Source of the DNA: Runella slithyformis DSM 19594
GTDB taxonomy: Bacteria; Bacteroidota; Bacteroidia; Cytophagales; Spirosomataceae
NCBI RefSeq assembly: GCF_000218895.1
Contig: NC_015703.1
Span: 1,935,001 to 1,999,000, forward strand
Direction of reading: 5' to 3'
DNA length: 64,000 bases
The notes beneath the pieces were generated by a model. It was not told the origin of the DNA and searched no databases. It worked only from the letters and a program-made list of their open reading frames with translations. Below, piece by piece: positions 1 to 64,000 of this stretch. The stretch's first letter is position 1. The number at the start of each line of letters is the position of its first letter. The translations under genes and the position numbers were made by a program.

Positions 1-245
1 CAGCCCTCGCTATCAAGCCCCTCAAGCGCATAAAAGCCCGAAAGACTCAACACTTTGCAGATAGCAATGTGCATTAAATCCTGTTTTTGCTCTTTTGTAA
101 AGGTAATAGGGCCTTTTCCCAACTCCTGAACTCCAATTAAGAAAAGAACACTGTTTAAATCCGCAGGCTTTTTTCCAAGAAGACTTTCAAGTATTGTAAG
201 CAGTTCTTCCCACTCTGCCGCTAACTGTTCATCTACATTTGTCAT
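1..245 (-). CDS. Conserved hypothetical protein, C-terminus outside window
   Basis: An open frame runs from an ATG at 243-245 to the window edge, giving at least 81 residues. It begins MTNVDEQLAAEWEELL and contains ELGKGPITFTKEQKQDLMHIA. It resembles a short uncharacterised Bacteroidota protein family of unknown function that I recall with an ELGKG...FTKEQKQDLMHIA core. No signal peptide or membrane segment is visible. The AhpD-like gene lies 47 nt upstream on the same strand, so the two may be co-transcribed. The real C-terminus cannot be seen. Confidence 0.7.
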   Translation of the reverse strand, partial: MTNVDEQLAAEWEELLTILESLLGKKPADLNSVLFLIGVQELGKGPITFTKEQKQDLMHIAICKVLSLSGFYALEGLDSEG

Positions 246-292
246 ATTCTATTTATTAATACTCCCTAAAGCTCTTGAAAAGTAAAGTCAGT

Positions 293-637
293 TTACGCGT
301 CTTTTGATAAAGCATCCCAATATTCTACTGCTCGACGAAGGTGCGGAATTACGATTGTCCCACCGATAAGCGTTGCTATGGAGAAAACCTCCTGTACCTG
401 TGCCTCGGTCACGCCTAATTCTTTGCATTTGCCGAGATGGTACTTGACACAATCATCACAACGAAGCACCATTGAACAGGCCAACCCTAACATTTCTTTG
501 GTGGCTTCGTCAAGATGACCGGTCGCATAGCAGTTTGTATCTAAGTTAAATATCCGCTTAATGATGAGGTTATCAGAGCCGAGAATACGGGTATTCATTC
601 GGCTCCGATAATCGTTAAATTGTTCAACTAATGTCAT
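293..637 (-). CDS. Carboxymuconolactone decarboxylase / AhpD-like protein
   Basis: This 114-residue protein has the CxxC...H signature of the AhpD/CMD family (RCDDCVKYH, about residues 60-68) followed by the typical helix with TEAQVQEVFSIA. Family members are all-helical. They are either peroxiredoxin-linked reductases, which use the CxxC pair, or decarboxylases; the CxxC pair favours a redox role. Length is normal for a single-domain member. It sits 24 nt downstream (in the minus direction) of nothing coding but between the glucosidase gene and the truncated conserved gene on the same strand. No alkyl hydroperoxide reductase is visible nearby, so the redox partner is unknown. Confidence 0.85.
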   Translation of the reverse strand: MTLVEQFNDYRSRMNTRILGSDNLIIKRIFNLDTNCYATGHLDEATKEMLGLACSMVLRCDDCVKYHLGKCKELGVTEAQVQEVFSIATLIGGTIVIPHLRRAVEYWDALSKDA

Positions 638-661
638 AGTATATATATAGGTGGAAAAAAG

Positions 662-3349
662 TTATTCTAAGCCTGTTTCCACAGAAGCAGGAACATCGCC
701 AAACTTGATTTTATGGACAGAGGTGTGTTCGATCAAATCAGCAACCAAGCCTGTCCAGCCCGTTTGATGAGCCGCTCCCAGACCATTCCCTGTATCACCA
801 TTAAAATATTCATAAAACAGATACAGGTCTTTGAAATGCGGATCATCCTGAAACAGCTTATTGGACGTGTATACGGGGATATTCCCTTTTTGATCTCTTC
901 GAAAAATACTTATAAGGCGTTCAGCCACTGATACCGCGGCCTCTCTTACAGTCATTACATTTCCTGAATTGGTTGGATATTCAATCTCATAATCATCTCC
1001 GTAATAATTATAGAATTTTAATAACGAATCAATAATGAGAAAATTGAGCGGAAACCAAATCGGTCCGCGCCAGTTGGAATTTCCGCCAAAAATACTGCTG
1101 TCGGACTCGGCCGGCGTGTATTTTACCCGAAGCACCTCTCCATTGACAAAAAACTCATAGGGGTGCTCATGATGGTATTTGGATAATGCACGAATTCCGT
1201 AATCTGAAAGAAATTCGGTTTCATCAAACATCCTTTTTAAGAGCATTTTCATTCGGTGACCTCTCAGTAGCGCCAACAAATGTGATTCTCCTTTGCCGGG
1301 TTCATGCCAACGAGAGATCAAAGAGGCCAAATCAGGACGATTGTTCAGAACCCATTCCACTCTGCGCTTGAAGTCAGGAAGTTTTGAGAGAAGTTCTTCA
1401 TCCAGAATTTCAACGGCAAACAAAGGAATAAGTCCCACCATTGAGCGTACTTTCAGTAGCTTGCTTTTACCGTCGGGCGTGTGAAGCACATCGTAATAAA
1501 ACTGATCTTCTTCATCCCACAGACTGATTTTTTGATCACCGAGGGATTTCATTGCCGCCGTAATATGCAAAAAGTGTTCAAAAAACTTAGATGCCATGTC
1601 CTGATATACAGGGCGAACCAATGAGATTTCACAGGCAATACGAAGCATGTTCAGGGTGTACATTGCCATCCAGCCGGTGCCGTCGGCCTGTTCGAGGTGA
1701 CCGCCCGTCGGAAGTTCTGCACTTCTGTCAAATACACCTATATTATCAAGTCCCAAAAAACCTCCGGCAAATATGTTGTTTCCTTCTGCATCTTTGCGAT
1801 TTACCCACCAGGTAAAGTTTAGCAGCAGTTTATGGAAAATACGCTCCAAAAATGCAACATCTCCTATCCCGTTTAATTCACGATCTATTTCGTACACTTT
1901 CCACGTAGCCCATGCATGGACCGGAGGATTAACATCCGAAAAATTCCACTCATAGGCCGGAAGCTGTCCGTTAGGGTGCATGTAGTATTCGCGCAGGATA
2001 ACCGCTAACTGACGTTTGGCAAAGTAAGGATCTAAACGAGAAAGGGTAACCGTATGAAAGGCTAAATCCCAAGCCGCAAACCATGGGTATTCCCATTTAT
2101 CCGGCATAGATAAGATATTTGCCGTGTACATGTGCTTCCAGGTGAGGTTGCGGGGGTAAGCCCGTCCCTTAAACTCAAACGGCATTTTAGGGTCTCCTTT
2201 GAGCCATTCATTTACGTTATAATAAAAGAACTGTTTGTTCCAGAGCATTCCGGCAAAAGCCTGACGTTGAATGGTACGTAATTCGGGATCTGTTACATTC
2301 TGCTGCAAGTCATCATAAAACTCATCTGCTTCCTGTTGACGTAACTTAAAAATCTCATCAAAATCCCCAAAAGCGTTGGATTGGTGCGTCTGATTAGAGA
2401 ATCGCAAACGGATACAGACACTTTCTCCCGCAGGAACTACCTTTTTATAATGACCGGCAGCTTTTGACCCTATTTGATTAGGGTTAACATATTGCTTCTT
2501 GCCGGTAATTATGTAGTTATTGATGCCATCTTTCGCGTACGGGTTTGCGTTGGGCTTACCGAAAATACGCTCGCTGTTGGTTTCATTTTCGCAAAAAAGC
2601 AATTCATCCGCCCCTTCCAAAAACAATTTATATTTTCCCAGCAAACGATGGTTTACTTCGATCTGTCGGTTAGCTATTCCGTTTAAAATAGGTTTGTAAT
2701 TAAACTGTTCATAGCCCCACGACCAGGTATTTCGAAACCAAAGCGTAGGCAAAAGGGTTAAGGGCGCTTCTTTTGTATAACGATTATGAGCCGTTATTTT
2801 GATAAGGATGTCATTTTCGTCGGCTTTGGCGTACTCAATGAATATATCGAAATAGCGATTGTCACTAAAAATTCCTGTATCGGCAATCTCATATTCGGGC
2901 TGAAGTCTGTTTCGCTTACGATTCTCTTCGGCGAGTTTGGCGTAGGGAAATGCTGCCTGCGGGTATTTATAGAGCATTTTCATGTACGAGTGCGTAGGGG
3001 TACTGTCTAAATAATAGTACAGTTCTTTCACATCTTCGCCGTGATTTCCCTCGGGGCCGGTCACTCCATAGAGGCGCTCTTTAATGATGGGATCCTCGTG
3101 ATTCCAAAAAGCAAAGGCTAAACAGATATGCCCTTTGTTGTCGGAAATACCCCCAAGGCCATCTTCACCCCAACGATAGGAATAAGACCGCGACAGTTCG
3201 TGAGAAATAAATCCCCACGAATCGCCCCAATAGCTGTAATCTTCACGAACAGTTCCCCATTGGCGTTCGGCCAAATAGGGTCCCCATTTTTTCCAACCTT
3301 TGTTATCGGCTCGCGCATGTATGCGCTTTCTTTCAGCAGTATCTTTCAT
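662..3349 (-). CDS. GH63-type (MGH1-like) glucosidase
   Basis: The 895-residue protein belongs to the large bacterial GH63/MGH1-like glycoside hydrolases. The N-terminal half is a beta-rich domain (RQWGTVREDYSYWGDSW near residue 30). The C-terminal half is an (alpha/alpha)6 barrel with WEYPWFAAWDLAFH at about 418-431 (probable acid region), NSNWRGPIWFP near 760 and HQTGWTGLVADLI near 865. The family cleaves alpha-glucosides or mannosyl/glucosyl-glycerate with inversion; the substrate cannot be read from sequence. There is no obvious signal peptide, so it is probably cytoplasmic. A minus-strand TATTTTTG box lies at 3380-3387. It is divergent from the nucleosidase gene. Confidence 0.85.
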   Translation of the reverse strand: MKDTAERKRIHARADNKGWKKWGPYLAERQWGTVREDYSYWGDSWGFISHELSRSYSYRWGEDGLGGISDNKGHICLAFAFWNHEDPIIKERLYGVTGPEGNHGEDVKELYYYLDSTPTHSYMKMLYKYPQAAFPYAKLAEENRKRNRLQPEYEIADTGIFSDNRYFDIFIEYAKADENDILIKITAHNRYTKEAPLTLLPTLWFRNTWSWGYEQFNYKPILNGIANRQIEVNHRLLGKYKLFLEGADELLFCENETNSERIFGKPNANPYAKDGINNYIITGKKQYVNPNQIGSKAAGHYKKVVPAGESVCIRLRFSNQTHQSNAFGDFDEIFKLRQQEADEFYDDLQQNVTDPELRTIQRQAFAGMLWNKQFFYYNVNEWLKGDPKMPFEFKGRAYPRNLTWKHMYTANILSMPDKWEYPWFAAWDLAFHTVTLSRLDPYFAKRQLAVILREYYMHPNGQLPAYEWNFSDVNPPVHAWATWKVYEIDRELNGIGDVAFLERIFHKLLLNFTWWVNRKDAEGNNIFAGGFLGLDNIGVFDRSAELPTGGHLEQADGTGWMAMYTLNMLRIACEISLVRPVYQDMASKFFEHFLHITAAMKSLGDQKISLWDEEDQFYYDVLHTPDGKSKLLKVRSMVGLIPLFAVEILDEELLSKLPDFKRRVEWVLNNRPDLASLISRWHEPGKGESHLLALLRGHRMKMLLKRMFDETEFLSDYGIRALSKYHHEHPYEFFVNGEVLRVKYTPAESDSSIFGGNSNWRGPIWFPLNFLIIDSLLKFYNYYGDDYEIEYPTNSGNVMTVREAAVSVAERLISIFRRDQKGNIPVYTSNKLFQDDPHFKDLYLFYEYFNGDTGNGLGAAHQTGWTGLVADLIEHTSVHKIKFGDVPASVETGLE

Positions 3350-3452
3350 CGTTAGTTAATGTGGGTTAACCTAGAATCACAAAAATAGTAGAATCCCCAA
3401 TACGATTTTGTGCAAATTTGTATCCAATAAGCATTTATTAACCCTTACTGCA

Positions 3453-4289
3453 ATGGCATTTACATCTTTTTTACGTTGGAAACTGATATTTATCCTGAGT
3501 TTTTGTTTTATCCTGCCCGGTTTTGCGCAGATTTATCGTCCTAAGCCCGTTACAGCGTTGCTGGGAGCCATGGACGAGGAGATCGAATTGCTGCGTCAGA
3601 CATTACAAAAACCAAAGGTAAAAGTCATTCACGGAATCACATTTTATGAGGGAAAAATCGGCAGACAGCGCATAGTCATTGTAAAAACAGGAATCGGGAA
3701 AGTCAATGCTACCATGACCGCGGCCTTTTTATTACAAACATTTCGTCCGCAACGCGTCATTTTCACCGGAATTGCCGGAGGTATACATCCTGATCTGAAT
3801 CCGGGAGATATTGTTATCGGACAACAAACCATGCAATATGATTTCGGGCAATTTACCAATGAAGGGCTCCAAACCGGAAAAACCCGTAACCCTATTAATC
3901 GCGAATTAAATCCCTTATTTTTTCCGGCCGATTCTTTACTGCTGATTACGGCTCAGGCAGCGGCTCAAACGACCGAATTTAAAAAGATGGAAAATCAAGC
4001 CAAAGCTCCCCGCATCATAACAGGGACCATTGTCACGGGGGATTTGTTTGTTACTTCTGAAACGAAGGTCAATGAACTCCGCAGGAGATTTAATGCTGAT
4101 GCAACCGAAATGGAAGGAGCAGCCGTAGCTCAACTTTGTTGGCAACAGCAAGTGCCCTGTTTGATCCTGAGAAGCATGAGCGATAAGGCCGACAGCAAAG
4201 CGCGGGAAAGCGTTGATAATTTCAAAAAAACCGCCTCTTACAATTCTGCCCGGCTTTTAATAAATATGTTGTCGAAACTGCCTGATTAA
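3453..4289 (+). CDS. mtnN: 5'-methylthioadenosine/S-adenosylhomocysteine nucleosidase with signal peptide
   Basis: The enzyme hydrolyses MTA and SAH to adenine plus the thioribose/homocysteine product. Family hallmarks are LLGAMDEEIELL (catalytic acid region), GIAGGIHPDLNPGDIVIG, TEMEGAAVAQ (ribose-contacting Glu) and SMSDKAD (catalytic Asp). I chose the ATG at 3453 over 3408 because it gives a 278-residue product starting with a clean signal peptide: basic MAFTSFLRWK, a hydrophobic core, then PGFAQ. E. coli MTAN is about 232 residues and cytoplasmic, so the extra N-terminus is unusual and implies periplasmic or lipid-side activity. It is followed by the ceramidase-like gene after 51 nt. Confidence 0.9.
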   Translation: MAFTSFLRWKLIFILSFCFILPGFAQIYRPKPVTALLGAMDEEIELLRQTLQKPKVKVIHGITFYEGKIGRQRIVIVKTGIGKVNATMTAAFLLQTFRPQRVIFTGIAGGIHPDLNPGDIVIGQQTMQYDFGQFTNEGLQTGKTRNPINRELNPLFFPADSLLLITAQAAAQTTEFKKMENQAKAPRIITGTIVTGDLFVTSETKVNELRRRFNADATEMEGAAVAQLCWQQQVPCLILRSMSDKADSKARESVDNFKKTASYNSARLLINMLSKLPD

Positions 4290-4340
4290 TAAACTTTTTG
4301 CGTTTAATTTGCCCTTCACCTTTACTTCCAACAATCAGTC

Positions 4341-5900
4341 ATGAGAAAAATCAGATGGTCGGCCTTTGGGCTTGCACTTTTAGTTGTTTTGCTGGTACTT
4401 ACTGTTTTTGCCATTTATAACGGTCGTGACCGCCACCCTGATTATTCACTGAACTTAGACATTAAAGCTTCCAAGGAAACCATAACCTACAAAGCAGGGT
4501 TTGCGGCCCTGAACATAACCCCGGAGGTACCGGAAACATGGACCGACAAAAACAATGATGCGGCCTTTAACCCGGAGGATGGCGATACCTTTGAAGATAA
4601 AAACGGGAACGGGCGGTTTGACACCTATTGGTTGGCCGGCTTCAGTAAAAAACGCGCTGCCAACGGCGTTCACGATGATTTGTGGGCACGAACCATGGTA
4701 TTGGACGACGGGCATACGCGCCTCGCCGTTATTGCCCTTGACTTAATCGGCTTTCCGTACAATAACGTGCTGAATGTCCGTAAAAAATTGGCGAATCAAT
4801 TCGGCATTACGTATTCTATTATATGCAGTACTCATAATCATGAAGGCCCTGATATGCTCGGCTTGTGGGGCGACAGCGTCGTGAAACGAGGCGTAAATCC
4901 GGTATATGAGAAATGGGTAGAGGATCGAATCGTTGAATCCATCGGAGTAGCGGTACAAAACTTAAAGGAGGCCCATCTTCGCGTAGCTCAGGATGTATCC
5001 GGGGCCGATTCGTTAAATATGGATACCCGCAAACCCATTGTCAAAGACAACGGCGTATATATTCTTCAGGCAACTGACGCAAAGACAGACTCAACCTTGG
5101 GCAGTTTTGTAGTATGGGGCAATCATCCCGAAACCATGTGGAGTGAGAACACGATGATCACCTCCGACTTTCCGCATTATGTACGTGAGGGCATTGAAAA
5201 AGGGATTTATAATGATGACCTTTTGGCAAAAAAAGGGTTAGGCGGGATTGTCGTTTATGCATCGGGCTGTGTGGGAGGACTGATGACCACCCGTCCTGCT
5301 GTCAGGATCAAAGACCCATTCAAAAATGTGTACTACGAAAAGCCCACTTTCGAAAAAATCAATGCCCAGGGAACGACCTTGGCTTTGTTGGCACTCAATG
5401 CCTTAGACAAAGCCGAACCGGTATCAGGAGGAATAAATCTTTCGGCCAAAACGATTGAATTACCCTTGGGCAATATGCTGTTCCGTCTGGGAATTGCGTT
5501 AGGAGTGATCGAAGGCGGATACAGCAGTTGGGGGCATTTACGCACCGAAGTGGCCGCCCTTACGATTGGGGAAATCAGTTTCATTACCATCCCGGGAGAA
5601 CTGTACCCCGAAATTGCCAACGGAGGCATTGAAACCCCCAAAGAAGGGGATTTCAAGTTAACAAAGGCGGTTGAAACACCTCCCTTACGGACCTTAATGC
5701 CCGGTAAATATAAATTTGTCTTAGGACTCGCCAATGACGAACTCGGCTACATCATTCCTAAATCGGAATGGGACAAAGAGGCCCCTTATTTATACGACTC
5801 ACCCAAGGCACATTATGGCGAAGTAAATTCTTCCGGACCGGAAACCGCGCCTATATTGCACAAAACTCTCAAAGAAATGCTTGAAAAAATGCCTAAATAG
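4341..5900 (+). CDS. Neutral/alkaline ceramidase-like hydrolase, membrane anchored
   Basis: The 519-residue protein begins with one N-terminal hydrophobic segment (about residues 8-26), acting as an uncleaved anchor or signal. It then shows features of the neutral/alkaline ceramidase N-terminal domain: AGFAALNITPEV near 52, STHNHEGPDML near 164 (zinc-binding His pair), WGNHPETMW near 260 and IPGELYPEI near 417 (equivalent to the GE(F) zinc ligand). An insertion at about 74-95 contains a DKNGNGRFD calcium-loop-like motif. Ceramidases split the amide bond of ceramides, but many bacterial homologues with only this domain have untested substrates. A sphingolipid/sulfonolipid-type synthase occurs at 23.6 kb. 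Confidence 0.8.
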   Translation: MRKIRWSAFGLALLVVLLVLTVFAIYNGRDRHPDYSLNLDIKASKETITYKAGFAALNITPEVPETWTDKNNDAAFNPEDGDTFEDKNGNGRFDTYWLAGFSKKRAANGVHDDLWARTMVLDDGHTRLAVIALDLIGFPYNNVLNVRKKLANQFGITYSIICSTHNHEGPDMLGLWGDSVVKRGVNPVYEKWVEDRIVESIGVAVQNLKEAHLRVAQDVSGADSLNMDTRKPIVKDNGVYILQATDAKTDSTLGSFVVWGNHPETMWSENTMITSDFPHYVREGIEKGIYNDDLLAKKGLGGIVVYASGCVGGLMTTRPAVRIKDPFKNVYYEKPTFEKINAQGTTLALLALNALDKAEPVSGGINLSAKTIELPLGNMLFRLGIALGVIEGGYSSWGHLRTEVAALTIGEISFITIPGELYPEIANGGIETPKEGDFKLTKAVETPPLRTLMPGKYKFVLGLANDELGYIIPKSEWDKEAPYLYDSPKAHYGEVNSSGPETAPILHKTLKEMLEKMPK

Positions 5901-5961
5901 CTATTTTTAGGATGTATTCCCAAAAATCAGCGCCTAACGGGCGTTTAAATCTTCATCATTT

Positions 5962-7590
5962 ATGACAAATCACGAATCTCATCAGCAACTGTTGGATCAA
6001 CTCCAAAAGCGATACGAGCAGGTCAAACTTGGAGGCGGGCCCAAAAATATTGAAAAGCACAAAGCCAAAGGAAAACTCACCGCCCGTGAGCGCATTGCTT
6101 ATTTATTGGACAACCAAGATGACTTTGTCGAAATCGGCGCTTTTGCGGGTGAGGGCATGTATGCCGAGGAAGGCGGCTGCCCGTCAGGCGGGGTAGTGAT
6201 TGGCATTGGAAAAGTGTCGGGACGTCAGTGTGTGGTTGTGGCCAACGACGCTACCGTTAAGGCCGGTGCATGGTTTCCGATTACCGCTAAGAAAAACCTG
6301 AGGGCACAGGAAATCGCCATTGAAAATCGTTTGCCGATCATTTATTTGGTCGACAGCGCCGGCATCTATCTTCCGCTGCAGGCCGATGTTTTTGCCGATA
6401 AAGAGCATTTCGGACGGATTTTTCGCAATAATGCCGTTATGTCTTCCATGGGCATCCTGCAAGTGGCAGCGATCATGGGAAGTTGTGTGGCCGGCGGTGC
6501 TTATTTACCGATCATGTCTGATGAAGCGTTGATTGTAGAGGGAACCGGCTCCATCTTTTTAGCCGGGCCGTATTTAGTAAAAGCTTCTATTGGGGAAGAT
6601 GTTGATGCCGAAACACTGGGCGGAGCTTCCACCCACTGCGAGATTTCGGGCGTTACGGACAATAAATACCCCGATGACCTCTCCTGCCTTGACGCCATCA
6701 AGCGAATAGTTGAAAAAGTAGGTCATAATGAAAAAGCAGGGTTTGACCGTATAGCCTCTGCTCCACCCGCTAAAAATCCCGATGAAATTTTCGATATTCT
6801 TCCCGCCGACCGCAATAAGCCCTATGATATGCGGGAAATCATTGAGCGGATTGTGGACAATTCAGATTTTGAAGAATATAAAAAGTTGTACGGGCAAACG
6901 ATTCTGTGCGGCTACGCCCGGGTAGAAGGTTGGGCGGTAGGCATTGTAGCCAATCAGCGCAAAATGGTAAAAGCCAAAAAGGGAAGCGGCACGGCCAATG
7001 AAATGCAAATGGGAGGCGTTATCTATTCCGATTCGGCCGATAAAGCCGCGCGGTTTATCATGAACTGCAATCAGAAAAAGATTCCGCTCGTTTTCCTGCA
7101 TGATGTTACCGGCTTTATGGTAGGGAGTCGCTCTGAGCAGGGAGGAATTATCAAAGACGGGGCCAAAATGGTCAATGCCGTGGCCAACTCGGTTGTTCCT
7201 AAATTTACGTTCATCATCGGCAACTCCTACGGGGCCGGCAACTACGCCATGTGCGGTAAAGCCTATGACCCGCGCCTGATCTTTGCGTGGCCCACGGCCC
7301 AGTTGGCCGTGATGAGCGGAGCATCGGCCGCCAAAACGTTATTACAGATTCAGGTGGCAACGTTGAAAGCCAAAGGCCAAACCATTACGCCGGAAGCGGA
7401 AAACGAACTGCTGACACAGATCACCGACCGCTATACTGCACAGCTTTCCCCGTATTATGCCGCTTCTCACCTTTGGACGGACGGCATTATCCATCCCCTC
7501 GACACCCGGCGTATCATTGCTGCCGGCATCGAAGCCGCCAACCATGCACCGATCTCGAAACCATTTAACGTAGGAGTTATTCAAACATAA
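5962..7590 (+). CDS. Acyl-CoA carboxylase, carboxyltransferase (beta) subunit
   Basis: The 542-residue protein carries both crotonase-like halves of the biotin-dependent carboxyltransferase family. Motifs include GKLTARERIAYLLD near 34, MGSCVAGGAYLPIMSDEA near 172, GSIFLAGPYLVKA near 196, QGGIIKDGAKMV near 393 and GNSYGAGNYAMCGKAYDP near 420. The DREHFGRIF-like segment (ADKEHFGRIFRN) and CVAGGAYLP resemble methylcrotonyl-CoA carboxylase beta subunits more than propionyl-CoA ones. It transfers CO2 from carboxybiotin to an acyl-CoA, probably in leucine degradation. No biotin carboxylase (alpha) subunit is present in the window, so the holoenzyme partner is elsewhere. Confidence 0.88.
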   Translation: MTNHESHQQLLDQLQKRYEQVKLGGGPKNIEKHKAKGKLTARERIAYLLDNQDDFVEIGAFAGEGMYAEEGGCPSGGVVIGIGKVSGRQCVVVANDATVKAGAWFPITAKKNLRAQEIAIENRLPIIYLVDSAGIYLPLQADVFADKEHFGRIFRNNAVMSSMGILQVAAIMGSCVAGGAYLPIMSDEALIVEGTGSIFLAGPYLVKASIGEDVDAETLGGASTHCEISGVTDNKYPDDLSCLDAIKRIVEKVGHNEKAGFDRIASAPPAKNPDEIFDILPADRNKPYDMREIIERIVDNSDFEEYKKLYGQTILCGYARVEGWAVGIVANQRKMVKAKKGSGTANEMQMGGVIYSDSADKAARFIMNCNQKKIPLVFLHDVTGFMVGSRSEQGGIIKDGAKMVNAVANSVVPKFTFIIGNSYGAGNYAMCGKAYDPRLIFAWPTAQLAVMSGASAAKTLLQIQVATLKAKGQTITPEAENELLTQITDRYTAQLSPYYAASHLWTDGIIHPLDTRRIIAAGIEAANHAPISKPFNVGVIQT

Positions 7591-7618
7591 AATAAGATTT
7601 TCAGGGCATTCATGGACT

Positions 7619-8398
7619 ATGATAAAAGAATCTGTCGACGATCCTCCTCAAATCACCATCGCAATGCCCGTATACAACGGAGCAAAAACGCTGGAAAGAG
7701 CCGTCAACTCCATTCTTAACCAAACCTACCAACACTGGCAACTTCTTATACTGGATGACGGCTCAACCGATACTTCCATAGAAATAGCAAAAAAATTCAA
7801 CGACAATCGTATTGTAGTCCTTACCGACGGTCAGCGCAAAGGAATTACGCCAAGGCTTAATCAAGCTATAGAACTGGCTAAAGGCCATTATTTTGCTCGC
7901 ATGGATGCCGACGACTTTTCGTATCCTGAGCGATTTTCCAAACAAGTGGCTTTTCTCGAAGCGCATCCCTATATAGATTTGGTCGGAACCCACATTCGCC
8001 TTGTCGATAAGGCAGGGAATTGCATCGGAGTCCGAACTTTCCCAACGCACCATACTGAGATTACCGCCAAACCATGGCTGAAAAGTATCTCTGTTGCCCA
8101 TCCGACCTGGTGCGGGAAAACAGCCTGGTTTCAACAATGGAAGTATCGAACTATGTTAAAAAATGAAGACCAGGACCTCCTGCTTCGCGCGCATGAAAGC
8201 AGTCGATACGCCAATTTACCGGAAATTTTATTGGACTATACCTTCGTTCATACGTTTCAAAAATCACTGCTGTCACGCGTGGGATCGGCAAAGGTAATAC
8301 ACCACTATTTTGTATATAAAAGACAGCCGTTCAGGTATATTATTAGCTTATTTTTAGTTTTCATTAAACTTATTTTAGATTTTTTTTCTAAAAAGTAA
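7619..8398 (+). CDS. Family 2 glycosyltransferase
   Basis: This 259-residue GT-A transferase opens with ITIAMPVYNGAKTLERAVNS and LLILDDGSTD near residue 45, then ARMDADDFSYPERF near 93, where DAD is the metal/nucleotide-binding DxD. A hydrophobic C-terminal tail at about 238-256 could associate with the membrane. It probably adds one sugar to a lipid-linked surface glycan. The gene starts only 28 nt after the acyl-CoA carboxylase stop and opens a run of glycan genes to 10856, although the carboxylase has no obvious functional link. The sugar specificity cannot be predicted. Confidence 0.88.
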   Translation: MIKESVDDPPQITIAMPVYNGAKTLERAVNSILNQTYQHWQLLILDDGSTDTSIEIAKKFNDNRIVVLTDGQRKGITPRLNQAIELAKGHYFARMDADDFSYPERFSKQVAFLEAHPYIDLVGTHIRLVDKAGNCIGVRTFPTHHTEITAKPWLKSISVAHPTWCGKTAWFQQWKYRTMLKNEDQDLLLRAHESSRYANLPEILLDYTFVHTFQKSLLSRVGSAKVIHHYFVYKRQPFRYIISLFLVFIKLILDFFSKK

Positions 8399-8466
8399 GT
8401 TAATTACGCTGACATAGGACCACTTAGTTCGTCTAATCGGTAGACTTAAATCAATCGCCGATAGAC

Positions 8467-9654
8467 ATGAAGAAAGTAGTACAGACCTTTACCGTACCTG
8501 TTTCGCTTCTATTTTTGGAAGGGCAAATTGAATTTTGGCAAAAAAACGGCTATGATGTGCACGTATTAACCGCACCCGGCGATGAACTAACGCATTTGGG
8601 CCGCCAAAACAAGGTAAAAACATCGGCTATTTCATTGAGCCGAAGGAAATTCGACATAAGAAAAAACGTACAGGGCCTGTTACAGTTCAGGCGTTATTTC
8701 CGTCAGGAAAAGCCACTTATCGTTCACGGCAATACCCCCAAAGCCGCTTTTTTATCAATGATTGCGGCGAAAATGGAAAATATTCCAATCCGCATATACG
8801 AAATGCACGGCCTTCCTCTGGAAACAGCCCGTCTAAGCTCAAAATTATGGCTCTTTCTGGCAGAGAAACTCTGCTGCTGGATCGCCACGCACGTAATAGC
8901 CGTCAGTCCGTCACTCCGAAAAGCAGTGATCGGAGGAGGGTTGGTTGCTGCGTCCAAAATATCGGTCATGCACCATGGCAGCTGCAACGGGGTAGACACT
9001 CAGCGTAAATTCAACCCTTCATTGATCAATACACAAGACACGACCCGGCTAAAAAAAAGCTACGGAATATCTCCTGCGCAGCCGGTCGTTGGTTTTGTCG
9101 GCCGTTTGACCAAAGACAAAGGAGTGATTGAACTGTATAAAGCCTGGCAAAGGGTAAAGCGTCGCTTTCCCGAAGCGCTTTTACTGGTGATAGGTGAGGT
9201 AGATGAACGAGTTCCCCTTTCCAAGCAATGGCTGGCTCGACTAGACGCCGATGAATCCATTATCCGAACGGGACACGTTACTGATATGCCGTCACATTAT
9301 GCATTAATGGACTTTTTGGTTCTTCCAAGTTATCGTGAGGGTCTGGGCAACGTTGTTTTGGAAGCCGCAGCCATGAAAAAACCGTCTATTGTCTCCCGTG
9401 TTACAGGCTTAAAAGATACTATTGTAAAAAATCAGACCGGTATTTTTTGCCAAGTTCACTCGGTTGAAGACCTAACCGATAAAATCATTTACTATCTTGA
9501 GAACAAACCTCTCATTGAAGCGCACGGTAACGCGGCGCGTGAAAGGGTTGCGCACTGTTTTTGTCCCAATGATGTATGGAATGAGAAGTTACAATTATAT
9601 CAACGTTTGGTCGCCGCGCACGAATCCGTACTTTTGCAGCATGAGCTATCATAG
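8467..9654 (+). CDS. Family 4 glycosyltransferase
   Basis: The 395-residue GT-B enzyme has an N-terminal Rossmann half (VVQTFTVPVSLLFLEGQIEF) and a C-terminal donor-binding half with VVGFVGRLTKDKGVIEL near 213 and YREGLGNVVLEAAAMKKPS near 296, the E-x7-E motif of GT4. Genes of this type commonly follow or precede PglC-like phosphoglycosyl transferases, where they add the second sugar (PglA-like). Here its last 14 nt overlap the start of the phosphoglycosyl transferase gene, which supports translational coupling and a shared pathway. Confidence 0.9.
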   Translation: MKKVVQTFTVPVSLLFLEGQIEFWQKNGYDVHVLTAPGDELTHLGRQNKVKTSAISLSRRKFDIRKNVQGLLQFRRYFRQEKPLIVHGNTPKAAFLSMIAAKMENIPIRIYEMHGLPLETARLSSKLWLFLAEKLCCWIATHVIAVSPSLRKAVIGGGLVAASKISVMHHGSCNGVDTQRKFNPSLINTQDTTRLKKSYGISPAQPVVGFVGRLTKDKGVIELYKAWQRVKRRFPEALLLVIGEVDERVPLSKQWLARLDADESIIRTGHVTDMPSHYALMDFLVLPSYREGLGNVVLEAAAMKKPSIVSRVTGLKDTIVKNQTGIFCQVHSVEDLTDKIIYYLENKPLIEAHGNAARERVAHCFCPNDVWNEKLQLYQRLVAAHESVLLQHELS

Positions 9655-10252
9655 ATTTTTAAAACCGATCATTGATACGATCGCAGCCTTAGGTGTTCTT
9701 CTTCTTACACTTCCCATCACCCTGGCCATCACGGCACTCCTCTATTTTTATAATCAGGGAAAACCTTTCTTTTTTCAATTGCGTCCCGGTCGAAATGGTG
9801 AGCTGTTTAAGATCATAAAGTTTAAAACCATGAATGACCGTCGTGATGCTCAGGGGCAATTATTGCCCGACAGCGCACGCTTAACTCCCGTGGGCAGATT
9901 TGTACGCAAAACATCATTGGATGAATTGCCCCAACTGCTCAACGTGCTGAAAGGTGATATGTCGTTGGTTGGGCCGCGGCCTTTGTTGCCGGAATATTTA
10001 CCTTTGTATAACAGGCATCAGCAACGCCGCCATGAAGTGAAGCCGGGCATTACGGGTTGGGCGCAGATCAACGGACGAAATACCCTTTCCTGGTCTCAAA
10101 AATTTGACTGTGATGTATGGTATGTAGAGCATATATCTTTGGCCCTTGACCTGAAAATTCTCGGGCTTACGTTGCTGAAAGTCATCAGGCGTGAGGGAAT
10201 CAATTCTGATACTTCCGCGACGATGGAGAAATTTACAGGAAACAATCAATAA
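9641..10252 (+). CDS. PglC-like sugar transferase (monotopic phosphoglycosyl transferase)
   Basis: I place the start at ATG 9641 (MSYHRFLKPIIDTIAALG), which removes 48 implausible residues and gives a 203-residue protein, the usual size of the small PglC-like class. One hydrophobic re-entrant helix (about 8-30) is followed by FKIIKFKTMND, TSLDELPQLLNVLKGDMS (catalytic Asp-Glu dyad), VGPRPLLPEY and PGITGWAQINGRN. The enzyme starts glycan assembly by moving a sugar-1-phosphate from UDP-sugar to undecaprenyl phosphate at the inner membrane. It overlaps the upstream GT4 gene by 14 nt and ends 1 nt before the acetyltransferase. Confidence 0.9.
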   Translation: MSYHRFLKPIIDTIAALGVLLLTLPITLAITALLYFYNQGKPFFFQLRPGRNGELFKIIKFKTMNDRRDAQGQLLPDSARLTPVGRFVRKTSLDELPQLLNVLKGDMSLVGPRPLLPEYLPLYNRHQQRRHEVKPGITGWAQINGRNTLSWSQKFDCDVWYVEHISLALDLKILGLTLLKVIRREGINSDTSATMEKFTGNNQ

Positions 10253-10253
10253 T

Positions 10254-10856
10254 ATGCTTTTATACGGTGCAAGCGGTCATGCCAAAGTCATTATCAGTTG
10301 TTTACGGGCAAACCTGATTCCCATTTCGGGAATTTTTGACGATGATCTGTCCAAAAAAGAGCTGTGGAAAATTCCTGTCGTCGGGAGTTACCGGACGGAT
10401 TACAAACCCAATGAATCCCTTATCATTTCAATCGGCAATAACCTGATTCGCCGACAGATCGCCGTATCCATCGGTCACACGTTCGGAAAGGTGTTACACC
10501 CTTCCGCCGTTATTGACGCATCGGTCGAGATAGGAGAAGGTTCGGTTGTTTTTCAAAATGCCGTTTTGCAGGCCGATGCGTGTATTGGCAAACACGTTAT
10601 TATCAATACCTCCTCTTCCGTTGACCACGAATGTAACTTAGCTGATTTTGTACACATTGCGCCAAACGCCACCCTTTGCGGCAATGTGCGGGTAGGCGAA
10701 GGAACGCTTATCGGTGCCGGCACCATCGTGGCCCCCAATCTCCGCATCGGCAAAAGCTGCCTGATTGCCGCCGGCAGCGTTATTACCAAGCACATTCCGG
10801 ATTTTGCCATTGTACGGGGAAATCCCGCACGCGTTCTGAAGATCACTTCTGCTTAA
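10254..10856 (+). CDS. PglD/NeuD-like sugar O/N-acetyltransferase
   Basis: Starting at ATG 10254, the 200-residue protein begins MLLYGASGHAKVIISC, the standard N-terminal nucleotide-sugar-binding fold of the PglD/NeuD family. It continues as a left-handed beta-helix of hexapeptide repeats (IGEGSVVFQNAVLQAD, VGEGTLIGAGTIVAP, IGKSCLIAAGSV). The SSVDHEC segment near residue 125 matches the catalytic His position of PglD. It would acetylate a UDP-amino sugar with acetyl-CoA to make a bacillosamine-type precursor for the adjacent PglC-like enzyme. The aminotransferase (PglE) and dehydratase (PglF) expected with it are not in this window. Its 3' end overlaps the convergent holin-family gene by 14 nt. 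Confidence 0.87.
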   Translation: MLLYGASGHAKVIISCLRANLIPISGIFDDDLSKKELWKIPVVGSYRTDYKPNESLIISIGNNLIRRQIAVSIGHTFGKVLHPSAVIDASVEIGEGSVVFQNAVLQADACIGKHVIINTSSSVDHECNLADFVHIAPNATLCGNVRVGEGTLIGAGTIVAPNLRIGKSCLIAAGSVITKHIPDFAIVRGNPARVLKITSA

Positions 10857-11175
10857 AAACCCGAAACAACAGTCGCCGTACCCACTGCTGTACCTGAACC
10901 CCGGCTTTTGCCCAGAAAAATGTAGCCGCTAAAAGAAGCCCGAAAACAATCAGAAAACCGGCATAACGGCTGTCAAGCCATTCATTGAGGCCAACGGCGA
11001 GCATAATAAAAAGGAAAATACCCGTCAATGAGGCCAATAATAAGAGCACAACCACATAAATCAGTTGAACGACCATATTTTCAAGTCGCTCCTGGGTTTC
11101 TGTTTTTATTAAGTCAAGACGCGTTTCCAGGTATTTAAAAAGGTAATTCCGAACCTCTTCTATTTTTTCAAACAT
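10843..11175 (-). CDS. Phage holin superfamily-type small membrane protein
   Basis: This 110-residue protein has an amphipathic N-terminus (MFEKIEEVRNYLFKYLETRLDLIKTE), two transmembrane segments (about 36-60 and 70-92) and a basic tail ending VRRLLFRVFKQK. This is the layout of the chromosomal 'phage holin family' proteins (PF07332-like) common in Bacteroidota. Despite the family name nothing phage-like is nearby, and these genes are thought to act in the envelope or in stress; the real function is unknown. Transcription converges on the acetyltransferase gene, with a 14-nt overlap. Confidence 0.75.
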   Translation of the reverse strand: MFEKIEEVRNYLFKYLETRLDLIKTETQERLENMVVQLIYVVVLLLLASLTGIFLFIMLAVGLNEWLDSRYAGFLIVFGLLLAATFFWAKAGVQVQQWVRRLLFRVFKQK

Positions 11176-11290
11176 TATCTTATTGATTGACTGCGCATTA
11201 TTTTGCCACCGCTCACTGAGAGACAGGAAGGAGAAAACAATTTTACGTAAAACTATTGAGTCTTACAAAGCGTTTCCAAATTGTGGTTCG

Positions 11291-11298
11291 TAACTTTG
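11291..11298 (+). promoter_or_regulatory. Candidate -7 box upstream of ubiE-porT
   Basis: TAACTTTG matches the Bacteroidota -7 consensus TAnnTTTG and lies 79 nt before the ubiE ATG. No good TTTG -33 element is found 19 nt upstream, so support is partial. Confidence 0.35.
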
Positions 11299-11377
11299 AC
11301 GCCTTAATACGGCGTAAGCAGGAACTGAAAGGCGAACCCTTCCGCTTTATATTTTTTTCATTTTGACTTCAAGGGCT

Positions 11378-12100
11378 ATGACGGTTGTACCATACAAAGA
11401 CAAAGATGCAGGCAAGCGCGAACAGATCGCCGAAATGTTTGATAATGTTTCTCCCAAATACGATTTTCTGAATCACCTGCTCAGCGCAGGTATTGATATC
11501 TATTGGAGAAAACGAGCCATCAAACTTCTCAAAAAAGAAAAACCGCAAACGATCTTAGACATTGCCACGGGTACCGGCGACTTTGCCATCGAAGCATTGG
11601 CCCTTAACCCGAAAAAAATCATCGGCATTGATATCTCAGAAGGAATGCTGGCCGTGGGTCGCGAAAAAATCAAAAAAATTGGCATGGAAAATGTCATTGA
11701 TCTGCGTACGGGTGATTCGGCCAATCTGCCATTGGAAAGTAATTCTTTCGATGCAGTAATCGCCTCCTTTGGGGTTCGGAATTTTGAAAACCTACTGAAT
11801 GGACTGACGGATATGTTTCGAGTCATGAAACCGGGCGGCACGTGTATCGTGTTGGAATTTTCAAAACCGAAAACTTTCCCGTTCAAACAATTATACAACT
11901 TTTACTTTCGTTACATTTTACCGATTGTAGGAAGGATGGTATCAAAAGATACGGCAGCATATACTTATCTTCCCGAATCGGTACAGGCGTTTCCGGACGG
12001 AAATGATTTTTTGAAAATTTACGAACAGGCGGGCTTTAAAGACACAAAATGCATACCACTCACGTTTGGAATTTGTTCGATTTACGTTGGAAAAAAATAA
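11378..12100 (+). CDS. ubiE: Demethylmenaquinone/ubiquinone-type C-methyltransferase
   Basis: The 240-residue SAM methyltransferase performs the last step of menaquinone synthesis, methylating demethylmenaquinone. Signature segments are MFDNVSPKYDFLNHLLS near 20, ILDIATGTGDFAIEAL (SAM-binding motif I) near 60, GIDISEGML near 83 and the GVRNFEN and EFSKP motifs. The upstream TTG at 11363 would only add MTSRA, so ATG 11378 is preferred. The menaquinone assignment over ubiquinone rests on the organism type. The downstream porT start lies 52 nt inside this gene; this ubiE-porT order recurs in Bacteroidota. Confidence 0.92.
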   Translation: MTVVPYKDKDAGKREQIAEMFDNVSPKYDFLNHLLSAGIDIYWRKRAIKLLKKEKPQTILDIATGTGDFAIEALALNPKKIIGIDISEGMLAVGREKIKKIGMENVIDLRTGDSANLPLESNSFDAVIASFGVRNFENLLNGLTDMFRVMKPGGTCIVLEFSKPKTFPFKQLYNFYFRYILPIVGRMVSKDTAAYTYLPESVQAFPDGNDFLKIYEQAGFKDTKCIPLTFGICSIYVGKK

Positions 12101-12783
12101 TTATTGGGTTGTTGATAAGCAGCGGGCTTGTTCATGCATCCATAGCTCAGTCCGTTGGCTACTTTCGTAAGTATCAGGAGTATTATGATGACAAGCCAAT
12201 CCATTACGGCTTTTTGTTCGCCTTGCCCGTGACCCGATTTCACCTTGTTCATGATAATTCTTTCGTAACTCAGGATACCACCAATCGCATCACAGCCCCG
12301 GTAACCATCGGTTTTCGTTTCGGATTTGTCATGAATGGGTATCTTAACGACCATTGGGACATTCGTACTACGCCTTCCGTTTCGCTCTATAATCGTGCGG
12401 TAGAATATGAATACGGCAACGGGAAAAAGCGCCGTGAACTCCGCGAAGCTACCTGGATCGAAATTCCGCTCTTATTCAAATACAAATCACAACGAAGAGG
12501 CAACTCACGCATGTACATGCTTGCCGGAGCTACGTTTGGATTTGAAACCAACGTACGCAAGCGTCAAATTCCCGGTTCTGATCGATTAAATGCCAAAAGT
12601 GCCGACCTAACCGTTGACTATGGGTTTGGGTTCGAGCAATTTTTAGCGTACACCAAATTTTCACCCGAGTTGCGGTTTTCTCACGGAATCGTCAATCTCT
12701 ACCGTACCAATGATCCAAACTCTACGGGCAGCATCCGTCGTCTTACCTCACACACCGTTACGCTCTATCTGATGTTTGAATAA
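12049..12783 (+). CDS. porT: Type IX secretion/gliding protein PorT
   Basis: The 244-residue protein has a short cytoplasmic lead, a signal/anchor at about 16-34 ending HASIAQS, and an outer-membrane beta-barrel pattern of alternating aromatic strands to a terminal phenylalanine (VTLYLMFE). The YGFLFALPVTRFHL segment and the position after ubiE match PorT of the type IX secretion system. PorT is required for secretion through T9SS and, in gliding species, for motility; its exact role is unclear. The ATG overlaps ubiE by 52 nt. A later TTG (12073) is possible, but no later in-frame ATG precedes the signal sequence. Confidence 0.83.
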   Translation: MHTTHVWNLFDLRWKKIIIGLLISSGLVHASIAQSVGYFRKYQEYYDDKPIHYGFLFALPVTRFHLVHDNSFVTQDTTNRITAPVTIGFRFGFVMNGYLNDHWDIRTTPSVSLYNRAVEYEYGNGKKRRELREATWIEIPLLFKYKSQRRGNSRMYMLAGATFGFETNVRKRQIPGSDRLNAKSADLTVDYGFGFEQFLAYTKFSPELRFSHGIVNLYRTNDPNSTGSIRRLTSHTVTLYLMFE

Positions 12784-12935
12784 ACCGATTGTTTTTCTAA
12801 ACTTTGCATCGAGTGCTTATCCGCACCCATTTACGTCATTGTTCAATCGTCTTTTTATCAATCTTTTGTTTGATTTGAAGGATAAAAACAACATTGATAC
12901 AAACGTAGATTTATTCACCAACAACTTTCCAAATC

Positions 12936-13895
12936 ATGTCAGAAACTGCACTTCTTGACGAAATTCCTTCGTTAGATATCTCCGACTTTACAAGCGGCGA
13001 CCCTATCCGTAAAATTCAGTTTGTTCAAGACCTGGGCACAGCTTTCAACAATATCGGTTTTGTCTGTATTAAAAATCACGGCCTTTCCGAAGCCCTTCGC
13101 CTGAAACTGTATGATGCTGTGCAACAATTCTTTCAACAGCCTGACGACGTAAAGAAAAAATACGAATTTCCGGAACTGTCGGGCCAGCGCGGATACATCG
13201 GCAAAGGCAAAGAAACCGCAAAAGGCTTTAAAGTAGCCGATCTAAAAGAATTTTACCACGTAGGGCAGCCTAGCCCTGAAGGCAATATGCCGCATAATAT
13301 CTTTCCGGAAGAAACCCCCGAGTTTAAGGAGTATACGCTCAAAGTATACGAGACGTTTGAGAACACGGGCAAAACACTTTTGAGAGCGATTGCCTTATAC
13401 CTGAACCTCGACGAAGATTACTTTGAAGATAAGGTTCGCAATGGTGACAGCATTTTGCGGGCGCTGCACTACTTTCCTCTGGATCCGGCCACCGTACCCG
13501 ACGGAGCGGTTAGGGCAGCGGCACACGGCGACATAAACCTGATCACCCTTTTGATGGGAGCCAGTGCCGAGGGGCTTGAAGTACTTCGCCGCGATGGCAA
13601 ATGGATCGGTATTACGGCCCTACCCGACCAGATTGTGGTCAACGTCGGCGATATGCTCGACCGCTTGACCAATCACAACCTTAAATCGACCATTCACCGT
13701 GTCGTGAACCCACCGCGTGAAAAAATGAATACCTCGCGGTATTCCATTCCATTCTTTATGCATCCACGGGCCGATATGGATTTGACCTGTTTAGAAACGT
13801 GTGTAGATGCCCAAAATCCCAAACTTTACGTTGATATGACAGCGGGCGAATTTCTAAACGAGCGACTCATTGAATTAGGCCTGAAAAAAGCGTAA
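12936..13895 (+). CDS. Isopenicillin N synthase-like 2OG-Fe(II) oxygenase
   Basis: This 319-residue protein has the DIOX_N region (FVQDLGTAFNNIGFVCIKNHG, about 28-48) and the 2OG-Fe(II) core. HGD (about 190-192) and the later His in STIHRVVNP (near 255) form the HxD...H iron triad, and RYSIPFF (near 268) is the RxS 2-oxoglutarate/substrate-binding motif. Homologues oxidise small molecules; presence of the RxS motif does not distinguish a 2OG user from an IPNS-like enzyme, and the substrate here is unknown. It is a single gene with 152 nt of upstream spacer. Confidence 0.87.
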   Translation: MSETALLDEIPSLDISDFTSGDPIRKIQFVQDLGTAFNNIGFVCIKNHGLSEALRLKLYDAVQQFFQQPDDVKKKYEFPELSGQRGYIGKGKETAKGFKVADLKEFYHVGQPSPEGNMPHNIFPEETPEFKEYTLKVYETFENTGKTLLRAIALYLNLDEDYFEDKVRNGDSILRALHYFPLDPATVPDGAVRAAAHGDINLITLLMGASAEGLEVLRRDGKWIGITALPDQIVVNVGDMLDRLTNHNLKSTIHRVVNPPREKMNTSRYSIPFFMHPRADMDLTCLETCVDAQNPKLYVDMTAGEFLNERLIELGLKKA

Positions 13896-13985
13896 CTTGC
13901 TTTTTAACATGACGGCTTATTTTCCACCCACCCCTAAAAGACCCGTCAGCATTTGAGTGTTAACCCCTAAAATTGCTTCTTCAGC

Positions 13986-15191
13986 GTGTCAGAATCACTC
14001 CTTCACCCGCCCGTCAAGCGGATTCGACACCTCATCTTTCTGAAAGATGTGCTGATCCTGGCATTGACCTGTTTTGGGGGGCCTCAAGTCCATTTGGTAA
14101 TGTTTCTTGAGCGGTTTGTACACAAACATCGTTATATTAAGGAAGAAGAATTGCTCGAATTACAGGCTCTTTGCCAGGTTTTACCCGGGCCTACCTCTAC
14201 CCAAACGATTACGGCCTTGGGCTTTAAATTAGGCGGCCCCAATTTAGCGTATACGACCCTGTTGATCTGGTCGCTGCCCGCCGTTCTGGTGATGACCTTT
14301 GCGGCGCTTGGCATTTATTATCTTCAACAAAACCAAATTTCGTTGGCATTTATGCGTTTTGTAGAGCCTATGGCCGTGGGATTTTTGGCCTATGGAGGCT
14401 ATAGCATTGGAAAAAAAGTCATTCATAAAAATACACATTGGTTTATATTAATTACAGCTGCTGTCATTGCCTATCTGTTTCCATCTCCCTACATGACGCC
14501 CATTGTGATAGTGCTGGGAGGGTTAGTGACGGCGTTGGAATTTCGTAAACATCAAAAAATGGAGAAAAACCCCATACGCATTCAATGGGCCAATTTCATT
14601 TTATGGCTGGGGGTTCTGGTATTTGCCGCCGCGCTCGGGGCTATTACACACTCGCTGCCGATTCGTCTTTTTGAAAACTTTTACCGTAACGGCAGTCTGG
14701 TTTTTGGCGGTGGACAGGTGCTCAACCCCATGCTTTACACAGAATTTGTTGAATTTAAAAAATACCTGACCCGGCAGGAGTTTTTAACCGGTATGGCCTT
14801 GGCGCAGGTGATTCCGGGTCCCGTTTTTTCCATTGCCTCTTACATCGGGGCATTGTCGATGCGGTCGGAAGGAGGCTTGGGCAGTCAGCTCTGGGGCAGT
14901 TTGGCATCTACGGCAGGTATCTTTCTTCCGGGAACCTTTCTGATATTTTTTGTTTATCGTTTTTGGAACGGTCTCAAAAAATACCGGGGTGTGCGGGCAT
15001 CACTTGAAGGGGTCAACGCGGCCAGCGTAGGGCTTACGGCCGCGGCCGTAATGCGCATGTTTATTCCGACGGCGACCGACTCCACCGCTATTATTTTTAT
15101 TGTCGGCACATTTCTTTTACTGCGGTATACAAAAACGCCACCCTATGTTATTGTGCTGGGTGGCATCCTGACAGGTATCCTTTTTCACTGA
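13986..15191 (+). CDS. chrA: Chromate-type transporter, two-domain ChrA
   Basis: The start is a GTG; there is no in-frame ATG before the first membrane segment. The 401-residue protein contains two homologous CHR domains. The first has LTCFGGPQVHLVMFLER and LPGPTSTQ near residue 63, the second VFGGGQVLNPMLY near 240 and IPGPVFSIASYIGAL near 277. About ten hydrophobic segments are seen. Long-chain CHR proteins of this type export chromate by proton-linked transport, but many homologues have not been tested and other anions are possible. A chromate-resistance regulator is not present nearby. Confidence 0.87.
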   Translation: MSESLLHPPVKRIRHLIFLKDVLILALTCFGGPQVHLVMFLERFVHKHRYIKEEELLELQALCQVLPGPTSTQTITALGFKLGGPNLAYTTLLIWSLPAVLVMTFAALGIYYLQQNQISLAFMRFVEPMAVGFLAYGGYSIGKKVIHKNTHWFILITAAVIAYLFPSPYMTPIVIVLGGLVTALEFRKHQKMEKNPIRIQWANFILWLGVLVFAAALGAITHSLPIRLFENFYRNGSLVFGGGQVLNPMLYTEFVEFKKYLTRQEFLTGMALAQVIPGPVFSIASYIGALSMRSEGGLGSQLWGSLASTAGIFLPGTFLIFFVYRFWNGLKKYRGVRASLEGVNAASVGLTAAAVMRMFIPTATDSTAIIFIVGTFLLLRYTKTPPYVIVLGGILTGILFH

Positions 15192-15232
15192 TTTTTTACA
15201 TAATTTCTATTTTCATTTATTCCAACCAGTTT

Positions 15233-17383
15233 ATGAACAGACTAAAAATCACACTCTTATCTTTTGTTTTGGGGATAAGTGTGTCGTACGCCAATGACCC
15301 TACCGACGAGGGAATGTGGCTCCCTTCTCTGATCGGCAAAAACGAAGCTCAGATGAAAAAGCAGGGGTTCAAGCTCACGGCCAAAGACATTTACGACATC
15401 AATAACGCCAGTCTCAAAGACGCCATTGTACGCATGGGCGGTGGATTCTGTACGGGAGAGATCGTTTCTGACAAAGGTCTTTTGTTTACCAACCACCACT
15501 GCGGATACGACGCCATTGCTACACTCTCTACGCCGGCAGACAATATTTTGGACAATGGCTTCTGGGCCAAGTCAAACGCCGAAGAACGTCCGGTTCAGGG
15601 TCTATTTATTGACATTTTGGTCCGGATGGAAGACGTAACCGATAAGATTTTGCCAGAACTGAAAGGGTTAAGTGAAAAAGAGCGCGCCTCAAAAGTCAAT
15701 CAGTTGGGCAGTGAACTTTCTAAAAAAGCCACCGAAGGCACCGGCTATAACGCTTCCGTGCGCGAATTTGCCAAGGGGAATGCCTATTATTTGTTTGTTT
15801 TCGAGAAATTCTCCGACATCCGTCTGGTAGGTACACCTCCGCAAAGCATCGGTAAATTCGGCGGTGATACCGACAACTGGGAATGGCCGCGTCATACCGG
15901 AGACTTTTCGGTATTTCGTATCTACGCCAACAAAGACAACAAGGGGGCCGAGTTTTCTCAGGAAAATGTACCGTATAAGCCTAAGAAATTCTTACCCGTG
16001 TCGCTGAAAGGCATCAAACCGGGCGATTTTACGATGGTGTTTGGCTTTCCGGGTCGTACCAATCGTTATGAAACCGCGCTGGGCATCAAACTGGCCATTG
16101 AAAAAGTAAACCCCGGCATTGTCAAAAATCGGGATATTCGCCTGAAAGCATGGAAAGAGGAAATGGACAAAGACGTAGCGACCAAGCTGGCGCTGTCTTC
16201 GGAATATGCCAGTATTGCCAATTATTGGAAATACTTCATCGGTCAAACCCAACAGCTTCAGCGCCTCAAAGTGTACGACCAAAAGATAGCTCAGGAAGCA
16301 AAATTCAAGGCATGGGCCAAAGGAAAACCGGAGTACGAAACCATCTTTGATGAATGGGAAAAAGCATACGCCGCGTATGAACCCTATGCAACCCACTCTA
16401 CGTACCTTAATCAGGGCATTATCGGCGCGCACATCGTTAATTTAGCGCTGCCGCTGGCAATGGCCGAAGACCAATTCAAAGATGCTGCCAAAGCAAAGGC
16501 CATGGCTGAACGCATCAAAGGAACCGGCGATGAGTTTTTTAAAGCCTTTAACCTGCCTTCCGACCAAAAAATTGTGGCTCAAACCCTATCAGCGTTCTAC
16601 AACGACATTCCCAAAGAGCAACATCCGCCCATTATTCAGGAAATCCTGACCAAATTTTCGGCCGGAACGCCTGAAGAATCGTTTAAGAAATTTGCGCAGG
16701 AAATGTATTTGACGAGCGTTGTGACCAACAAAGAACGTTTCAATCAATTTCTGGCAAATCCTTCGGCCGACGTCATTGCCAACGATTGGGCCGTAAAGTA
16801 TTTCAATGATTTTCGTAAGAATTACATTACCAAGTACGCCAAATACAGTTCTGATTTTCAGGAAATTGACAAAAAGCTTTCGCGTATTTACATCAAAGGA
16901 CTCAGCGAAATGGACCCGTCAATGGTACAATATCCCGACGCCAACAGCACCTTGCGCGTAAGCTATGGAAATGTGCAGGATTATGATCCGCGTGATGGGG
17001 TACACTACAAATACAAAACCAATATCACGGGAGTGATTGAAAAATACAAACCCAATGACTATGAGTTTGACCTGCCCAAAAACTTTCTGGAGTTGTATAA
17101 AAACAAAGATTTCGGTCAATACGCCGATACAGACGGTGAAGTGCCCGTAGGATTTATTACCAACAACGACATTACGGGAGGAAATTCAGGAAGCCCCGTA
17201 CTCAATGCCAAGGGTGAATTGATCGGTTTGGCATTTGACGGCAACTGGGAAGCAATGTCGGGCGATATTGTGTTTGACAAAAAATACAAGCGCTGCATCA
17301 ATGTAGACATTCGCTACGTACTCTGGTGCATCGAAAAACTCGGCGGTTCTGACTTGGTGAAGGAACTGAAAGTAGTGAAGTAG
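15233..17383 (+). CDS. dpp7: S46 family dipeptidyl-peptidase, DPP7 type
   Basis: The 716-residue protein has a signal peptide ending near SVSYAND, then the S46 catalytic residues: His in FTNHHCGYDAI near 87, Asp in FGGDTDNWEWPRHTGDFS near 218, and Ser in ITGGNSGSPVLNA near 647. The residue 18 after the catalytic Ser is Gly (AFDGNWE). In P. gingivalis this position is Gly in DPP7 and Arg in the Asp/Glu-specific DPP11, so a hydrophobic-P1 DPP7 specificity is expected. It acts in the periplasm to release dipeptides from oligopeptides. A strong hairpin terminator follows. Confidence 0.9.
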   Translation: MNRLKITLLSFVLGISVSYANDPTDEGMWLPSLIGKNEAQMKKQGFKLTAKDIYDINNASLKDAIVRMGGGFCTGEIVSDKGLLFTNHHCGYDAIATLSTPADNILDNGFWAKSNAEERPVQGLFIDILVRMEDVTDKILPELKGLSEKERASKVNQLGSELSKKATEGTGYNASVREFAKGNAYYLFVFEKFSDIRLVGTPPQSIGKFGGDTDNWEWPRHTGDFSVFRIYANKDNKGAEFSQENVPYKPKKFLPVSLKGIKPGDFTMVFGFPGRTNRYETALGIKLAIEKVNPGIVKNRDIRLKAWKEEMDKDVATKLALSSEYASIANYWKYFIGQTQQLQRLKVYDQKIAQEAKFKAWAKGKPEYETIFDEWEKAYAAYEPYATHSTYLNQGIIGAHIVNLALPLAMAEDQFKDAAKAKAMAERIKGTGDEFFKAFNLPSDQKIVAQTLSAFYNDIPKEQHPPIIQEILTKFSAGTPEESFKKFAQEMYLTSVVTNKERFNQFLANPSADVIANDWAVKYFNDFRKNYITKYAKYSSDFQEIDKKLSRIYIKGLSEMDPSMVQYPDANSTLRVSYGNVQDYDPRDGVHYKYKTNITGVIEKYKPNDYEFDLPKNFLELYKNKDFGQYADTDGEVPVGFITNNDITGGNSGSPVLNAKGELIGLAFDGNWEAMSGDIVFDKKYKRCINVDIRYVLWCIEKLGGSDLVKELKVVK

Positions 17384-17390
17384 CTTAAGT

Positions 17391-17444
17391 AAACGGTTCA
17401 CAGTAAGCAGTTTACCATTTTTAACTGCCTACTGTGAACCGTTT
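17391..17444. terminator. Bidirectional terminator between dpp7 and der
   Basis: Two 22-nt arms at 17391-17412 and 17423-17444 are complementary except for one position, around a 10-nt loop. It lies between convergent dpp7 and der and can serve both. Confidence 0.8.
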
Positions 17445-17445
17445 A

Positions 17446-18753
17446 TTATTTCTCCCTAAAGAATATCGTGATCGGTGCGCCTTCAAACCCGAAGTTATCA
17501 CGCATCCGGTTTTCCAGGTACCGCATATACGGCTCTTTGATGTGCTTGGGATAATTACAGAACATCACAAACGTCGGCGACGGCGTCGGCAACTGAATCA
17601 TGTACTTGATCTTGATGTGCTTTCCACGGTGCGCCGGCGGCGGGTATTTTTCAATTTCGGCCTGCATGATCTCATTCAACTTGGAAGTGGTTATCTTCTT
17701 GGTCTTGTTTTCAAATACTTCCATGGCTTTTTCCATCACCTGAAATATCCGTTGTTTTTCGACCACCGACGCAAAAATGATCGGCATGTAGTCCATCGGA
17801 GCCAAGCGTTCGAGCATCTCTTTACGAATCTTATCAACGGTTTTTGAATCCTTCTCGACCAAATCCCATTTGTTGATCATGATCAGAATGCCTTTTTTGG
17901 CTTTGTGCGCCATTCCGATGATGTGCATATCCTGCGCCTCCAGGCCACGGGTAGCATCAAGCATCACGATCACCACATCTGATTCTTCCATCGCTTTTAC
18001 GGTACGCAGCGTTGAATAAAATTCAATCGCATCTTTGACCTTGGCTTTACGACGAATACCGGCCGTATCGACCAAAATAAAATCCTTTCCGAATGCTTTG
18101 TAATGCGTATTAATGGCATCCCGCGTTGTGCCGGCAATATCCGTGACGATGCTGCGCTCTTTGCCCGTCAATACATTTAAAAACGAAGACTTACCCACGT
18201 TGGGGCGTCCTAAAATAGAGATTTTAGGGATTCCGGCATCGGGGTCTTCCACGCCCGGCGTTTTAAAGTGTTTAACCACCTCATCCAATAAATCGCCCGT
18301 TCCGTGGCCGGTCTGCGAAGAAACGGGATAAGGATCTCCCAAACCCAGCTCATAAAATTCTGCCGTAGCGTGTTGACGTTCAACCGTTTCAGCTTTATTG
18401 GCCACCAGAAAAACGGGTTTTTTAGACCTGCGTACCACTCCGGCAAATTCTTTGTCCAAATCGGTCAGCCCGGCCATGCTATCCACCATAAATAGAATAA
18501 CGGTAGCTTCATCCATGGCTATTTCCACCTGTTCACGAATGGCATCTTCAAAAACGTCGTCTGAGCCTACTACATATCCGCCTGTATCAATCACGGTAAA
18601 ATACTGCTCAGTCCAAAATGCATGCCCGTAATGACGGTCACGCGTTACGCCGCTCTGGTCATCCATGATGGCCTGGCGTTCTTTAATCAAACGGTTAAAA
18701 AACGTTGATTTGCCCACGTTGGGGCGTCCTACTATTGCTACTATATTTGACAT
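17446..18753 (-). CDS. der: Ribosome-biogenesis GTPase Der (EngA)
   Basis: Der has two tandem GTPase domains and a C-terminal KH-like domain and takes part in 50S assembly. Both P-loops read GRPNVGKS (about residues 9-16 and 181-188), with DTGGYV and DTAGIRR as switch II and NKAE and NKWD as base-recognition motifs. ATG 18753 (MSNIVAIVGRPNVGKS) is preferred to the upstream frame extension, which would add 21 residues translated from repetitive sequence. The product has 435 residues, normal for Der. The gene sits downstream of era with a four-helix-bundle gene in between. Confidence 0.95.
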   Translation of the reverse strand: MSNIVAIVGRPNVGKSTFFNRLIKERQAIMDDQSGVTRDRHYGHAFWTEQYFTVIDTGGYVVGSDDVFEDAIREQVEIAMDEATVILFMVDSMAGLTDLDKEFAGVVRRSKKPVFLVANKAETVERQHATAEFYELGLGDPYPVSSQTGHGTGDLLDEVVKHFKTPGVEDPDAGIPKISILGRPNVGKSSFLNVLTGKERSIVTDIAGTTRDAINTHYKAFGKDFILVDTAGIRRKAKVKDAIEFYSTLRTVKAMEESDVVIVMLDATRGLEAQDMHIIGMAHKAKKGILIMINKWDLVEKDSKTVDKIRKEMLERLAPMDYMPIIFASVVEKQRIFQVMEKAMEVFENKTKKITTSKLNEIMQAEIEKYPPPAHRGKHIKIKYMIQLPTPSPTFVMFCNYPKHIKEPYMRYLENRMRDNFGFEGAPITIFFREK

Positions 18754-18775
18754 TGCTAAAAGTGTAAAGTGTTGG

Positions 18776-18796
18776 GTGTAGAGTGTAGAGTGTAGA
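18776..18796. repeat. Triple heptamer GTGTAGA repeat
   Basis: Three perfect consecutive GTGTAGA units lie in the 46-nt gap between the four-helix-bundle gene and der, just upstream of the der start. This short microsatellite-like tract could vary in copy number; it is too short to be a CRISPR. Confidence 0.7.
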
Positions 18797-18799
18797 GTT

Positions 18800-19162
18800 T
18801 TAATTACTTCTATCACGAATTCGCTTTATGAGAGCGATTAACATCCCTTTAATTGCACCGGTTGATTTTTCTAATTGTGTGTATTCTTCTGTGTTGATGT
18901 ATTCCAATTCCTTAGATAACAGCAAACAATATTCTGTTTCCTGTATCGAACCCAATGAAGTTTGAAAAAAGTTAGCAGTATCGGCATCCGTATATTTCCC
19001 ACATCCTTCCACGATGTTAAGAACAACCGAAAGACAAGCTCGTTTTAATTGAGACGTAAGAATATATTGTTCTTCTTTAGGGAATTTCCGAGCAATCCTA
19101 TAAATATCAAGTATGAGCAAATGAGATTTTTGCCAGACAATCAAATCTTTATAATTCTGCAT
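18800..19162 (-). CDS. Four-helix-bundle (S23/IVP-type) protein
   Basis: The 120-residue all-helical protein has the S23/IVP family pattern: MQNYKDLIVWQKSH, then FPKEEQYILTSQLKRA, NIVEGCGK and an acidic-aromatic helix SLGSIQETEYCLLLSKEL. The family includes proteins encoded within 23S rRNA intervening sequences and the diversity-generating-retroelement accessory protein Avd; free-standing chromosomal members have no known function. No reverse transcriptase is present here. It separates era and der with gaps of 35 and 46 nt, in a spot where low-complexity repeats flank it, which suggests it arrived as an insertion. Confidence 0.85.
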   Translation of the reverse strand: MQNYKDLIVWQKSHLLILDIYRIARKFPKEEQYILTSQLKRACLSVVLNIVEGCGKYTDADTANFFQTSLGSIQETEYCLLLSKELEYINTEEYTQLEKSTGAIKGMLIALIKRIRDRSN

Positions 19163-19197
19163 TCCAACCTTTAACCTTTTTACGATAACCCTTACAC

Positions 19198-20124
19198 TTA
19201 GCTTTCGTATCCAAACTGTTTCAACTTCTGTACTTTATTGCGCCAATCAGGCTCTACCTTAACGTATTGTTCCAAGAACACCTTTTTACCGAAGAACTGT
19301 TCCAAATCTGCCCGAGCCGCCGAGCCTATTTTTTTGAGCATCGTTCCTTTGTCGCCGATAATGATGCCTTTTTGGCTCTGACGTTCCACCAGAATCACCG
19401 CCCGAATGACGAGAATATCCTTTTTGTCTTTAAATTCTTCTACTATGATCTCGGTACTGTACGGAATTTCTTTTTTATAATTCAGGAACACTTTTTCCCG
19501 AATGATTTCGGCCGCAAAAAAACGCTCGGGCTTATCGGTCAGTTCATCTTTGGGAAAATACGGCGGATGTACCGGCAAACATTCCATAATGGCGGTAAAT
19601 AATGTATTGATTCCTTCCTGCTTCAGGGCAGAAATAGGAATGATGGCCGCCGTAAAAAGTTTTTCTTTCCAGAAAGCGATTTTTTCGTTGATCTGCTCTT
19701 CCGTTGCCAAGTCGGTTTTGTTAATGATCAAAATCACCGCCCCTTCGGTTTTAGCCAATCGTTCGAGCACCTCTTCGTCGTCGTGTTTCTCAAAAATATC
19801 CGTCACAAACAGCACCACGTCGGCATCTTCCAGGGAGCCCTGCACAAATTCCATCATCGACTCGTGCAATTTATATTGGGGTTTGATGATGCCCGGCGTA
19901 TCTGAGTAAACCAGCTGAAAGTCAACCCCTTCATGCACTCCATTCAGAATTCCCATGATGCGGTGGCGCGTTGTCTGAGCCTTTGACGTAATGATCGACA
20001 TCTTTTCGCCCACCAATACATTCATCAGGGTTGATTTTCCTACGTTGGGTTTTCCCACAATACTTACAAATCCGGCGCGGTGATCGGGATTATTGTATAC
20101 TTCTACTCCTTCTGTAGTCTCCAT
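19198..20124 (-). CDS. era: GTPase Era
   Basis: Era binds the 3' end of 16S rRNA in 30S maturation. The sequence shows GKPNVGKST (P-loop, near 19), TTRHRIMG (switch I), DTPGI (switch II), NKTD near 130 and a C-terminal KH domain with IIGDKGTMLKKIG. ATG 20124 gives 308 residues, typical for the family. An upstream in-frame extension to 20181 exists but adds a non-conserved MFISACHRTGEKSS leader. A minus-strand TATCTTTG box lies at 20196-20203. Upstream and divergent is the initiator tRNA gene. Confidence 0.94.
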   Translation of the reverse strand: METTEGVEVYNNPDHRAGFVSIVGKPNVGKSTLMNVLVGEKMSIITSKAQTTRHRIMGILNGVHEGVDFQLVYSDTPGIIKPQYKLHESMMEFVQGSLEDADVVLFVTDIFEKHDDEEVLERLAKTEGAVILIINKTDLATEEQINEKIAFWKEKLFTAAIIPISALKQEGINTLFTAIMECLPVHPPYFPKDELTDKPERFFAAEIIREKVFLNYKKEIPYSTEIIVEEFKDKKDILVIRAVILVERQSQKGIIIGDKGTMLKKIGSAARADLEQFFGKKVFLEQYVKVEPDWRNKVQKLKQFGYES

Positions 20125-20195
20125 TTGTGTTTTGTCATTACTGCTTTTTTCTCCTGTTCGGTGACAGGCAGAAATAAACAATAAAATATTTTTTA

Positions 20196-20203
20196 CAAAG
20201 ATA
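20196..20203 (-). promoter_or_regulatory. Candidate -7 box for era
   Basis: On the minus strand this reads TATCTTTG, matching TAnnTTTG. It overlaps the promoter of the divergent tRNA gene. A proper -33 box was not found, so support is limited. Confidence 0.35.
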
Positions 20204-20234
20204 GTTGTTTTTTCTATAAAAGCCCTTACCTTTG
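20204..20234 (+). promoter_or_regulatory. Promoter of the initiator tRNA gene
   Basis: GTTG at 20204-20207 (close to the -33 TTTG) is followed, after exactly 19 nt, by TACCTTTG at 20227-20234, a perfect TAnnTTTG -7 box. The tRNA begins 13 nt later. The spacing matches the Bacteroidota promoter model. Confidence 0.65.
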
Positions 20235-20246
20235 CACTCCCAACAT

Positions 20247-20319
<73 letters not shown>

Positions 20320-20328
20320 CAAGTATAA

Positions 20329-20370
20329 ACGCCTAATTATCTTACACTTAGATAGTTAGGCGTTTTTCTT
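20329..20370 (+). terminator. Terminator of the tRNA gene
   Basis: ACGCCTAATTATCT at 20329-20342 pairs with 20350-20363 (one mismatch) over a 7-nt loop, and a TTTT(C)TT tail follows. Confidence 0.8.
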
Positions 20371-20452
20371 TGGCAAACGCGGGATCAAGTTCAAAAGTTG
20401 TGGAGGAGGTTGGATTTTTTTAAGTTTATGCTTTTAATCAAACGTACTTGCT

Positions 20453-20815
20453 TTGGAGAGTTTCCTACCTATCGTTCAGTTCCTGTTGCCCGAGTTCATT
20501 TTGGAAAATTTTGAATTGACTACTATTAACCGCCAAGAGGGTGTCTTCCATATCCATCTTACAGAGAAAAATACAGACGATCGAGACTCTGAGCGGAAAA
20601 ATTTGTTATCCAAAGGTTTTTTTGCGCCCATAACTGTCCAAGACTTTCCCCTGCGTGGGCAAAAGGTCTTTCTTCACATTAAGCGCCGCCGATGGCTCAA
20701 TACCCAAACAGGTAAAGTAGTTTACAGAGACTGGGCAGAAGTAAGCAAAGGAACGCGAATGACAAGTGAATTCGCGAATTTTTTAAAAGGTATCAGTGGA
20801 TACGAATCCGAATAG
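20453..20815 (+). CDS. ISAon1-type transposase N-terminal region protein
   Basis: This 120-residue first ORF of the insertion sequence starts at a TTG; no ATG is in frame. It contains KRRRWLNTQTGKVVYRDW near 80-97, a basic region likely to bind the element's ends. The second ORF begins at a GTG 20 nt before this stop and lies in the +1 frame, so the two products are made either by coupled reinitiation or by frameshifting. Two-ORF organisation is usual for this IS group. Confidence 0.8.
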   Translation: MESFLPIVQFLLPEFILENFELTTINRQEGVFHIHLTEKNTDDRDSERKNLLSKGFFAPITVQDFPLRGQKVFLHIKRRRWLNTQTGKVVYRDWAEVSKGTRMTSEFANFLKGISGYESE

Positions 20816-21779
20816 TACAAATTCAATCGGAGAGTTTTATGGCGTGAAGGGTCGGAATCTGCTTCGTCACTACAAAGATTGCCAAGGTGGATTCAAACAT
20901 TGGAATCAAAAGTCTAATGCTAAACTATGGCTGTTATACCCTCAAAATATGGGAACTCATCTTTCCATTGATGAAACCTCGTTATCTGATGGGGAGTTAT
21001 ACACTATTCTTACCAATAAAGCAGCCAAAGGCAGAAAAGGGAGCATTGTAGCAATTATTGCGGGTACAAAGGCTGAAACAGTCATTGAAATTCTTCGCAG
21101 GATACCTGTAAGACCTCGTAAAAAAGTCCTTGAAATTACGCTGGACATGGCCGGTAATATGGCTTTAATCGCCAAGCGCTGTTTCCCTTTGGCTACCCAA
21201 GTCACTGACCGTTTCCATGTACAGAAATTGGCCTCCGAAGCTTTACAGGAAATCAGGATCAAGTATCGATGGCAGGCCATAGATGCCGAAAATGAAGCCA
21301 TAGAACAAGCTAAAATCAGTCAACAACCTTACCATGCTGAAGTTCTCGCTAATGGAGACACCCTTAAACAATTATTAGCTCGCAGCAGGTATGTGCTCTA
21401 CAAAAAGGAGAAAGATTGGACAGAGAATCAAAAACAAAGGGCAACACTACTTTTTGAGCGCTATCCTGATTTGAAAAAAGCCTATGAGTTAACGATGGCC
21501 TTGAGCCATATTTTTGAGAATACTACTGATAAACTTTATGGATTGGCCAGACTGGCCAAATGGCATGAAAAGGTTCGTCAGTCAGGATTTAAAGCCTTCA
21601 ACACGGTGGCGCGTTCTATTCAAAACCATTATGAAACCATCCTTAACTATTTTGATAATCGAAGTACGAACGCGTCTGCCGAATCTTTTAATGCCAAGAT
21701 TAAAGCTTTTCGAGCTCAGTTCAGAGGGGTAAGGAATGTAGAATTCTTTCTTTATCGGCTAACGCAGTTATATGCTTAA
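20796..21779 (+). CDS. ISAon1-type DDE transposase
   Basis: The 327-residue protein has the ISL3-like DDE core. First Asp: HLSIDETSLSDGEL near 50. Second Asp: VTDRFHVQKLASEAL near 139. Catalytic Glu: ASAESFNAKIKAFRAQ near 300. The C-terminus ends FFLYRLTQLYA right at the right inverted repeat. GTG 20796 is the only sensible start if it is translated independently. No stop or frameshift interrupts it, so it is probably functional. It catalyses cut or copy of the surrounding IS. Confidence 0.88.
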   Translation: MDTNPNSTNSIGEFYGVKGRNLLRHYKDCQGGFKHWNQKSNAKLWLLYPQNMGTHLSIDETSLSDGELYTILTNKAAKGRKGSIVAIIAGTKAETVIEILRRIPVRPRKKVLEITLDMAGNMALIAKRCFPLATQVTDRFHVQKLASEALQEIRIKYRWQAIDAENEAIEQAKISQQPYHAEVLANGDTLKQLLARSRYVLYKKEKDWTENQKQRATLLFERYPDLKKAYELTMALSHIFENTTDKLYGLARLAKWHEKVRQSGFKAFNTVARSIQNHYETILNYFDNRSTNASAESFNAKIKAFRAQFRGVRNVEFFLYRLTQLYA

Positions 21780-21813
21780 TCCAAGTTACTCCACAACTTT
21801 TGGAATTGATCCC

Positions 21814-22427
21814 AAACGCGAGCGGATTGAAGCCGTAATTTTAAAAATTCCGTCACAAAGACAACATTCGTCATTGAAATGCCCTCTTGTCTTCTGAGAA
21901 TAGTAACCATTTATGCCTCTATAACTTAATTTAACCGCCCCTGCGGTCTTTTTTCATTATACACTTAACACCCATCAACTGTTTATATGTGCTTAAAAGG
22001 TATTTCGTGCGCTAAATGCTCTAAAGCCACCTGCCCTTCACTGCCTAATTAGGATATTTCTAAACCATTACTAAGACACAATACACACTTTTTACCTTTT
22101 AAGAATATAAATCACCCTATTTGCGGGTTAAAATTGCAACGTACAAGTTAGGGTCAATGAATGAATTAGGGCACTCTTACATCGTAAAGCACTCCGTTAA
22201 TCATTTGATTTATAAAAACTTAAGAAAAATACCGATTGGTTTATTTTTCACGGTGTTCATTTATAAAAGTGCCGTTTTTATTTATTTCAAATTTTTGGTA
22301 ATAAAATATCGTCTTTCTTTGTACCAAGAAAAAGGCACTTTACCTTACCTACCTTTCCTTTTGAGAATTGCCAGAGGCTGCCCTTTTGGGACAGCCTCGT
22401 TTGTTTTGTATACCTCCATTCCTTTTT
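21814..22427. other. Gene-poor interval after the insertion sequence
   Basis: About 610 bp with no supported gene. It starts with the right copy of the target duplication AAACGC. The only long plus frame (22121-22501) has no family features, and it runs into the antisense of the oxidoreductase gene. A hairpin occurs at 22374-22398. The remainder is AT-rich and unremarkable. Confidence 0.6.
22374..22408 (+). terminator. Hairpin near the oxidoreductase 3' end
   Basis: GAGGCTG (22374-22380) and CAGCCTC (22392-22398) form a stem extended by CCC/GGG around TTTT, followed on the plus strand by GTTTGTTTTG. It lies 30 nt beyond the minus-strand Gfo/Idh stop and may act in that direction too, though a U-run is seen only on the plus strand. 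Confidence 0.5.
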
Positions 22428-23525
22428 CTATAACTTCACGGGCTTGCCCGTTTTGGCCGACTGTCGGGCCGCTTCTAAAATTTCTACCACAATTTGATTG
22501 ATCTCTACCGAAGACAGGTCTTTCTGTGGCTTGATGTCCCCTTTTATGACGGCCGCCAGATAAGCGAACGGCTCGTTATAAGGAGCAGAGAGGGTCGGAA
22601 TCTCCCGTTTTTCTTCGGCCGCATCACGTTTTACACCATCCCCCAAACGGACTCGCATTTGCTGCGTTCTGTCGCATACTACATAGCCTTTTTGTCCGTA
22701 AATTTCCATGTCTTTGCGGTCAAAAGGCCAGTTCCACGATGCCTGAATGATGGCCTGCGCTTTGGGGTAAGTCAGAATGATAGTGGCTTCGTCGTCTACC
22801 TTCGGATATACATCGGGCTTTATCTGTTGGGTAACGGCCGTAACCGTCAAGGGGCGCTCTCCTTTCATGAGCCACGTCATCAGATTGGCACCGTAGCAGC
22901 CAAAATCAATAATGGCTCCGCCGCCGTTCATCACGGGGTCGGTCAGCCAACTCAGAAATTCCTGCGAGCAACCGATCTCTTGAGGTCCTTTGTGACCGTC
23001 ATGCACGACTACTTTACGAATATCTCCCAGCGCATTTTTGGCATGAATCAGCTCATAGGCTTGTTGATGGCTTGAATACCAAGTCGTTTCAAAATTGGTC
23101 AACAATTGAATGTTGTGTTTCTTAGCCAAGGCAATCATCGCCTTCGCATGAGCGGTATTGACCGCCAGCGGTTTTTCAACCATCACGTGAATACCCTTAG
23201 GCGCACAAATGTCAACCACCTGTTTATGCTCAAAAATGCTGTTGAACGCACACACCGCTTGCGGCTTTGTGGCCGAGATCATAGCTTCAAGCGTAGGGTA
23301 CCAAAGGCTTTCGGATAACTTATAACGCTTTAAATAGCGCATAGCCAGCTCTTTATTGGGCTCAGCCACACCTACGATCTCAATATCTGCCTGCACAGGG
23401 CGGCTCAGGATCTGATGAACGTGATCGTGGGTAAAACCGGCGATGCCCAATCGGAGCGGCTTGGCCGAAGCGGCGGAAGCCCACAAACATAAAATGACGG
23501 AGAAAAAGCGTAACGAAGCGTTCAT
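22428..23525 (-). CDS. Secreted Gfo/Idh/MocA family oxidoreductase
   Basis: ATG 23525 gives a 365-residue protein with a signal peptide (MNASLRFFSVILCLWASA, cleavage near ASA-KP), which an upstream extension would spoil. The mature protein starts LRLGIAGFTHDHVHQI, the NAD(P)-binding Rossmann region. It contains HVMVEKPLAV near 110, the EKP motif of the family, and then the beta-sheet substrate domain. Periplasmic Gfo/Idh enzymes act on sugars or cyclitols and may use tightly bound NAD(P); the substrate here is unknown. A strong hairpin separates it from the PLP enzyme gene upstream. Confidence 0.87.
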   Translation of the reverse strand: MNASLRFFSVILCLWASAASAKPLRLGIAGFTHDHVHQILSRPVQADIEIVGVAEPNKELAMRYLKRYKLSESLWYPTLEAMISATKPQAVCAFNSIFEHKQVVDICAPKGIHVMVEKPLAVNTAHAKAMIALAKKHNIQLLTNFETTWYSSHQQAYELIHAKNALGDIRKVVVHDGHKGPQEIGCSQEFLSWLTDPVMNGGGAIIDFGCYGANLMTWLMKGERPLTVTAVTQQIKPDVYPKVDDEATIILTYPKAQAIIQASWNWPFDRKDMEIYGQKGYVVCDRTQQMRVRLGDGVKRDAAEEKREIPTLSAPYNEPFAYLAAVIKGDIKPQKDLSSVEINQIVVEILEAARQSAKTGKPVKL

Positions 23526-23580
23526 AATCAATATGTTTGGCAGTAAAAGTACGTACCGGCCCAAACTTCCCCATCCGCTT

Positions 23581-23625
23581 CCAACAAAAACGGGAGCCTT
23601 CGATGAAGGTTCCCGTTTTTGTTGG
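23581..23625. terminator. Long hairpin terminator between two minus-strand genes
   Basis: Two 21-nt arms (23581-23601 and 23605-23625) differ from perfect complementarity by one position and enclose a 3-nt loop. The arms end in T-runs on both strands. It probably terminates the PLP-enzyme transcript. Confidence 0.8.
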
Positions 23626-23638
23626 AATAGCAGACTGC

Positions 23639-24907
23639 TTAAGCCGGTACGGCCAAATTGGCGCGGTAAACACCCGCATCCAATTTTTCGCGCATGGTAT
23701 CAAAGGCGTTCAATGTTTTTTCCACATCTTCCAAGGTATGAGAGGCCGTAGGGATAAGACGCAGAATGATCTGCCCTTTCGGAATCACCGGATAGACAAC
23801 AATCGAACAGAAAATACCCATGTTTTCGCGCAGGTCACGCACCATGTTGGTTACTTCCGGAAGCCCGCCTTCCAGCCCCTGCATAAAGACCGGTGTTACG
23901 GGAGAGGTAGTATCCCCAATGTTAAAGCCCCGGCTGCGAAGCCCGTTTTGCAGGGCATGAACGATCTCCCACAGCTTAATGCGCAGTTCCGGATGTTTTT
24001 TGATGAGTTCGAGGCGCTTTAAGCCACCTACCACGTACGGCATCGGCAAGGCTTTGGCGTACGTTTGCGAGCGCATATTGTATTTCAGGAACATGATAAT
24101 GTCCGGATCGTCGGCAGCTACAAAGGCTCCGATGGCCGCCATAGACTTGGCAAAGGTGGAAAAATAGAGGTCGATCTCTTTGGATACCCCAAACATCTCT
24201 CCTACGCCGCCGCCCTGTTCGCCCATGGTTCCAAACCCGTGAGCGTCATCAACCAGTAAGCGGAAATTATATTTTTTCTTTAATTCAACGATCTTATCCA
24301 AGCTGCCTATTTTACCCGACATTCCAAAGACCCCTTCTGTGATCACCAATATTCCTCCGCCCTTTTCATCGGCAAGCTTGGTGGCGCGGATCAGGTTTTT
24401 TTCCAAGCTGGCCATATCATTATGGTTGTACTTGTAATATTCACCCATTTTGGCTTTGTGCAGGCGAATTCCATCGATCAGACACGCATGTGCTTCGGCG
24501 TCGTATACGATCACGTCGCGGTGGTCGCAAACACACTCAATGACCGACATTACCCCCTGGTAGCCGTAATTCAACAAAAACGCATCTTTTTTCCCGACAA
24601 ACTCCGCCAGTTCCTTCTCCAACTGCTCATGCAGGTCAGAATTTCCGGACATCATTCGCGCTCCCATAGGATAGGCCAGTCCCCATTGAGCGGAAGCTTC
24701 CGCATCGGTTTTGCGTACTTCCGGATGATTGGCCAAACCCAGGTAATTGTTAAGGCTCCAGTTGAGCACGTTCATCCCGCGAAACCTCATGTGCGGGCCG
24801 ATTTCACCTTCCAATTTCGGAAAAGAGAAGTAATGATGACTGTTCAGTGCTTTAGCAGAAGCCCCAATTGGTCCCCAGTTGTTGCGTAGTTTCTCGAAAA
24901 TATCCAC
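23639..24907 (-). CDS. Alpha-oxoamine synthase (serine palmitoyltransferase / cysteate acyltransferase-like)
   Basis: The 422-residue PLP enzyme belongs to the family that condenses an amino acid with an acyl thioester. Visible motifs are NYLGLANHPEV, YPMGARMMSGNSDLHEQLE, DAEAHACLIDG, VDDAHGFGTMGEQG (PLP-binding Asp and His) and STFAKSMAAIGAF, where the Lys holds PLP. In Bacteroidota this subfamily is the likely source of the long-chain base of sphingolipids or of capnine-type sulfonolipids; biotin (BioF) and threonine (Kbl) homologues are less likely. Sequence alone does not decide between serine and cysteate. A well-formed promoter lies upstream (24958-24988). Confidence 0.8.
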   Translation of the reverse strand: MDIFEKLRNNWGPIGASAKALNSHHYFSFPKLEGEIGPHMRFRGMNVLNWSLNNYLGLANHPEVRKTDAEASAQWGLAYPMGARMMSGNSDLHEQLEKELAEFVGKKDAFLLNYGYQGVMSVIECVCDHRDVIVYDAEAHACLIDGIRLHKAKMGEYYKYNHNDMASLEKNLIRATKLADEKGGGILVITEGVFGMSGKIGSLDKIVELKKKYNFRLLVDDAHGFGTMGEQGGGVGEMFGVSKEIDLYFSTFAKSMAAIGAFVAADDPDIIMFLKYNMRSQTYAKALPMPYVVGGLKRLELIKKHPELRIKLWEIVHALQNGLRSRGFNIGDTTSPVTPVFMQGLEGGLPEVTNMVRDLRENMGIFCSIVVYPVIPKGQIILRLIPTASHTLEDVEKTLNAFDTMREKLDAGVYRANLAVPA

Positions 24908-24957
24908 TTTACTATGCTGTTTTTTGGGTTTGATACCGTTTTTAAATAAATTTTGTG

Positions 24958-24988
24958 CAAAATTAACTATTCCTAACTCAAATTCAAA
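24958..24988 (-). promoter_or_regulatory. Promoter of the alpha-oxoamine synthase gene
   Basis: Reading the minus strand, TTTG (complement of 24985-24988) is followed after 19 nt by TAATTTTG (24958-24965), matching both Bacteroidota promoter elements with ideal spacing. It lies 51 nt before the start codon. Confidence 0.6.
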
Positions 24989-25088
24989 CAGTTAGCCGAT
25001 GAGGCCAAAGCAAGATAAAGTTTAATACTACGAATTTTACCCCAAAATTAAAAATCAATACGGGCGAATAATCCATGGGTGAATCTTC

Positions 25089-25096
25089 TAACTTTG
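25089..25096 (+). promoter_or_regulatory. Candidate -7 box
   Basis: TAACTTTG matches TAnnTTTG and lies 39 nt before the ATG of the small repeat protein. No matching -33 box was seen. Confidence 0.35.
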
Positions 25097-25135
25097 CGCG
25101 TTACCTTATTTAATATACTTTAAACCAATAAACTT

Positions 25136-25474
25136 ATGGAAGAGCAATTGAAAGCTGCGGCCGAACAGGCGAAAGCAAAAGCACAGGAATTGGCCGCTGA
25201 AGCACAGGAAAAATTTGAGGAAATAAAAGGTGAAATCACCGAAAAATTACAAAGTGTAGACGTAGAAAGCTTAAAAGCACAGGCATCTGCCAAAGCCGAA
25301 GAAATGAAAGAAGAAGCTACTGAAGCTTTCACCGAAGCAAAAGCAAAAGCGGAAGAATTGGCCGCTGAAGCGCAGGAAAAACTGGAAGACCTGAAAGAAG
25401 AAGCCGGCGAGGCCATCGAAAAAGCAACAGGCTTTATCAAAGGACTGTTCAGCAGCGACGAAGAAAAAAAATAG
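25136..25474 (+). CDS. Ala/Glu/Lys-rich amphipathic helical repeat protein
   Basis: The 112-residue protein consists almost wholly of Ala, Glu, Lys and Gln and is predicted to be one long amphipathic helix. A unit of about 25 residues appears twice: AKAKAQELAAEAQEKFEEIK near 11-30 and AKAKAEELAAEAQEKLEDLK near 67-86. The C-terminus is GFIKGLFSSDEEKK. Composition recalls LEA-like, apolipoprotein-like or YtxH-tail proteins, suggesting a membrane- or stress-associated role, but no family can be assigned. The minus frame over the same DNA is a compositional shadow. Confidence 0.75.
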   Translation: MEEQLKAAAEQAKAKAQELAAEAQEKFEEIKGEITEKLQSVDVESLKAQASAKAEEMKEEATEAFTEAKAKAEELAAEAQEKLEDLKEEAGEAIEKATGFIKGLFSSDEEKK

Positions 25475-25484
25475 TCGGCAACTC

Positions 25485-26771
25485 TCAGTAAGCATTGGTT
25501 TCGCCGGTGCTTACTGATTTTTCCGGGTTAAATTTTTTCTTTTTGGAAATATTCATTTCGGCTACCGGAAATTGAAGCGAAGAAACGTGGATATAATAAA
25601 ACAAAAAGGTCATCCACGGAAAAAACAAGAATTGCCCGGCATTCAGATTGGATTCAAAATAGGGAATGACTATCAGCGCAGGAAAAAAAACAAAATACTG
25701 ACTGTCAAAGCGTATATATTTAAAAATCGCATTCAGTGCGAAGGAAATAACGAAAAATAAAAAGGAAAAAAGACCTCCGGAAAACAAGATCTCCAGATAC
25801 GAATTGTGAGACGCCAGGTCGGTTCGTATACCTGCATAATATTGAAGTCCTGCCCGAAAGTTATCAAATCCGAAACCTGTAAAAAGTACCTCGGGATTGG
25901 TCGTAAAGATCCCAAACGCCTGCTCAGCCAGTTTAAAGCGCACTTCTCCCTTCTGCTTTCTGATATCTGCATATTGCGCCCGCAGATTGACCACCGATTC
26001 CGGACTGGCAACGATGTAGTACGCAAAGCCAAGAATGCATACCGTGGCGGCTACCTTCAGATAAATCGATATTTGTTTGCTGCGCAGTACCAATACCAGC
26101 GTTGAAAGTGCCAATGCCGCAAAACTGCTGCGCGAGCCGGTCAATACAACGGCCCACAGGGCCAAAAATACCACCGCAAAAAAGAGATAACGAGCCCATT
26201 TGACCATGGGACGATTGGCAAACAGGTCAAAGCCCATCACAATGAATACCGTACACCCCCATCCTATCACGTTTGCTTTATACAAACCAATGGATTGTCC
26301 GTACACGTTTTCGGTTTGAAAAGCCACCCCTGTCAGCAGCATAACAAGCACCGGATAGAAATACGCCAAACTGAAGATTTGAAGGAGCTTGATCTTGGCA
26401 TCGTCTTTTGAATAATGTGCAAACAGATAAACGATGAAGTAATTGGTGTAGATCAGAAAGGGTATCCAAGCCAAAATACGCTCAACACTTCGCGATACAT
26501 CTACGCTGAACGGTAAAACGACCAAGTTCAGGAATAAAAAAAGGTACAGTACCCAGTTCTTTTTTTTATCGAAAATGTAGGTTATTTCACCCTGCGCAAG
26601 CACAATCCCCGCCAATGAGAACACAACCAGCGCCGTACGGAAAAGTTTTGCCGCCTGAAAGTCATCCCCTCTCAAGCTGTAGCCAAACACCACTAAAAAA
26701 ACATTCAGGAAGTACAGAACCAGATGCCAGTCCCAATGCTGCCGGTTTTTAAACAGGTTACGCCATTGCAT
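25485..26771 (-). CDS. O-antigen ligase/polymerase-like membrane protein
   Basis: Starting at ATG 26771 the protein has 428 residues and about ten to twelve transmembrane segments. The large periplasmic loop lies near residues 270-330 and contains PEVLFTGFGFDNFR...ASHNSYLEILFSGG, a WaaL/Wzy-like pattern. Such proteins polymerise or ligate lipid-linked surface glycans in the periplasm. Only 3' flanking hairpins are absent. Upstream (58 nt) is a GT4 gene on the same strand; together they form a second glycan cluster. Confidence 0.82.
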   Translation of the reverse strand: MQWRNLFKNRQHWDWHLVLYFLNVFLVVFGYSLRGDDFQAAKLFRTALVVFSLAGIVLAQGEITYIFDKKKNWVLYLFLFLNLVVLPFSVDVSRSVERILAWIPFLIYTNYFIVYLFAHYSKDDAKIKLLQIFSLAYFYPVLVMLLTGVAFQTENVYGQSIGLYKANVIGWGCTVFIVMGFDLFANRPMVKWARYLFFAVVFLALWAVVLTGSRSSFAALALSTLVLVLRSKQISIYLKVAATVCILGFAYYIVASPESVVNLRAQYADIRKQKGEVRFKLAEQAFGIFTTNPEVLFTGFGFDNFRAGLQYYAGIRTDLASHNSYLEILFSGGLFSFLFFVISFALNAIFKYIRFDSQYFVFFPALIVIPYFESNLNAGQFLFFPWMTFLFYYIHVSSLQFPVAEMNISKKKKFNPEKSVSTGETNAY

Positions 26772-26829
26772 TTTACAGTACACAGTTTACAGTACACAGG
26801 CCTGAAATTCAGTCGAAGTATCCAACCGA

Positions 26830-27966
26830 TTATCCTTGGCCGGTCACTGACTCAAGCATTTCTACAAAATTGCGTAACATTTCGTCTTTTGAAAACTTTT
26901 GAATGAATTTCAGCCCATTTTGTGCTTTACGCAGCCGCAATTCAGGGTTCTTAATACATTCTCTAACGGCCGCCGCCAGCTCTTTAGTGTTGCCGGATTC
27001 TATTAACCAACCGTTATTTCCATGGTCCAATACTTCCGGAATACCGCCAACGCGGGTACTGATGACTGAGATCCCATGCGCCAGCGCTTCTATATTGGCT
27101 ACCCCAAAGGCTTCGGTATAGGAAGGCACACAAAAGATATCATAGGTACGCATATACTCAAACACCCGTTCCTGAGGCTGAGGACCAACATAATCAAGCG
27201 TCACGTTAGAAATGCCGGCAAAAAGAGTGCGCAGATGGTGTTCAAACGCCGGCTCCGGGCCGATGACCGTCAGTCGAAATTGATGGTCTTGCAGCAGGCG
27301 GAGGCTTTCGGCAAGCATGGGAAGGTTTCCCACCAAATAATCGGCTTTGACAAACAGGACGTTAATTATCGCCCCAAATGCACGCTGCGGCTCAAACGAC
27401 AGATTGTCCAGCGGGATACATTTATATAAGCGCCTTACTTTCGTTTCGGGAAGGCCATACCCTGTGATAAGACGCTGTGTCAGAAATTCTGAATTGGCAA
27501 TGATCAGGCGATGCTTACGGGCAGACAGCTTTTCAAATTGCTGAAATGCAAAACGTTTGATCCACAATGGTTTAAACTCAATATTTTTCCACGTAGCCAA
27601 CAAATTCTTTTCATCATTGATCATCCCCACCGTAGGAGTGGTGGAAACCAGGCTTGCCCACGTACCATTGAAGGAATTGATGAAAACAAGAATATCAAAA
27701 TTGTAGTTTTTTTTGATTTTCTGAACATGGCGATAGTAGATAAACCATCGCAGGATTTGGCCCAGCGGCTTCAGCAAACGGGGAATGCTCAATTTAATTT
27801 TATAAACATTTTTCAGGTGCTGAAGCCGTTGTTCAGAAACATCTTCCGTTAAGATACGTATTTCATGCTCCGGCAGCAGCGTATTGATGTCCAATATAAT
27901 ATTGGCAAACCGTACAGGACCATTGGTAATATTTTCAAAGGCATTTGTGCAAAACAGTATTTTCAT
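26830..27966 (-). CDS. Family 4 glycosyltransferase
   Basis: The 378-residue GT-B enzyme starts MKILFCTNAFENITNGPVRF. The donor half carries VPSYTEAFGVANIEALAHGI near 286, the GT4 E-x7-E motif, and GGIPEVLDHGNNGWLIESGN near 313. It probably works on a surface polysaccharide at the inner membrane. Its start overlaps the stop of the methyltransferase gene by 4 nt, so the two are translationally coupled. Confidence 0.9.
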   Translation of the reverse strand: MKILFCTNAFENITNGPVRFANIILDINTLLPEHEIRILTEDVSEQRLQHLKNVYKIKLSIPRLLKPLGQILRWFIYYRHVQKIKKNYNFDILVFINSFNGTWASLVSTTPTVGMINDEKNLLATWKNIEFKPLWIKRFAFQQFEKLSARKHRLIIANSEFLTQRLITGYGLPETKVRRLYKCIPLDNLSFEPQRAFGAIINVLFVKADYLVGNLPMLAESLRLLQDHQFRLTVIGPEPAFEHHLRTLFAGISNVTLDYVGPQPQERVFEYMRTYDIFCVPSYTEAFGVANIEALAHGISVISTRVGGIPEVLDHGNNGWLIESGNTKELAAAVRECIKNPELRLRKAQNGLKFIQKFSKDEMLRNFVEMLESVTGQG

Positions 27967-28730
27967 TCTTTCTTTCGTGCAATGTAGATTTTCTCGTTGG
28001 GAGAAATTCCGTACCGCTTATTGTCTATTTGCTGAGCATAGGTGTCATCTTCCACTTCAAAACCTTGAGCGCGCAAGCGATCGGCATAATCAAGCCCATA
28101 ATACCAGCGCTGGTCATGCCCATGATACAGCCCCTGTTTTTCTTCTTTGGTCAAACTGGCATCAGAAAACGTTTTTGCTAAGCTATAATTGATAGGATCG
28201 TGAAAAACAGCATAGCCGCCGGGCTTTAATACCCGATACACCTCTCGCGTGGCCTTGGTATCTTCCGGCACCATCACTAATACCCCGATGGCAATGACCA
28301 CATCAAACGTATTGTCTTCAAATGCAATGGCATCAATGGACATCACATGATCAGGCATGACCGTGATACTGTTGGTGAACGAGGTCATGTTGTCGGCCGT
28401 GAGATACTCAATAAACCGATTTTTACGAATAGTGGCCGTCAGGCAACTGTCCGGGGCAAAATGCAGTACTTTTTTGAGAGGCGCTTTATAAAACTCCAGG
28501 CGGTCGCGCAGGGTAAGGTAGGCATAACGGTGCCGTTCAAGGGACTTACAGCTTGGACAATAGGCATTTTGACGATACCGAAAAGGCATGAATGCTTTAT
28601 AATGGCTTCCACAAATGGGGCATTCTACATTGCCGCCCATGCGATAGGGAATGCTTCTTACCTGTAAACGCACATTGCGTAAACGGTTCAGTAATGCCTG
28701 ACTGTGAATTAATTGAGCGTAGGGTTTCAT
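27963..28730 (-). CDS. Zinc-ribbon plus class I SAM methyltransferase
   Basis: The 255-residue protein has an N-terminal four-Cys zinc ribbon (CPICGSHYKAF and CPSCKSLERHR, about residues 37-65) joined to a methyltransferase core. VLHFAPDSCL near 89 and AFEDNTFDVVIAIGVLVMV near 135 are its SAM-binding and post-motif regions, and RVLKPGGYAVFHDP near 165 is the conserved beta-4/5 loop. Such fusions often occur in polysaccharide loci and may methylate a glycan end to set chain length. That role is inferred from neighbours only. Confidence 0.83.
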   Translation of the reverse strand: MKPYAQLIHSQALLNRLRNVRLQVRSIPYRMGGNVECPICGSHYKAFMPFRYRQNAYCPSCKSLERHRYAYLTLRDRLEFYKAPLKKVLHFAPDSCLTATIRKNRFIEYLTADNMTSFTNSITVMPDHVMSIDAIAFEDNTFDVVIAIGVLVMVPEDTKATREVYRVLKPGGYAVFHDPINYSLAKTFSDASLTKEEKQGLYHGHDQRWYYGLDYADRLRAQGFEVEDDTYAQQIDNKRYGISPNEKIYIARKKE

Positions 28731-28883
28731 CTATGAACATACGATAAGGTATTACAAAATTCTTTCGTATGGTGTGGGTCAAGCAACAAGTATGTGCGGT
28801 GTGGCGACGCAGTAGCCTCCAACGTAAAGAACAATCTCTCTCTCAGTTTATATTCCTTTCATCTAAGATTCAAAAAGAGAATA

Positions 28884-29930
28884 TTACGCTTCAAAAATCT
28901 TCACCATGTCCCGGTAATTTGTCGTATCAGCTATTTCAAAGTTTTTTTTGCCAATCGCCGCAAGGTCAATCCTCGAAGCGATACTGAGGCATTCTTCTAA
29001 TGGGTAAAATGTATTATCAAACAATAATTCTAACTGATGGCTTAACAGTTGGGCCGTGCCATCCGTTCGGAGTGTAATAATAGGCTTTCCAAACGACATG
29101 GCCAAATCAATGGATCCGGAATGGTCAATTCTGGTAAAAGGCAATACCACCACATCAGCGGCATTAAAAAAATACTGTACTTCCGAGTCTTCAATGAAAC
29201 GATGATGCCACAAAATGTCAGGATCATTGTTGCTTACTTCCATTAAAGATTTCCAATAATCAGCGTCGTAGCTTTTGCCCGCCATAAGTAAACGAGTGTT
29301 GGGAATCTGTAAGGCTGAATAGGCTTTTATCAACTGATGAAGCCCTTTGTAGGGTTTCATTTCTCCGAAAAACAGAAAGACAAACGCATTTTTGTCAATA
29401 CTCAACTTTTGACGGCTTTCCTGTTTTGTCGAGTCATTGGGATAGTAGGCATGATATGGCAGATCCTGAATTACTGAAATAACAGCCGGCCGCAGTCCAA
29501 ATCGTGAAATCGCCTCCTGTTTAGTAGTTTCAGAATACACTCTTATGTGCTCACATCGATGTAAAAAAAAGCGATACACCCATTTTTCGAGCCCTAACCA
29601 AATCCCGGCGTGGTTTTGCAGGTTGTGCAATGTATGTACGACCCTGACCTGTCTGATGGATTTTGCCCATACGATTTCGGCCACAAAGACAAGCGACTTC
29701 AACCAACTCCACCACAGCGATTTTCCAAGAATAAAACTGTGAACCCAATCGTAATATATCACGTCCGGATGATGCGCACTCATGGCCCGAAACGTGCTGC
29801 CTAATGTATATTTCTTACCAATTACGACCTGCATTCCGTGCTTTCGTAAATACCGCACCAATTCATATTGAAAGGGATTCTCGGCACCGGCATCCGGCAA
29901 AACGACTACTTTAAGCGATGAAGAAGGCAA
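28884..29930 (-). CDS. Family 4 glycosyltransferase
   Basis: This 348-residue protein has a typical GT4 donor domain: FLFFGEMKPYKGLHQLIKAY near 177 and VVLPFTRIDHSGSIDLAMSFGKP near 265. The latter replaces the usual E-x7-E with HSGSIDLAMS, so the family assignment relies on the overall fold. The N-terminal half contains YYDWVHSFILGKS and HTLHNLQNH. It is the most upstream gene of the 25.5-29.9 kb minus-strand glycan cluster, 153 nt from the methyltransferase gene. Confidence 0.8.
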   Translation of the reverse strand: MPSSSLKVVVLPDAGAENPFQYELVRYLRKHGMQVVIGKKYTLGSTFRAMSAHHPDVIYYDWVHSFILGKSLWWSWLKSLVFVAEIVWAKSIRQVRVVHTLHNLQNHAGIWLGLEKWVYRFFLHRCEHIRVYSETTKQEAISRFGLRPAVISVIQDLPYHAYYPNDSTKQESRQKLSIDKNAFVFLFFGEMKPYKGLHQLIKAYSALQIPNTRLLMAGKSYDADYWKSLMEVSNNDPDILWHHRFIEDSEVQYFFNAADVVVLPFTRIDHSGSIDLAMSFGKPIITLRTDGTAQLLSHQLELLFDNTFYPLEECLSIASRIDLAAIGKKNFEIADTTNYRDMVKIFEA

Positions 29931-30081
29931 TGGGATGTCTATTTTTAAAATTCAGAACGACAAAAGTACAAAATGTGCTTAGAAAAGACTTCTTAAAGGC
30001 TTTCTATAACTGATGTCCGGCAAAAAGCTTCTGTTTTTACCGCCTTTAAGCCAGACGTACACTCTTTCAACCCCTTATTCA

Positions 30082-31374
30082 ATGAAAAAAACGGTTCACC
30101 TTCTTCTTTTCGTCTTCAGTATTTCCGTGGCCTTTGCCCAACCGGCAGAGAAGCTCTATAAGGTCGTGGTAGCACCCGACCATTTTGACTGGACGTATAA
30201 AACGGGCGAGAATGTAAAGTTTACCCTCTCGGTTTTGCAAAACGGCAACCTCGTTAAAAATGCCCGCGTGCGTTATGAGATCGGCCCCGAAAAAATGGAA
30301 CCCACTAAAAAAGAGACCATAACGCTTCCTACGGGCAGTATCACCCTTGACGGAGGCACGATGAAAACCGGAGGCTTTTTGCGCTGTGTTGCCATTGCCG
30401 AAATCGACGGTAAAGAATACCGCAACCTTGCCACGGCGGGGTTTGACCCGCTCAGTATTCAGCCAACGGTAGAAAACCCTGCCGATTTTGATACTTTCTG
30501 GCAAACAGCCAAGGCCGATCTGGCCAAAATACCGATGGACGCCAAAATGACTCTTTTGCCGGAGCGCTGCACCGAAACGGTAAATGTGTATCATCTCAAT
30601 TTGCAGAATTTCCGCAACGGTGCCCGTTTGTACGGTATTTTGTGCGTACCCAAAAAAGAAGGAAAATACCCGGCACTTTTACACGTTCCCGGAGCAGGCG
30701 TTCGTGCTTACTACGGGGATGTTGCCAATGCGGCCAAAGGCATCATTACCCTGCAAATCGGTATTCACGGCATCCCTGTCACAATGGACCCGTCCGTATA
30801 TCTTGACTTGGGCGCGGGTGCTTTCAATGGCTACATGAATTACGGCTCCGACGATCGCGACCGTTTTTATTACAAGCGCGTTTATTTAGGCTGTGTCAGG
30901 GCCAATGACTTTCTGACGAGTTTGCCCCAATACGACGGCAGCAATCTGGCCGTAACGGGCGGAAGCCAGGGCGGTGCGCTGTCTATTATTACGGCAGCAC
31001 TTGATCCACGGGTCAAATGGCTGGGGGCTTTTTATCCTGCCTTATCAGATGTTACGGGTTATTTGAAAGGTCGTGCGGGCGGCTGGCCGCATTATTTTGA
31101 CAAAAATGCACTGGCCTACAATAATAAACCTGAAAAAATAACGACACTGGGCTACTATGATGTGGTCAATTTTGCGCGTCGGGTGAAAGTACCGGGCTCT
31201 TATTCATGGGGATTCAACGACGAGACTTGCCCTCCTACGTCTATGTATGCGTCCTATAATGTAATTTCGGCTCCCAAAGAATTGTATTTAGCCCTCGAAA
31301 CAGGTCACTGGACTTATCCCGAACAACAGGAACGGATGACCGCCTGGTTGGTCAATAAGCTCACCAATAAATAA
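30082..31374 (+). CDS. Secreted acetyl-xylan-esterase-like (CE7) alpha/beta hydrolase
   Basis: ATG 30082 gives a 430-residue protein with a signal peptide (MKKTVHLLLFVFSISVAFAQ), whereas ATG 30013 would bury it. An Ig-like N-terminal domain is followed by an AXE1-type hydrolase: GGSQGG (nucleophile Ser) near 296, an Asp in WGFNDETCPP near 385, and HWTYPEQQE near 414, giving the Ser-Asp-His triad. Family members deacetylate xylo- and other acetylated oligosaccharides or cephalosporin C. A terminator follows immediately. Confidence 0.85.
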   Translation: MKKTVHLLLFVFSISVAFAQPAEKLYKVVVAPDHFDWTYKTGENVKFTLSVLQNGNLVKNARVRYEIGPEKMEPTKKETITLPTGSITLDGGTMKTGGFLRCVAIAEIDGKEYRNLATAGFDPLSIQPTVENPADFDTFWQTAKADLAKIPMDAKMTLLPERCTETVNVYHLNLQNFRNGARLYGILCVPKKEGKYPALLHVPGAGVRAYYGDVANAAKGIITLQIGIHGIPVTMDPSVYLDLGAGAFNGYMNYGSDDRDRFYYKRVYLGCVRANDFLTSLPQYDGSNLAVTGGSQGGALSIITAALDPRVKWLGAFYPALSDVTGYLKGRAGGWPHYFDKNALAYNNKPEKITTLGYYDVVNFARRVKVPGSYSWGFNDETCPPTSMYASYNVISAPKELYLALETGHWTYPEQQERMTAWLVNKLTNK

Positions 31375-31376
31375 AC

Positions 31377-31405
31377 AAAAAGCCGAGTTAACACTCGGCT
31401 TTTTG
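31377..31405 (+). terminator. Terminator after the CE7-like esterase
   Basis: An AAAAAGCCGAGT stem pairs with ACTCGGCTTTTT across TAAC. The A-run and T-run let it serve both this gene and the convergent PspC gene. Confidence 0.8.
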
Positions 31406-31422
31406 TTTGGTTTTCAGGCTGT

Positions 31423-31656
31423 TTACACTTGATGAATCTCGACCGTTTCGTTGCTGTTTTGACGAACTCCTTTAGGCATGATGGCCCAGAGGATGATGTA
31501 AAAAACGATGACGGGTACGTGGATAAAAGCGAAAAAAGACGCTATCCACAAAATACGCATTAAGGTAGTATCTATGCCAAAATAGTCGGCTAAACCGGCA
31601 GCTACGCCACCTATTTTACTTTCGGAAGGGATTCGGTGCAATTGTTTCGTTGTCAT
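31423..31656 (-). CDS. PspC-domain membrane protein
   Basis: The 77-residue protein shows the PspC domain: KQLHRIPSESKIGGVAAGLADYFGIDTTLMRILW followed by a hydrophobic helix to about residue 60. PspC-type proteins sense envelope stress or sit at the inner membrane; in Bacteroidota they usually occur as stand-alone genes with no PspA/B/F. Nothing in the neighbourhood defines a more exact role. Confidence 0.87.
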   Translation of the reverse strand: MTTKQLHRIPSESKIGGVAAGLADYFGIDTTLMRILWIASFFAFIHVPVIVFYIILWAIMPKGVRQNSNETVEIHQV

Positions 31657-31814
31657 GGCTTTATGTATTTTAATGTTTTTAAGGCTGTTATTTGTTTTCT
31701 TTGGCTGTTATGTTGAATCAAAGGTACTATGCATTACCAAGTAATCAAAACAGAGTTGGACCAATGGTGTAAGGATTGGGCAAACGGTCGTTTTTAGGGA
31801 AGAATAAAGAGAAA

Positions 31815-32810
31815 TCAGCGCTTTCTAACCTGTATTTTAAAGGCTTCGGCAGGGTTATGAACCAGCAGTTGGTCAAAATCGGCTTGCGTAAAGCCTTTTT
31901 GACGCAGAATAGGAAATACTTTTTCAAACAGGGCGGTAAAACCTACGAAGCTTCCGCCATTGGGCTCACCGGGTTTGTACCAACCGGCATCGTGGGAAAT
32001 GAGGACCCGATTCAATAAACGATTGGATTTGAGAAGGTCGATCCAAGAGGCGTAGTTTTCCCAATCTCCCCAACCCATGCCGTCAAGGCTGACCCAAGCG
32101 CCCATTTGTGCCGCCTTTGTGTACAAATTTTTATTGGATTCGCCCTGCGCATGAACCCACACAAAAGCACTCGGGTGTACGCCCGTCCGCTGCAATTCTT
32201 CTATTTCTTCAAAAGCCGCCAAGGCAGGTCCCGTGTGCGAGCAAATGGTTAGGCCGGTTCGCAAATGGGTGAGACCTGCGGCGCGTACCAATTTTCGATG
32301 CAGCTCGGAAAGCGGCCCGGGGTTTACACCTATTTTTATAAAGCCGGGACGTACATCGGTTCCGTCAATTCCGTTTTCAAATTCAGCGGTCCAACGGTCG
32401 GCCAGTTGTTCCGCGGTTTCGGTAAAGGCCCATTTTGGTAAATATTTATTATCCACCGCGCCGTAATACCCCGTATTGGTCAGGATGTGTAAACCGCTCT
32501 TTTGCGCAGCCAATTGCAGCAAATGAACATCGCGGCCCAAAAAGGCAGGTGTGCAATCTAAAAATGTTTTTACACCCTGTTTTTTTACTTCTAACAAATA
32601 CGGCAGTACCACTTTCAGCACCTCTTCTCGACTCCAACGATCGACACTGATTTTATCCGCTCCAATAAAATCCACGAGCAGGTGTTCATGAATGAGCGTT
32701 CTGCCCATTTGTTGCGGGCGAATCGCTCCGTTTACCGTAATGATCTGCTCTTTTGCCTGCAAAAAAGGAACGGCGGAGGCAGTCAACAGAAATTGGCGAC
32801 GCGTAAGCAT
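31815..32810 (-). CDS. Tat-exported phosphotriesterase-family metallohydrolase
   Basis: The 331-residue protein begins MLTRRQFLLTASAVPFLQA, a twin-arginine signal. The amidohydrolase-type binuclear metal centre is readable: HEHL near 41, a Lys in FIKIGVN near 158 (bridging carbamylated Lys), SHTGPA near 191, WVHAQGE near 219 and SHDAGWY near 273. These match phosphotriesterase-like lactonases. Natural substrates of relatives include lactones and phosphoesters; the substrate here is not predictable. The next gene downstream of its promoter end is the GRAS protein, 15 nt away on the same strand. Confidence 0.85.
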   Translation of the reverse strand: MLTRRQFLLTASAVPFLQAKEQIITVNGAIRPQQMGRTLIHEHLLVDFIGADKISVDRWSREEVLKVVLPYLLEVKKQGVKTFLDCTPAFLGRDVHLLQLAAQKSGLHILTNTGYYGAVDNKYLPKWAFTETAEQLADRWTAEFENGIDGTDVRPGFIKIGVNPGPLSELHRKLVRAAGLTHLRTGLTICSHTGPALAAFEEIEELQRTGVHPSAFVWVHAQGESNKNLYTKAAQMGAWVSLDGMGWGDWENYASWIDLLKSNRLLNRVLISHDAGWYKPGEPNGGSFVGFTALFEKVFPILRQKGFTQADFDQLLVHNPAEAFKIQVRKR

Positions 32811-32825
32811 AAGAGAATATTGAAG

Positions 32826-33755
32826 TTAGGGCTTAGCCCAAAACACATTAGTGAGTTCTTCGTTTTTGAAAACAACCGCGTAGCGTTGCGGCACATCAGC
32901 CCGCAAAACGGCACCGTTCATTTCCTGTAGTTCCTGAAATGAAGTGATCGGTTTTTCCAACGTAAAGCCTGTTGTTCTAAATAACTCTAACCATTGATGC
33001 ACGGCGTATTGTTTTTCTACGCGCACGTCTTCGGTATGGCCTAAGACATCGTCTATCTCGCGACTGAAGAACAGTTTCAACGCCGCCTTTTCTTTGTGTG
33101 TAATATCCAGGCTGTCAATCACTTCAAATACCAGTCCGTAGTGGGTAACGGCATTATGAAAGCGAGTGGCATAGTGCGGTTCAAAATGATCGGAAACGGG
33201 TTCAGACAAAACAAAAGCCTTGGGTGCCAAGTCACGGATGTATCCAAAAACCGCTTCACGCTGCGCCGCCAGTTGGATATGATGTAAGGCAAAAGACGCA
33301 TTGACCACTAAAGCATCGTAATGAGCCGGCAACAATGCCCGCAGTTCAGTCAATGTCATTTTCTCAACAAACCCAATAGATGACGTAACATAGACCTGAA
33401 AAGGAAGCTGTAATTCCGCAAAATTATTTTCTGCCGCTCGAACAGCATCAGCAAAAGGTTCAATGCCCACCACCGTCAGCTGCTTTACCCGACAATCCGA
33501 TGGTTGTGCCAATAAACGAAGTACATTCACGATTTGCATTCCTGTCCCGATGCCGATGTCCACCAGCACGGGATATTCGGCATTTTTTAAACTTTTCACC
33601 AACAACGCATTGGCGCACTGTTGGGTCAGGGCCGCCAATGGCAGTTGCTGTATGAGCAACTCAAAGAGACGAATCTGCGGAATCTCAAACTGTTGGACAT
33701 AGATATGCTCATTCGACTGCCCGCCCGTTATGTGTTTCCGCATGGCTTTGGCCAA
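32826..33755 (-). CDS. Bacterial GRAS-domain protein (SAM-methyltransferase-like fold)
   Basis: The 309-residue protein aligns by eye with the GRAS domain of plant transcription regulators and their bacterial relatives. LHR-like QQCANALLVKSLKN is near 42. The VHIID-like segment is PVLVDIGIGTGMQIVNVL. LVVNASFALHHIQ near 150 matches plant VNS-FELHRLL, EPVSDHFEPHYATRFHNAV near 178 matches the NHN...FLERF-EALHYY segment, and WLELFRTTGFT near 275 is SAW-like. Bacterial GRAS proteins, described as Rossmann-fold methyltransferase-like small-molecule enzymes, have been reported in Bacteroidota. Its start overlaps the DUF5615 stop by 28 nt; a second ATG at 33743 is possible. Confidence 0.8.
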   Translation of the reverse strand: MAKAMRKHITGGQSNEHIYVQQFEIPQIRLFELLIQQLPLAALTQQCANALLVKSLKNAEYPVLVDIGIGTGMQIVNVLRLLAQPSDCRVKQLTVVGIEPFADAVRAAENNFAELQLPFQVYVTSSIGFVEKMTLTELRALLPAHYDALVVNASFALHHIQLAAQREAVFGYIRDLAPKAFVLSEPVSDHFEPHYATRFHNAVTHYGLVFEVIDSLDITHKEKAALKLFFSREIDDVLGHTEDVRVEKQYAVHQWLELFRTTGFTLEKPITSFQELQEMNGAVLRADVPQRYAVVFKNEELTNVFWAKP

Positions 33756-34003
33756 CTAGTACTCTGGTTGCCAATTCGTACTAAGACAACTTTTGGAGGA
33801 AAACCATAAAGACTGGATAAATGATAAAAATCTTCATCATTAGAGACAATAATATATTTATTTTCTCTTGCCCAATTCCAAATAGCGATATCTTCGGCTG
33901 GAATTGGTAACCCTGTTTTAGTTACATGCAGGCAGTATTGGTAAACATCCTCAAGCTTTTTAACAATACGATAGGAAAGATTGGCATCAAATAAAAGTCT
34001 CAT
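33728..34003 (-). CDS. DUF5615 PIN-like toxin-type protein
   Basis: The 91-residue protein has the PIN-like DUF5615 layout: MRLLFDANLSYRIVKKL (first Asp), an acidic region AEDIAIWNWAREN and the conserved SNDEDFYHLSSLYG. This family is predicted to be the nuclease toxin paired with DUF433 antitoxins. Here the DUF433 stop and this ATG overlap by 1 nt (TAATG), typical of such pairs. The C-terminus (SWPKPCGNT) runs into the GRAS coding region. RNase activity is inferred, not shown. Confidence 0.8.
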   Translation of the reverse strand: MRLLFDANLSYRIVKKLEDVYQYCLHVTKTGLPIPAEDIAIWNWARENKYIIVSNDEDFYHLSSLYGFPPKVVLVRIGNQSTSWPKPCGNT

Positions 34004-34230
34004 TAGGCTGCAATCAATCTGGTACGCCCTTCAGTATCTGCGGCAAAAGATAATGCGGCTCGGATATGTTCTTCTTTAAGTTCCGGAAAATCGGCCAGAA
34101 TTTCCTCAAAAGACATCTCTGAAGCCAACCACACCAAGATATCCTGAACTGTTATCCGCGTCCCCTTAATGCAGGGCTTTCCAAAACGAATATTCGGATT
34201 AATACTTATGTATTGCTGATAGTTTGTCAC
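34003..34230 (-). CDS. DUF433 antitoxin-type protein
   Basis: A GTG start at 34228-34230 gives a 75-residue protein, VTNYQQYISINPNIRFGKP, then CIKGTRITVQDILVWLASEM (about 20-39), the DUF433 helix-turn-helix-like motif, and EEILADFPELKEEHIRAAL. Longer frames up to 34317 would be translated through the terminator of the upstream fatty-acid gene, so the shorter start is preferred. DUF433 proteins commonly repress their own operon and neutralise DUF5615 partners. Confidence 0.8.
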   Translation of the reverse strand: MTNYQQYISINPNIRFGKPCIKGTRITVQDILVWLASEMSFEEILADFPELKEEHIRAALSFAADTEGRTRLIAA

Positions 34231-34290
34231 TGCCGTAAAAGAAAGGATTAGTATCAAAGTTAAACATAGTACTTGATTAGACAAAATCCA

Positions 34291-34324
34291 TAAGAAAAAG
34301 CCACGACGCAAATGCATCGTGGCT
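34291..34324 (-). terminator. Terminator of the fatty-acid oxidation gene
   Basis: On the minus strand an 8-bp stem (34299-34306 with 34317-34324, AGCCACGA/TCGTGGCT) is followed by CTTTTTCTTA. It lies between the beta-oxidation gene and the DUF433/DUF5615 pair, next to a second palindrome. Confidence 0.75.
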
Positions 34325-34329
34325 CTATA

Positions 34330-34362
34330 AAACTTTCCAAGTTTTCAAAACTTGGAAAGTTT
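34330..34362. repeat. Copy 1 of the CTTTCCAAG palindrome family
   Basis: AAACTTTCCAAGTTTT and its exact complement are separated by one base, forming a 33-nt palindrome just after the fatty-acid gene stop. Related palindromes occur at 46669-46693 and 56972-57004. Confidence 0.8.
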
Positions 34363-34366
34363 ACTC

Positions 34367-36769
34367 TTAATTCCTCGGCGGCTTGCCTCCGGTCAGCAGC
34401 CCCTGCATCCGCTCCATGGTTTTCTTTTCACCCGTCAGCGACAGGAAGGCTTCGCGCTCGAGATCAAGCAAATACTGCTCGGTAACATTTTGTGGGTAGC
34501 TCAAATCCCCGCCGCAGATCACATACGCCAATTTGTCCGCGATTTTGGCGTCATGCTCCGTGATGTAATTAGCCATACGCATACTGCCGATCCCTGCTTT
34601 AAACAACGCGATACCCGTTTTTCCCTGCACTTTGATGTCGGTGCGGTGCTTGGGTTGAGTATAACCGTTTTCGGCCAGATCAATGGCCGCCTGCTTCGCT
34701 TCGGCAATCAGGCGACTGCGGTTCAGCACGATTTGGTCGCGATCAGCTTTGATGTAATTCATTTCTACGGCTTCCTGCGCTGAGGTAGATACTTTGGCTT
34801 GAGCAATATTCATGAATGCCGATTGCAGAATATTTAATTCAGGGTCGCCGGCTTGGTACAGATCCGAACAGCGCAATGCCATCTCTTTGGTGCCACCTCC
34901 GGCGGGAATCAGGCCAACGCCCAATTCCACCAACCCCATGTAGGTTTCGGCATGAGCTACCACTTTATCGGCGTGGAGGTTCAGCTCGCAGCCACCGCCC
35001 AAGGCCAGCGAGTGGGCGGCCGTTACTACCGGAATAGAAGAATACCGCGCCCGCATCATGGTTTGCTGGAATTGCGCAATCATCATATTGATCTCATCGT
35101 ATTCCTGCTCAATGGCAAACATGAACAGCATGGCCAAATTGGCCCCCGCCGAAAAGGCCTCGTTTGAGTCGTTTCCTACCACCAATCCGCGAAAATCTTT
35201 TTCCGCGACAGCGTAGGCACGGTTGAGACCTTCGACTACCTCGGCACCAAAGGTGTTCATTTTGGAATGGAACTCTACGCCCGCGATGCCATCGCCCAAG
35301 TCATAAATAGAAGCTCCGGCATTTTTCCAGATGATATTTTGGGATTTGTTTTCGAGAATGATAAACGCCTCCTGTCCCGGAATGGCTTTGTAGGATTTGG
35401 CGGGAATGTCGTAATACAGCTTTTGGCCGTTTTGTACTTTATAAAAGCTTTCATTCCCTGCCGCCAACATATCATAGACCCACTGCGCCGGCTTGGCATT
35501 CAGTGATTCCATGATCTCGACCATTTTTTGTACACCGATGGCATCCCAAGTTTCAAAGACACCCATTTGCCAGCCAAAACCCGCGCAGATGGCCTGATCG
35601 ATACGATACAATTCATCGGCAATTTCGGGAATACGATTGGACGCATACCGGAAACTGCTCGCAAAAGTACGGCGGTAAAACTCTCCGGCCTTATCTGTTC
35701 CTTTAAGCAGTACACCAAAACGCTTTTTGAGATCGTCGATGGTTTTCGTCTTTTCCAGCGTTTCAAATCGCACCTTCACCGAAGGCTTGTATTCCAACGT
35801 ACTGAGGTCCAAGGCAAGAATGACGGTTTTGCCTTTTTCGTCTTTGGTTTTCTTATAAAAACCCTGTCCCGTTTTATCACCCAACCATTTTTTCTCCATG
35901 AGGCTTGCCATGATGGGGGAAATTTCAAACGCTGCCCGCGACTCGTCGTGCTGCATTTGCACCAAATTATTGGCTACATTGACGGTTGTATCCAATCCCA
36001 CCACATCCGACAGGCGGAACGTTCCGGACTTAGGACGCCCTACTACCGGACCGGTCAATTTATCAACTTCTTCTACCGTCAGGCCCATTTCAGCGGCTAC
36101 GCGCATAGTTTCGACCAGTGCGTGGATACCCAGGCGATTGGCAATAAAGCCGGGTGTATCTTTGCAGAGTACGGTTGTTTTCCCTAAAAACAAATCGCCG
36201 TAATGCAGGAGAAAATCAAGGATTTGAGGATTTGTCTTTGGTCCGGGAATCACTTCAAACAAACGCAGATAGCGCGGTGGGTTGAAAAAGTGTGTTCCGC
36301 AAAAATGCTGCTGAAAATCGTCACTGCGCCCCTCCGACATCAGGTGGATGGGAATCCCGGACGTATTGGACGTAATGAGGGTTCCCGGTTTGCGCAGCGC
36401 ATCGACTTTTTCAAACAGGGAACGTTTAATATCCAACCGCTCCACGATCGCTTCCAGTACCCAATCGTAATTTTTGATTTCGGCCAGGTTATCGTCAAAG
36501 TTCCCGAGTTTGACCCTACTTGCAAATTTAGGGCTGTACAAAGACGCCGGCGTAGCTTTCAACGTATTTTGAAAGGCCTCATTGACGATGCGGTTGCGCA
36601 CGGCGGGATGCTCTAGAGTTAATCCCTTGGCCTGTTCGGCGGCGTTCAGTTCTTTCGGAACAATGTCTAACAACAGTACTTCTACGCCAATATTAGCAAA
36701 GTGGCACGCAATGCGCGACCCCATAATGCCCGAGCCCAATACGGCTACTTTTTTAATGCTGCGGTTCAT
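34367..36769 (-). CDS. 3-hydroxyacyl-CoA dehydrogenase / enoyl-CoA hydratase fusion
   Basis: The 800-residue protein carries the middle two activities of fatty-acid beta-oxidation in FadN-like order: an N-terminal NAD-binding dehydrogenase (VLGSGIMGSRIACHFANIG, dinucleotide fold), its C-terminal helical domain (PGFIANRLG), and a C-terminal crotonase domain (SLALGGGCELNLHAD and LVELGVGLIPAGGGTKEM, with the oxyanion and Glu region). It works on acyl-CoA in the cytoplasm. A thiolase is not beside it. A palindrome (36835-36850) in its promoter region is shared with the acyl-CoA dehydrogenase at 44.7 kb. Confidence 0.92.
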   Translation of the reverse strand: MNRSIKKVAVLGSGIMGSRIACHFANIGVEVLLLDIVPKELNAAEQAKGLTLEHPAVRNRIVNEAFQNTLKATPASLYSPKFASRVKLGNFDDNLAEIKNYDWVLEAIVERLDIKRSLFEKVDALRKPGTLITSNTSGIPIHLMSEGRSDDFQQHFCGTHFFNPPRYLRLFEVIPGPKTNPQILDFLLHYGDLFLGKTTVLCKDTPGFIANRLGIHALVETMRVAAEMGLTVEEVDKLTGPVVGRPKSGTFRLSDVVGLDTTVNVANNLVQMQHDESRAAFEISPIMASLMEKKWLGDKTGQGFYKKTKDEKGKTVILALDLSTLEYKPSVKVRFETLEKTKTIDDLKKRFGVLLKGTDKAGEFYRRTFASSFRYASNRIPEIADELYRIDQAICAGFGWQMGVFETWDAIGVQKMVEIMESLNAKPAQWVYDMLAAGNESFYKVQNGQKLYYDIPAKSYKAIPGQEAFIILENKSQNIIWKNAGASIYDLGDGIAGVEFHSKMNTFGAEVVEGLNRAYAVAEKDFRGLVVGNDSNEAFSAGANLAMLFMFAIEQEYDEINMMIAQFQQTMMRARYSSIPVVTAAHSLALGGGCELNLHADKVVAHAETYMGLVELGVGLIPAGGGTKEMALRCSDLYQAGDPELNILQSAFMNIAQAKVSTSAQEAVEMNYIKADRDQIVLNRSRLIAEAKQAAIDLAENGYTQPKHRTDIKVQGKTGIALFKAGIGSMRMANYITEHDAKIADKLAYVICGGDLSYPQNVTEQYLLDLEREAFLSLTGEKKTMERMQGLLTGGKPPRN

Positions 36770-36818
36770 TTATGTAATTATCAATTAGTAAATGTATAAT
36801 CGGATGAAATTTGCCCTT

Positions 36819-36826
36819 CAAAAGTA
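36819..36826 (-). promoter_or_regulatory. Candidate -7 box of the fatty-acid oxidation gene
   Basis: The minus strand reads TACTTTTG, matching TAnnTTTG, 50 nt before the start. The operator palindrome at 36835-36850 lies directly upstream of it, inside the spacer where RNA polymerase would bind. No good -33 box was found. Confidence 0.4.
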
Positions 36827-36834
36827 AAAAAAAA

Positions 36835-36850
36835 AGTATGCAAGCATACT
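36835..36850. promoter_or_regulatory. Palindromic operator candidate, copy A
   Basis: AGTATGCAAGCATACT is a perfect 7+2+7 palindrome 66 to 81 nt upstream of the beta-oxidation fusion start. The same sequence (complement orientation) occurs at 46561-46576 in the acyl-CoA dehydrogenase promoter. Size and symmetry fit a TetR-type repressor site; the regulator is not in the window. Confidence 0.65.
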
Positions 36851-36984
36851 ATTGTCAAAAAATTGTCTCTCAAAAAAGTCTAAAAAATTACGATTTAGAT
36901 GATAGAGCGTCTGCGGGATACATGAGGCCGTCTAAAGTCTGCGTTCTGAGGCCCAAATTCCATCCAACTATGGAGTTTAAATCG

Positions 36985-36992
36985 TAACTTTG
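36985..36992 (+). promoter_or_regulatory. Candidate -7 box upstream of prfA
   Basis: TAACTTTG matches TAnnTTTG, 60 nt before the prfA ATG. A -33 box at the right spacing was not found. Confidence 0.35.
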
Positions 36993-37052
36993 CGGTTTGA
37001 ATCCGTTAGTACTCATGCATGTTAACGGATAACGATTAACCATTAATGACCA

Positions 37053-38129
37053 ATGTTAGAACAGTTAGAGGCCATAAAAGAGCGTTTTGATGAAATTGCA
37101 CAGCGAATTGTGCAGCCGGAAGCAATGGCTGATCAAAAGCGCTTCTCAAAAATGAGTAAGGAGTACAAAGATCTGGACAAGATTGTTCAGAAATACCAAG
37201 CCTATAAAAAAGTATTAAGCGATATTGACGGAGCAAAGGAGCTGATTGCCACAGAGAGCGACGAAGAAATGCGTGACATGGCAAAAGCGGAACTGATTGA
37301 GCTTCAGCCACAAGCCGAAGAATTGGAAGCTACGCTAAAAGAAATGCTCATTCCGAAAGACCCTAACGACAGCCATAATGTAATCCTGGAAATCAGGGGC
37401 GGCACCGGTGGCGACGAAGCGGCCATTTTTGCCGGAGACCTGTTCCGGATGTACCAGCGTTTCTGCGACCGTATGGGTTGGAAAATGGAGCTCATGGACT
37501 TTACAGAAGGAAGTACGGGCGGGTATAAAGAGATCATTGCGAGCGTCACCGGTGAAGACGTCTACGGAAAGCTTAAATTTGAATCGGGTGTACACCGCGT
37601 ACAGCGGGTTCCCGTGACCGAATCACAGGGCCGTGTACATACCTCGGCGGCCACCGTGGCCGTCATGCCCGAAGTGGAAGACGTCGAGGAAGTAGAAATC
37701 AACCCTGCCGATATTGAGATCATTACTTCGCGTTCGGGAGGGGCCGGCGGTCAGAACGTAAACAAAGTAGAAACCAAAGTACAGTTGACCCACAAACCGA
37801 CGGGGATTGTGGTGGTGTGTCAGGTAGAGCGCAGTCAGCACGGAAACCGTGAGCGCGCCATGAACATGCTGCGCTCAAAACTGTACGAAATGGAATTGAA
37901 GAAACAAAACGACGCGGTATCTTCTCAGCGTAAAAGCCTGGTAGGCAGCGGTGACCGCTCTGACAAGATCAGAACGTACAATTATCCTCAAAGCCGCGTG
38001 ACCGATCACCGCATCGGTTATACGGTCTATAATTTACCTACTGTAATGGATGGTGAGATCGGCGATTTTATTGAGCAACTTCGGATTGCCGAAAACGCCG
38101 AGCGCATGAAAGAAGGCATGCCGGCCTAA
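37053..38129 (+). CDS. prfA: Peptide chain release factor 1
   Basis: The 358-residue factor recognises UAA and UAG stop codons. The stop-recognition tripeptide is PVT (PxT type, [10 protein letters not shown] near 186), which marks RF1 and not RF2 (SPF). The GGQ motif sits in [14 protein letters not shown] near 230-243 and reaches the peptidyl transferase centre, where its Gln is normally methylated by PrmC. The length and both domains are intact. It has its own promoter-like box upstream. Confidence 0.96.
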
Positions 38130-38204
38130 TCGTTGGTTTTTTAGATTTAGGAGGATTTTTGTTAGATTTGTTTTCAACACAACCCAACATTCTCCTAAAC
38201 AAAA

Positions 38205-38633
38205 ATGGAAAAGCAGATTACTAAGAAATATGATAATGGTGAAGTGACTGTCGTGTGGCAACCCCACATGTGCATTCACTCCACCATTTGTTTTAGAGGC
38301 CTACCCTCCGTTTTTGACCCCCGCAAGCGCCCATGGGTTACGCCCGAAGGCGGCACCACTCAAACCATTGTGGAGCAGGTAAAAAAATGCCCTTCCGGCG
38401 CCTTATCCTATTACATGAATCAGGAAATAGAAGGCCCCGTAGAGTTGGAAGGCAATACCGTAGTGGAAATCTTGTCCAATGGGCCTTTGTTGGTATACGG
38501 CAATCTGAAAGTAAAGGATGCCTTGGGAAATGAAACGAAAAAGTCGCAGGTAACGGCTTTTTGCCGCTGCGGACATTCCGGAAATAAACCCTATTGCGAC
38601 GGCTCGCACGTCACGGCAGAATTTGAGGGCTAA
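38205..38633 (+). CDS. Fused 4Fe-4S (Fer4_19-type) and CDGSH iron-sulfur protein
   Basis: The 142-residue protein joins two iron-sulfur modules. The N-terminal part (CIHSTICFRG, KKCPSGALSYYM near 65-76) is of the divergent Fer4_19 mono-cluster type. The C-terminal part CRCGHSGNKPYCDGSH (near 119-134) is a CDGSH (mitoNEET-like) 2Fe-2S site with three Cys and one His. Such fusions are common in bacteria but their electron-transfer partners are unknown. Confidence 0.87.
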   Translation: MEKQITKKYDNGEVTVVWQPHMCIHSTICFRGLPSVFDPRKRPWVTPEGGTTQTIVEQVKKCPSGALSYYMNQEIEGPVELEGNTVVEILSNGPLLVYGNLKVKDALGNETKKSQVTAFCRCGHSGNKPYCDGSHVTAEFEG

Positions 38634-38730
38634 CCCCACTAGTACATCATTGCAAGTTTTGAGTAAAATATACCGAATCGTTCCTTAAACCTTTATATTT
38701 ACTACTCATTACTTACCCACCCTTAACCTT

Positions 38731-39855
38731 ATGAGTCAACCCTCTACCGATACTCGACCGCATCGGCTGTTGTCCCTGGACGCATTACGCGGTTTTGATA
38801 TGTTTTGGATTACCGGCGGCGAAGAGATCTTTCATCTGTTGGCCAAAGCCACAGGTTGGACGGGTGCCATTATTATGGCAGAGCAACTCTCCCATCCCGA
38901 CTGGAACGGTTTTCGTGCGTATGATCTCATTTTCCCTTTATTTTTATTTCTCTCCGGAGTTTCGGCACCTTATTCATTAGGTGTTCGTTTGGAACGCGGC
39001 GATGATAGGGGAAAAATGCTTCGTAAAGTAATTCAACGGGGCCTGACCTTAGTGCTTTTGGGAATTATTTATAACAACGGACTCCAAATCAAACCGTTGG
39101 AAGACATGCGATTTCCGAGCGTATTGGGACGTATCGGTCTGGCAGGGATGTTTGCCCAAATTATTTATCTGTATACAAGTACGCGAGTTCAGTACATTTG
39201 GTTTGTGAGTTTACTGCTGGGATATTGGGCTTTTGTGATGCTGGTGCCCGTACCGGGATGCGGTGCCGGTCTCATGACCATGGAGTGTAATCCCGTGAGT
39301 TACCTTGATCGGTTAATCATTCCGGGGCATTTACACAAAGATATTCATGATCCGGAAGGACTCGTTTCTACCATTCCGGCCATTGCCACGGGTTTGTTGG
39401 GGATTTTTGCGGGAAATCTGCTCCGCGCCGACGAGCGTTCGACGTCCCGTACCCAAAAAGTGTTGGTTTTGTTTGTGGCAGGCATTCTTTTTCTTATTAT
39501 CGGAAAATTGTGGGATTATGTATTCCCCATCAATAAAAACCTGTGGACCAGCTCGTTTGTGATGACGGTAGGTGGGTGGAGCCTTATTCTTCTATCTCTT
39601 TTTTACTGGATCATCGACGTGCAGGGATGGAATCGCTACGCCTGGATCCTGGCGGTCATCGGCATGAATTCCATCCTGATCTACATGGCACAACACTTTA
39701 TTGATTTTGAGCATACATCGGAGCGCCTTTTTCGGGGGATTGTCAAATACTTCTCTGAGCCCTACCAAAAAGTGTTTTATGCCATTGGGTATGTCATTGT
39801 AGAATGGCTGATGCTGTGGTTCCTGTATAAAAAGAAGGTATTCCTGAAAGTGTAA
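38731..39855 (+). CDS. DUF5009 / heparan-N-acetyltransferase-like membrane protein
   Basis: The 374-residue protein has about ten transmembrane segments after a conserved RLLSLDALRGFDMFWITGG opening and AYDLIFPLFLFLSGVS near 70. These are hallmarks of DUF5009/YeiB-type proteins related to lysosomal heparan-alpha-glucosaminide N-acetyltransferase. They are proposed to move acyl groups across the inner membrane to sugars; donor and acceptor here are unknown. A hairpin terminator follows. Confidence 0.82.
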   Translation: MSQPSTDTRPHRLLSLDALRGFDMFWITGGEEIFHLLAKATGWTGAIIMAEQLSHPDWNGFRAYDLIFPLFLFLSGVSAPYSLGVRLERGDDRGKMLRKVIQRGLTLVLLGIIYNNGLQIKPLEDMRFPSVLGRIGLAGMFAQIIYLYTSTRVQYIWFVSLLLGYWAFVMLVPVPGCGAGLMTMECNPVSYLDRLIIPGHLHKDIHDPEGLVSTIPAIATGLLGIFAGNLLRADERSTSRTQKVLVLFVAGILFLIIGKLWDYVFPINKNLWTSSFVMTVGGWSLILLSLFYWIIDVQGWNRYAWILAVIGMNSILIYMAQHFIDFEHTSERLFRGIVKYFSEPYQKVFYAIGYVIVEWLMLWFLYKKKVFLKV

Positions 39856-39872
39856 TCTCTCAACAGCGTACC

Positions 39873-39921
39873 AAAACAAAGCCCCATGATGCCTTACCAA
39901 AGAGCCATGGGGCTTTGTTTT
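39873..39921. terminator. Bidirectional terminator
   Basis: AAAACAAAGCCCCATG (39873-39888) pairs with 39906-39921 exactly, around a 17-nt loop. It separates the convergent acyltransferase-like gene and the nuclease gene. Confidence 0.8.
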
Positions 39922-41662
39922 AATTACCCTTCCAATCTGAAGCAGGATCCGACGGGTTTTTCCACTCCACTCTCAATACCCGTGCCTTTACGCCCAGATC
40001 GGCCATAAAATGCATCCAGTGGAGTTGTTGGGAGGATAAATGGTCGGTAGGCGATTTTACTTCGATCAACTCCAATCCATTTTCGTCCCAAACCATCAGA
40101 TCAGGAAAGCCCCGCGTATTTTCACGGAGATTGGTGGCCATTTCCAACAAAATGGCCCTTAGCTGCATGGGCTTCAAATTCAGCGCCATCAGTTTGACCA
40201 ACTCCAATAACACCTCGTTCCAGTCCACCAATACGTTGGCAATGCCGAATTTTTCAATGAATGTACTTTCCAAGATCTGCGCTATTTTTTCCGAGGTGTC
40301 CAGCTCCGATAATCTTTGACGAATTTGTGTAACGCGTTTTCGATAAAAATCGGGTTGGTAGAAATCAGAAGGCATGCGTTGAAGCGGGTGGTGAATGGCC
40401 TGAACATTGGTATCGTAGATGATGTCCCAAAAAATAAGTCCGAACAATCCTCGCCAAGGATAATTCTCGGCATGCACTGCCACACGACCGTTGTTGATAA
40501 AGTGCTCCACTACCCCCTGCTCTACCCGATATTTAAACGCTGCGGAAATCTGCACACTTTCTGAATCCTGTAAAAAACGGGTAACGCTTTTTTTCACCCG
40601 CTTTTTGGAGTTGGCTATTTTTTCCTGAAAGTCCAGGGCAAAAAAACGTTCATCGGCATTTTGAGGGTCTTGGGCAATGGCTTCGCAAAGAGCAACGGCT
40701 TCTTCTGCAAAACCCATACGATGCAGCAATCGCACCCGGCGCTCCCGAGAGGGAATGTGGTCGGTCAATTGGTAAACCGTCAGGGCCTGCTCCGGCAATT
40801 TTTGACGCTCTAAATAGGCTCCGATTCGATTGATCAACTTGATATATCCCGGTTGGGCCACTTCTCCGAGTTCATGAATCGACGCCTGCCAATTCATAAA
40901 CCAATCAAAAATTTCCTCGGGCGGCGTGGCGGCCTCCTGCATTTCATAGAATTGCTCCGCCGTCAATGATACCATGAGTTTGTCTTCCGCATCTTGACGG
41001 GTAGGAAACCGCGCCGTGTAGGCATCGTCGCGGTAGCGTTCAAAATTTACTTTGCCCAGATCCCGCACCACAAATTCCGTCATATCGGCGTGACGATTGC
41101 CGAAAAACAAAAACTTCAGCATCATCATCTCTACTTCATAGCCCACTTTAATGACAGTATCATCAGGCACTTCGTTGATTTGATCGACCAACAAAGCAAA
41201 CGTATAGGTATGATTCAGGTAGCGAATCAAATCGGGCTTTTTGAGCGGCTTGAGCGAGAGCTCAGTAGGCGGCGCCAGTTTGAGCCATTCTTCTTTGGTA
41301 AATAGATTGAGCACCTCCTGCGCGTAGGATTCGTGCTGCGCGTTCAGTTCTTTGATGAATCCTTTGTCTTCCAACTCGTACAAAGCCGCGGGAATATCTT
41401 CTATCTCAGTGTATTTCAACTTCCCGGTTCGAAAAAACAATCCGCGACGATTACTGAACCGCACAAAGAGGCATTGCGCATCTTCTGATAACGCCCGAAA
41501 ATCACGGATGAATTTCTTCTCCTCTTTCGTCAGAATCTCACCGTACAGCTTTTCGACAAACTTCACCAAAAACAGGAAATAATCCAGATAGTATTTAGGA
41601 GGAAGTTCGACGGGTCCCGCAGGTTCGCGGGAAGGAATTGATTCCATATAGCAGTATTCCAT
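39920..41662 (-). CDS. FAN1-like VRR-NUC nuclease
   Basis: I take ATG 41662 (580 residues; another ATG at 41647 is possible) because the longer frame from 41791 adds a non-conserved leader. The C-terminal VRR-NUC core is readable: GFPDLMVWDENGLELIEVK near 530, with the Asp and ExK metal ligands, followed by SPTDHLSSQQLHWMHFM. This spacing is that of FAN1, a structure-specific nuclease for flap and interstrand-crosslink DNA. The central region contains TPR-like helices. FAN1 homologues occur in some bacteria; the role in repair is inferred. Confidence 0.8.
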   Translation of the reverse strand: MEYCYMESIPSREPAGPVELPPKYYLDYFLFLVKFVEKLYGEILTKEEKKFIRDFRALSEDAQCLFVRFSNRRGLFFRTGKLKYTEIEDIPAALYELEDKGFIKELNAQHESYAQEVLNLFTKEEWLKLAPPTELSLKPLKKPDLIRYLNHTYTFALLVDQINEVPDDTVIKVGYEVEMMMLKFLFFGNRHADMTEFVVRDLGKVNFERYRDDAYTARFPTRQDAEDKLMVSLTAEQFYEMQEAATPPEEIFDWFMNWQASIHELGEVAQPGYIKLINRIGAYLERQKLPEQALTVYQLTDHIPSRERRVRLLHRMGFAEEAVALCEAIAQDPQNADERFFALDFQEKIANSKKRVKKSVTRFLQDSESVQISAAFKYRVEQGVVEHFINNGRVAVHAENYPWRGLFGLIFWDIIYDTNVQAIHHPLQRMPSDFYQPDFYRKRVTQIRQRLSELDTSEKIAQILESTFIEKFGIANVLVDWNEVLLELVKLMALNLKPMQLRAILLEMATNLRENTRGFPDLMVWDENGLELIEVKSPTDHLSSQQLHWMHFMADLGVKARVLRVEWKNPSDPASDWKGN

Positions 41663-41972
41663 TTTTTGAACCGGTACTTCGACTACACCGTTCTGTTGTA
41701 CAAAAAAACCATACCTGTTTTGGCCAATGAAAGAAAAATCACCATTACTGCAAACCAATTTTCTGAAAACCATCCCTGTACCCATACCCAACGCGCAAAA
41801 AAGCCAAGGAATAAAATCCCGGCATACTCAAACACATTAGTACGGATATTCGACATAGACGAAGAAGTTTTGCGCGAAAAACAATAAGAATATCAATTTT
41901 ACCGGCAAATTCGTTAAAATGGTACGAAATTCGCTTTTTGTGGTGATGTTATTCCTTAACCGGTCATTTATA

Positions 41973-43538
41973 ATGAATCCAAAGCTAACGGCCTTTTACT
42001 ATTTACTCATTCACTCACTTTCCTGTTCATTCATTGCCTTTAGCCAACCAAAGGTAGAAAATCTGGGCAACTCTGTAAATTCAGAATACAATGAAATCAA
42101 CCCCGTTATCTCACCGGACGGCAAAACGCTGTTTTTTGCGCGCGTAAGTCACCCGCAAAATGCCCACGGATTGGAAGGGAGTCAGGATATTTGGTTTTCT
42201 GAACTCATTAATAACCAATGGGGATTGGCGCGCCGAATGACGGCCCCCATCAACCGGGAAGAATACAATTGCGCCTACAGCATAACGCCCGACGGCAATA
42301 CTCTCCTGATCATGGGCGCATATGAAAAAGGCACATATCAAACGCGGGGTTTTTCGTTCAGCAAGCGCACAGCCAACGGATGGTCAGCGCCCCAAAAACT
42401 CGCCATTGCCGGGCTTGAAGGAATGAGCAAAGGCGAATACATGTGCGGGTTTCTGTCAAACGACAGCAAAACGCTGGTCATGGCGTTCAGTGAAAAAAAG
42501 AAAAGTACCAAAGACGATATTTACGTAAGCTTTCAGCAGAAAAACGGCACGTGGAGTAAACCCGTAAGCTTGGGAATCGACGTAAATACCGATGATTTTA
42601 CCGAAACGACCCCCTTTTTGGCAGCCGATGGCGCTACGCTGTATTTTTCGAGCGATCGTACCGGCGGACAGGGAAGCAATGACATTTATTATACCAAGCG
42701 CATTGATAAAACCTGGAAACGCTGGTCAAAACCCGTCAATTTAGGCCCGGCCATCAATACTGACGGGTATGATGCATATTACACGATTGCCGCCGCGGGC
42801 GATTATGCCTACATGGTTTCCAAAAAGAATACCCTCGGCAAAGGCGATATTGTAAAGATCAAAATCAAATCAGACGAGCCCAGCGCCCCTTCCATTGTAC
42901 CGGCTCCCGAACCGGTGGTGTTGGTGAGCGGAAAAGTAGTGGATACCAAAACCGGCAAACCGATCGATGCCCGCATCATCTATGAAAACCTGGCCGACGG
43001 CACCGAAGTAGGTACCGCACAAACCGATCCCCGAACGGGCGAATATAAGATCGTACTGCCCAAAGGCATGAAATACGGAGTACGGGCCGTAGCCAAAGAC
43101 TTTATTGCCGAAGCACAAAACATTGACCTGACCAACGTGACCGGTTATAAAGAAGTAAACGGCACAAACCTGAAATTGGTACCGATCGAAATCAACGAAG
43201 TGGGCGTGTTGAATAACCTGTTCTTTGATACCGGCAAAGCCGAGATACGCCCGGAATCCAATCCTGAATTGGACCGTATGGTGCTGACATTCAATGAAAA
43301 TCCGGGGCTGGTGCTGGAAATCGGCGGACATACCGATAATGTGGGAAGTGATGCTTCCAACATCAAACTTTCACAGGATCGGGCCGACTCGGTACGAGAG
43401 TATTTTATCGGGAAAGGAATTGAGCCGGACCGTATTCAAAGCAAAGGCTATGGCGAATCAAAACCCAAAGCTTCCAACGACACGGACGAAGGCAAGCAGA
43501 TCAACCGCCGGGTAGAATTTAAGATCCTGAAAAAATAA
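41973..43538 (+). CDS. Outer-membrane PD40/OmpA-family protein
   Basis: ATG 41973 gives a 521-residue protein with a signal peptide ending SFIAFSQ. It begins with a WD40-like PD40 propeller (INPVISPDGKTLFFAR, TTPFLAADGATLYFSSDRTGG, ISPDG-type repeats), then a carboxypeptidase-regulatory-like domain (GKVVDTKTGKPIDARI near 310). The C-terminal OmpA domain has LVLEIGGHTDNVGSDASNIKLS and NRRVEFKIL, which bind peptidoglycan. Proteins of this architecture are common in Bacteroidota envelopes. Gliding or T9SS accessory roles are possible but unproved. Confidence 0.87.
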   Translation: MNPKLTAFYYLLIHSLSCSFIAFSQPKVENLGNSVNSEYNEINPVISPDGKTLFFARVSHPQNAHGLEGSQDIWFSELINNQWGLARRMTAPINREEYNCAYSITPDGNTLLIMGAYEKGTYQTRGFSFSKRTANGWSAPQKLAIAGLEGMSKGEYMCGFLSNDSKTLVMAFSEKKKSTKDDIYVSFQQKNGTWSKPVSLGIDVNTDDFTETTPFLAADGATLYFSSDRTGGQGSNDIYYTKRIDKTWKRWSKPVNLGPAINTDGYDAYYTIAAAGDYAYMVSKKNTLGKGDIVKIKIKSDEPSAPSIVPAPEPVVLVSGKVVDTKTGKPIDARIIYENLADGTEVGTAQTDPRTGEYKIVLPKGMKYGVRAVAKDFIAEAQNIDLTNVTGYKEVNGTNLKLVPIEINEVGVLNNLFFDTGKAEIRPESNPELDRMVLTFNENPGLVLEIGGHTDNVGSDASNIKLSQDRADSVREYFIGKGIEPDRIQSKGYGESKPKASNDTDEGKQINRRVEFKILKK

Positions 43539-43582
43539 GAGTCAGGCAGCAGGGGCACATTGCCTTTGTTACCTGACTCTTA
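43536..43582. terminator. Hairpin between the OmpA-like gene and the Hsp20-like gene
   Basis: TAAGAGTCAGG (43536-43546), which includes the OmpA-like gene's stop codon, pairs exactly with CCTGACTCTTA (43572-43582). The inner loop adds a GGCA/TGCC pair. It lies between convergent genes. Confidence 0.75.
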
Positions 43583-43584
43583 GA

Positions 43585-43989
43585 TTACTCAATATCTACA
43601 TCAATGTGCCGACGAAAGTTGCGCGTTGGATGATTATAGGGTAAACGTATGTTAAGTTCACGGGTTGTTTGCTCATAATGCGCCGCGATCTTATCAACGT
43701 TTACATCATTGGGCAAAAACAGGTTGCCCAGCGTACGAACGGTTTGCAGGTTGTCCATGCCATCGGGACGCTCGGCAAAAAGGGGCAATAAATGATATAC
43801 CCACAATCGGTTATTCAGGACATCGACCTGAAAACTGTCGGGCTCCAGTCCTGCCGTTTTGATTCGTACTTCATAGCCTTTATCGCTCTGGCTGACCGAT
43901 AAAACGGGCTCACTCATTCCGCCATTGGTGGTGTTAGCATAATCAATAGCGGTCAGAATATCTTGCGGAATTTGAATTTTTGCTTTCAT
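43585..43989 (-). CDS. Hsp20/alpha-crystallin-like protein
   Basis: The 134-residue protein has an alpha-crystallin-type beta sandwich: GYEVRIKTAGLEPDSFQVDVLNN near 38-60, then NLFLPNDVNVDKIAAHYEQTTRELNIRLPYN near 90-120. The spacing fits the Hsp20 fold, but the canonical GxLTxxxP motif is replaced by RELNIRLP, and the N-terminal arm is short. It may be a divergent small chaperone. No heat-shock element is visible. Confidence 0.7.
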   Translation of the reverse strand: MKAKIQIPQDILTAIDYANTTNGGMSEPVLSVSQSDKGYEVRIKTAGLEPDSFQVDVLNNRLWVYHLLPLFAERPDGMDNLQTVRTLGNLFLPNDVNVDKIAAHYEQTTRELNIRLPYNHPTRNFRRHIDVDIE

Positions 43990-44072
43990 TTTGCTATTTG
44001 GCTTGTTGCTGTATAATTCTCAAACAGCGTACCAAAGCAATTTTTATGACATAATGGCTCTTTTTTAGAGAA

Positions 44073-44588
44073 TCATTTGTCAAAATGGCGCAAAAATTCC
44101 TCTATTTCCCCCATTTGATACGGCTTTTCCCCATCAATGACCATTAGGTTGCGTAATGCAAGGGGAGGTTGTCCATATTTCAAAAAGCTTTCCCAAATAT
44201 GAGTGATGTACCAAACGGGCTCTTCCCCCCAACGTGTATCAGCTGCTTTACGAATACGGAACGTTTCTTCTGAAATATGAGTAAAAAAGCAGAAATCGTA
44301 AAGTTTATTCAAACCATCATCGGCAAATGCCAAAATACCTTCGATGACCAAAATGTCAAAATCCTGCCGGAGGAACGCAATACATTTCTTTAACAGTTCA
44401 AAATCAATGGAATGCGGAGTTTCCCAATCGGTACGGTCATGAATGCGGGGAATCGCGTGAAGTGCTTTTACAAAATCGTCCTGATGCAACGCGATCGCCC
44501 GTTTGTTCTGAGAGCGAAAATGCCAAACCAATGTTTCGGCAAGCGTCGTTTTTCCTGATCGGCTGCGTCCGCCAATGCCAATAATCAT
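44073..44588 (-). CDS. Uridine kinase/nicotinamide-riboside-kinase-like P-loop kinase
   Basis: ATG 44588 gives a 171-residue protein starting MIIGIGGRSRSGKTTLAETL with an ideal Walker A motif at 5-13, HQDDF near 37 and VIEGILAFADD near 82. These fit the nucleoside/nicotinamide riboside kinase class of small P-loop kinases. The substrate could be uridine, a nucleoside or nicotinamide riboside; the sequence does not decide. An upstream extension to 44630 would add 14 non-conserved residues. Confidence 0.75.
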   Translation of the reverse strand: MIIGIGGRSRSGKTTLAETLVWHFRSQNKRAIALHQDDFVKALHAIPRIHDRTDWETPHSIDFELLKKCIAFLRQDFDILVIEGILAFADDGLNKLYDFCFFTHISEETFRIRKAADTRWGEEPVWYITHIWESFLKYGQPPLALRNLMVIDGEKPYQMGEIEEFLRHFDK

Positions 44589-44650
44589 GGTAGGTGTTAA
44601 GGGAGAGTTTAGGCGCAAACATAAATCCAAACTCCCTTATAAACAACAAA

Positions 44651-44668
44651 TCCCGACAAATGTCGGGA
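44651..44668 (-). terminator. Hairpin after the acyl-CoA dehydrogenase gene
   Basis: TCCCGACA and TGTCGGGA enclose AA, with TTTGTTGTTT following on the minus strand. It lies 57 nt past the dehydrogenase stop. Confidence 0.55.
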
Positions 44669-44724
44669 CTGTTGCTTCGGTTTTTAGTTGATGATAAAAA
44701 AATTTGGGGTCAAAACCCTATGTT

Positions 44725-46518
44725 TTACAGAACCACCTCTTTTTCGGTGGCAATGGTCAATACTTCATTGTCTTTCAGGCGTACAGCCAAGCCCAGCGTT
44801 TTGGGCACTTCATAGTGGAAGAAGAATTTCATCGTATGAATTTTTCCTTCGTAAAATGCTAATTCTTCCCCGTCCGGATTTTGCGTAACAATGGTGCGCT
44901 GCGCCACAACAGCCTGCTTCAGCCACTGCCATGCTATGGTATTGATACCGAACATTTCCATGTATAAGGTCGCATCCATCAAAAAGCGTTCGATATCGCC
45001 CTGCATGGCAAATGGCATCAATGCCATCGTTACTTCCTGCAAACGGCCCAATTCGGCTTTCAGTTTTTGGGCATAAGGCTTGAGATTTTCGTGGGTTTCG
45101 GCCTCGGCAATGGTTTTGGCCACTTCTCCAAAAAGAAACTGAACAGGTTTGCCGCCTTTCATGGTCATTTTACGACCGAGCAGGTCCTGCGATTGAATTC
45201 CCGTTGTTCCTTCGTAAATCGGCGTGATACGAATATCGCGGTAGAGTTGTTCCAACGGGAAATCTTCCGTAAAACCATAGCCTCCCAGCACCTGTAACCC
45301 ATTGCTTACCGCTACCATTCCCATTTCGGTCGGATAGGTTTTTGCCACCGGCGTCAGCAATTCAAGCATTAAATGGTATTTTTCCTTTTCTTCCGGGTCT
45401 TCACTTGCGTGGGCAATATCGGCACAGCGGGCGGTTTCCATCAAAAGAGAAAGAGAACCTTCCACCACTGCCTTTTGCAGCAGCAACATACGTTTTACAT
45501 CCGGATGTTGGATAATGGGAATCTGGGGGCTGTCTAAGGCTGTTTTTTGGTTCAATCGACGACTTTGCGGACGTTCTTTGGCGTATTGCAGCGAAGCCTC
45601 GTATGCCGCAGACGCAATCGCCGCGCCCGTCATTCCTACACCGATTCGGGCTTCATTCATCATCTGAAACATATAATTGAGGCCTCGGTGCGGCTCACCC
45701 ACCAACCAACCATGACAATCATCGTTGTCGCCCATGGTCAGGTGCATGGCAGGTACGCCCCTTTGTCCCAATTTATGGTAAATTCCCGTAGAAGTTACGT
45801 CGTTATCAGCGCCGTCGAGGCGGTATTTGGGTACCACAAAAAGTGAAATCCCTTTGGTGCCTTTAGGGGCACCGTCAATCCGTGCCAACATCAGGTGAAT
45901 AATATTTTCACACTGATCGTGGTCGCCGGCTGAGATAAAGACCTTTTGACCCTTGATTCGGTAGGAACCATCGGCCTGTGGCGTAGCCGAAGTAGTAATA
46001 TCTGACAAAGAACTGCCGGCCTGCGGTTCGGTCAGGGCCATCGTGCCCTGCCATTTTCCACCCAGCATTTTTTCTACGTAGGTCTGTTTTAATTCTTCCG
46101 AAGCAAACGTAGCGATCAGCCGCGCCGCCCCCGACGTCAGTCCGGTGTACATCATGCCGTTGTTGGCCGCCATTAAGATGAAACCAAGAACGGAATTAAC
46201 GATCTCGGGCAATTGCTGTCCGCCGTCTTCAAATGAAAAGCCCGTGCCGATCAGTCCCGCATCGCCCATTGCTTTAAGGTATTCACCTACTTTAGGGTGT
46301 ACAGTTACTTTGCCGTTTTTCAGTTCGGGCTGATTCCGGTCCAGATCACGAAAATGCGGAAACATGAGGGTATCCCCAATCTGCGTCACGGCATCAATCG
46401 TCATGTCAAACGTTTCGCGGTCGTGAGCGCTGTAATAGGGATAGTGCGTTAACTCGGTAGCATTAAATACTTCGTAAAGAAGAAAATTAAGGTTACGACG
46501 GCTATAGTATTGGGCCAT
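44725..46518 (-). CDS. Acyl-CoA dehydrogenase with C-terminal extension
   Basis: The 597-residue flavoenzyme has the three acyl-CoA dehydrogenase domains (GFSFEDGGQQLPEI, TEPQAGSSLSDITTSA near 164, IYEGTTGIQSQDLLGRK near 425, with the catalytic Glu in YEGT) and an added C-terminal domain to the end. This is the longer class acting on long or branched acyl-CoA. It oxidises the acyl-CoA in the first step of beta-oxidation. Its promoter carries the palindrome shared with the hydratase/dehydrogenase fusion gene, which implies one regulon. Confidence 0.9.
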   Translation of the reverse strand: MAQYYSRRNLNFLLYEVFNATELTHYPYYSAHDRETFDMTIDAVTQIGDTLMFPHFRDLDRNQPELKNGKVTVHPKVGEYLKAMGDAGLIGTGFSFEDGGQQLPEIVNSVLGFILMAANNGMMYTGLTSGAARLIATFASEELKQTYVEKMLGGKWQGTMALTEPQAGSSLSDITTSATPQADGSYRIKGQKVFISAGDHDQCENIIHLMLARIDGAPKGTKGISLFVVPKYRLDGADNDVTSTGIYHKLGQRGVPAMHLTMGDNDDCHGWLVGEPHRGLNYMFQMMNEARIGVGMTGAAIASAAYEASLQYAKERPQSRRLNQKTALDSPQIPIIQHPDVKRMLLLQKAVVEGSLSLLMETARCADIAHASEDPEEKEKYHLMLELLTPVAKTYPTEMGMVAVSNGLQVLGGYGFTEDFPLEQLYRDIRITPIYEGTTGIQSQDLLGRKMTMKGGKPVQFLFGEVAKTIAEAETHENLKPYAQKLKAELGRLQEVTMALMPFAMQGDIERFLMDATLYMEMFGINTIAWQWLKQAVVAQRTIVTQNPDGEELAFYEGKIHTMKFFFHYEVPKTLGLAVRLKDNEVLTIATEKEVVL

Positions 46519-46560
46519 TGGAAGTTAAGCAGTTTAGGTTTTGGTGAATTCTGTTTTATT

Positions 46561-46576
46561 AGTATGCTTGCATACT
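46561..46576. promoter_or_regulatory. Palindromic operator candidate, copy B
   Basis: AGTATGCTTGCATACT is the reverse complement of the palindrome at 36835-36850. It lies 43-58 nt before the acyl-CoA dehydrogenase ATG, directly downstream of the -7 box (46583-46590), where a bound repressor would cover the transcription start. Confidence 0.7.
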
Positions 46577-46582
46577 GAATAG

Positions 46583-46612
46583 CAAAGATAAATAAAAACT
46601 TTACATGACAAG
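46583..46612 (-). promoter_or_regulatory. Promoter of the acyl-CoA dehydrogenase gene
   Basis: The minus strand reads TATCTTTG (complement of 46583-46590), a perfect -7 box, preceded after 18 nt by CTTG (46609-46612), close to the -33 TTTG. Transcription would start within or beside the palindromic operator. Confidence 0.55.
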
Positions 46613-46620
46613 CAAGCCTA

Positions 46621-46646
46621 CAAAAAAAGCGGCCCGAAAGCCGCTT
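46621..46646 (-). terminator. Terminator of the molybdenum hydroxylase operon
   Basis: On the minus strand AAGCGGC pairs with GCCGCTT (46627-46633 and 46640-46646) and is followed by TTTTTTTG, a textbook intrinsic terminator. Confidence 0.85.
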
Positions 46647-46668
46647 ATAGATGTCCATACATTTATAT

Positions 46669-46693
46669 TTTCCAAGTTTTAAAAACTTGGAAA
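46669..46693. repeat. Copy 2 of the CTTTCCAAG palindrome family
   Basis: TTTCCAAGTTTT and its exact complement flank one base. It lies just downstream of the molybdenum hydroxylase stop, before the true terminator. Confidence 0.8.
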
Positions 46694-46705
46694 GTGAACA
46701 ATTCT

Positions 46706-48859
46706 CTACCCCAACGTATTCAAATCAAAAGGTAATCGTCTGATTCGCTTGCCCGTTGCGGCAAAGACGGCATTGGCCAATGCCGGAGCGACCGGCGGAA
46801 GGCCCGGCTCTCCTACCCCTCCCGGTTCGGCACCGCTTTCTACGATATGGATCTCAACCGCAGGCATTTCATTAAAACGCATTACCTGATATTGATGGAA
46901 ATTGGTTTGCTCCGACTGCCCGCCGGTAAAGGTGATTCCTTTTTTAACGGCTGCCGTGATGCCCATCACAATGTTTCCTTCGGTTTGCGCTTTCACGTTG
47001 TCGGGATTTACGTAATGTCCGCAATCAATGACCGACACGACTTTTTCCACTTTTACGCCCGCTCCTTGCTTAGACACCGTTACACAGCACGCGCTGATAC
47101 TGCCGAATGACTTGAAAACAGCGATGCCTTTTCCATGCCCTGCGGGAAGCTTCTCGCCCCATTTGGCTTTTTCGGCCAAGGTCTCGAGCACTTTTTTGAA
47201 TCGGGCATCGGGCATCATTTCCAAACGCGCCTTCAGCGGATCTTTGCCGGCGGTGTGGATCAATTCGTCCAAAAACCCTTCCTGGCTGAATCCAAAATTG
47301 GAAGCATACACCGAGCGCCACCACACGATCGGTATCTCGGTACTGACGTGCGTAAACGACACTTTAAAGGCCGGGATCTCGTATTTCTGTTCATGTTTAC
47401 TCAATTCACCGCAAATCCAATCGTCAGGTTTATCATTTGGTGCTTTAAATACCTGAAACTGAATCGACTCCCCGATAGGATGATGGTGGTAGGCTATAAT
47501 GTTGCCTTTCTCATCTACCCCTCCCTGCATCCGGGCCATCATGCCGGGGCGGTAAGGTCCTTGGGTGATATCATCTTCGCGCGTCCAGACCAATTTGACC
47601 GGTTTCTTTACTTCTTTTGAGAGAAAACAGGCCTCCAGTAAAAAGTCATGATAGGCTTTACGGCCGAACGCTCCGCCCAACAGGGCTACGTTTATTTTTA
47701 TCTGTTCGGGTTTGATTTTAAGATAGCCTGCCAAGTCGCGCAAGGCCCAATCCGGACCCTGAATCGGGGCCCAAACCTCGGCGGTTCCGTCTTCTTTGAC
47801 GTGCGCGATGGCATTTTCCGGCTCCATGGGTGCATGCGCCAGAAACGGTGTTTCATAAAGCGCTTCCACTTTTTTGGCTGCCCCCGCAAAGGCCGCCGCA
47901 AAATCCCCCGATTCTTCGCCTTTCAGGCCTTCTTTAGTTGCTGCGTCCGCGCATTTTTTAAAATAAGCCTCGGTGGTCAGGGTTTGGGGCATGGTACCGT
48001 TTTCCCACTGAACTTTTACCGCTTTTTTGGCCGACAGCGCCGCCCAGTAATTATCCGCGATGATCGCAACGGCTTCGGCCGTACGGTGCGGCATGGGGCG
48101 CTCGCATTTCAGTACTTTTTGTACGCCTTTGATCTTGAGCGCTTCTGCATCGTCAATGGAAATTACCTTTCCAAACAGATGCGGGTTATGGATCATGACA
48201 GCATAGACCATCCCGGGTACGTCTACATCAATACCGAAAACGGCTTTGCCCGTTACCCGTGCGGGTACGTCCAGTCGGGGCGCATATTTTCCTACGATCT
48301 TAAAATCTTTCGCCTCTTTGAGGACAGGATTTTTGGGTACTTCAAATTTAGAGGCATCATCGGCAACCTCACCGTAGGTAAGTGATTTTCCGCTGGGTCT
48401 GTGAAACACTTTTGCTTCTTTGGCATAACACTCACTTTCGGGAACTCCCCAACGTTTGGCAGCGGCTTTGACCAGCATCTCCCGCGCAGCGGCACCTGCC
48501 TGACGAATAGGCTTCCACAAGGCACGCACGCTGCTGCTGCCACCGGAAGTTTGGTCTCCATATTTACCTTTCCCATCTGACTGCCAAATGGTTACCTGGT
48601 CCAGGCGTACTTCAAGTTCCTCGGCCAGCAGTGACGGCACCGCCTGCGTTGATCCCTGGCCCATGTCGGGACGCGGATTGATCAAAATAATTTTTCCATT
48701 CGGTTCAATAACAATAAACGGATTGATCTCAAGGGCCAATGCCGACGGACCTGTGCCGTTTAACTGAATGACCGTTGGCTTGGAAGAAGCCGAAAGGCCC
48801 ATCATTAATCCTGCCGATGATAAGCCAAGTGTTTTTATAAAATCTCTGCGATTGCTCAT
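46706..48859 (-). CDS. Molybdopterin-binding hydroxylase large subunit (IorB/aldehyde oxidase-like)
   Basis: The 717-residue subunit starts with a Tat signal ([14 protein letters not shown]). Molybdenum-cofactor-binding segments are [19 protein letters not shown] near 63, [14 protein letters not shown] near 393 and [19 protein letters not shown] near 680, where the Glu is the likely catalytic base. With the 2Fe-2S subunit upstream it forms an IorAB-type periplasmic hydroxylase for aldehydes or N-heterocycles. Usual IorAB partners include a cytochrome c subunit, absent here. The substrate is unknown. Confidence 0.88.
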
Positions 48860-48912
48860 TTTTTTGTCTTTTTAGTGCTTCCGAAACAGTACGTGCATTC
48901 GCACGTTGTGGT

Positions 48913-49401
48913 TTATTTTCCGCCGGTTACGTCGGCTTTGACCGAATCTTTTGCCGCTCGTTTAATCGCTTTACGAATACGGTCATACGTACCGCAACGA
49001 CAAATATGTCCGCGCATGGCGGAGTCAATATCAGCGTCGGTTGGATTGGCTTTCTCCTTTAATAAAGCACTCGCAGCCATGATCTGACCCGACTGGCAAT
49101 ACCCGCACTGAGGTACCTGCTCTTCGATCCAGGCCTGTTGTACCGGATGCAGATTGGCTTCGGTCCCGAGGCCTTCGATGGTGGTGATTTTTTTACCGAT
49201 CACCGCCTGGACCGGAAGTACACACGAACGGGTAGGCTTACCTTCCAAATGAACTGTACAGGCACCGCACTGCGCTATTCCGCAGCCAAATTTGGTACCT
49301 TTCAGTCCTACAAAATCGCGAATTGCCCAGAGGAGCGGCATTTGGGGGTCTACATCAAGGGAATATTTTTTTCCGTTGACATTCAGAGAAATCGCTGCCA
49401 T
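48913..49401 (-). CDS. 2Fe-2S subunit of molybdenum hydroxylase (IorA-like)
   Basis: The 162-residue protein binds two 2Fe-2S clusters. The plant-ferredoxin-type cluster uses [19 protein letters not shown] (near 39-57) plus a downstream Cys in TRSC. The second uses [10 protein letters not shown] and [12 protein letters not shown] near 96-145. It passes electrons from the molybdenum site of the large subunit, whose gene starts 53 nt downstream on the same strand. Confidence 0.92.
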
Positions 49402-49611
49402 AGTTTCAAAAAGGTTCTTTGAGGGTTATTTTTAAGTAAAGTTTACGAGAAAAAGGGGCAAAACCAATTTTTGCCGCTGAAAGCACCATTTTCCAAACTC
49501 AAAAGACAGAAAATCTGCCTGAAATAACGAGATGGCTCTATTGTTTAAATCTCTTTTCCGAGCGGATTCCGGCATAGATGACCGATATCCGCTTCAGCAA
49601 AGTGTGCTTTT

Positions 49612-50181
49612 TTAAGAAGACCTTTTTTTTAATAACTTAATATATTCTGATTTGGGAATCTCAATAGCCCCAAATCTTCGTACATTGTCATTAATGAATT
49701 GGGTGTCGAGAAGGATATAATTTTGTTGTTTAAGAATTTCAATTAAATAATGAAAGGCTACTTTCGATGCATTGCTTACGGTATGAAACATGGATTCACC
49801 AAAAAATACACCTCCAATGGCCACTCCGTACAAGCCTCCGACCAGTTCATTGTTGAGATAAGTTTCGACGCTGTGCGCATAGCCCATTTGGTGCAGTTCG
49901 GTATAGGCACTGATGATCTCGTCGGAGATCCAAGTAGAGTCCTCGTCTTGGCGAGGCAGTGCACAGCCTTTCATTACTCCTTCAAAATCAGCATTGATAC
50001 GTATTTCAAACAAATTTTTATTAAGAACCGGACGCAGTGACTTGGAAGGTTTGTAGGTATTGAGGGGAATAATGGCTCGGGGGTCCGGAGAGTACCAATA
50101 AAGAGTCCCATCCGTATCTGCCATGGGAAAGATTCCATTCATATACCCGTACAGAAGATCGTCGGCAGACAAAAAATTCAT
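49612..50181 (-). CDS. aat: Leucyl/phenylalanyl-tRNA-protein transferase
   Basis: The 189-residue enzyme adds Leu or Phe to N-terminal Arg/Lys of proteins, marking them for ClpS/ClpAP degradation. It shows YGYMNGIFPMAD near 12, YWYSPDPRAIIPL near 28, TWISDEIISAYTELHQMG near 83, HSVETYLNNELVGGLYGVAIG near 102 and FFGESMFH near 125. The protein is short but complete. A TATTTTTG box at 50207-50214 (minus strand) is a possible -7 element. Confidence 0.93.
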   Translation of the reverse strand: MNFLSADDLLYGYMNGIFPMADTDGTLYWYSPDPRAIIPLNTYKPSKSLRPVLNKNLFEIRINADFEGVMKGCALPRQDEDSTWISDEIISAYTELHQMGYAHSVETYLNNELVGGLYGVAIGGVFFGESMFHTVSNASKVAFHYLIEILKQQNYILLDTQFINDNVRRFGAIEIPKSEYIKLLKKRSS

Positions 50182-50235
50182 AAAAAAAACACCAGTAGTT
50201 CAAACTCAAAAATACAATAAAAACATCAGTGAGCG

Positions 50236-50931
50236 ATGAAATGGATAATAAGTATTCTAATTTTGACGATGGCTTGTGCCACCGAATCTCCTATGAATAA
50301 CGATCAAAACCCTGCCCCTATTTCGGGGCAATACCGTTACCTGTCACTGGGTGACTCCTACACCATCGGTGAACGGGTAACGCCCGAAGAACGCTGGAGT
50401 GTAATTTTAACTGACCTGCTGCGAAAGAACAACGTCAATATTTCCAATCCCGAAATTATCGCTCAAACCGGTTGGACAACGGCTGAACTACAGGAAGGTA
50501 TCAAAGGCCGACGCCCGAAAGGACCCTTTAATCTGGTTTCTATCCTGATCGGAGTCAATAATCAATATCGGCGTCAATCCACTGAAAGATACCGCGAAGA
50601 GCTACAGGAACTCCTTCAGCAGGCGATAGGGTTTGCCGGTGGGAATATTGAGCGCGTTTTTATGCTTTCAACGCCGGATTGGGGCATAACACCGTTTGCC
50701 AAAGGACAGGATACTGCTAAAATTGCCGCCGAGATTGACGCATTCAATGCCGTAGCTAAGGAAGAATGTGAAAAATCGGGGATTCTTTTTATTGATATTA
50801 CCCCACTTTCGCGCACCGCCCGCAATGATGCAACGCTGATTGCCGACGATGGGCTTCACTTTTCGGGGAAAATGTACCGTCAGTGGGCTGAACTTGCCTT
50901 ACCAACGGTACAAAATCGAGTCAATAAATAA
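50236..50931 (+). CDS. SGNH/GDSL-hydrolase lipoprotein
   Basis: The 231-residue protein has a lipoprotein signal: MKWIISILILTMAC, with a lipobox-like LTMAC whose Cys is near residue 14. The SGNH blocks are LSLGDSYTIGE (Ser nucleophile) near 38, IGVNNQY (Asn) near 98 and DDGLHFSGKMY with Asp-x-x-His near 208. It is an esterase/lipase or acetyl-esterase of unknown substrate, tethered to a membrane. Its start lies 54 nt from the divergent aat start. Confidence 0.87.
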   Translation: MKWIISILILTMACATESPMNNDQNPAPISGQYRYLSLGDSYTIGERVTPEERWSVILTDLLRKNNVNISNPEIIAQTGWTTAELQEGIKGRRPKGPFNLVSILIGVNNQYRRQSTERYREELQELLQQAIGFAGGNIERVFMLSTPDWGITPFAKGQDTAKIAAEIDAFNAVAKEECEKSGILFIDITPLSRTARNDATLIADDGLHFSGKMYRQWAELALPTVQNRVNK

Positions 50932-51240
50932 ATTACAGGGTAGGGTAAAATGTGATAAAGTACAGCAAAGTATCCCAAAATAGCTTTGAATCCTTTATTA
51001 CATACACGCAACTATCCCCAAAAAGTCACTTATTCGTTGAATAAAAAAATACCCAAAATATATTCATATCGGGTAAACCCAGCCACCAAGAACAACAAAA
51101 CGGGTTCAGTTTCCGAATATTCCTCCCCAACCTTCCGAGAGCGTTGAGATTGTAAAGAAACGCTCTCCCTTTCGATCGGATGGCCGGCAGTAATGAGTGC
51201 TCACATTGCCGTTTTTCATTAAACGTTTGAGTTGTTCATA

Positions 51241-51280
51241 TTTAAACCAAGCTTTTGGGATTTCCAAAAGCTTGGTTTAA
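51241..51280. terminator. 40-nt perfect palindrome upstream of asnS
   Basis: TTTAAACCAAGCTTTTGG (18 nt) and its exact complement flank GATT. It lacks a clear gene end next to it (the SGNH gene stops 310 nt before), so it may be a terminator, an attenuator-like element or a repeat. Function is not decided. Confidence 0.55.
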
Positions 51281-51290
51281 AACGTTTCTC

Positions 51291-51321
51291 TTTTCCGAAC
51301 CGGTTTAAAACCCTAATTTTG
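51291..51321 (+). promoter_or_regulatory. Promoter of asnS
   Basis: TTTT at 51291-51294 (one change from TTTG) is followed after 19 nt by TAATTTTG (51314-51321), a perfect TAnnTTTG. It lies 54 nt before the asnS start. Confidence 0.5.
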
Positions 51322-51375
51322 CAGCCCGTTTCCGTTATAGTTTATCATTCATTCACAATTCACCAATTATAAAAA

Positions 51376-52827
51376 GTGGGTCCGATACAAATTAAACAGA
51401 TTCTTTCAGAAGCCAAAGTGGGCAGTGAAGTCGTTGTCAAAGGTTGGGTGCGTACTAAGCGCGAGAGCAAAAACGCCATTTTCATTGCACTCAACGACGG
51501 TTCAACCATCCATAATATTCAGGCTGTGGCCGAACCGGGACAGATCAATGAAGAAACACTCAAGTTAATTACCACCGGCTCGTGTCTGAAAGTGACGGGA
51601 ACTTTGATCGAATCAATGGGTTCAGGACAAGCCGTTGAAGTAAAACTCACCGACGTACTCGTGTACGGTACCGCCGATCCGGACGCGTATCCTTTACAGC
51701 CCAAAAAACACTCGTTGGAATTTCTGCGCGAGATTGCCCACTTACGTCCGCGAACCAATACCTTCAGCGCTATTTTACGGATTCGTCACGCGTTGGCGTT
51801 TGCCGTTCATAAATATTACAATGACAACGGGTTTTACTATTTGCACACGCCCATCATCACCGCTTCGGATGCCGAAGGCGCCGGAGAGATGTTTCGCGTA
51901 ACCACGCTGGACTTAGAAAAACTGCCGCGTAATGAGGCCGGAAGCATTGACTTCAAAGAAGATTTCTTTGGCCGTGAAACCAACCTGACCGTTTCCGGAC
52001 AGTTGGAAGGCGAGCTGGGTGCCATGGCCCTCTCAAAAATTTATACCTTCGGTCCGACATTCCGTGCCGAAAACTCCAATACTACCCGCCACTTGGCCGA
52101 GTTTTGGATGATCGAGCCCGAAATGGCTTTCTTTGAGTTGGAAGATAACATGAACCTGGCCGAGGATTTTGTCAAATACGTGATTCGCTACGCGCTCGAA
52201 AACTGCGCTGACGATCTGAACTTCTTACAAAAACGGTTGGAAGAAGAAGAGAAATCAAAACCGCAAAACGAGCGTTCGCTGCCGTTGTTGGAAAAACTTC
52301 GCTTTGTGGCCGAAAATGCCTTTGAGCGCATTACCTACACCGAAGCGATCGATATTTTGATGAAATCGAAGCCTTTCAAAGAGAAAAAATTCCAGTATGA
52401 GGTTGCCTGGGGCGTTGACCTGCAATCAGAACACGAACGTTTTTTGGTCGAAAAACACTTCAAAAAACCTGTCATTCTGACCAATTATCCACGGGCCATC
52501 AAATCGTTTTATATGAAACAAAACGAGCCCAACGCCAACGAGCCCGGCCCAACCGTGCGTGCCATGGACGTACTGTTTCCGGGTATCGGCGAAATCATCG
52601 GCGGCTCGCAGCGCGAAGAGAACTACGATAAGCTGGTGACGCGTATGCACGAAGTGGGTATTGAGCCGGAATCGATGTGGTGGTTTTTGGAAACCCGTAA
52701 ATTCGGTACTGCCCCCCACTCGGGCTTTGGACTCGGTTTCGAGCGTTTGATCCTGTTTGTAACGGGCATGACCAACATCCGCGACGTGATACCGTTCCCC
52801 CGTACACCAAAATCGGCAGAATTTTAG
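51376..52827 (+). CDS. asnS: Asparaginyl-tRNA synthetase
   Basis: The start is a GTG. The 483-residue class II synthetase has an N-terminal OB-fold ([20 protein letters not shown]) and the class II motifs [21 protein letters not shown] (motif 2, near 236) and [27 protein letters not shown] (motif 3, near 450). It is distinguished from AspRS by length and by the motif-3 spacing. A terminator follows. Confidence 0.95.
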
Positions 52828-52889
52828 TCGGTTTTGTCATTCCGGAGGTCTCCGGTTGATTTCAGCATTTTCAAAAGTTAAGAATAAAC

Positions 52890-52921
52890 CAAAAGCACTT
52901 TCGTCAAGAGGGTGCTTTTTT
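52890..52921 (+). terminator. Terminator after asnS
   Basis: AAAAGCAC pairs with GTGCTTTT over a loop with wobble extension, ending in a T-run just before the next promoter box. Confidence 0.65.
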
Positions 52922-52924
52922 ATT

Positions 52925-52932
52925 TATTTTTG
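52925..52932 (+). promoter_or_regulatory. Candidate -7 box upstream of the DUF3467 gene
   Basis: TATTTTTG matches TAnnTTTG, 22 nt before the ATG. It partly overlaps the T-run of the asnS terminator, so support is modest. Confidence 0.35.
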
Positions 52933-52954
52933 CCAACGATAACCAATCATCCAT

Positions 52955-53275
52955 ATGTTAGATAATAAAAACGAGTCCGAACAACAGATCAACGTCGAAA
53001 TCTCTGAAGAAATGGCCGAAGGGGTTTACTCCAATCTGGCCATGATCGCCCATTCAAACAGTGAATTTATCCTTGATTTTATTCGCATGATGCCGGGCGT
53101 TCCCAAAGCGAAAGTAAAAGCGCGGGTGATTTTGACGCCCGAGCACGCCAAACGATTACTGGCAGCTTTGAAAGACAACATCCGCAAGTACGAAGAAAAC
53201 TACGGCGATATTCGTCATTCAGAAGACCCTGACATTCCCTTTATGAATTTTGGAGGCCCCATTGGGGAGGCATAG
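52955..53275 (+). CDS. DUF3467 domain protein
   Basis: The 106-residue protein has the DUF3467 pattern: EEMAEGVYSNLAMIAHSNSEFILDF, then RMMPGVPKAKVKARVILTPEHAKRLLAALKDNI. Family members are short, conserved in many bacteria and of unknown function. It is followed by the bestrophin gene after 32 nt on the same strand. Confidence 0.85.
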   Translation: MLDNKNESEQQINVEISEEMAEGVYSNLAMIAHSNSEFILDFIRMMPGVPKAKVKARVILTPEHAKRLLAALKDNIRKYEENYGDIRHSEDPDIPFMNFGGPIGEA

Positions 53276-53307
53276 CCTTGATGTAGTGTACCCAACCATC
53301 CAACGTT

Positions 53308-54171
53308 ATGATCGGGTATAACCCTAAAGACTGGTGGAAGCTGATTTTTGCTTTTCACCGCAGTGATACGTTCCGTTTTTTACTCCCCGGTATTATCGGC
53401 GTATCCGTTTATACCGGCGTGGTGGCGTACATTGAAAACGACATCTTTCATGCTTCTTTTAAAAACACAACCGTTGTTCATTCATTGGTCGGTTTTGTTC
53501 TTTCCATGTTGCTCGTTTTTCGCACCAATACTGCGTATGACCGCTGGTGGGAAGGCCGTCGTCTTTGGGGCAGTTTTGTCAATAATTCGCGCAATTTAGC
53601 GTTGAAATTGAACGCATTTTTACCCAAAGACAATCCGGCCCGAGAGACGTTACGGATTCTGATCACCAATTATATTTTTGCCGCCAAAGAACATTTGCGG
53701 TCGGGAGTTCATCCCAAAAAGCTCATTCCTCTGGGGCAATACGATGCCGATTTCTACAGTAACAAAAAACATATCCCCAACAATATCATGGGGGCCATCT
53801 ATCAGGAAATCAACAATTTACATACGCAAAGAATCATTTCCGGCGACCGGCTTATCCTTCTCAATTACGAACTTCAATCCTTCAGCGACAATCTTGGCGG
53901 GTGCGAGCGCATAAAACGAACCCCCATTCCGTATGCATACAGTTTGTTTTTGAAAAAGGTCATTTTTCTGTACGTTTTTACCATGCCCATCGGCTTCGTG
54001 ATTGAGTTTAAATACTGGGCTATTCCTATCGTTGCCATTATTTTCTACGTTTTTGCCAGCATCGAAGTTATTGCCGAAGAAATTGAAGATCCTTTCGGTA
54101 CCGATGCCAATGATCTGCCCACCGATAGCATTTACGAAACCATCAAAGAAAATCTGGAAGAGATCTTATGA
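53308..54171 (+). CDS. Bestrophin-family ion channel
   Basis: The 287-residue protein matches bacterial bestrophins (UPF0187): FRFLLPGIIGVSVYTGVVAYIE, FVLSMLLVFRTNTAYDRWWEGRRLWG (near 62-86, with the conserved TAYDRWWEGR region) and GFVIEFKYWAIPIVAIIFYVFASIEVIAEEIEDPFG near 225. It has about four transmembrane segments. Relatives form pentameric sodium or anion channels; selectivity cannot be read directly. pyrB starts 87 nt later. Confidence 0.87.
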   Translation: MIGYNPKDWWKLIFAFHRSDTFRFLLPGIIGVSVYTGVVAYIENDIFHASFKNTTVVHSLVGFVLSMLLVFRTNTAYDRWWEGRRLWGSFVNNSRNLALKLNAFLPKDNPARETLRILITNYIFAAKEHLRSGVHPKKLIPLGQYDADFYSNKKHIPNNIMGAIYQEINNLHTQRIISGDRLILLNYELQSFSDNLGGCERIKRTPIPYAYSLFLKKVIFLYVFTMPIGFVIEFKYWAIPIVAIIFYVFASIEVIAEEIEDPFGTDANDLPTDSIYETIKENLEEIL

Positions 54172-54202
54172 TCCGGCTTTTCGAGGTTTTTATGACTCAA
54201 TA

Positions 54203-54233
54203 TTTCGCAAACTTGCAGGGTTTTGTACCTTTG
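54203..54233 (+). promoter_or_regulatory. Promoter of pyrB
   Basis: TTTC (54203-54206) followed after 19 nt by TACCTTTG (54226-54233) matches the Bacteroidota promoter model with one change in the -33 box. The pyrB ATG is 25 nt later, giving a short leader. Confidence 0.5.
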
Positions 54234-54258
54234 CAAAACTTTCTTAGTGCTTCTGACT

Positions 54259-55179
54259 ATGTCACAACTTTCTGTACGGCACCTTTTGGGCATCAAAAAC
54301 CTCACCGAATCAGACATTTACAGTATTTTAGATACCGCTACCCAGTTTAAAGACGTCATCAATCGCCCCATCAAAAAAGTGCCTTCACTGCGGGATGTCA
54401 CTATTGCCAACGTTTTTTTTGAAAATTCTACCCGGACCCGTCTGTCATTTGAATTAGCCGAAAAAAGACTTTCCGCCGACGTTGTCAATTTTTCCGCTTC
54501 GGGCAGTTCCGTCAAGAAAGGGGAGACGCTTTTAGATACTGTCAATAACATTTTGGCGATGAAAGTCGACATGATCGTCATGCGACACAGCAGCCCGGGA
54601 GCACCTCATTATTTAGCCCAACGAATTTCCGCCAATGTGGTCAATGCCGGCGACGGCACCCACGAGCACCCTACGCAGGCGCTGTTGGATGCCTTTTCCA
54701 TCCGGGAAAAAATAGGTGATCTCGCCGGCAAGAAAATTGCCATCATCGGTGATATTCTGCACTCACGTGTGGCACTGTCCAATATTTTCTGTCTGATAAA
54801 ATTAGGGGCGGAGGTTCGGGTTTGCGGACCTACTACGCTCATTCCCAAATATATTTCCTCTTTAGGCGTACAGGTCAGTCATAACGTCAAAGAAACCCTT
54901 CAATGGTGCGATGTGGCCAACGTACTGCGTATTCAGCTGGAGCGCTTACAGGTAAAATACTTTCCGAGTCTGCGGGAGTATTCGCTGTATTTCGGCATCA
55001 ATAAAAAGATGTTGGATGAACTCGACCATGAAATCCTGCTGATGCACCCCGGGCCCATCAATCGGGGCGTGGAGCTCACCTCCGATGCCGCCGATTCACG
55101 CCAAAGCATTATCTTGAATCAAGTCGAAAACGGAGTAGCTGTACGAATGGCGGTGCTTTATCTGTTGGCACAACAGTAG
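54259..55179 (+). CDS. pyrB: Aspartate carbamoyltransferase, catalytic chain
   Basis: ATG 54259 (MSQLSVRHLLGIKNL) gives a 306-residue enzyme for the first committed step of pyrimidine synthesis. Carbamoyl-phosphate-binding residues occur in FENSTRTRLSFELAEKRL near 50, HEHPTQALLDAF near 135 and MHPGPINRGVEL near 266. There is no regulatory chain (PyrI) in the window, so it is probably an unregulated or differently regulated trimer. Confidence 0.95.
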   Translation: MSQLSVRHLLGIKNLTESDIYSILDTATQFKDVINRPIKKVPSLRDVTIANVFFENSTRTRLSFELAEKRLSADVVNFSASGSSVKKGETLLDTVNNILAMKVDMIVMRHSSPGAPHYLAQRISANVVNAGDGTHEHPTQALLDAFSIREKIGDLAGKKIAIIGDILHSRVALSNIFCLIKLGAEVRVCGPTTLIPKYISSLGVQVSHNVKETLQWCDVANVLRIQLERLQVKYFPSLREYSLYFGINKKMLDELDHEILLMHPGPINRGVELTSDAADSRQSIILNQVENGVAVRMAVLYLLAQQ

Positions 55180-55208
55180 TTGTTGTGCTTTGGATAAAAC
55201 CTATGCAC

Positions 55209-56957
55209 ATGAAAAAGTTTGTTTTCTGCTGTCTTTGCGGTATTTTCTCAGCGACATGGAGCTTAGCTCAACCCAAAACCTACTGTAATCCTCTCAACCT
55301 GGATTATGGTTTTACGCCCATACCCAATTTTTCAGAAGCAGGCCGGCACCGCGCTACCGCCGACCCCCTGATCGTCCATTTCAAAGGAAAGTACTTTTTG
55401 TTTTCCACCAATCAATGGGGCTACTGGTGGAGTGATGATCTTTCTAAATGGAATTTTGTCAGCCGTAAGTTTTTATTACCCCATAATAAAGTCTACGATG
55501 AACTTTGCGCGCCGGCCGCGTGGGTCATGGGAGATACGCTTTACGTGATCGGCTCCACCCACACCAAAGAGTTTGCCATCTGGAAAAGCACCAATCCGAC
55601 CGTAGATGATTGGAAAATAGCCGTCCCTGCCTTTGAAGGGGCCGCCTGGGATCCGGGATTTTTATACGACGACGACAAGCGGCTCTATTTATATTACGGC
55701 TCCAGCAATACCTATCCTTTGTACGGCTGGGAAATCAATCCCAAAACACTGCAACCGATCGGCGAGCGAAAAGAGTTGGTGCGTTTGCACGATGACCAAC
55801 ACGGATGGGAACGGTTTGGCGATTATAACGACAATATATTCCTGAAACCTTTCATTGAAGGCGCCTGGGTCGACAAACACAACGGTAAATATTACTTCCA
55901 ATACGGCGCGCCGGGTACCGAATTCAACGGGTATGCCGACGGCGTTTATGTATCTGATAAGCCCTTAGGCCCTTTTACGTATCAAACCCATAATCCTTTC
56001 TGTTATAAGCCGGGCGGTTTTATCAGAGGTGCGGGCCACGGAGGCAGTTTTAAAGATAATTTTGGCAGTTGGTGGCACATTACCACGGGCGTGGTCGCCG
56101 TTAAGAATAACTTTGAACGTCGCTTGGTCTTGTTTCCTACGGGTTTTGATAAAGACGGCATCATGTATTCCAACACCACCTTCGGTGATTATCCGCATAC
56201 ATTGCCCAATGGCCCGTCAGATCACCTCAAAAGCCGTTTTACCGGTTGGATGTTGCTCAATTACAATACACCGGTGCAGGTCTCTTCTTCTTTAAGCGGT
56301 TTTACGGCCAATTATGCCGTTGATGAAGACATCAAGACCTATTGGAGCGCCAAGACCGCCAACAAAGGAGAATGGATTCAGAGCGATCTGGGAGCGATTT
56401 CTACCGTTAATGCCATTCAGATCAATTATGCCGACCAAGATGTAGATTCGATGTATTTGGGAAAATTCACCAATATTTATCACCAATACCGGCTTTGGCA
56501 CTCCTCAGACGGTAAAAAATGGCAACTGTTGGTGGATAAAAGCCAAAACAGAACCGATGTACCGCATGATTATATCGAGCTGACCAAACCGGTTGAAACG
56601 CGTTTTATCAAACTGGAAAATATCCACATGGCTACGGGAAAGTTTGCCGTCAGCGGATTGCGGGTATTTGGTAAAGGAAAAGGCAATGTCCCTAAATCCG
56701 TTAAAGGTTTTATTGTGCTACGGCAGGAAGATGATAAACGCAATGCCTGGCTGAAATGGTACCCCGAAAGCGGCGCACAGGGCTATACTATTCATTTTGG
56801 TGTTGCACCCGACAAACTGTACAGCAGCATTATGGTGTACGGCAAAAACGAATATTACTTCAAAGCAATGGATAAAAGCACTACTTATTACTTCTCCATT
56901 GAGCCTTTTAACGAAAATGGCGTAGGGAAACGCACGGAGGTGATGAAAGTGGAATGA
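55209..56957 (+). CDS. GH43-like secreted protein with F5/8C and FN3 domains
   Basis: ATG 55209 (alternative 55203) gives a 582-residue protein with a signal peptide MKKFVFCCLCGIFSATWS. The five-bladed propeller of GH43 is present: DPLIVHFKGKYFLFSTN, AWDPGFLYDDDKRLYLYYG near 140 and PGGFIRGAGHGG near 265. A discoidin-type F5/8C module (about 370-490) and a fibronectin type III-like module (about 495-580) follow. It likely acts on a plant or microbial arabino/xylo polysaccharide. No SusCD pair or other polysaccharide utilisation genes are adjacent. Confidence 0.82.
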   Translation: MKKFVFCCLCGIFSATWSLAQPKTYCNPLNLDYGFTPIPNFSEAGRHRATADPLIVHFKGKYFLFSTNQWGYWWSDDLSKWNFVSRKFLLPHNKVYDELCAPAAWVMGDTLYVIGSTHTKEFAIWKSTNPTVDDWKIAVPAFEGAAWDPGFLYDDDKRLYLYYGSSNTYPLYGWEINPKTLQPIGERKELVRLHDDQHGWERFGDYNDNIFLKPFIEGAWVDKHNGKYYFQYGAPGTEFNGYADGVYVSDKPLGPFTYQTHNPFCYKPGGFIRGAGHGGSFKDNFGSWWHITTGVVAVKNNFERRLVLFPTGFDKDGIMYSNTTFGDYPHTLPNGPSDHLKSRFTGWMLLNYNTPVQVSSSLSGFTANYAVDEDIKTYWSAKTANKGEWIQSDLGAISTVNAIQINYADQDVDSMYLGKFTNIYHQYRLWHSSDGKKWQLLVDKSQNRTDVPHDYIELTKPVETRFIKLENIHMATGKFAVSGLRVFGKGKGNVPKSVKGFIVLRQEDDKRNAWLKWYPESGAQGYTIHFGVAPDKLYSSIMVYGKNEYYFKAMDKSTTYYFSIEPFNENGVGKRTEVMKVE

Positions 56958-56971
56958 TCTGTTTTTTTAAA

Positions 56972-57004
56972 AGACTTGGAAAGTTTTTCAAACTTTCCAA
57001 GTCT
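56972..57004. repeat. Copy 3 of the CTTTCCAAG palindrome family, permuted
   Basis: AGACTTGGAAAGTTT and its exact complement flank TTC. Compared with copies 1 and 2 the arms are in the opposite order (CTTGGAAAG first). It lies between the convergent GH43-like gene and ppc and may terminate both. Confidence 0.8.
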
Positions 57005-57017
57005 GCTTTCTAATTGT

Positions 57018-59591
57018 TTACGCCGAGTTCCGCGCAGCATTGATGATTCCAAACATCGCCCGCATGACCAATTTACTGTACACATCAACTTCAGCAGCAG
57101 GCAGGTCTGACGATTGAAGCTTTTGAAGCGCGTACTGTTGAATTGTCATGAGCGGTAAAACGATCCGTTCCCGTACAATGATGGATTCTTTGGTTACGGG
57201 ATTTTGGTTCATCAATTCTTTTTCGCCCGAAAACTCCAGCATAAGATTGATGCTTCGCTCGTACTCTTCAAACATCATCGTCCAAAGCGTACTGAATTCG
57301 GGATTTTCCTTGAGGTATTTTGTAGCCGGATAATACGCTTTCATCAGCGATTGCATGGAGTTTTCCACCAACGTACGTACAAACAGCGAACGCTTGTATA
57401 ACTTCTTCAAAGCGTCCATTTTTCCATTTTTCTTCAATGTTTCGAGTGCAGAACCGAAGCCGTAAAAGCCCGGCACGTTTTGCTTCATCTGCGCCCAGGA
57501 ACCCACAAACGGAATAGCCCTCAAATCCTCAAATTTGAGTCCGCCGCCACTGCCTCGTTTATCGGGACGACTACCGATCTTGGTTTGTCCGTAAAAACGA
57601 AGCGGAGTAATTTTCTCCAAATAAGGTACAAATGTTTTGTGATTTTTCAGGCCCAGATACGCTTCGTACGCCACGTTGGCCAGTTCTTCCATCAGCGCCT
57701 TATCAGATTCGGAAAGTTGGTCTTTGGTATTCTTTGACATGAAAAGGTGATTTTCAAGACCCGCCGTAAACAGCCTTTCCAAATTATACATCGCCGTAGG
57801 GACCGTACCGTAATTGGAACTGATGGTTTGACCCTGCACGGTCAATTGAATTTCTTTGTCTTCGATGTCTTTGCCCAACGAAGCATAAAACGCGTGGTTG
57901 TTTCCACCCCCACGACCCGGAGGGCCTCCGCGACCGTCGAAAAACGTTACCTTCACATCGTATTCCCTCGAAATCCTGGTCAGCTGTTCTTTTGCCGTAA
58001 AAATAGACCAGTTGGCACGCAGGTAACCGCCATCTTTGGTTCCGTCCGAAAATCCAACCATGATGGTTTGCTGATTTCCGCGCCGTTCCAAGTGGGCCCT
58101 GTAGTATTTATTTTCAAACAGTTGTTTCATTACATCGGCAGCCCCCGCCAAATCATCTACCGTTTCAAAAAGCGGTACTATATCCACACCGATGTCCGTT
58201 GTTTTCCAAACATTCTTCATCAATGCCAGCACTTCCACGACGTTCAGCGCACTGGCACAGTTGCTGATCACATAACGATGCGCTCCCGCTTCACCATTAC
58301 GACGCTGAATCTCACGAATGGCCAACATGGAACCGTAGATATCCTGCGTAATGGGATCATGGAAATCTGCTTCCGTCAATTCTACCTGTAACGAAAGCAA
58401 AAAGTCTATTTTGCGTTTTTCGTCCCAATCCCGGTAGTCGGCATAGGTAAAAACGGGGACTTGTTTTTCTATTTTGGTCAAGACTTCCTCCCAGGCTAAC
58501 GAGTGCTTGGGACTCACCTGGCGAATGTCCAAACTGGCAAAGAAAAACCCGAAAAGTTTGATTTTCAGAATTATATCATCCAATGAATCTACAAAAAAAC
58601 TATCGTGGTACTTGACCAATACTTCACGGGCCTGTTGCAGATCATGCAATAATTCGGGCGAAGAGGCGTAATGCTCCTGATCCGGATAATAAATGGCATT
58701 GTTGATCTTGCGCTCAGCAGTGGCAATAAAATCTTCAACTCCATCAAACGTCAGACGGCGTTTCAGGTATTTGATATCCCGCCAATAGCATTTAAGCAAA
58801 ATCTGCCGTAAACGGTCAGCCACCTGCAAGGTTACATCCGACGTCACAAAGGGATTACCGTCGCGGTCACCGCCCGGCCAAAATCCCAAACGGAAAAGTT
58901 CAGTGTGTTCCCATTGATCGATGGGGATGTTAAGTCCGCGAAGCAGCTTTTTCAGGATGGCCGGAATGGCCTCGTAAAATACGTTTTCCAAAAACCAGCC
59001 TAAGGTCAGGGCTTCGTCAAAGGGCGTAGGCTTATTTTTATTGATAAACCCTGTTTTTCCCAATTGAAGCAATAAATTATTGACCGTCACGAAATCGTTG
59101 TCCTTGATTGCCTCTTCCAGATCGGTAATAATACCCAATACTTTTCCCGGATAAAATTGGGTTGGGTGGGCGGTCAGAACGATTCTGACGCAAAAGTCAT
59201 CCAGTTTTTTCAACAACTTCTCGCGCAGATCATCACTGTCTACCCGATTCAGTAATTGAGTAATGGAACCGGGACCGTTCAGGTCGTGGGTTTGATCAAA
59301 GCCGGCATCTTCTACCGAATCAAACAAAACGACCTGACGTTCAATAAATTTAATGAAGTTAAAGAGCATATCGCGTCGTTCATGCTCGGTGGCATGCTCC
59401 GTGTACTCCTCAAAAAAAGACTCAATGATTTGTTGCGGACTGTTTCCGGCTTCAAATCCCTCTTCGCTGGCCTGCACAAGCAGCGGTAAGAGTGTTCCTG
59501 TACGAAAAATGTCATGAAACGGTAGACTCAGGAACAGGCTGTTGAAGATATTGTACTTCGTTACAACAGCGTCTTGATAAACGTTTGGCAT
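57018..59591 (-). CDS. ppc: Phosphoenolpyruvate carboxylase, Bacteroidota type
   Basis: The 857-residue protein covers the whole PEPC fold and replenishes oxaloacetate from PEP and bicarbonate. The catalytic His loop reads VLTAHPTQ near 139, where the standard is TAHPTE. The glycine loop reads FFDGRGGPPGRGGG near 550, replacing the usual FHGRGGxxGRGG His by Asp. The phosphate-binding region is MVGFSDGTKDGG near 512, a variant of GYSDSxKDxG. The C-terminus ends GIINAARNSA, keeping the Asn of the allosteric site. I read it as a divergent but functional PEPC. Confidence 0.88.
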   Translation of the reverse strand: MPNVYQDAVVTKYNIFNSLFLSLPFHDIFRTGTLLPLLVQASEEGFEAGNSPQQIIESFFEEYTEHATEHERRDMLFNFIKFIERQVVLFDSVEDAGFDQTHDLNGPGSITQLLNRVDSDDLREKLLKKLDDFCVRIVLTAHPTQFYPGKVLGIITDLEEAIKDNDFVTVNNLLLQLGKTGFINKNKPTPFDEALTLGWFLENVFYEAIPAILKKLLRGLNIPIDQWEHTELFRLGFWPGGDRDGNPFVTSDVTLQVADRLRQILLKCYWRDIKYLKRRLTFDGVEDFIATAERKINNAIYYPDQEHYASSPELLHDLQQAREVLVKYHDSFFVDSLDDIILKIKLFGFFFASLDIRQVSPKHSLAWEEVLTKIEKQVPVFTYADYRDWDEKRKIDFLLSLQVELTEADFHDPITQDIYGSMLAIREIQRRNGEAGAHRYVISNCASALNVVEVLALMKNVWKTTDIGVDIVPLFETVDDLAGAADVMKQLFENKYYRAHLERRGNQQTIMVGFSDGTKDGGYLRANWSIFTAKEQLTRISREYDVKVTFFDGRGGPPGRGGGNNHAFYASLGKDIEDKEIQLTVQGQTISSNYGTVPTAMYNLERLFTAGLENHLFMSKNTKDQLSESDKALMEELANVAYEAYLGLKNHKTFVPYLEKITPLRFYGQTKIGSRPDKRGSGGGLKFEDLRAIPFVGSWAQMKQNVPGFYGFGSALETLKKNGKMDALKKLYKRSLFVRTLVENSMQSLMKAYYPATKYLKENPEFSTLWTMMFEEYERSINLMLEFSGEKELMNQNPVTKESIIVRERIVLPLMTIQQYALQKLQSSDLPAAEVDVYSKLVMRAMFGIINAARNSA

Positions 59592-59812
59592 TGTGGGTTA
59601 TTTATTAAGGTGGGTACTGAGAAGCGAAGAAAGAAAAAAAATTGTACATTTTCAAGAAAACACCTTAAAAATCGCGCATTAATTTATAATTAACCGATAT
59701 GTCCGTGACTTATTTTCAAAAATGCCTTCCAAATACAGAATCATGGAAAAACACCGGCATTTTATAGCTCCCAAAAACGCAAAAACGCCCGGTACAATTA
59801 TTAAGCCGGTGT

Positions 59813-61927
59813 ATGAAATCATTTATTTATAATAAACTGATTGCAAGACACTTAAAAACAATAGGTGTCTGTTTGGCTTTTATCCCCATTTTCATTAAAG
59901 ACCTGTATTCACAGGAATTTCGCCGCCCGGAAATAGACCCGCATTCCATGGTCCAAAATTTATTACCCATCGAATCCGACCACCTTAATTACAATGAAGT
60001 TTATGAAAACCTGATTCAACTCTATACCTCACCGCTCGATCTTAACTCCTGCACCCGAGAAGCGCTGTCTGCCACTTATCTGCTGAATGAACGACAGCTA
60101 AACAGCTTTTTTTCGTATCGAGAACAATTAGGCAAGTTTCTTTCCATTTATGAACTGCAGGCCATTCCCGATTTCGATGTACCAACGATTTACAAAATTT
60201 TACCTTTTGTTACGATTTCCAGTGAGACGAATGAGTTTTGGAAAAAATTAACCAACCCGACAGATCATTATCTTTTGATCAGAACAGAACGCCTTATTGA
60301 ACAAAAAAGGGGCTTTACCGATAAAGCGCCCGTTTCACGTAATGGTACAGTGCAGCGATTTGAAGGAAGTCCTCTTCAGTGGTATGCACGGTATCGTTAT
60401 AGTAAAAGCCGAAATTTCAGTGTGGGGTTTACCGTTGAAAAAGACGAAGGTGAAGCCTTTCGCTGGACACCTTCACAATACCGCTACGGACCTGACTTTA
60501 TTTCGTTTCACACCCAAATTCAAAACCGGGGACGTATCAAAAATTTGGTTTTGGGTGATTACCAATTACAGGTCGGGCAGGGGCTTATTTTTGCAGCAGG
60601 CTTTTCATTAGGAAAAGGAATGGAAACGGTTTATAGCCTTCGCCGACCAACGACCGGGGCCAGGCCTTATTCTTCCGTAACGGAATCAGGCTTTTTTCGA
60701 GGTATATCACTCACAACTGCCTTAGGCAAACAGCTTCAATTAACGACCTTTTATTCAGGCTTACGGCGAAGCGGCAGTATTAATATGACCGATGATCTGA
60801 CGGGCGAAAAAGTAGTGAGTACGCTTCAAACCGATGGCTTACACCGTATTCCCAATGAATTAAGTACTCGCGCCAACATAATCGAACAAAATATGGGCGC
60901 TCATATACTGTATCAGTCGAGTCGCGGTCAAGTGGGGGGCACCTTACTTTACAGTCATTTCAGCGTGCCGCTTCAACGTGCCGAAGCATTGCGCAATGAA
61001 CATGAGTTCAAAGGAAAAACCAACCTGCTTACCGGTATCCACGGCACTTATCTTTGGCGTAATTACAATTTATTCGGAGAAATGGCGCGTTCTCAAAGCG
61101 GGGGAGTGGGAGCAGTAGCCGGGCTGTTGGCCAGTATCAATAAACGTTGGGACGCTACGGTATTGTTTCGTCATTATGATAAGAACTTTCACAGCTTTTA
61201 TGCAAATGCCTTTGGGGAAAGCAGCCGAAACAATAACGAGACCGGATTATATTTGGGAGCCAAATATACGATTCATAAAAAAATCAAAGCAGGAGCGTAC
61301 ATTGATGGATACCGATTTCCCTGGTACCGCTATTTGGTGGATAAAAAGCCTACTTATGGGTATGATCTTTTAGCTCAGACTACATGGACCCCGACAAAAA
61401 AATGGGCTTTCTATGCTATCTATCGGCACGAACAGCGAGAGCGTAATATTGCTTCAAAATTGTCTAAGCAAAAATTTGTTACTTCTACGTTTCGTCATAA
61501 CCTTATTCTGAATCTTGAATATACCGCCAATCGGATATTGTCTTTCCGAACAAGGATTCAAGGAAGTACTTTTGCTTATAAAACTTATAAAACGGATAAA
61601 GGATGGATGATCTTACAGGAAATCAACGCGGATTTCGGTAAATTTTCGGCCTTTCTTCGAGTATCAGCTTTTAATACAGACAGCTATGATGCACGGCAAT
61701 ATGCGGTAGAAAGAGATGTACTGTATGCGATTTCAATGCCGGCCTATTCCGAGCGCGGATTCCGAAATTTTATCCTTCTCCGTTTTGCACTTGATTCATC
61801 CTTCGATATTTGGCTTCGTTTTGCCCGTACAGATATGCCTGACAGAGAAAAACTGAGTTCTTATGTTGATGAAATATATGCTTCTCATCGTTCAGAGCTC
61901 AAATTGCAACTTCGCTATCGCTTTTGA
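59813..61927 (+). CDS. Helix-hairpin-helix and outer-membrane beta-barrel protein
   Basis: The 704-residue protein begins with a signal/anchor (KTIGVCLAFIPIFIKDLYSQ, about 15-34) and then one or more helix-hairpin-helix units (DLNSCTREALSATYLLNERQ, YREQLGKFLSIYELQAI, about 75-125). The remaining 550 residues have the alternating aromatic pattern of an outer-membrane barrel, ending LKLQLRYRF with a terminal Phe. This architecture is common and uncharacterised in Bacteroidota, sometimes annotated ComEA-like. A role in DNA or surface-protein handling is only inferred. Confidence 0.8.
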   Translation: MKSFIYNKLIARHLKTIGVCLAFIPIFIKDLYSQEFRRPEIDPHSMVQNLLPIESDHLNYNEVYENLIQLYTSPLDLNSCTREALSATYLLNERQLNSFFSYREQLGKFLSIYELQAIPDFDVPTIYKILPFVTISSETNEFWKKLTNPTDHYLLIRTERLIEQKRGFTDKAPVSRNGTVQRFEGSPLQWYARYRYSKSRNFSVGFTVEKDEGEAFRWTPSQYRYGPDFISFHTQIQNRGRIKNLVLGDYQLQVGQGLIFAAGFSLGKGMETVYSLRRPTTGARPYSSVTESGFFRGISLTTALGKQLQLTTFYSGLRRSGSINMTDDLTGEKVVSTLQTDGLHRIPNELSTRANIIEQNMGAHILYQSSRGQVGGTLLYSHFSVPLQRAEALRNEHEFKGKTNLLTGIHGTYLWRNYNLFGEMARSQSGGVGAVAGLLASINKRWDATVLFRHYDKNFHSFYANAFGESSRNNNETGLYLGAKYTIHKKIKAGAYIDGYRFPWYRYLVDKKPTYGYDLLAQTTWTPTKKWAFYAIYRHEQRERNIASKLSKQKFVTSTFRHNLILNLEYTANRILSFRTRIQGSTFAYKTYKTDKGWMILQEINADFGKFSAFLRVSAFNTDSYDARQYAVERDVLYAISMPAYSERGFRNFILLRFALDSSFDIWLRFARTDMPDREKLSSYVDEIYASHRSELKLQLRYRF

Positions 61928-61948
61928 TGATTTCTACTTCCATATAAT

Positions 61949-62331
61949 ATGCTGGTACAACTTACCTCTGAGTGGGTATCTTCTGAAAGTTGGGTATCAA
62001 CCAGTATAGTTGCAATTCCTGCCGGAGCCTGCGAAATAACTCAGAATCAATTACTGAATGCTGCTCTGGAAGATGGTCAATTGTATGTTTACGCCAAAAT
62101 CGGTGATAATATGCGTCCTCTATCCTATACGATCCTAAAGTAAGATACGATTATACCATACCAAAATCTTCGCTGCTGCAAGTCGTAACGATTGGCTTAA
62201 AGGGGAAACTTACTCCTACTGAAAAGTAAATGTATCGCTATGTGCTGATTCCTAACTCATTAATAAAAAAACGGCCTTTTAATATGGAAAATTACGATGA
62301 AGTAAAGTGGGGCTTTTACTTAAAAGATTAA
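61949..62331 (+). pseudogene. Decayed, 5'-truncated Bacteroidota-type surface protein gene
   Basis: Three stretches in two frames line up as one family. The first is SEWVSSESWVS...LPLSYTILK-like (SEWVSSESW to MRPLSYTILK, 61949-62143, ending in a stop). A second frame, overlapping that stop, reads VRYDYTIPKSSLLQVVTIGLKGKLTP and ends at a stop before MYRYVLIPNSLIKKRPFNME, which finishes [13 protein letters not shown] at 62331. Together they match a Bacteroidota protein type recalled as W...APAIT...VYxK...PLPYT...FRYVLIP...YEAVKxYYxIxD. One frameshift and one in-frame stop break it, and the N-terminus is missing. Confidence 0.55.
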
Positions 62332-62359
62332 TTCCGACTTCTTTTTTAGAATTTTAGTA

Positions 62360-62403
62360 AAAATGCCTATACTTGCCGCTAACGTGCCAAGTATAGGCAT
62401 TTT
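62360..62403 (+). terminator. 16-bp hairpin upstream of mraY
   Basis: AAAATGCCTATACTTG pairs perfectly with 62388-62403 over 12 nt and ends in TTTT. It overlaps the artificial upstream extension of the mraY frame, which supports the start at 62432. Confidence 0.8.
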
Positions 62404-62431
62404 GGCTTTAAGCCTACAAACATATTCTAAC

Positions 62432-63646
62432 ATGCTTTACTACCTATTTTCGTACCTAGATAAAGAATTCAATTTTCCCGGTGCCGGCGTTTTCCAATAT
62501 ATTTCTTTCAGGGCCCTTGGGGCGACCATCACGTCGCTGTTAATTGCGGCCATTTTTGGCGGTCGTATCATTAATTTTCTTCGTAATCAACAAATCGGCG
62601 AAACGATACGAGACTTAGGTTTGCAGGGTCAAATGGAAAAAAAAGGAACTCCAACCATGGGGGGATTTATCATCCTCGCTTCGTTGTTGATTCCGGCATT
62701 ATTGTTTGCTAAATTATCAAATGTCTACATTGTTCTGCTTATTATCACCGCAGTATGGACCGGGCTTATCGGTTTTTTGGACGATTACATCAAAAAATTC
62801 AGGAACAACAAAGAAGGATTACAGGGTAAATTTAAAGTGGTCGGTCAAGTGGGCTTGGGATTAATCGTCGGTATTACGCTTTCCTTTAATCAGCACGTTA
62901 AAATAAGGCAATATGATAAGCCGCTTATCAGTTCGGCCATTGGTGAAGTACAGCGTTACACAGATATTATTAACCCAACCATCACAACAATTCCTTTTAT
63001 AAAAAATAATGAATTTGATTACTCCTCTCTTTTGTTTGGGTTATTGCCGGATAGTTATACTTGGATTGTTTATACAATTGTTGCCGTTTTCATTATTACA
63101 GCGGTTTCCAACGGAGCAAATATTACGGATGGCATTGATGGTTTAGCCGCCGGCACCACCATTATCATCGCCCTTACACTCGGTGTTTTAGCGTATATTT
63201 CAGGAAACGCCAAATTTTCGCAGTATCTCAATATCATGTACATTCCTAACTCGGGAGAGTTAGTTATCTTTATTGCGGCCTTTTTAGGGGCCTGCATTGG
63301 CTTTCTATGGTACAATTCTTACCCGGCGCAGGTATTTATGGGAGATACGGGCAGCTTAATGTTAGGCGGAGTGATAGCGGTAATATCGCTGGCCATTCGT
63401 AAAGAATGGCTTATTCCTATTATGTGCGGGATATTTTTTGCAGAACTTGTTTCCGTCATTTTACAGGTAAGTTACTTCAAATACACAAAAAGGAAATTCG
63501 GCGAAGGCAAACGAATTTTTCTCATGTCACCTTTGCACCATCATTTTCAAAAGAAAGGCTACCATGAAGCTAAAATTGTAGCCCGCTTCTGGATCGTCGG
63601 AATTATTTTAGCTATTGCCACTTTGGTTACACTCAAATTACGATAA
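62432..63646 (+). CDS. mraY: Phospho-N-acetylmuramoyl-pentapeptide transferase
   Basis: ATG 62432 ([13 protein letters not shown]) gives a 404-residue inner-membrane enzyme that makes lipid I of peptidoglycan. It has about ten transmembrane segments, KKGTPTMGG near 70, LDDYIKK near 112 (Mg-binding Asp pair), [12 protein letters not shown] near 230, MGDTGSL near 302 and [10 protein letters not shown] near 366. It is complete and conserved, but it is not next to murE, murD, ftsW or other dcw genes. It is instead flanked by a pseudogene and a convergent histidine phosphatase. Confidence 0.95.
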
Positions 63647-63667
63647 ACCTCTACTATTCAGTTATTT

Positions 63668-63701
63668 ACGGCCAAAACTCACGGAAGTGTTTTTTGGCCG
63701 T
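63668..63701. terminator. Bidirectional hairpin between mraY and the phosphatase
   Basis: ACGGCCAAAACTCAC pairs with GTGTTTTTTGGCCGT with two mismatches. It contains the last codons of the convergent phosphatase gene. Confidence 0.6.
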
Positions 63702-64000
63702 ATGTTTTTTCTTCCAATTGAACGTTCCTTCTGAATATGCCTTCTTTAACAGTTATGACAAACAGATTATCATAATCTTCATGCACAATATTTAGAATAG
63801 AGGGCTTGGTTCCCAAACCTTTTGCGATTTCTAAAATGGTATCACTGTGACCGACCACTACTGCATTTTTACCTTTTATTTGACCCAAACGCTCTAAAAT
63901 GACACCCGTTGGCTTAGGTTCATAAATTTCATAACTCTTTCCTAATCGCTCGATCAACGGTTGAGCGGTTTGCCGATTGCGTTGATATTTACTGACAAAA
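63679..64000 (-). CDS. Histidine phosphatase (phosphoglycerate-mutase family), N-terminus outside window
   Basis: The frame is open to the window edge, giving at least 107 residues. Reading upstream, it gives SKYQRNRQTAQPLIERLG, the conserved R-x-x-x-TA helix, then VVVGHSDTILEIAKGLG, the second catalytic His motif. The first RHG motif is beyond the window. The start suggested inside the window (TTG at 63957) is internal. The protein may be a SixA-like or general sugar/nucleotide phosphatase. Confidence 0.8.
   Translation of the reverse strand, partial: FVSKYQRNRQTAQPLIERLGKSYEIYEPKPTGVILERLGQIKGKNAVVVGHSDTILEIAKGLGTKPSILNIVHEDYDNLFVITVKEGIFRRNVQLEEKTYGQKTLP

Follow-up and report, generated by a model that had tools for sequence, protein, structure and literature searches.

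The two copies of a 16-bp inverted repeat in the window, the whole 64-kb stretch of DNA that was analysed, are very probably operators of a MarR-family repressor, P0001, that would control a set of beta-oxidation genes. The sites themselves, their conservation, their target genes, the geometry of the promoters and the link to a MarR gene are all read directly from the DNA.

The palindrome and the promoters in the window

Both copies (Table 1) are located in gaps that precede minus-strand genes, 9.7 kb apart, one before the gene for a 3-hydroxyacyl-CoA dehydrogenase/enoyl-CoA hydratase fusion protein (HAD/ECH) and the other before an acyl-CoA dehydrogenase gene. A preliminary description of this DNA had placed the first copy 66–81 nt before the HAD/ECH gene and its exact reverse complement before the acyl-CoA dehydrogenase gene, and both placements agree with the coordinates, site 1 being located 66–81 nt 5' of the HAD/ECH ORF start at 36769. 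Its wording of an 'identical 16-bp palindrome' is correct as to the identity of the copies but not as to their symmetry: the 16-mer consists of two inverted 7-bp arms that flank a 2-bp centre (AA or TT), and hence it is not perfectly palindromic at the centre. As also described there, a third copy was not found in the window at up to 2 mismatches. Matches with up to 3 mismatches number 4 in all, two of them with 3 mismatches, compared with an expectation of 1.58, and 4 were reached in 7 of 100 shuffles.

Table 1. Features of the proposed regulon in the window and the MarR-family gene outside it
Feature	Position	Strand	Remarks
Operator 1, AGTATGCAAGCATACT	36835-36850	.	Promoter region of the HAD/ECH (FadN/FadB-like) gene
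Operator 2, AGTATGCTTGCATACT	46561-46576	.	Reverse complement of AGTATGCAAGCATACT; acyl-CoA dehydrogenase promoter region
3-Hydroxyacyl-CoA dehydrogenase/enoyl-CoA hydratase fusion	34367-36769	-	800 aa, HAD domain first; Pfam 3HCDH_N, 3HCDH, ECH_1
Acyl-CoA dehydrogenase	44725-46518	-	597 aa; Pfam Acyl-CoA_dh_N, _M, _1, Acyl-CoA_dh_C
Putative -7 box of the HAD/ECH gene, TACTTTTG (TAnnTTTG)	36819-36826	-	Spacing mode of site-gene pairs
Putative -7 box of the acyl-CoA dehydrogenase gene, TATCTTTG	46583-46590	-	Spacing mode of site-gene pairs
MarR-family gene (P0001)	G000:C4:1144125-1144592		156 aa; about 0.8 Mb from the window

The HAD/ECH protein matches the NCBIfam model Staph_FadB over its full length, with a score of 574.7 of 999 bits, which is under the cut-off. 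Bacteroidota are known for TAnnTTTG promoters rather than promoters of the sigma-70 type, and a sigma-70 scan of the HAD/ECH promoter gave nothing exceeding shuffles. A passage of PMC9723704 places the TAnnTTTG element at -12 to -5 in Bacteroidota promoters. Of 176 site-gene pairs, in which a site between two genes is counted once per gene and related sites are not independent, 103 have such a box no more than 80 bp away, compared with 17 on average and 27 at most for 200 shuffles that preserve base composition only. There are two favoured ranges, with boxes starting either 20–28 bases before the palindrome centre or 16–26 bases after it, and the window promoters provide one example of each. 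With the putative boxes listed in Table 1, operator 1 would span about -36 to -21 of the HAD/ECH promoter, and operator 2 would span about +3 to +18 of the acyl-CoA dehydrogenase promoter, just past the start site; the two starts are predicted near 36814 and 46578, respectively, on the minus strand. On this predicted geometry, both locations, the -33/spacer region and the start site, are repressor positions.

Two further observations concern the surroundings of these genes. Operator 1 is located in the divergent gap (next to 36851-37052) that the HAD/ECH gene has in common with a gene for a peptide chain release factor (37053-38129). Also, a GRAS-domain protein (PF03514, 9e-28; 32826-33755, minus strand), a member of a family best known from plants, is encoded next to a phosphotriesterase-family gene and gave no NCBIfam match.

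Further sites in the genome, the family and the genus

A genome-wide search, which the preliminary description had proposed as a check, covered 6.9 Mb in 6 contigs and gave 3 exact copies, 4 copies with one mismatch and 5 with two, and it added sites before further lipid genes. The one exact copy outside the window is located before another acyl-CoA dehydrogenase gene; the one-mismatch copies are found one each before a third acyl-CoA dehydrogenase gene, etfB and a fatty-acid hydroxylase gene, with one in a coding region; and one of the two-mismatch copies precedes an enoyl-CoA hydratase gene. For the exact form AGTATGCWWGCATACT the genome has 3 matches, compared with 0 for the reversed control. 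The loose motif (up to 2 mismatches) is not enriched in this genome (12 matches versus 17 for reversed controls), nor is the core TATGCNNGCATA (10 versus 12). As the loose versions show no excess in number, the case rests on the exact form, its position and its conservation in relatives. Several matches were left out as targets, namely those in coding sequences (L006, L008, L012 and L202), one near an ORF start (L009), core matches before other genes (L199 and L206) and the two-mismatch match TGTATGCAAGCATACG at an LptC-like gene (G000:C4:4834792-4834807; L203). The last of these overlaps the ORF start of that gene, possibly by chance.

Exact AGTATGCWWGCATACT is present in 88 of 121 family genomes, whereas the reversed control is present in 0, and a hand sum over the 121 genomes gives about 184 exact sites. 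Seventy of these roughly 184 sites, taken from the genomes listed, were examined for the genes next to them. A beta-oxidation or electron transfer flavoprotein (ETF) gene starts within 600 bp at 49 of the 70 sites, and a target is found within this distance at 63 of the 70 once MarR and Fe-S oxidoreductase genes are included; the other 7 comprise three sites at DUF4442 genes, two at fatty-acid hydroxylase genes and two unassigned ones. The beta-oxidation set had no match among 126 background genes, although this reference set was picked after the sites had been seen and the background genes were drawn from loci that overlap in part. Together, the three types of acyl-CoA dehydrogenase account for 20 of the 70 sites.

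The largest single target category is a 4Fe-4S oxidoreductase, found at 11 of the 70 sites (L044, L057, L060, L075 and others), which may serve as the electron acceptor of ETF in these bacteria. DUF4442 genes follow an exact operator at L081, L086 and L089, and these operators would link the uncharacterised domain to fatty-acid breakdown.

The two window sites were also followed through 13 Runella genomes. The HAD/ECH site is found with at most 1 mismatch in all 11 genus orthologs with upstream DNA, the 12th being cut off, and operator 2 is found with at most 2 mismatches in 12 of 12 acyl-CoA dehydrogenase orthologs (80–100% identity). Three acyl-CoA dehydrogenase paralogs (55–56% identity) have no site upstream at up to 3 mismatches.

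A MarR-family gene linked to the palindrome

The regulator had been placed outside the window, and indeed none of the 14 TetR_N and 17 MarR_2 matches of the genome is located inside it. P0001 is a MarR-family protein: it scores above the Pfam cut-offs for PF01047 (38.3 bits; cut-off 24.6) and PF12802 (27.7; cut-off 27), the PDB sequences that it matches best belong to the MarR family (E 6e-12), and the structure predicted by AlphaFold for a Runella ortholog with 96% identity is a winged helix with 6 helices and 2 strands (pLDDT 89.5, pTM 0.74). P0001 falls under the NCBIfam cut-offs of all 13 models listed, and no match to TetR was seen at E 0.01.

The gene is tied to the palindrome by its position in relatives. 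At the motif-selected loci L080, L096, L102 and L106 the palindrome is followed by a MarR-family gene and then by the HAD/ECH gene. Five of the 70 motif-selected sites have the start of a MarR gene at a distance of up to 600 bp, and MarR is, by eye, the only regulator gene that recurs at these 70 sites. Among the best 26 of 69 loci of other families, MarR is directly upstream of HAD/ECH in all 26, and all 26 have a site with at most 3 mismatches within 300 bp before MarR. A third set, the best 80 of 591 named loci, is mostly from Cytophagales as judged by titles. Here a site is found within 200 bp of MarR in 45, 58 and 70 loci at up to 1, 2 and 3 mismatches, respectively, compared with 1.25, 1.9 and 2.75% of control windows (n=4000), a rate that is raised because control windows can overlap the true site; 10 of the 80 have no site near MarR at up to 3 mismatches. 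HAD/ECH is next downstream of MarR in 55 of these loci and was not found there in the other 25. Of the best 30 family loci, 20 are outside the genus, and 19 of these have a site with at most 2 mismatches near the MarR start; since the named loci include species of the family set, the 30-locus and 80-locus tallies are not independent.

Within Runella the arrangement differs. HAD/ECH is next to MarR in 0 of 10 genus loci, and as the two genes are adjacent in other families, they appear to have been separated in Runella. The MarR gene has a site of its own, with 1–3 mismatches, in 6 of the 10 loci, three of these sites being weak with 3 mismatches, and no such site was seen in the other 4, which include the genome studied here. 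In this genome no site at up to 4 mismatches is found within about 1.5 kb of the MarR gene (L033), which is hence not visibly autoregulated.

Across the phylum, relatives of P0001 are present in 73 of 395 genomes. At least two copies of ANTATGCNNGCATANT are found in 56 of the 73 MarR-positive but only 2 of the 322 MarR-negative genomes, and at least one copy in 62 of 73 versus 49 of 322, counts that ignore shared ancestry. The motif is absent from 11 of the 73, and 10 of these 11, which are represented among the 26 other-family loci above, have a variant site before MarR, for example AGTATGCACGCATAAC. Within the family, presence and absence say little, as MarR is found in 120 of the 121 genomes and the exact motif in 88.

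The operator also appears in altered forms. The exact motif is missing from 33 family genomes. Among 20 MarR loci of these genomes, an upstream site with at most 2 mismatches is found in 14, in 3 of which it is present only as the variant AGGATGCTTGCATCCT; a further 2 have a site with 3 mismatches and 4 have none (L287, L288, L305 and L306). Eight of the 20 loci (L289-L296) belong to one small-genome genus, g13, and all eight have the palindrome AGGATGC-tt-GCATCCT upstream of MarR, in three as the sole site and in five together with a near-normal copy; it may represent operator drift or a double operator. Of 136 loci, 101 have the core TATGCNNGCATA no farther than 220 bp from MarR. Residue 63 of the protein is Arg in 87 of these 101, with G at base 2 of 114 half-sites and T at 60 of 174, and Thr in 14, with C at 15, T at 8, A at 4 and G at 1 of 28; all Thr cases come from one family (f7), and the comparison takes no account of shared ancestry. 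This suggests that residue 63 of the predicted recognition helix contacts operator base 2 directly.

The preliminary description had suggested that a single dimeric repressor, for instance of the TetR type, controls a regulon of beta-oxidation genes. The target genes and their conservation argue strongly for the regulon and the single repressor, while the MarR gene behind the palindrome argues against the TetR type. Beta-oxidation regulators of other phyla are often TetR proteins, and at one of the 70 loci (L082) a TetR-like gene, seen by eye, faces the site and an acyl-CoA dehydrogenase gene. However, when all 14 TetR_N loci of this genome were viewed, none had the motif at up to 2 mismatches within about 1.5 kb and four had a 3-mismatch match, whereas MarR is near 5 of the 70 sites and behind the palindrome throughout the best 26 of the 69 other-family loci. 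A TetR regulator was hence rejected, and we consider it very unlikely that a FadR/PsrA-like repressor of this family binds the sites. A similarly slim chance is left to the idea that the motif is bound by a broader regulator of lipid metabolism and electron transfer, with MarR merely among its targets. The DUF4442, fatty-acid hydroxylase and Fe-S oxidoreductase genes among the targets would fit such a regulator, but MarR is the sole regulator gene seen to recur at the sites, MarR and the motif tend to be found in the same genomes across the phylum, and MarR residue 63 varies with operator base 2, albeit in one lineage. That the palindromes arose by chance, or that they are repeats or structural elements to which no regulator binds, has a negligible probability. 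The preliminary description had already called two chance copies very unlikely. The loose motif is no commoner here than its reversed controls, but only about 0.0003 exact matches are expected per 64 kb from base composition, and the exact form exceeds its control both here and in the family, is kept at orthologous genus promoters and is tied to -7 boxes.

Proposed mechanism and comparison with known regulators

From these data we infer binding and repression by P0001 and hypothesize the following mechanism. A P0001 dimer would bind AGTATGCNNGCATACT, covering the -33/spacer region at the HAD/ECH promoter and the transcription start at the acyl-CoA dehydrogenase promoter, and from either position it would exclude RNA polymerase as long as fatty acids are lacking. 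A product of fatty-acid catabolism would then release P0001; by analogy with other beta-oxidation repressors, this inducer is probably an acyl-CoA. Release would jointly induce several acyl-CoA dehydrogenases, HAD/ECH, enoyl-CoA hydratase and ETF, a set to which relatives would add thiolase and the Fe-S oxidoreductase. The general binding mode of MarR proteins is treated in a passage of PMC6401476.

On a wider scale, we think it likely that a MarR repressor inherited with HAD/ECH acts as the master switch for beta-oxidation in the whole order of this genome and in several other families of the class, its operator co-drifting with residue 63 (Arg with G/T at position 2, Thr with C/T/A). The largest of these other families is presumably the Flavobacteriaceae. 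In better-known phyla, this master-switch function is performed by TetR or GntR proteins. A MarR protein for which we found no description, in a major environmental phylum, is thus assigned a likely function together with an operator sequence and a list of targets, and the control of lipid breakdown in Bacteroidota is now directly testable. No title or abstract among the literature matches listed covers this MarR, the motif or the regulon. Fish plasma and mucus are reported to induce beta-oxidation genes strongly in Flavobacterium psychrophilum; no regulator is named in the passage on this induction, and 'MarR' does not appear in the main text (PMC9723704). The induction described in that passage would fit the proposed model if the species has this MarR (PMC9723704).

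Among known regulators, the SlyA/MarR-type factors have in common with P0001 the winged-helix fold and a Pfam MarR match over the cut-off. However, P0001 reaches only 29.5 of 120 bits for SlyA, under the equivalog cut-off, and its targets are beta-oxidation genes. The palindromic operator, with its GCNNGC centre, resembles the SlyA site. FabT of streptococci and lactococci is likewise a MarR protein that controls lipid genes, but it represses fatty-acid synthesis, whereas P0001, which scores 20.5 of 200 bits against FabT and thus falls under the cut-off, is tied to degradation genes. One repressor acting on scattered beta-oxidation genes is also the arrangement of FadR of Escherichia coli (GntR family), FadR of Bacillus and Thermus (TetR family) and PsrA of Pseudomonas (TetR family). 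By analogy, P0001 would be a work-alike of FadR and PsrA, with release by acyl-CoA to be expected, although it belongs to a different protein family.
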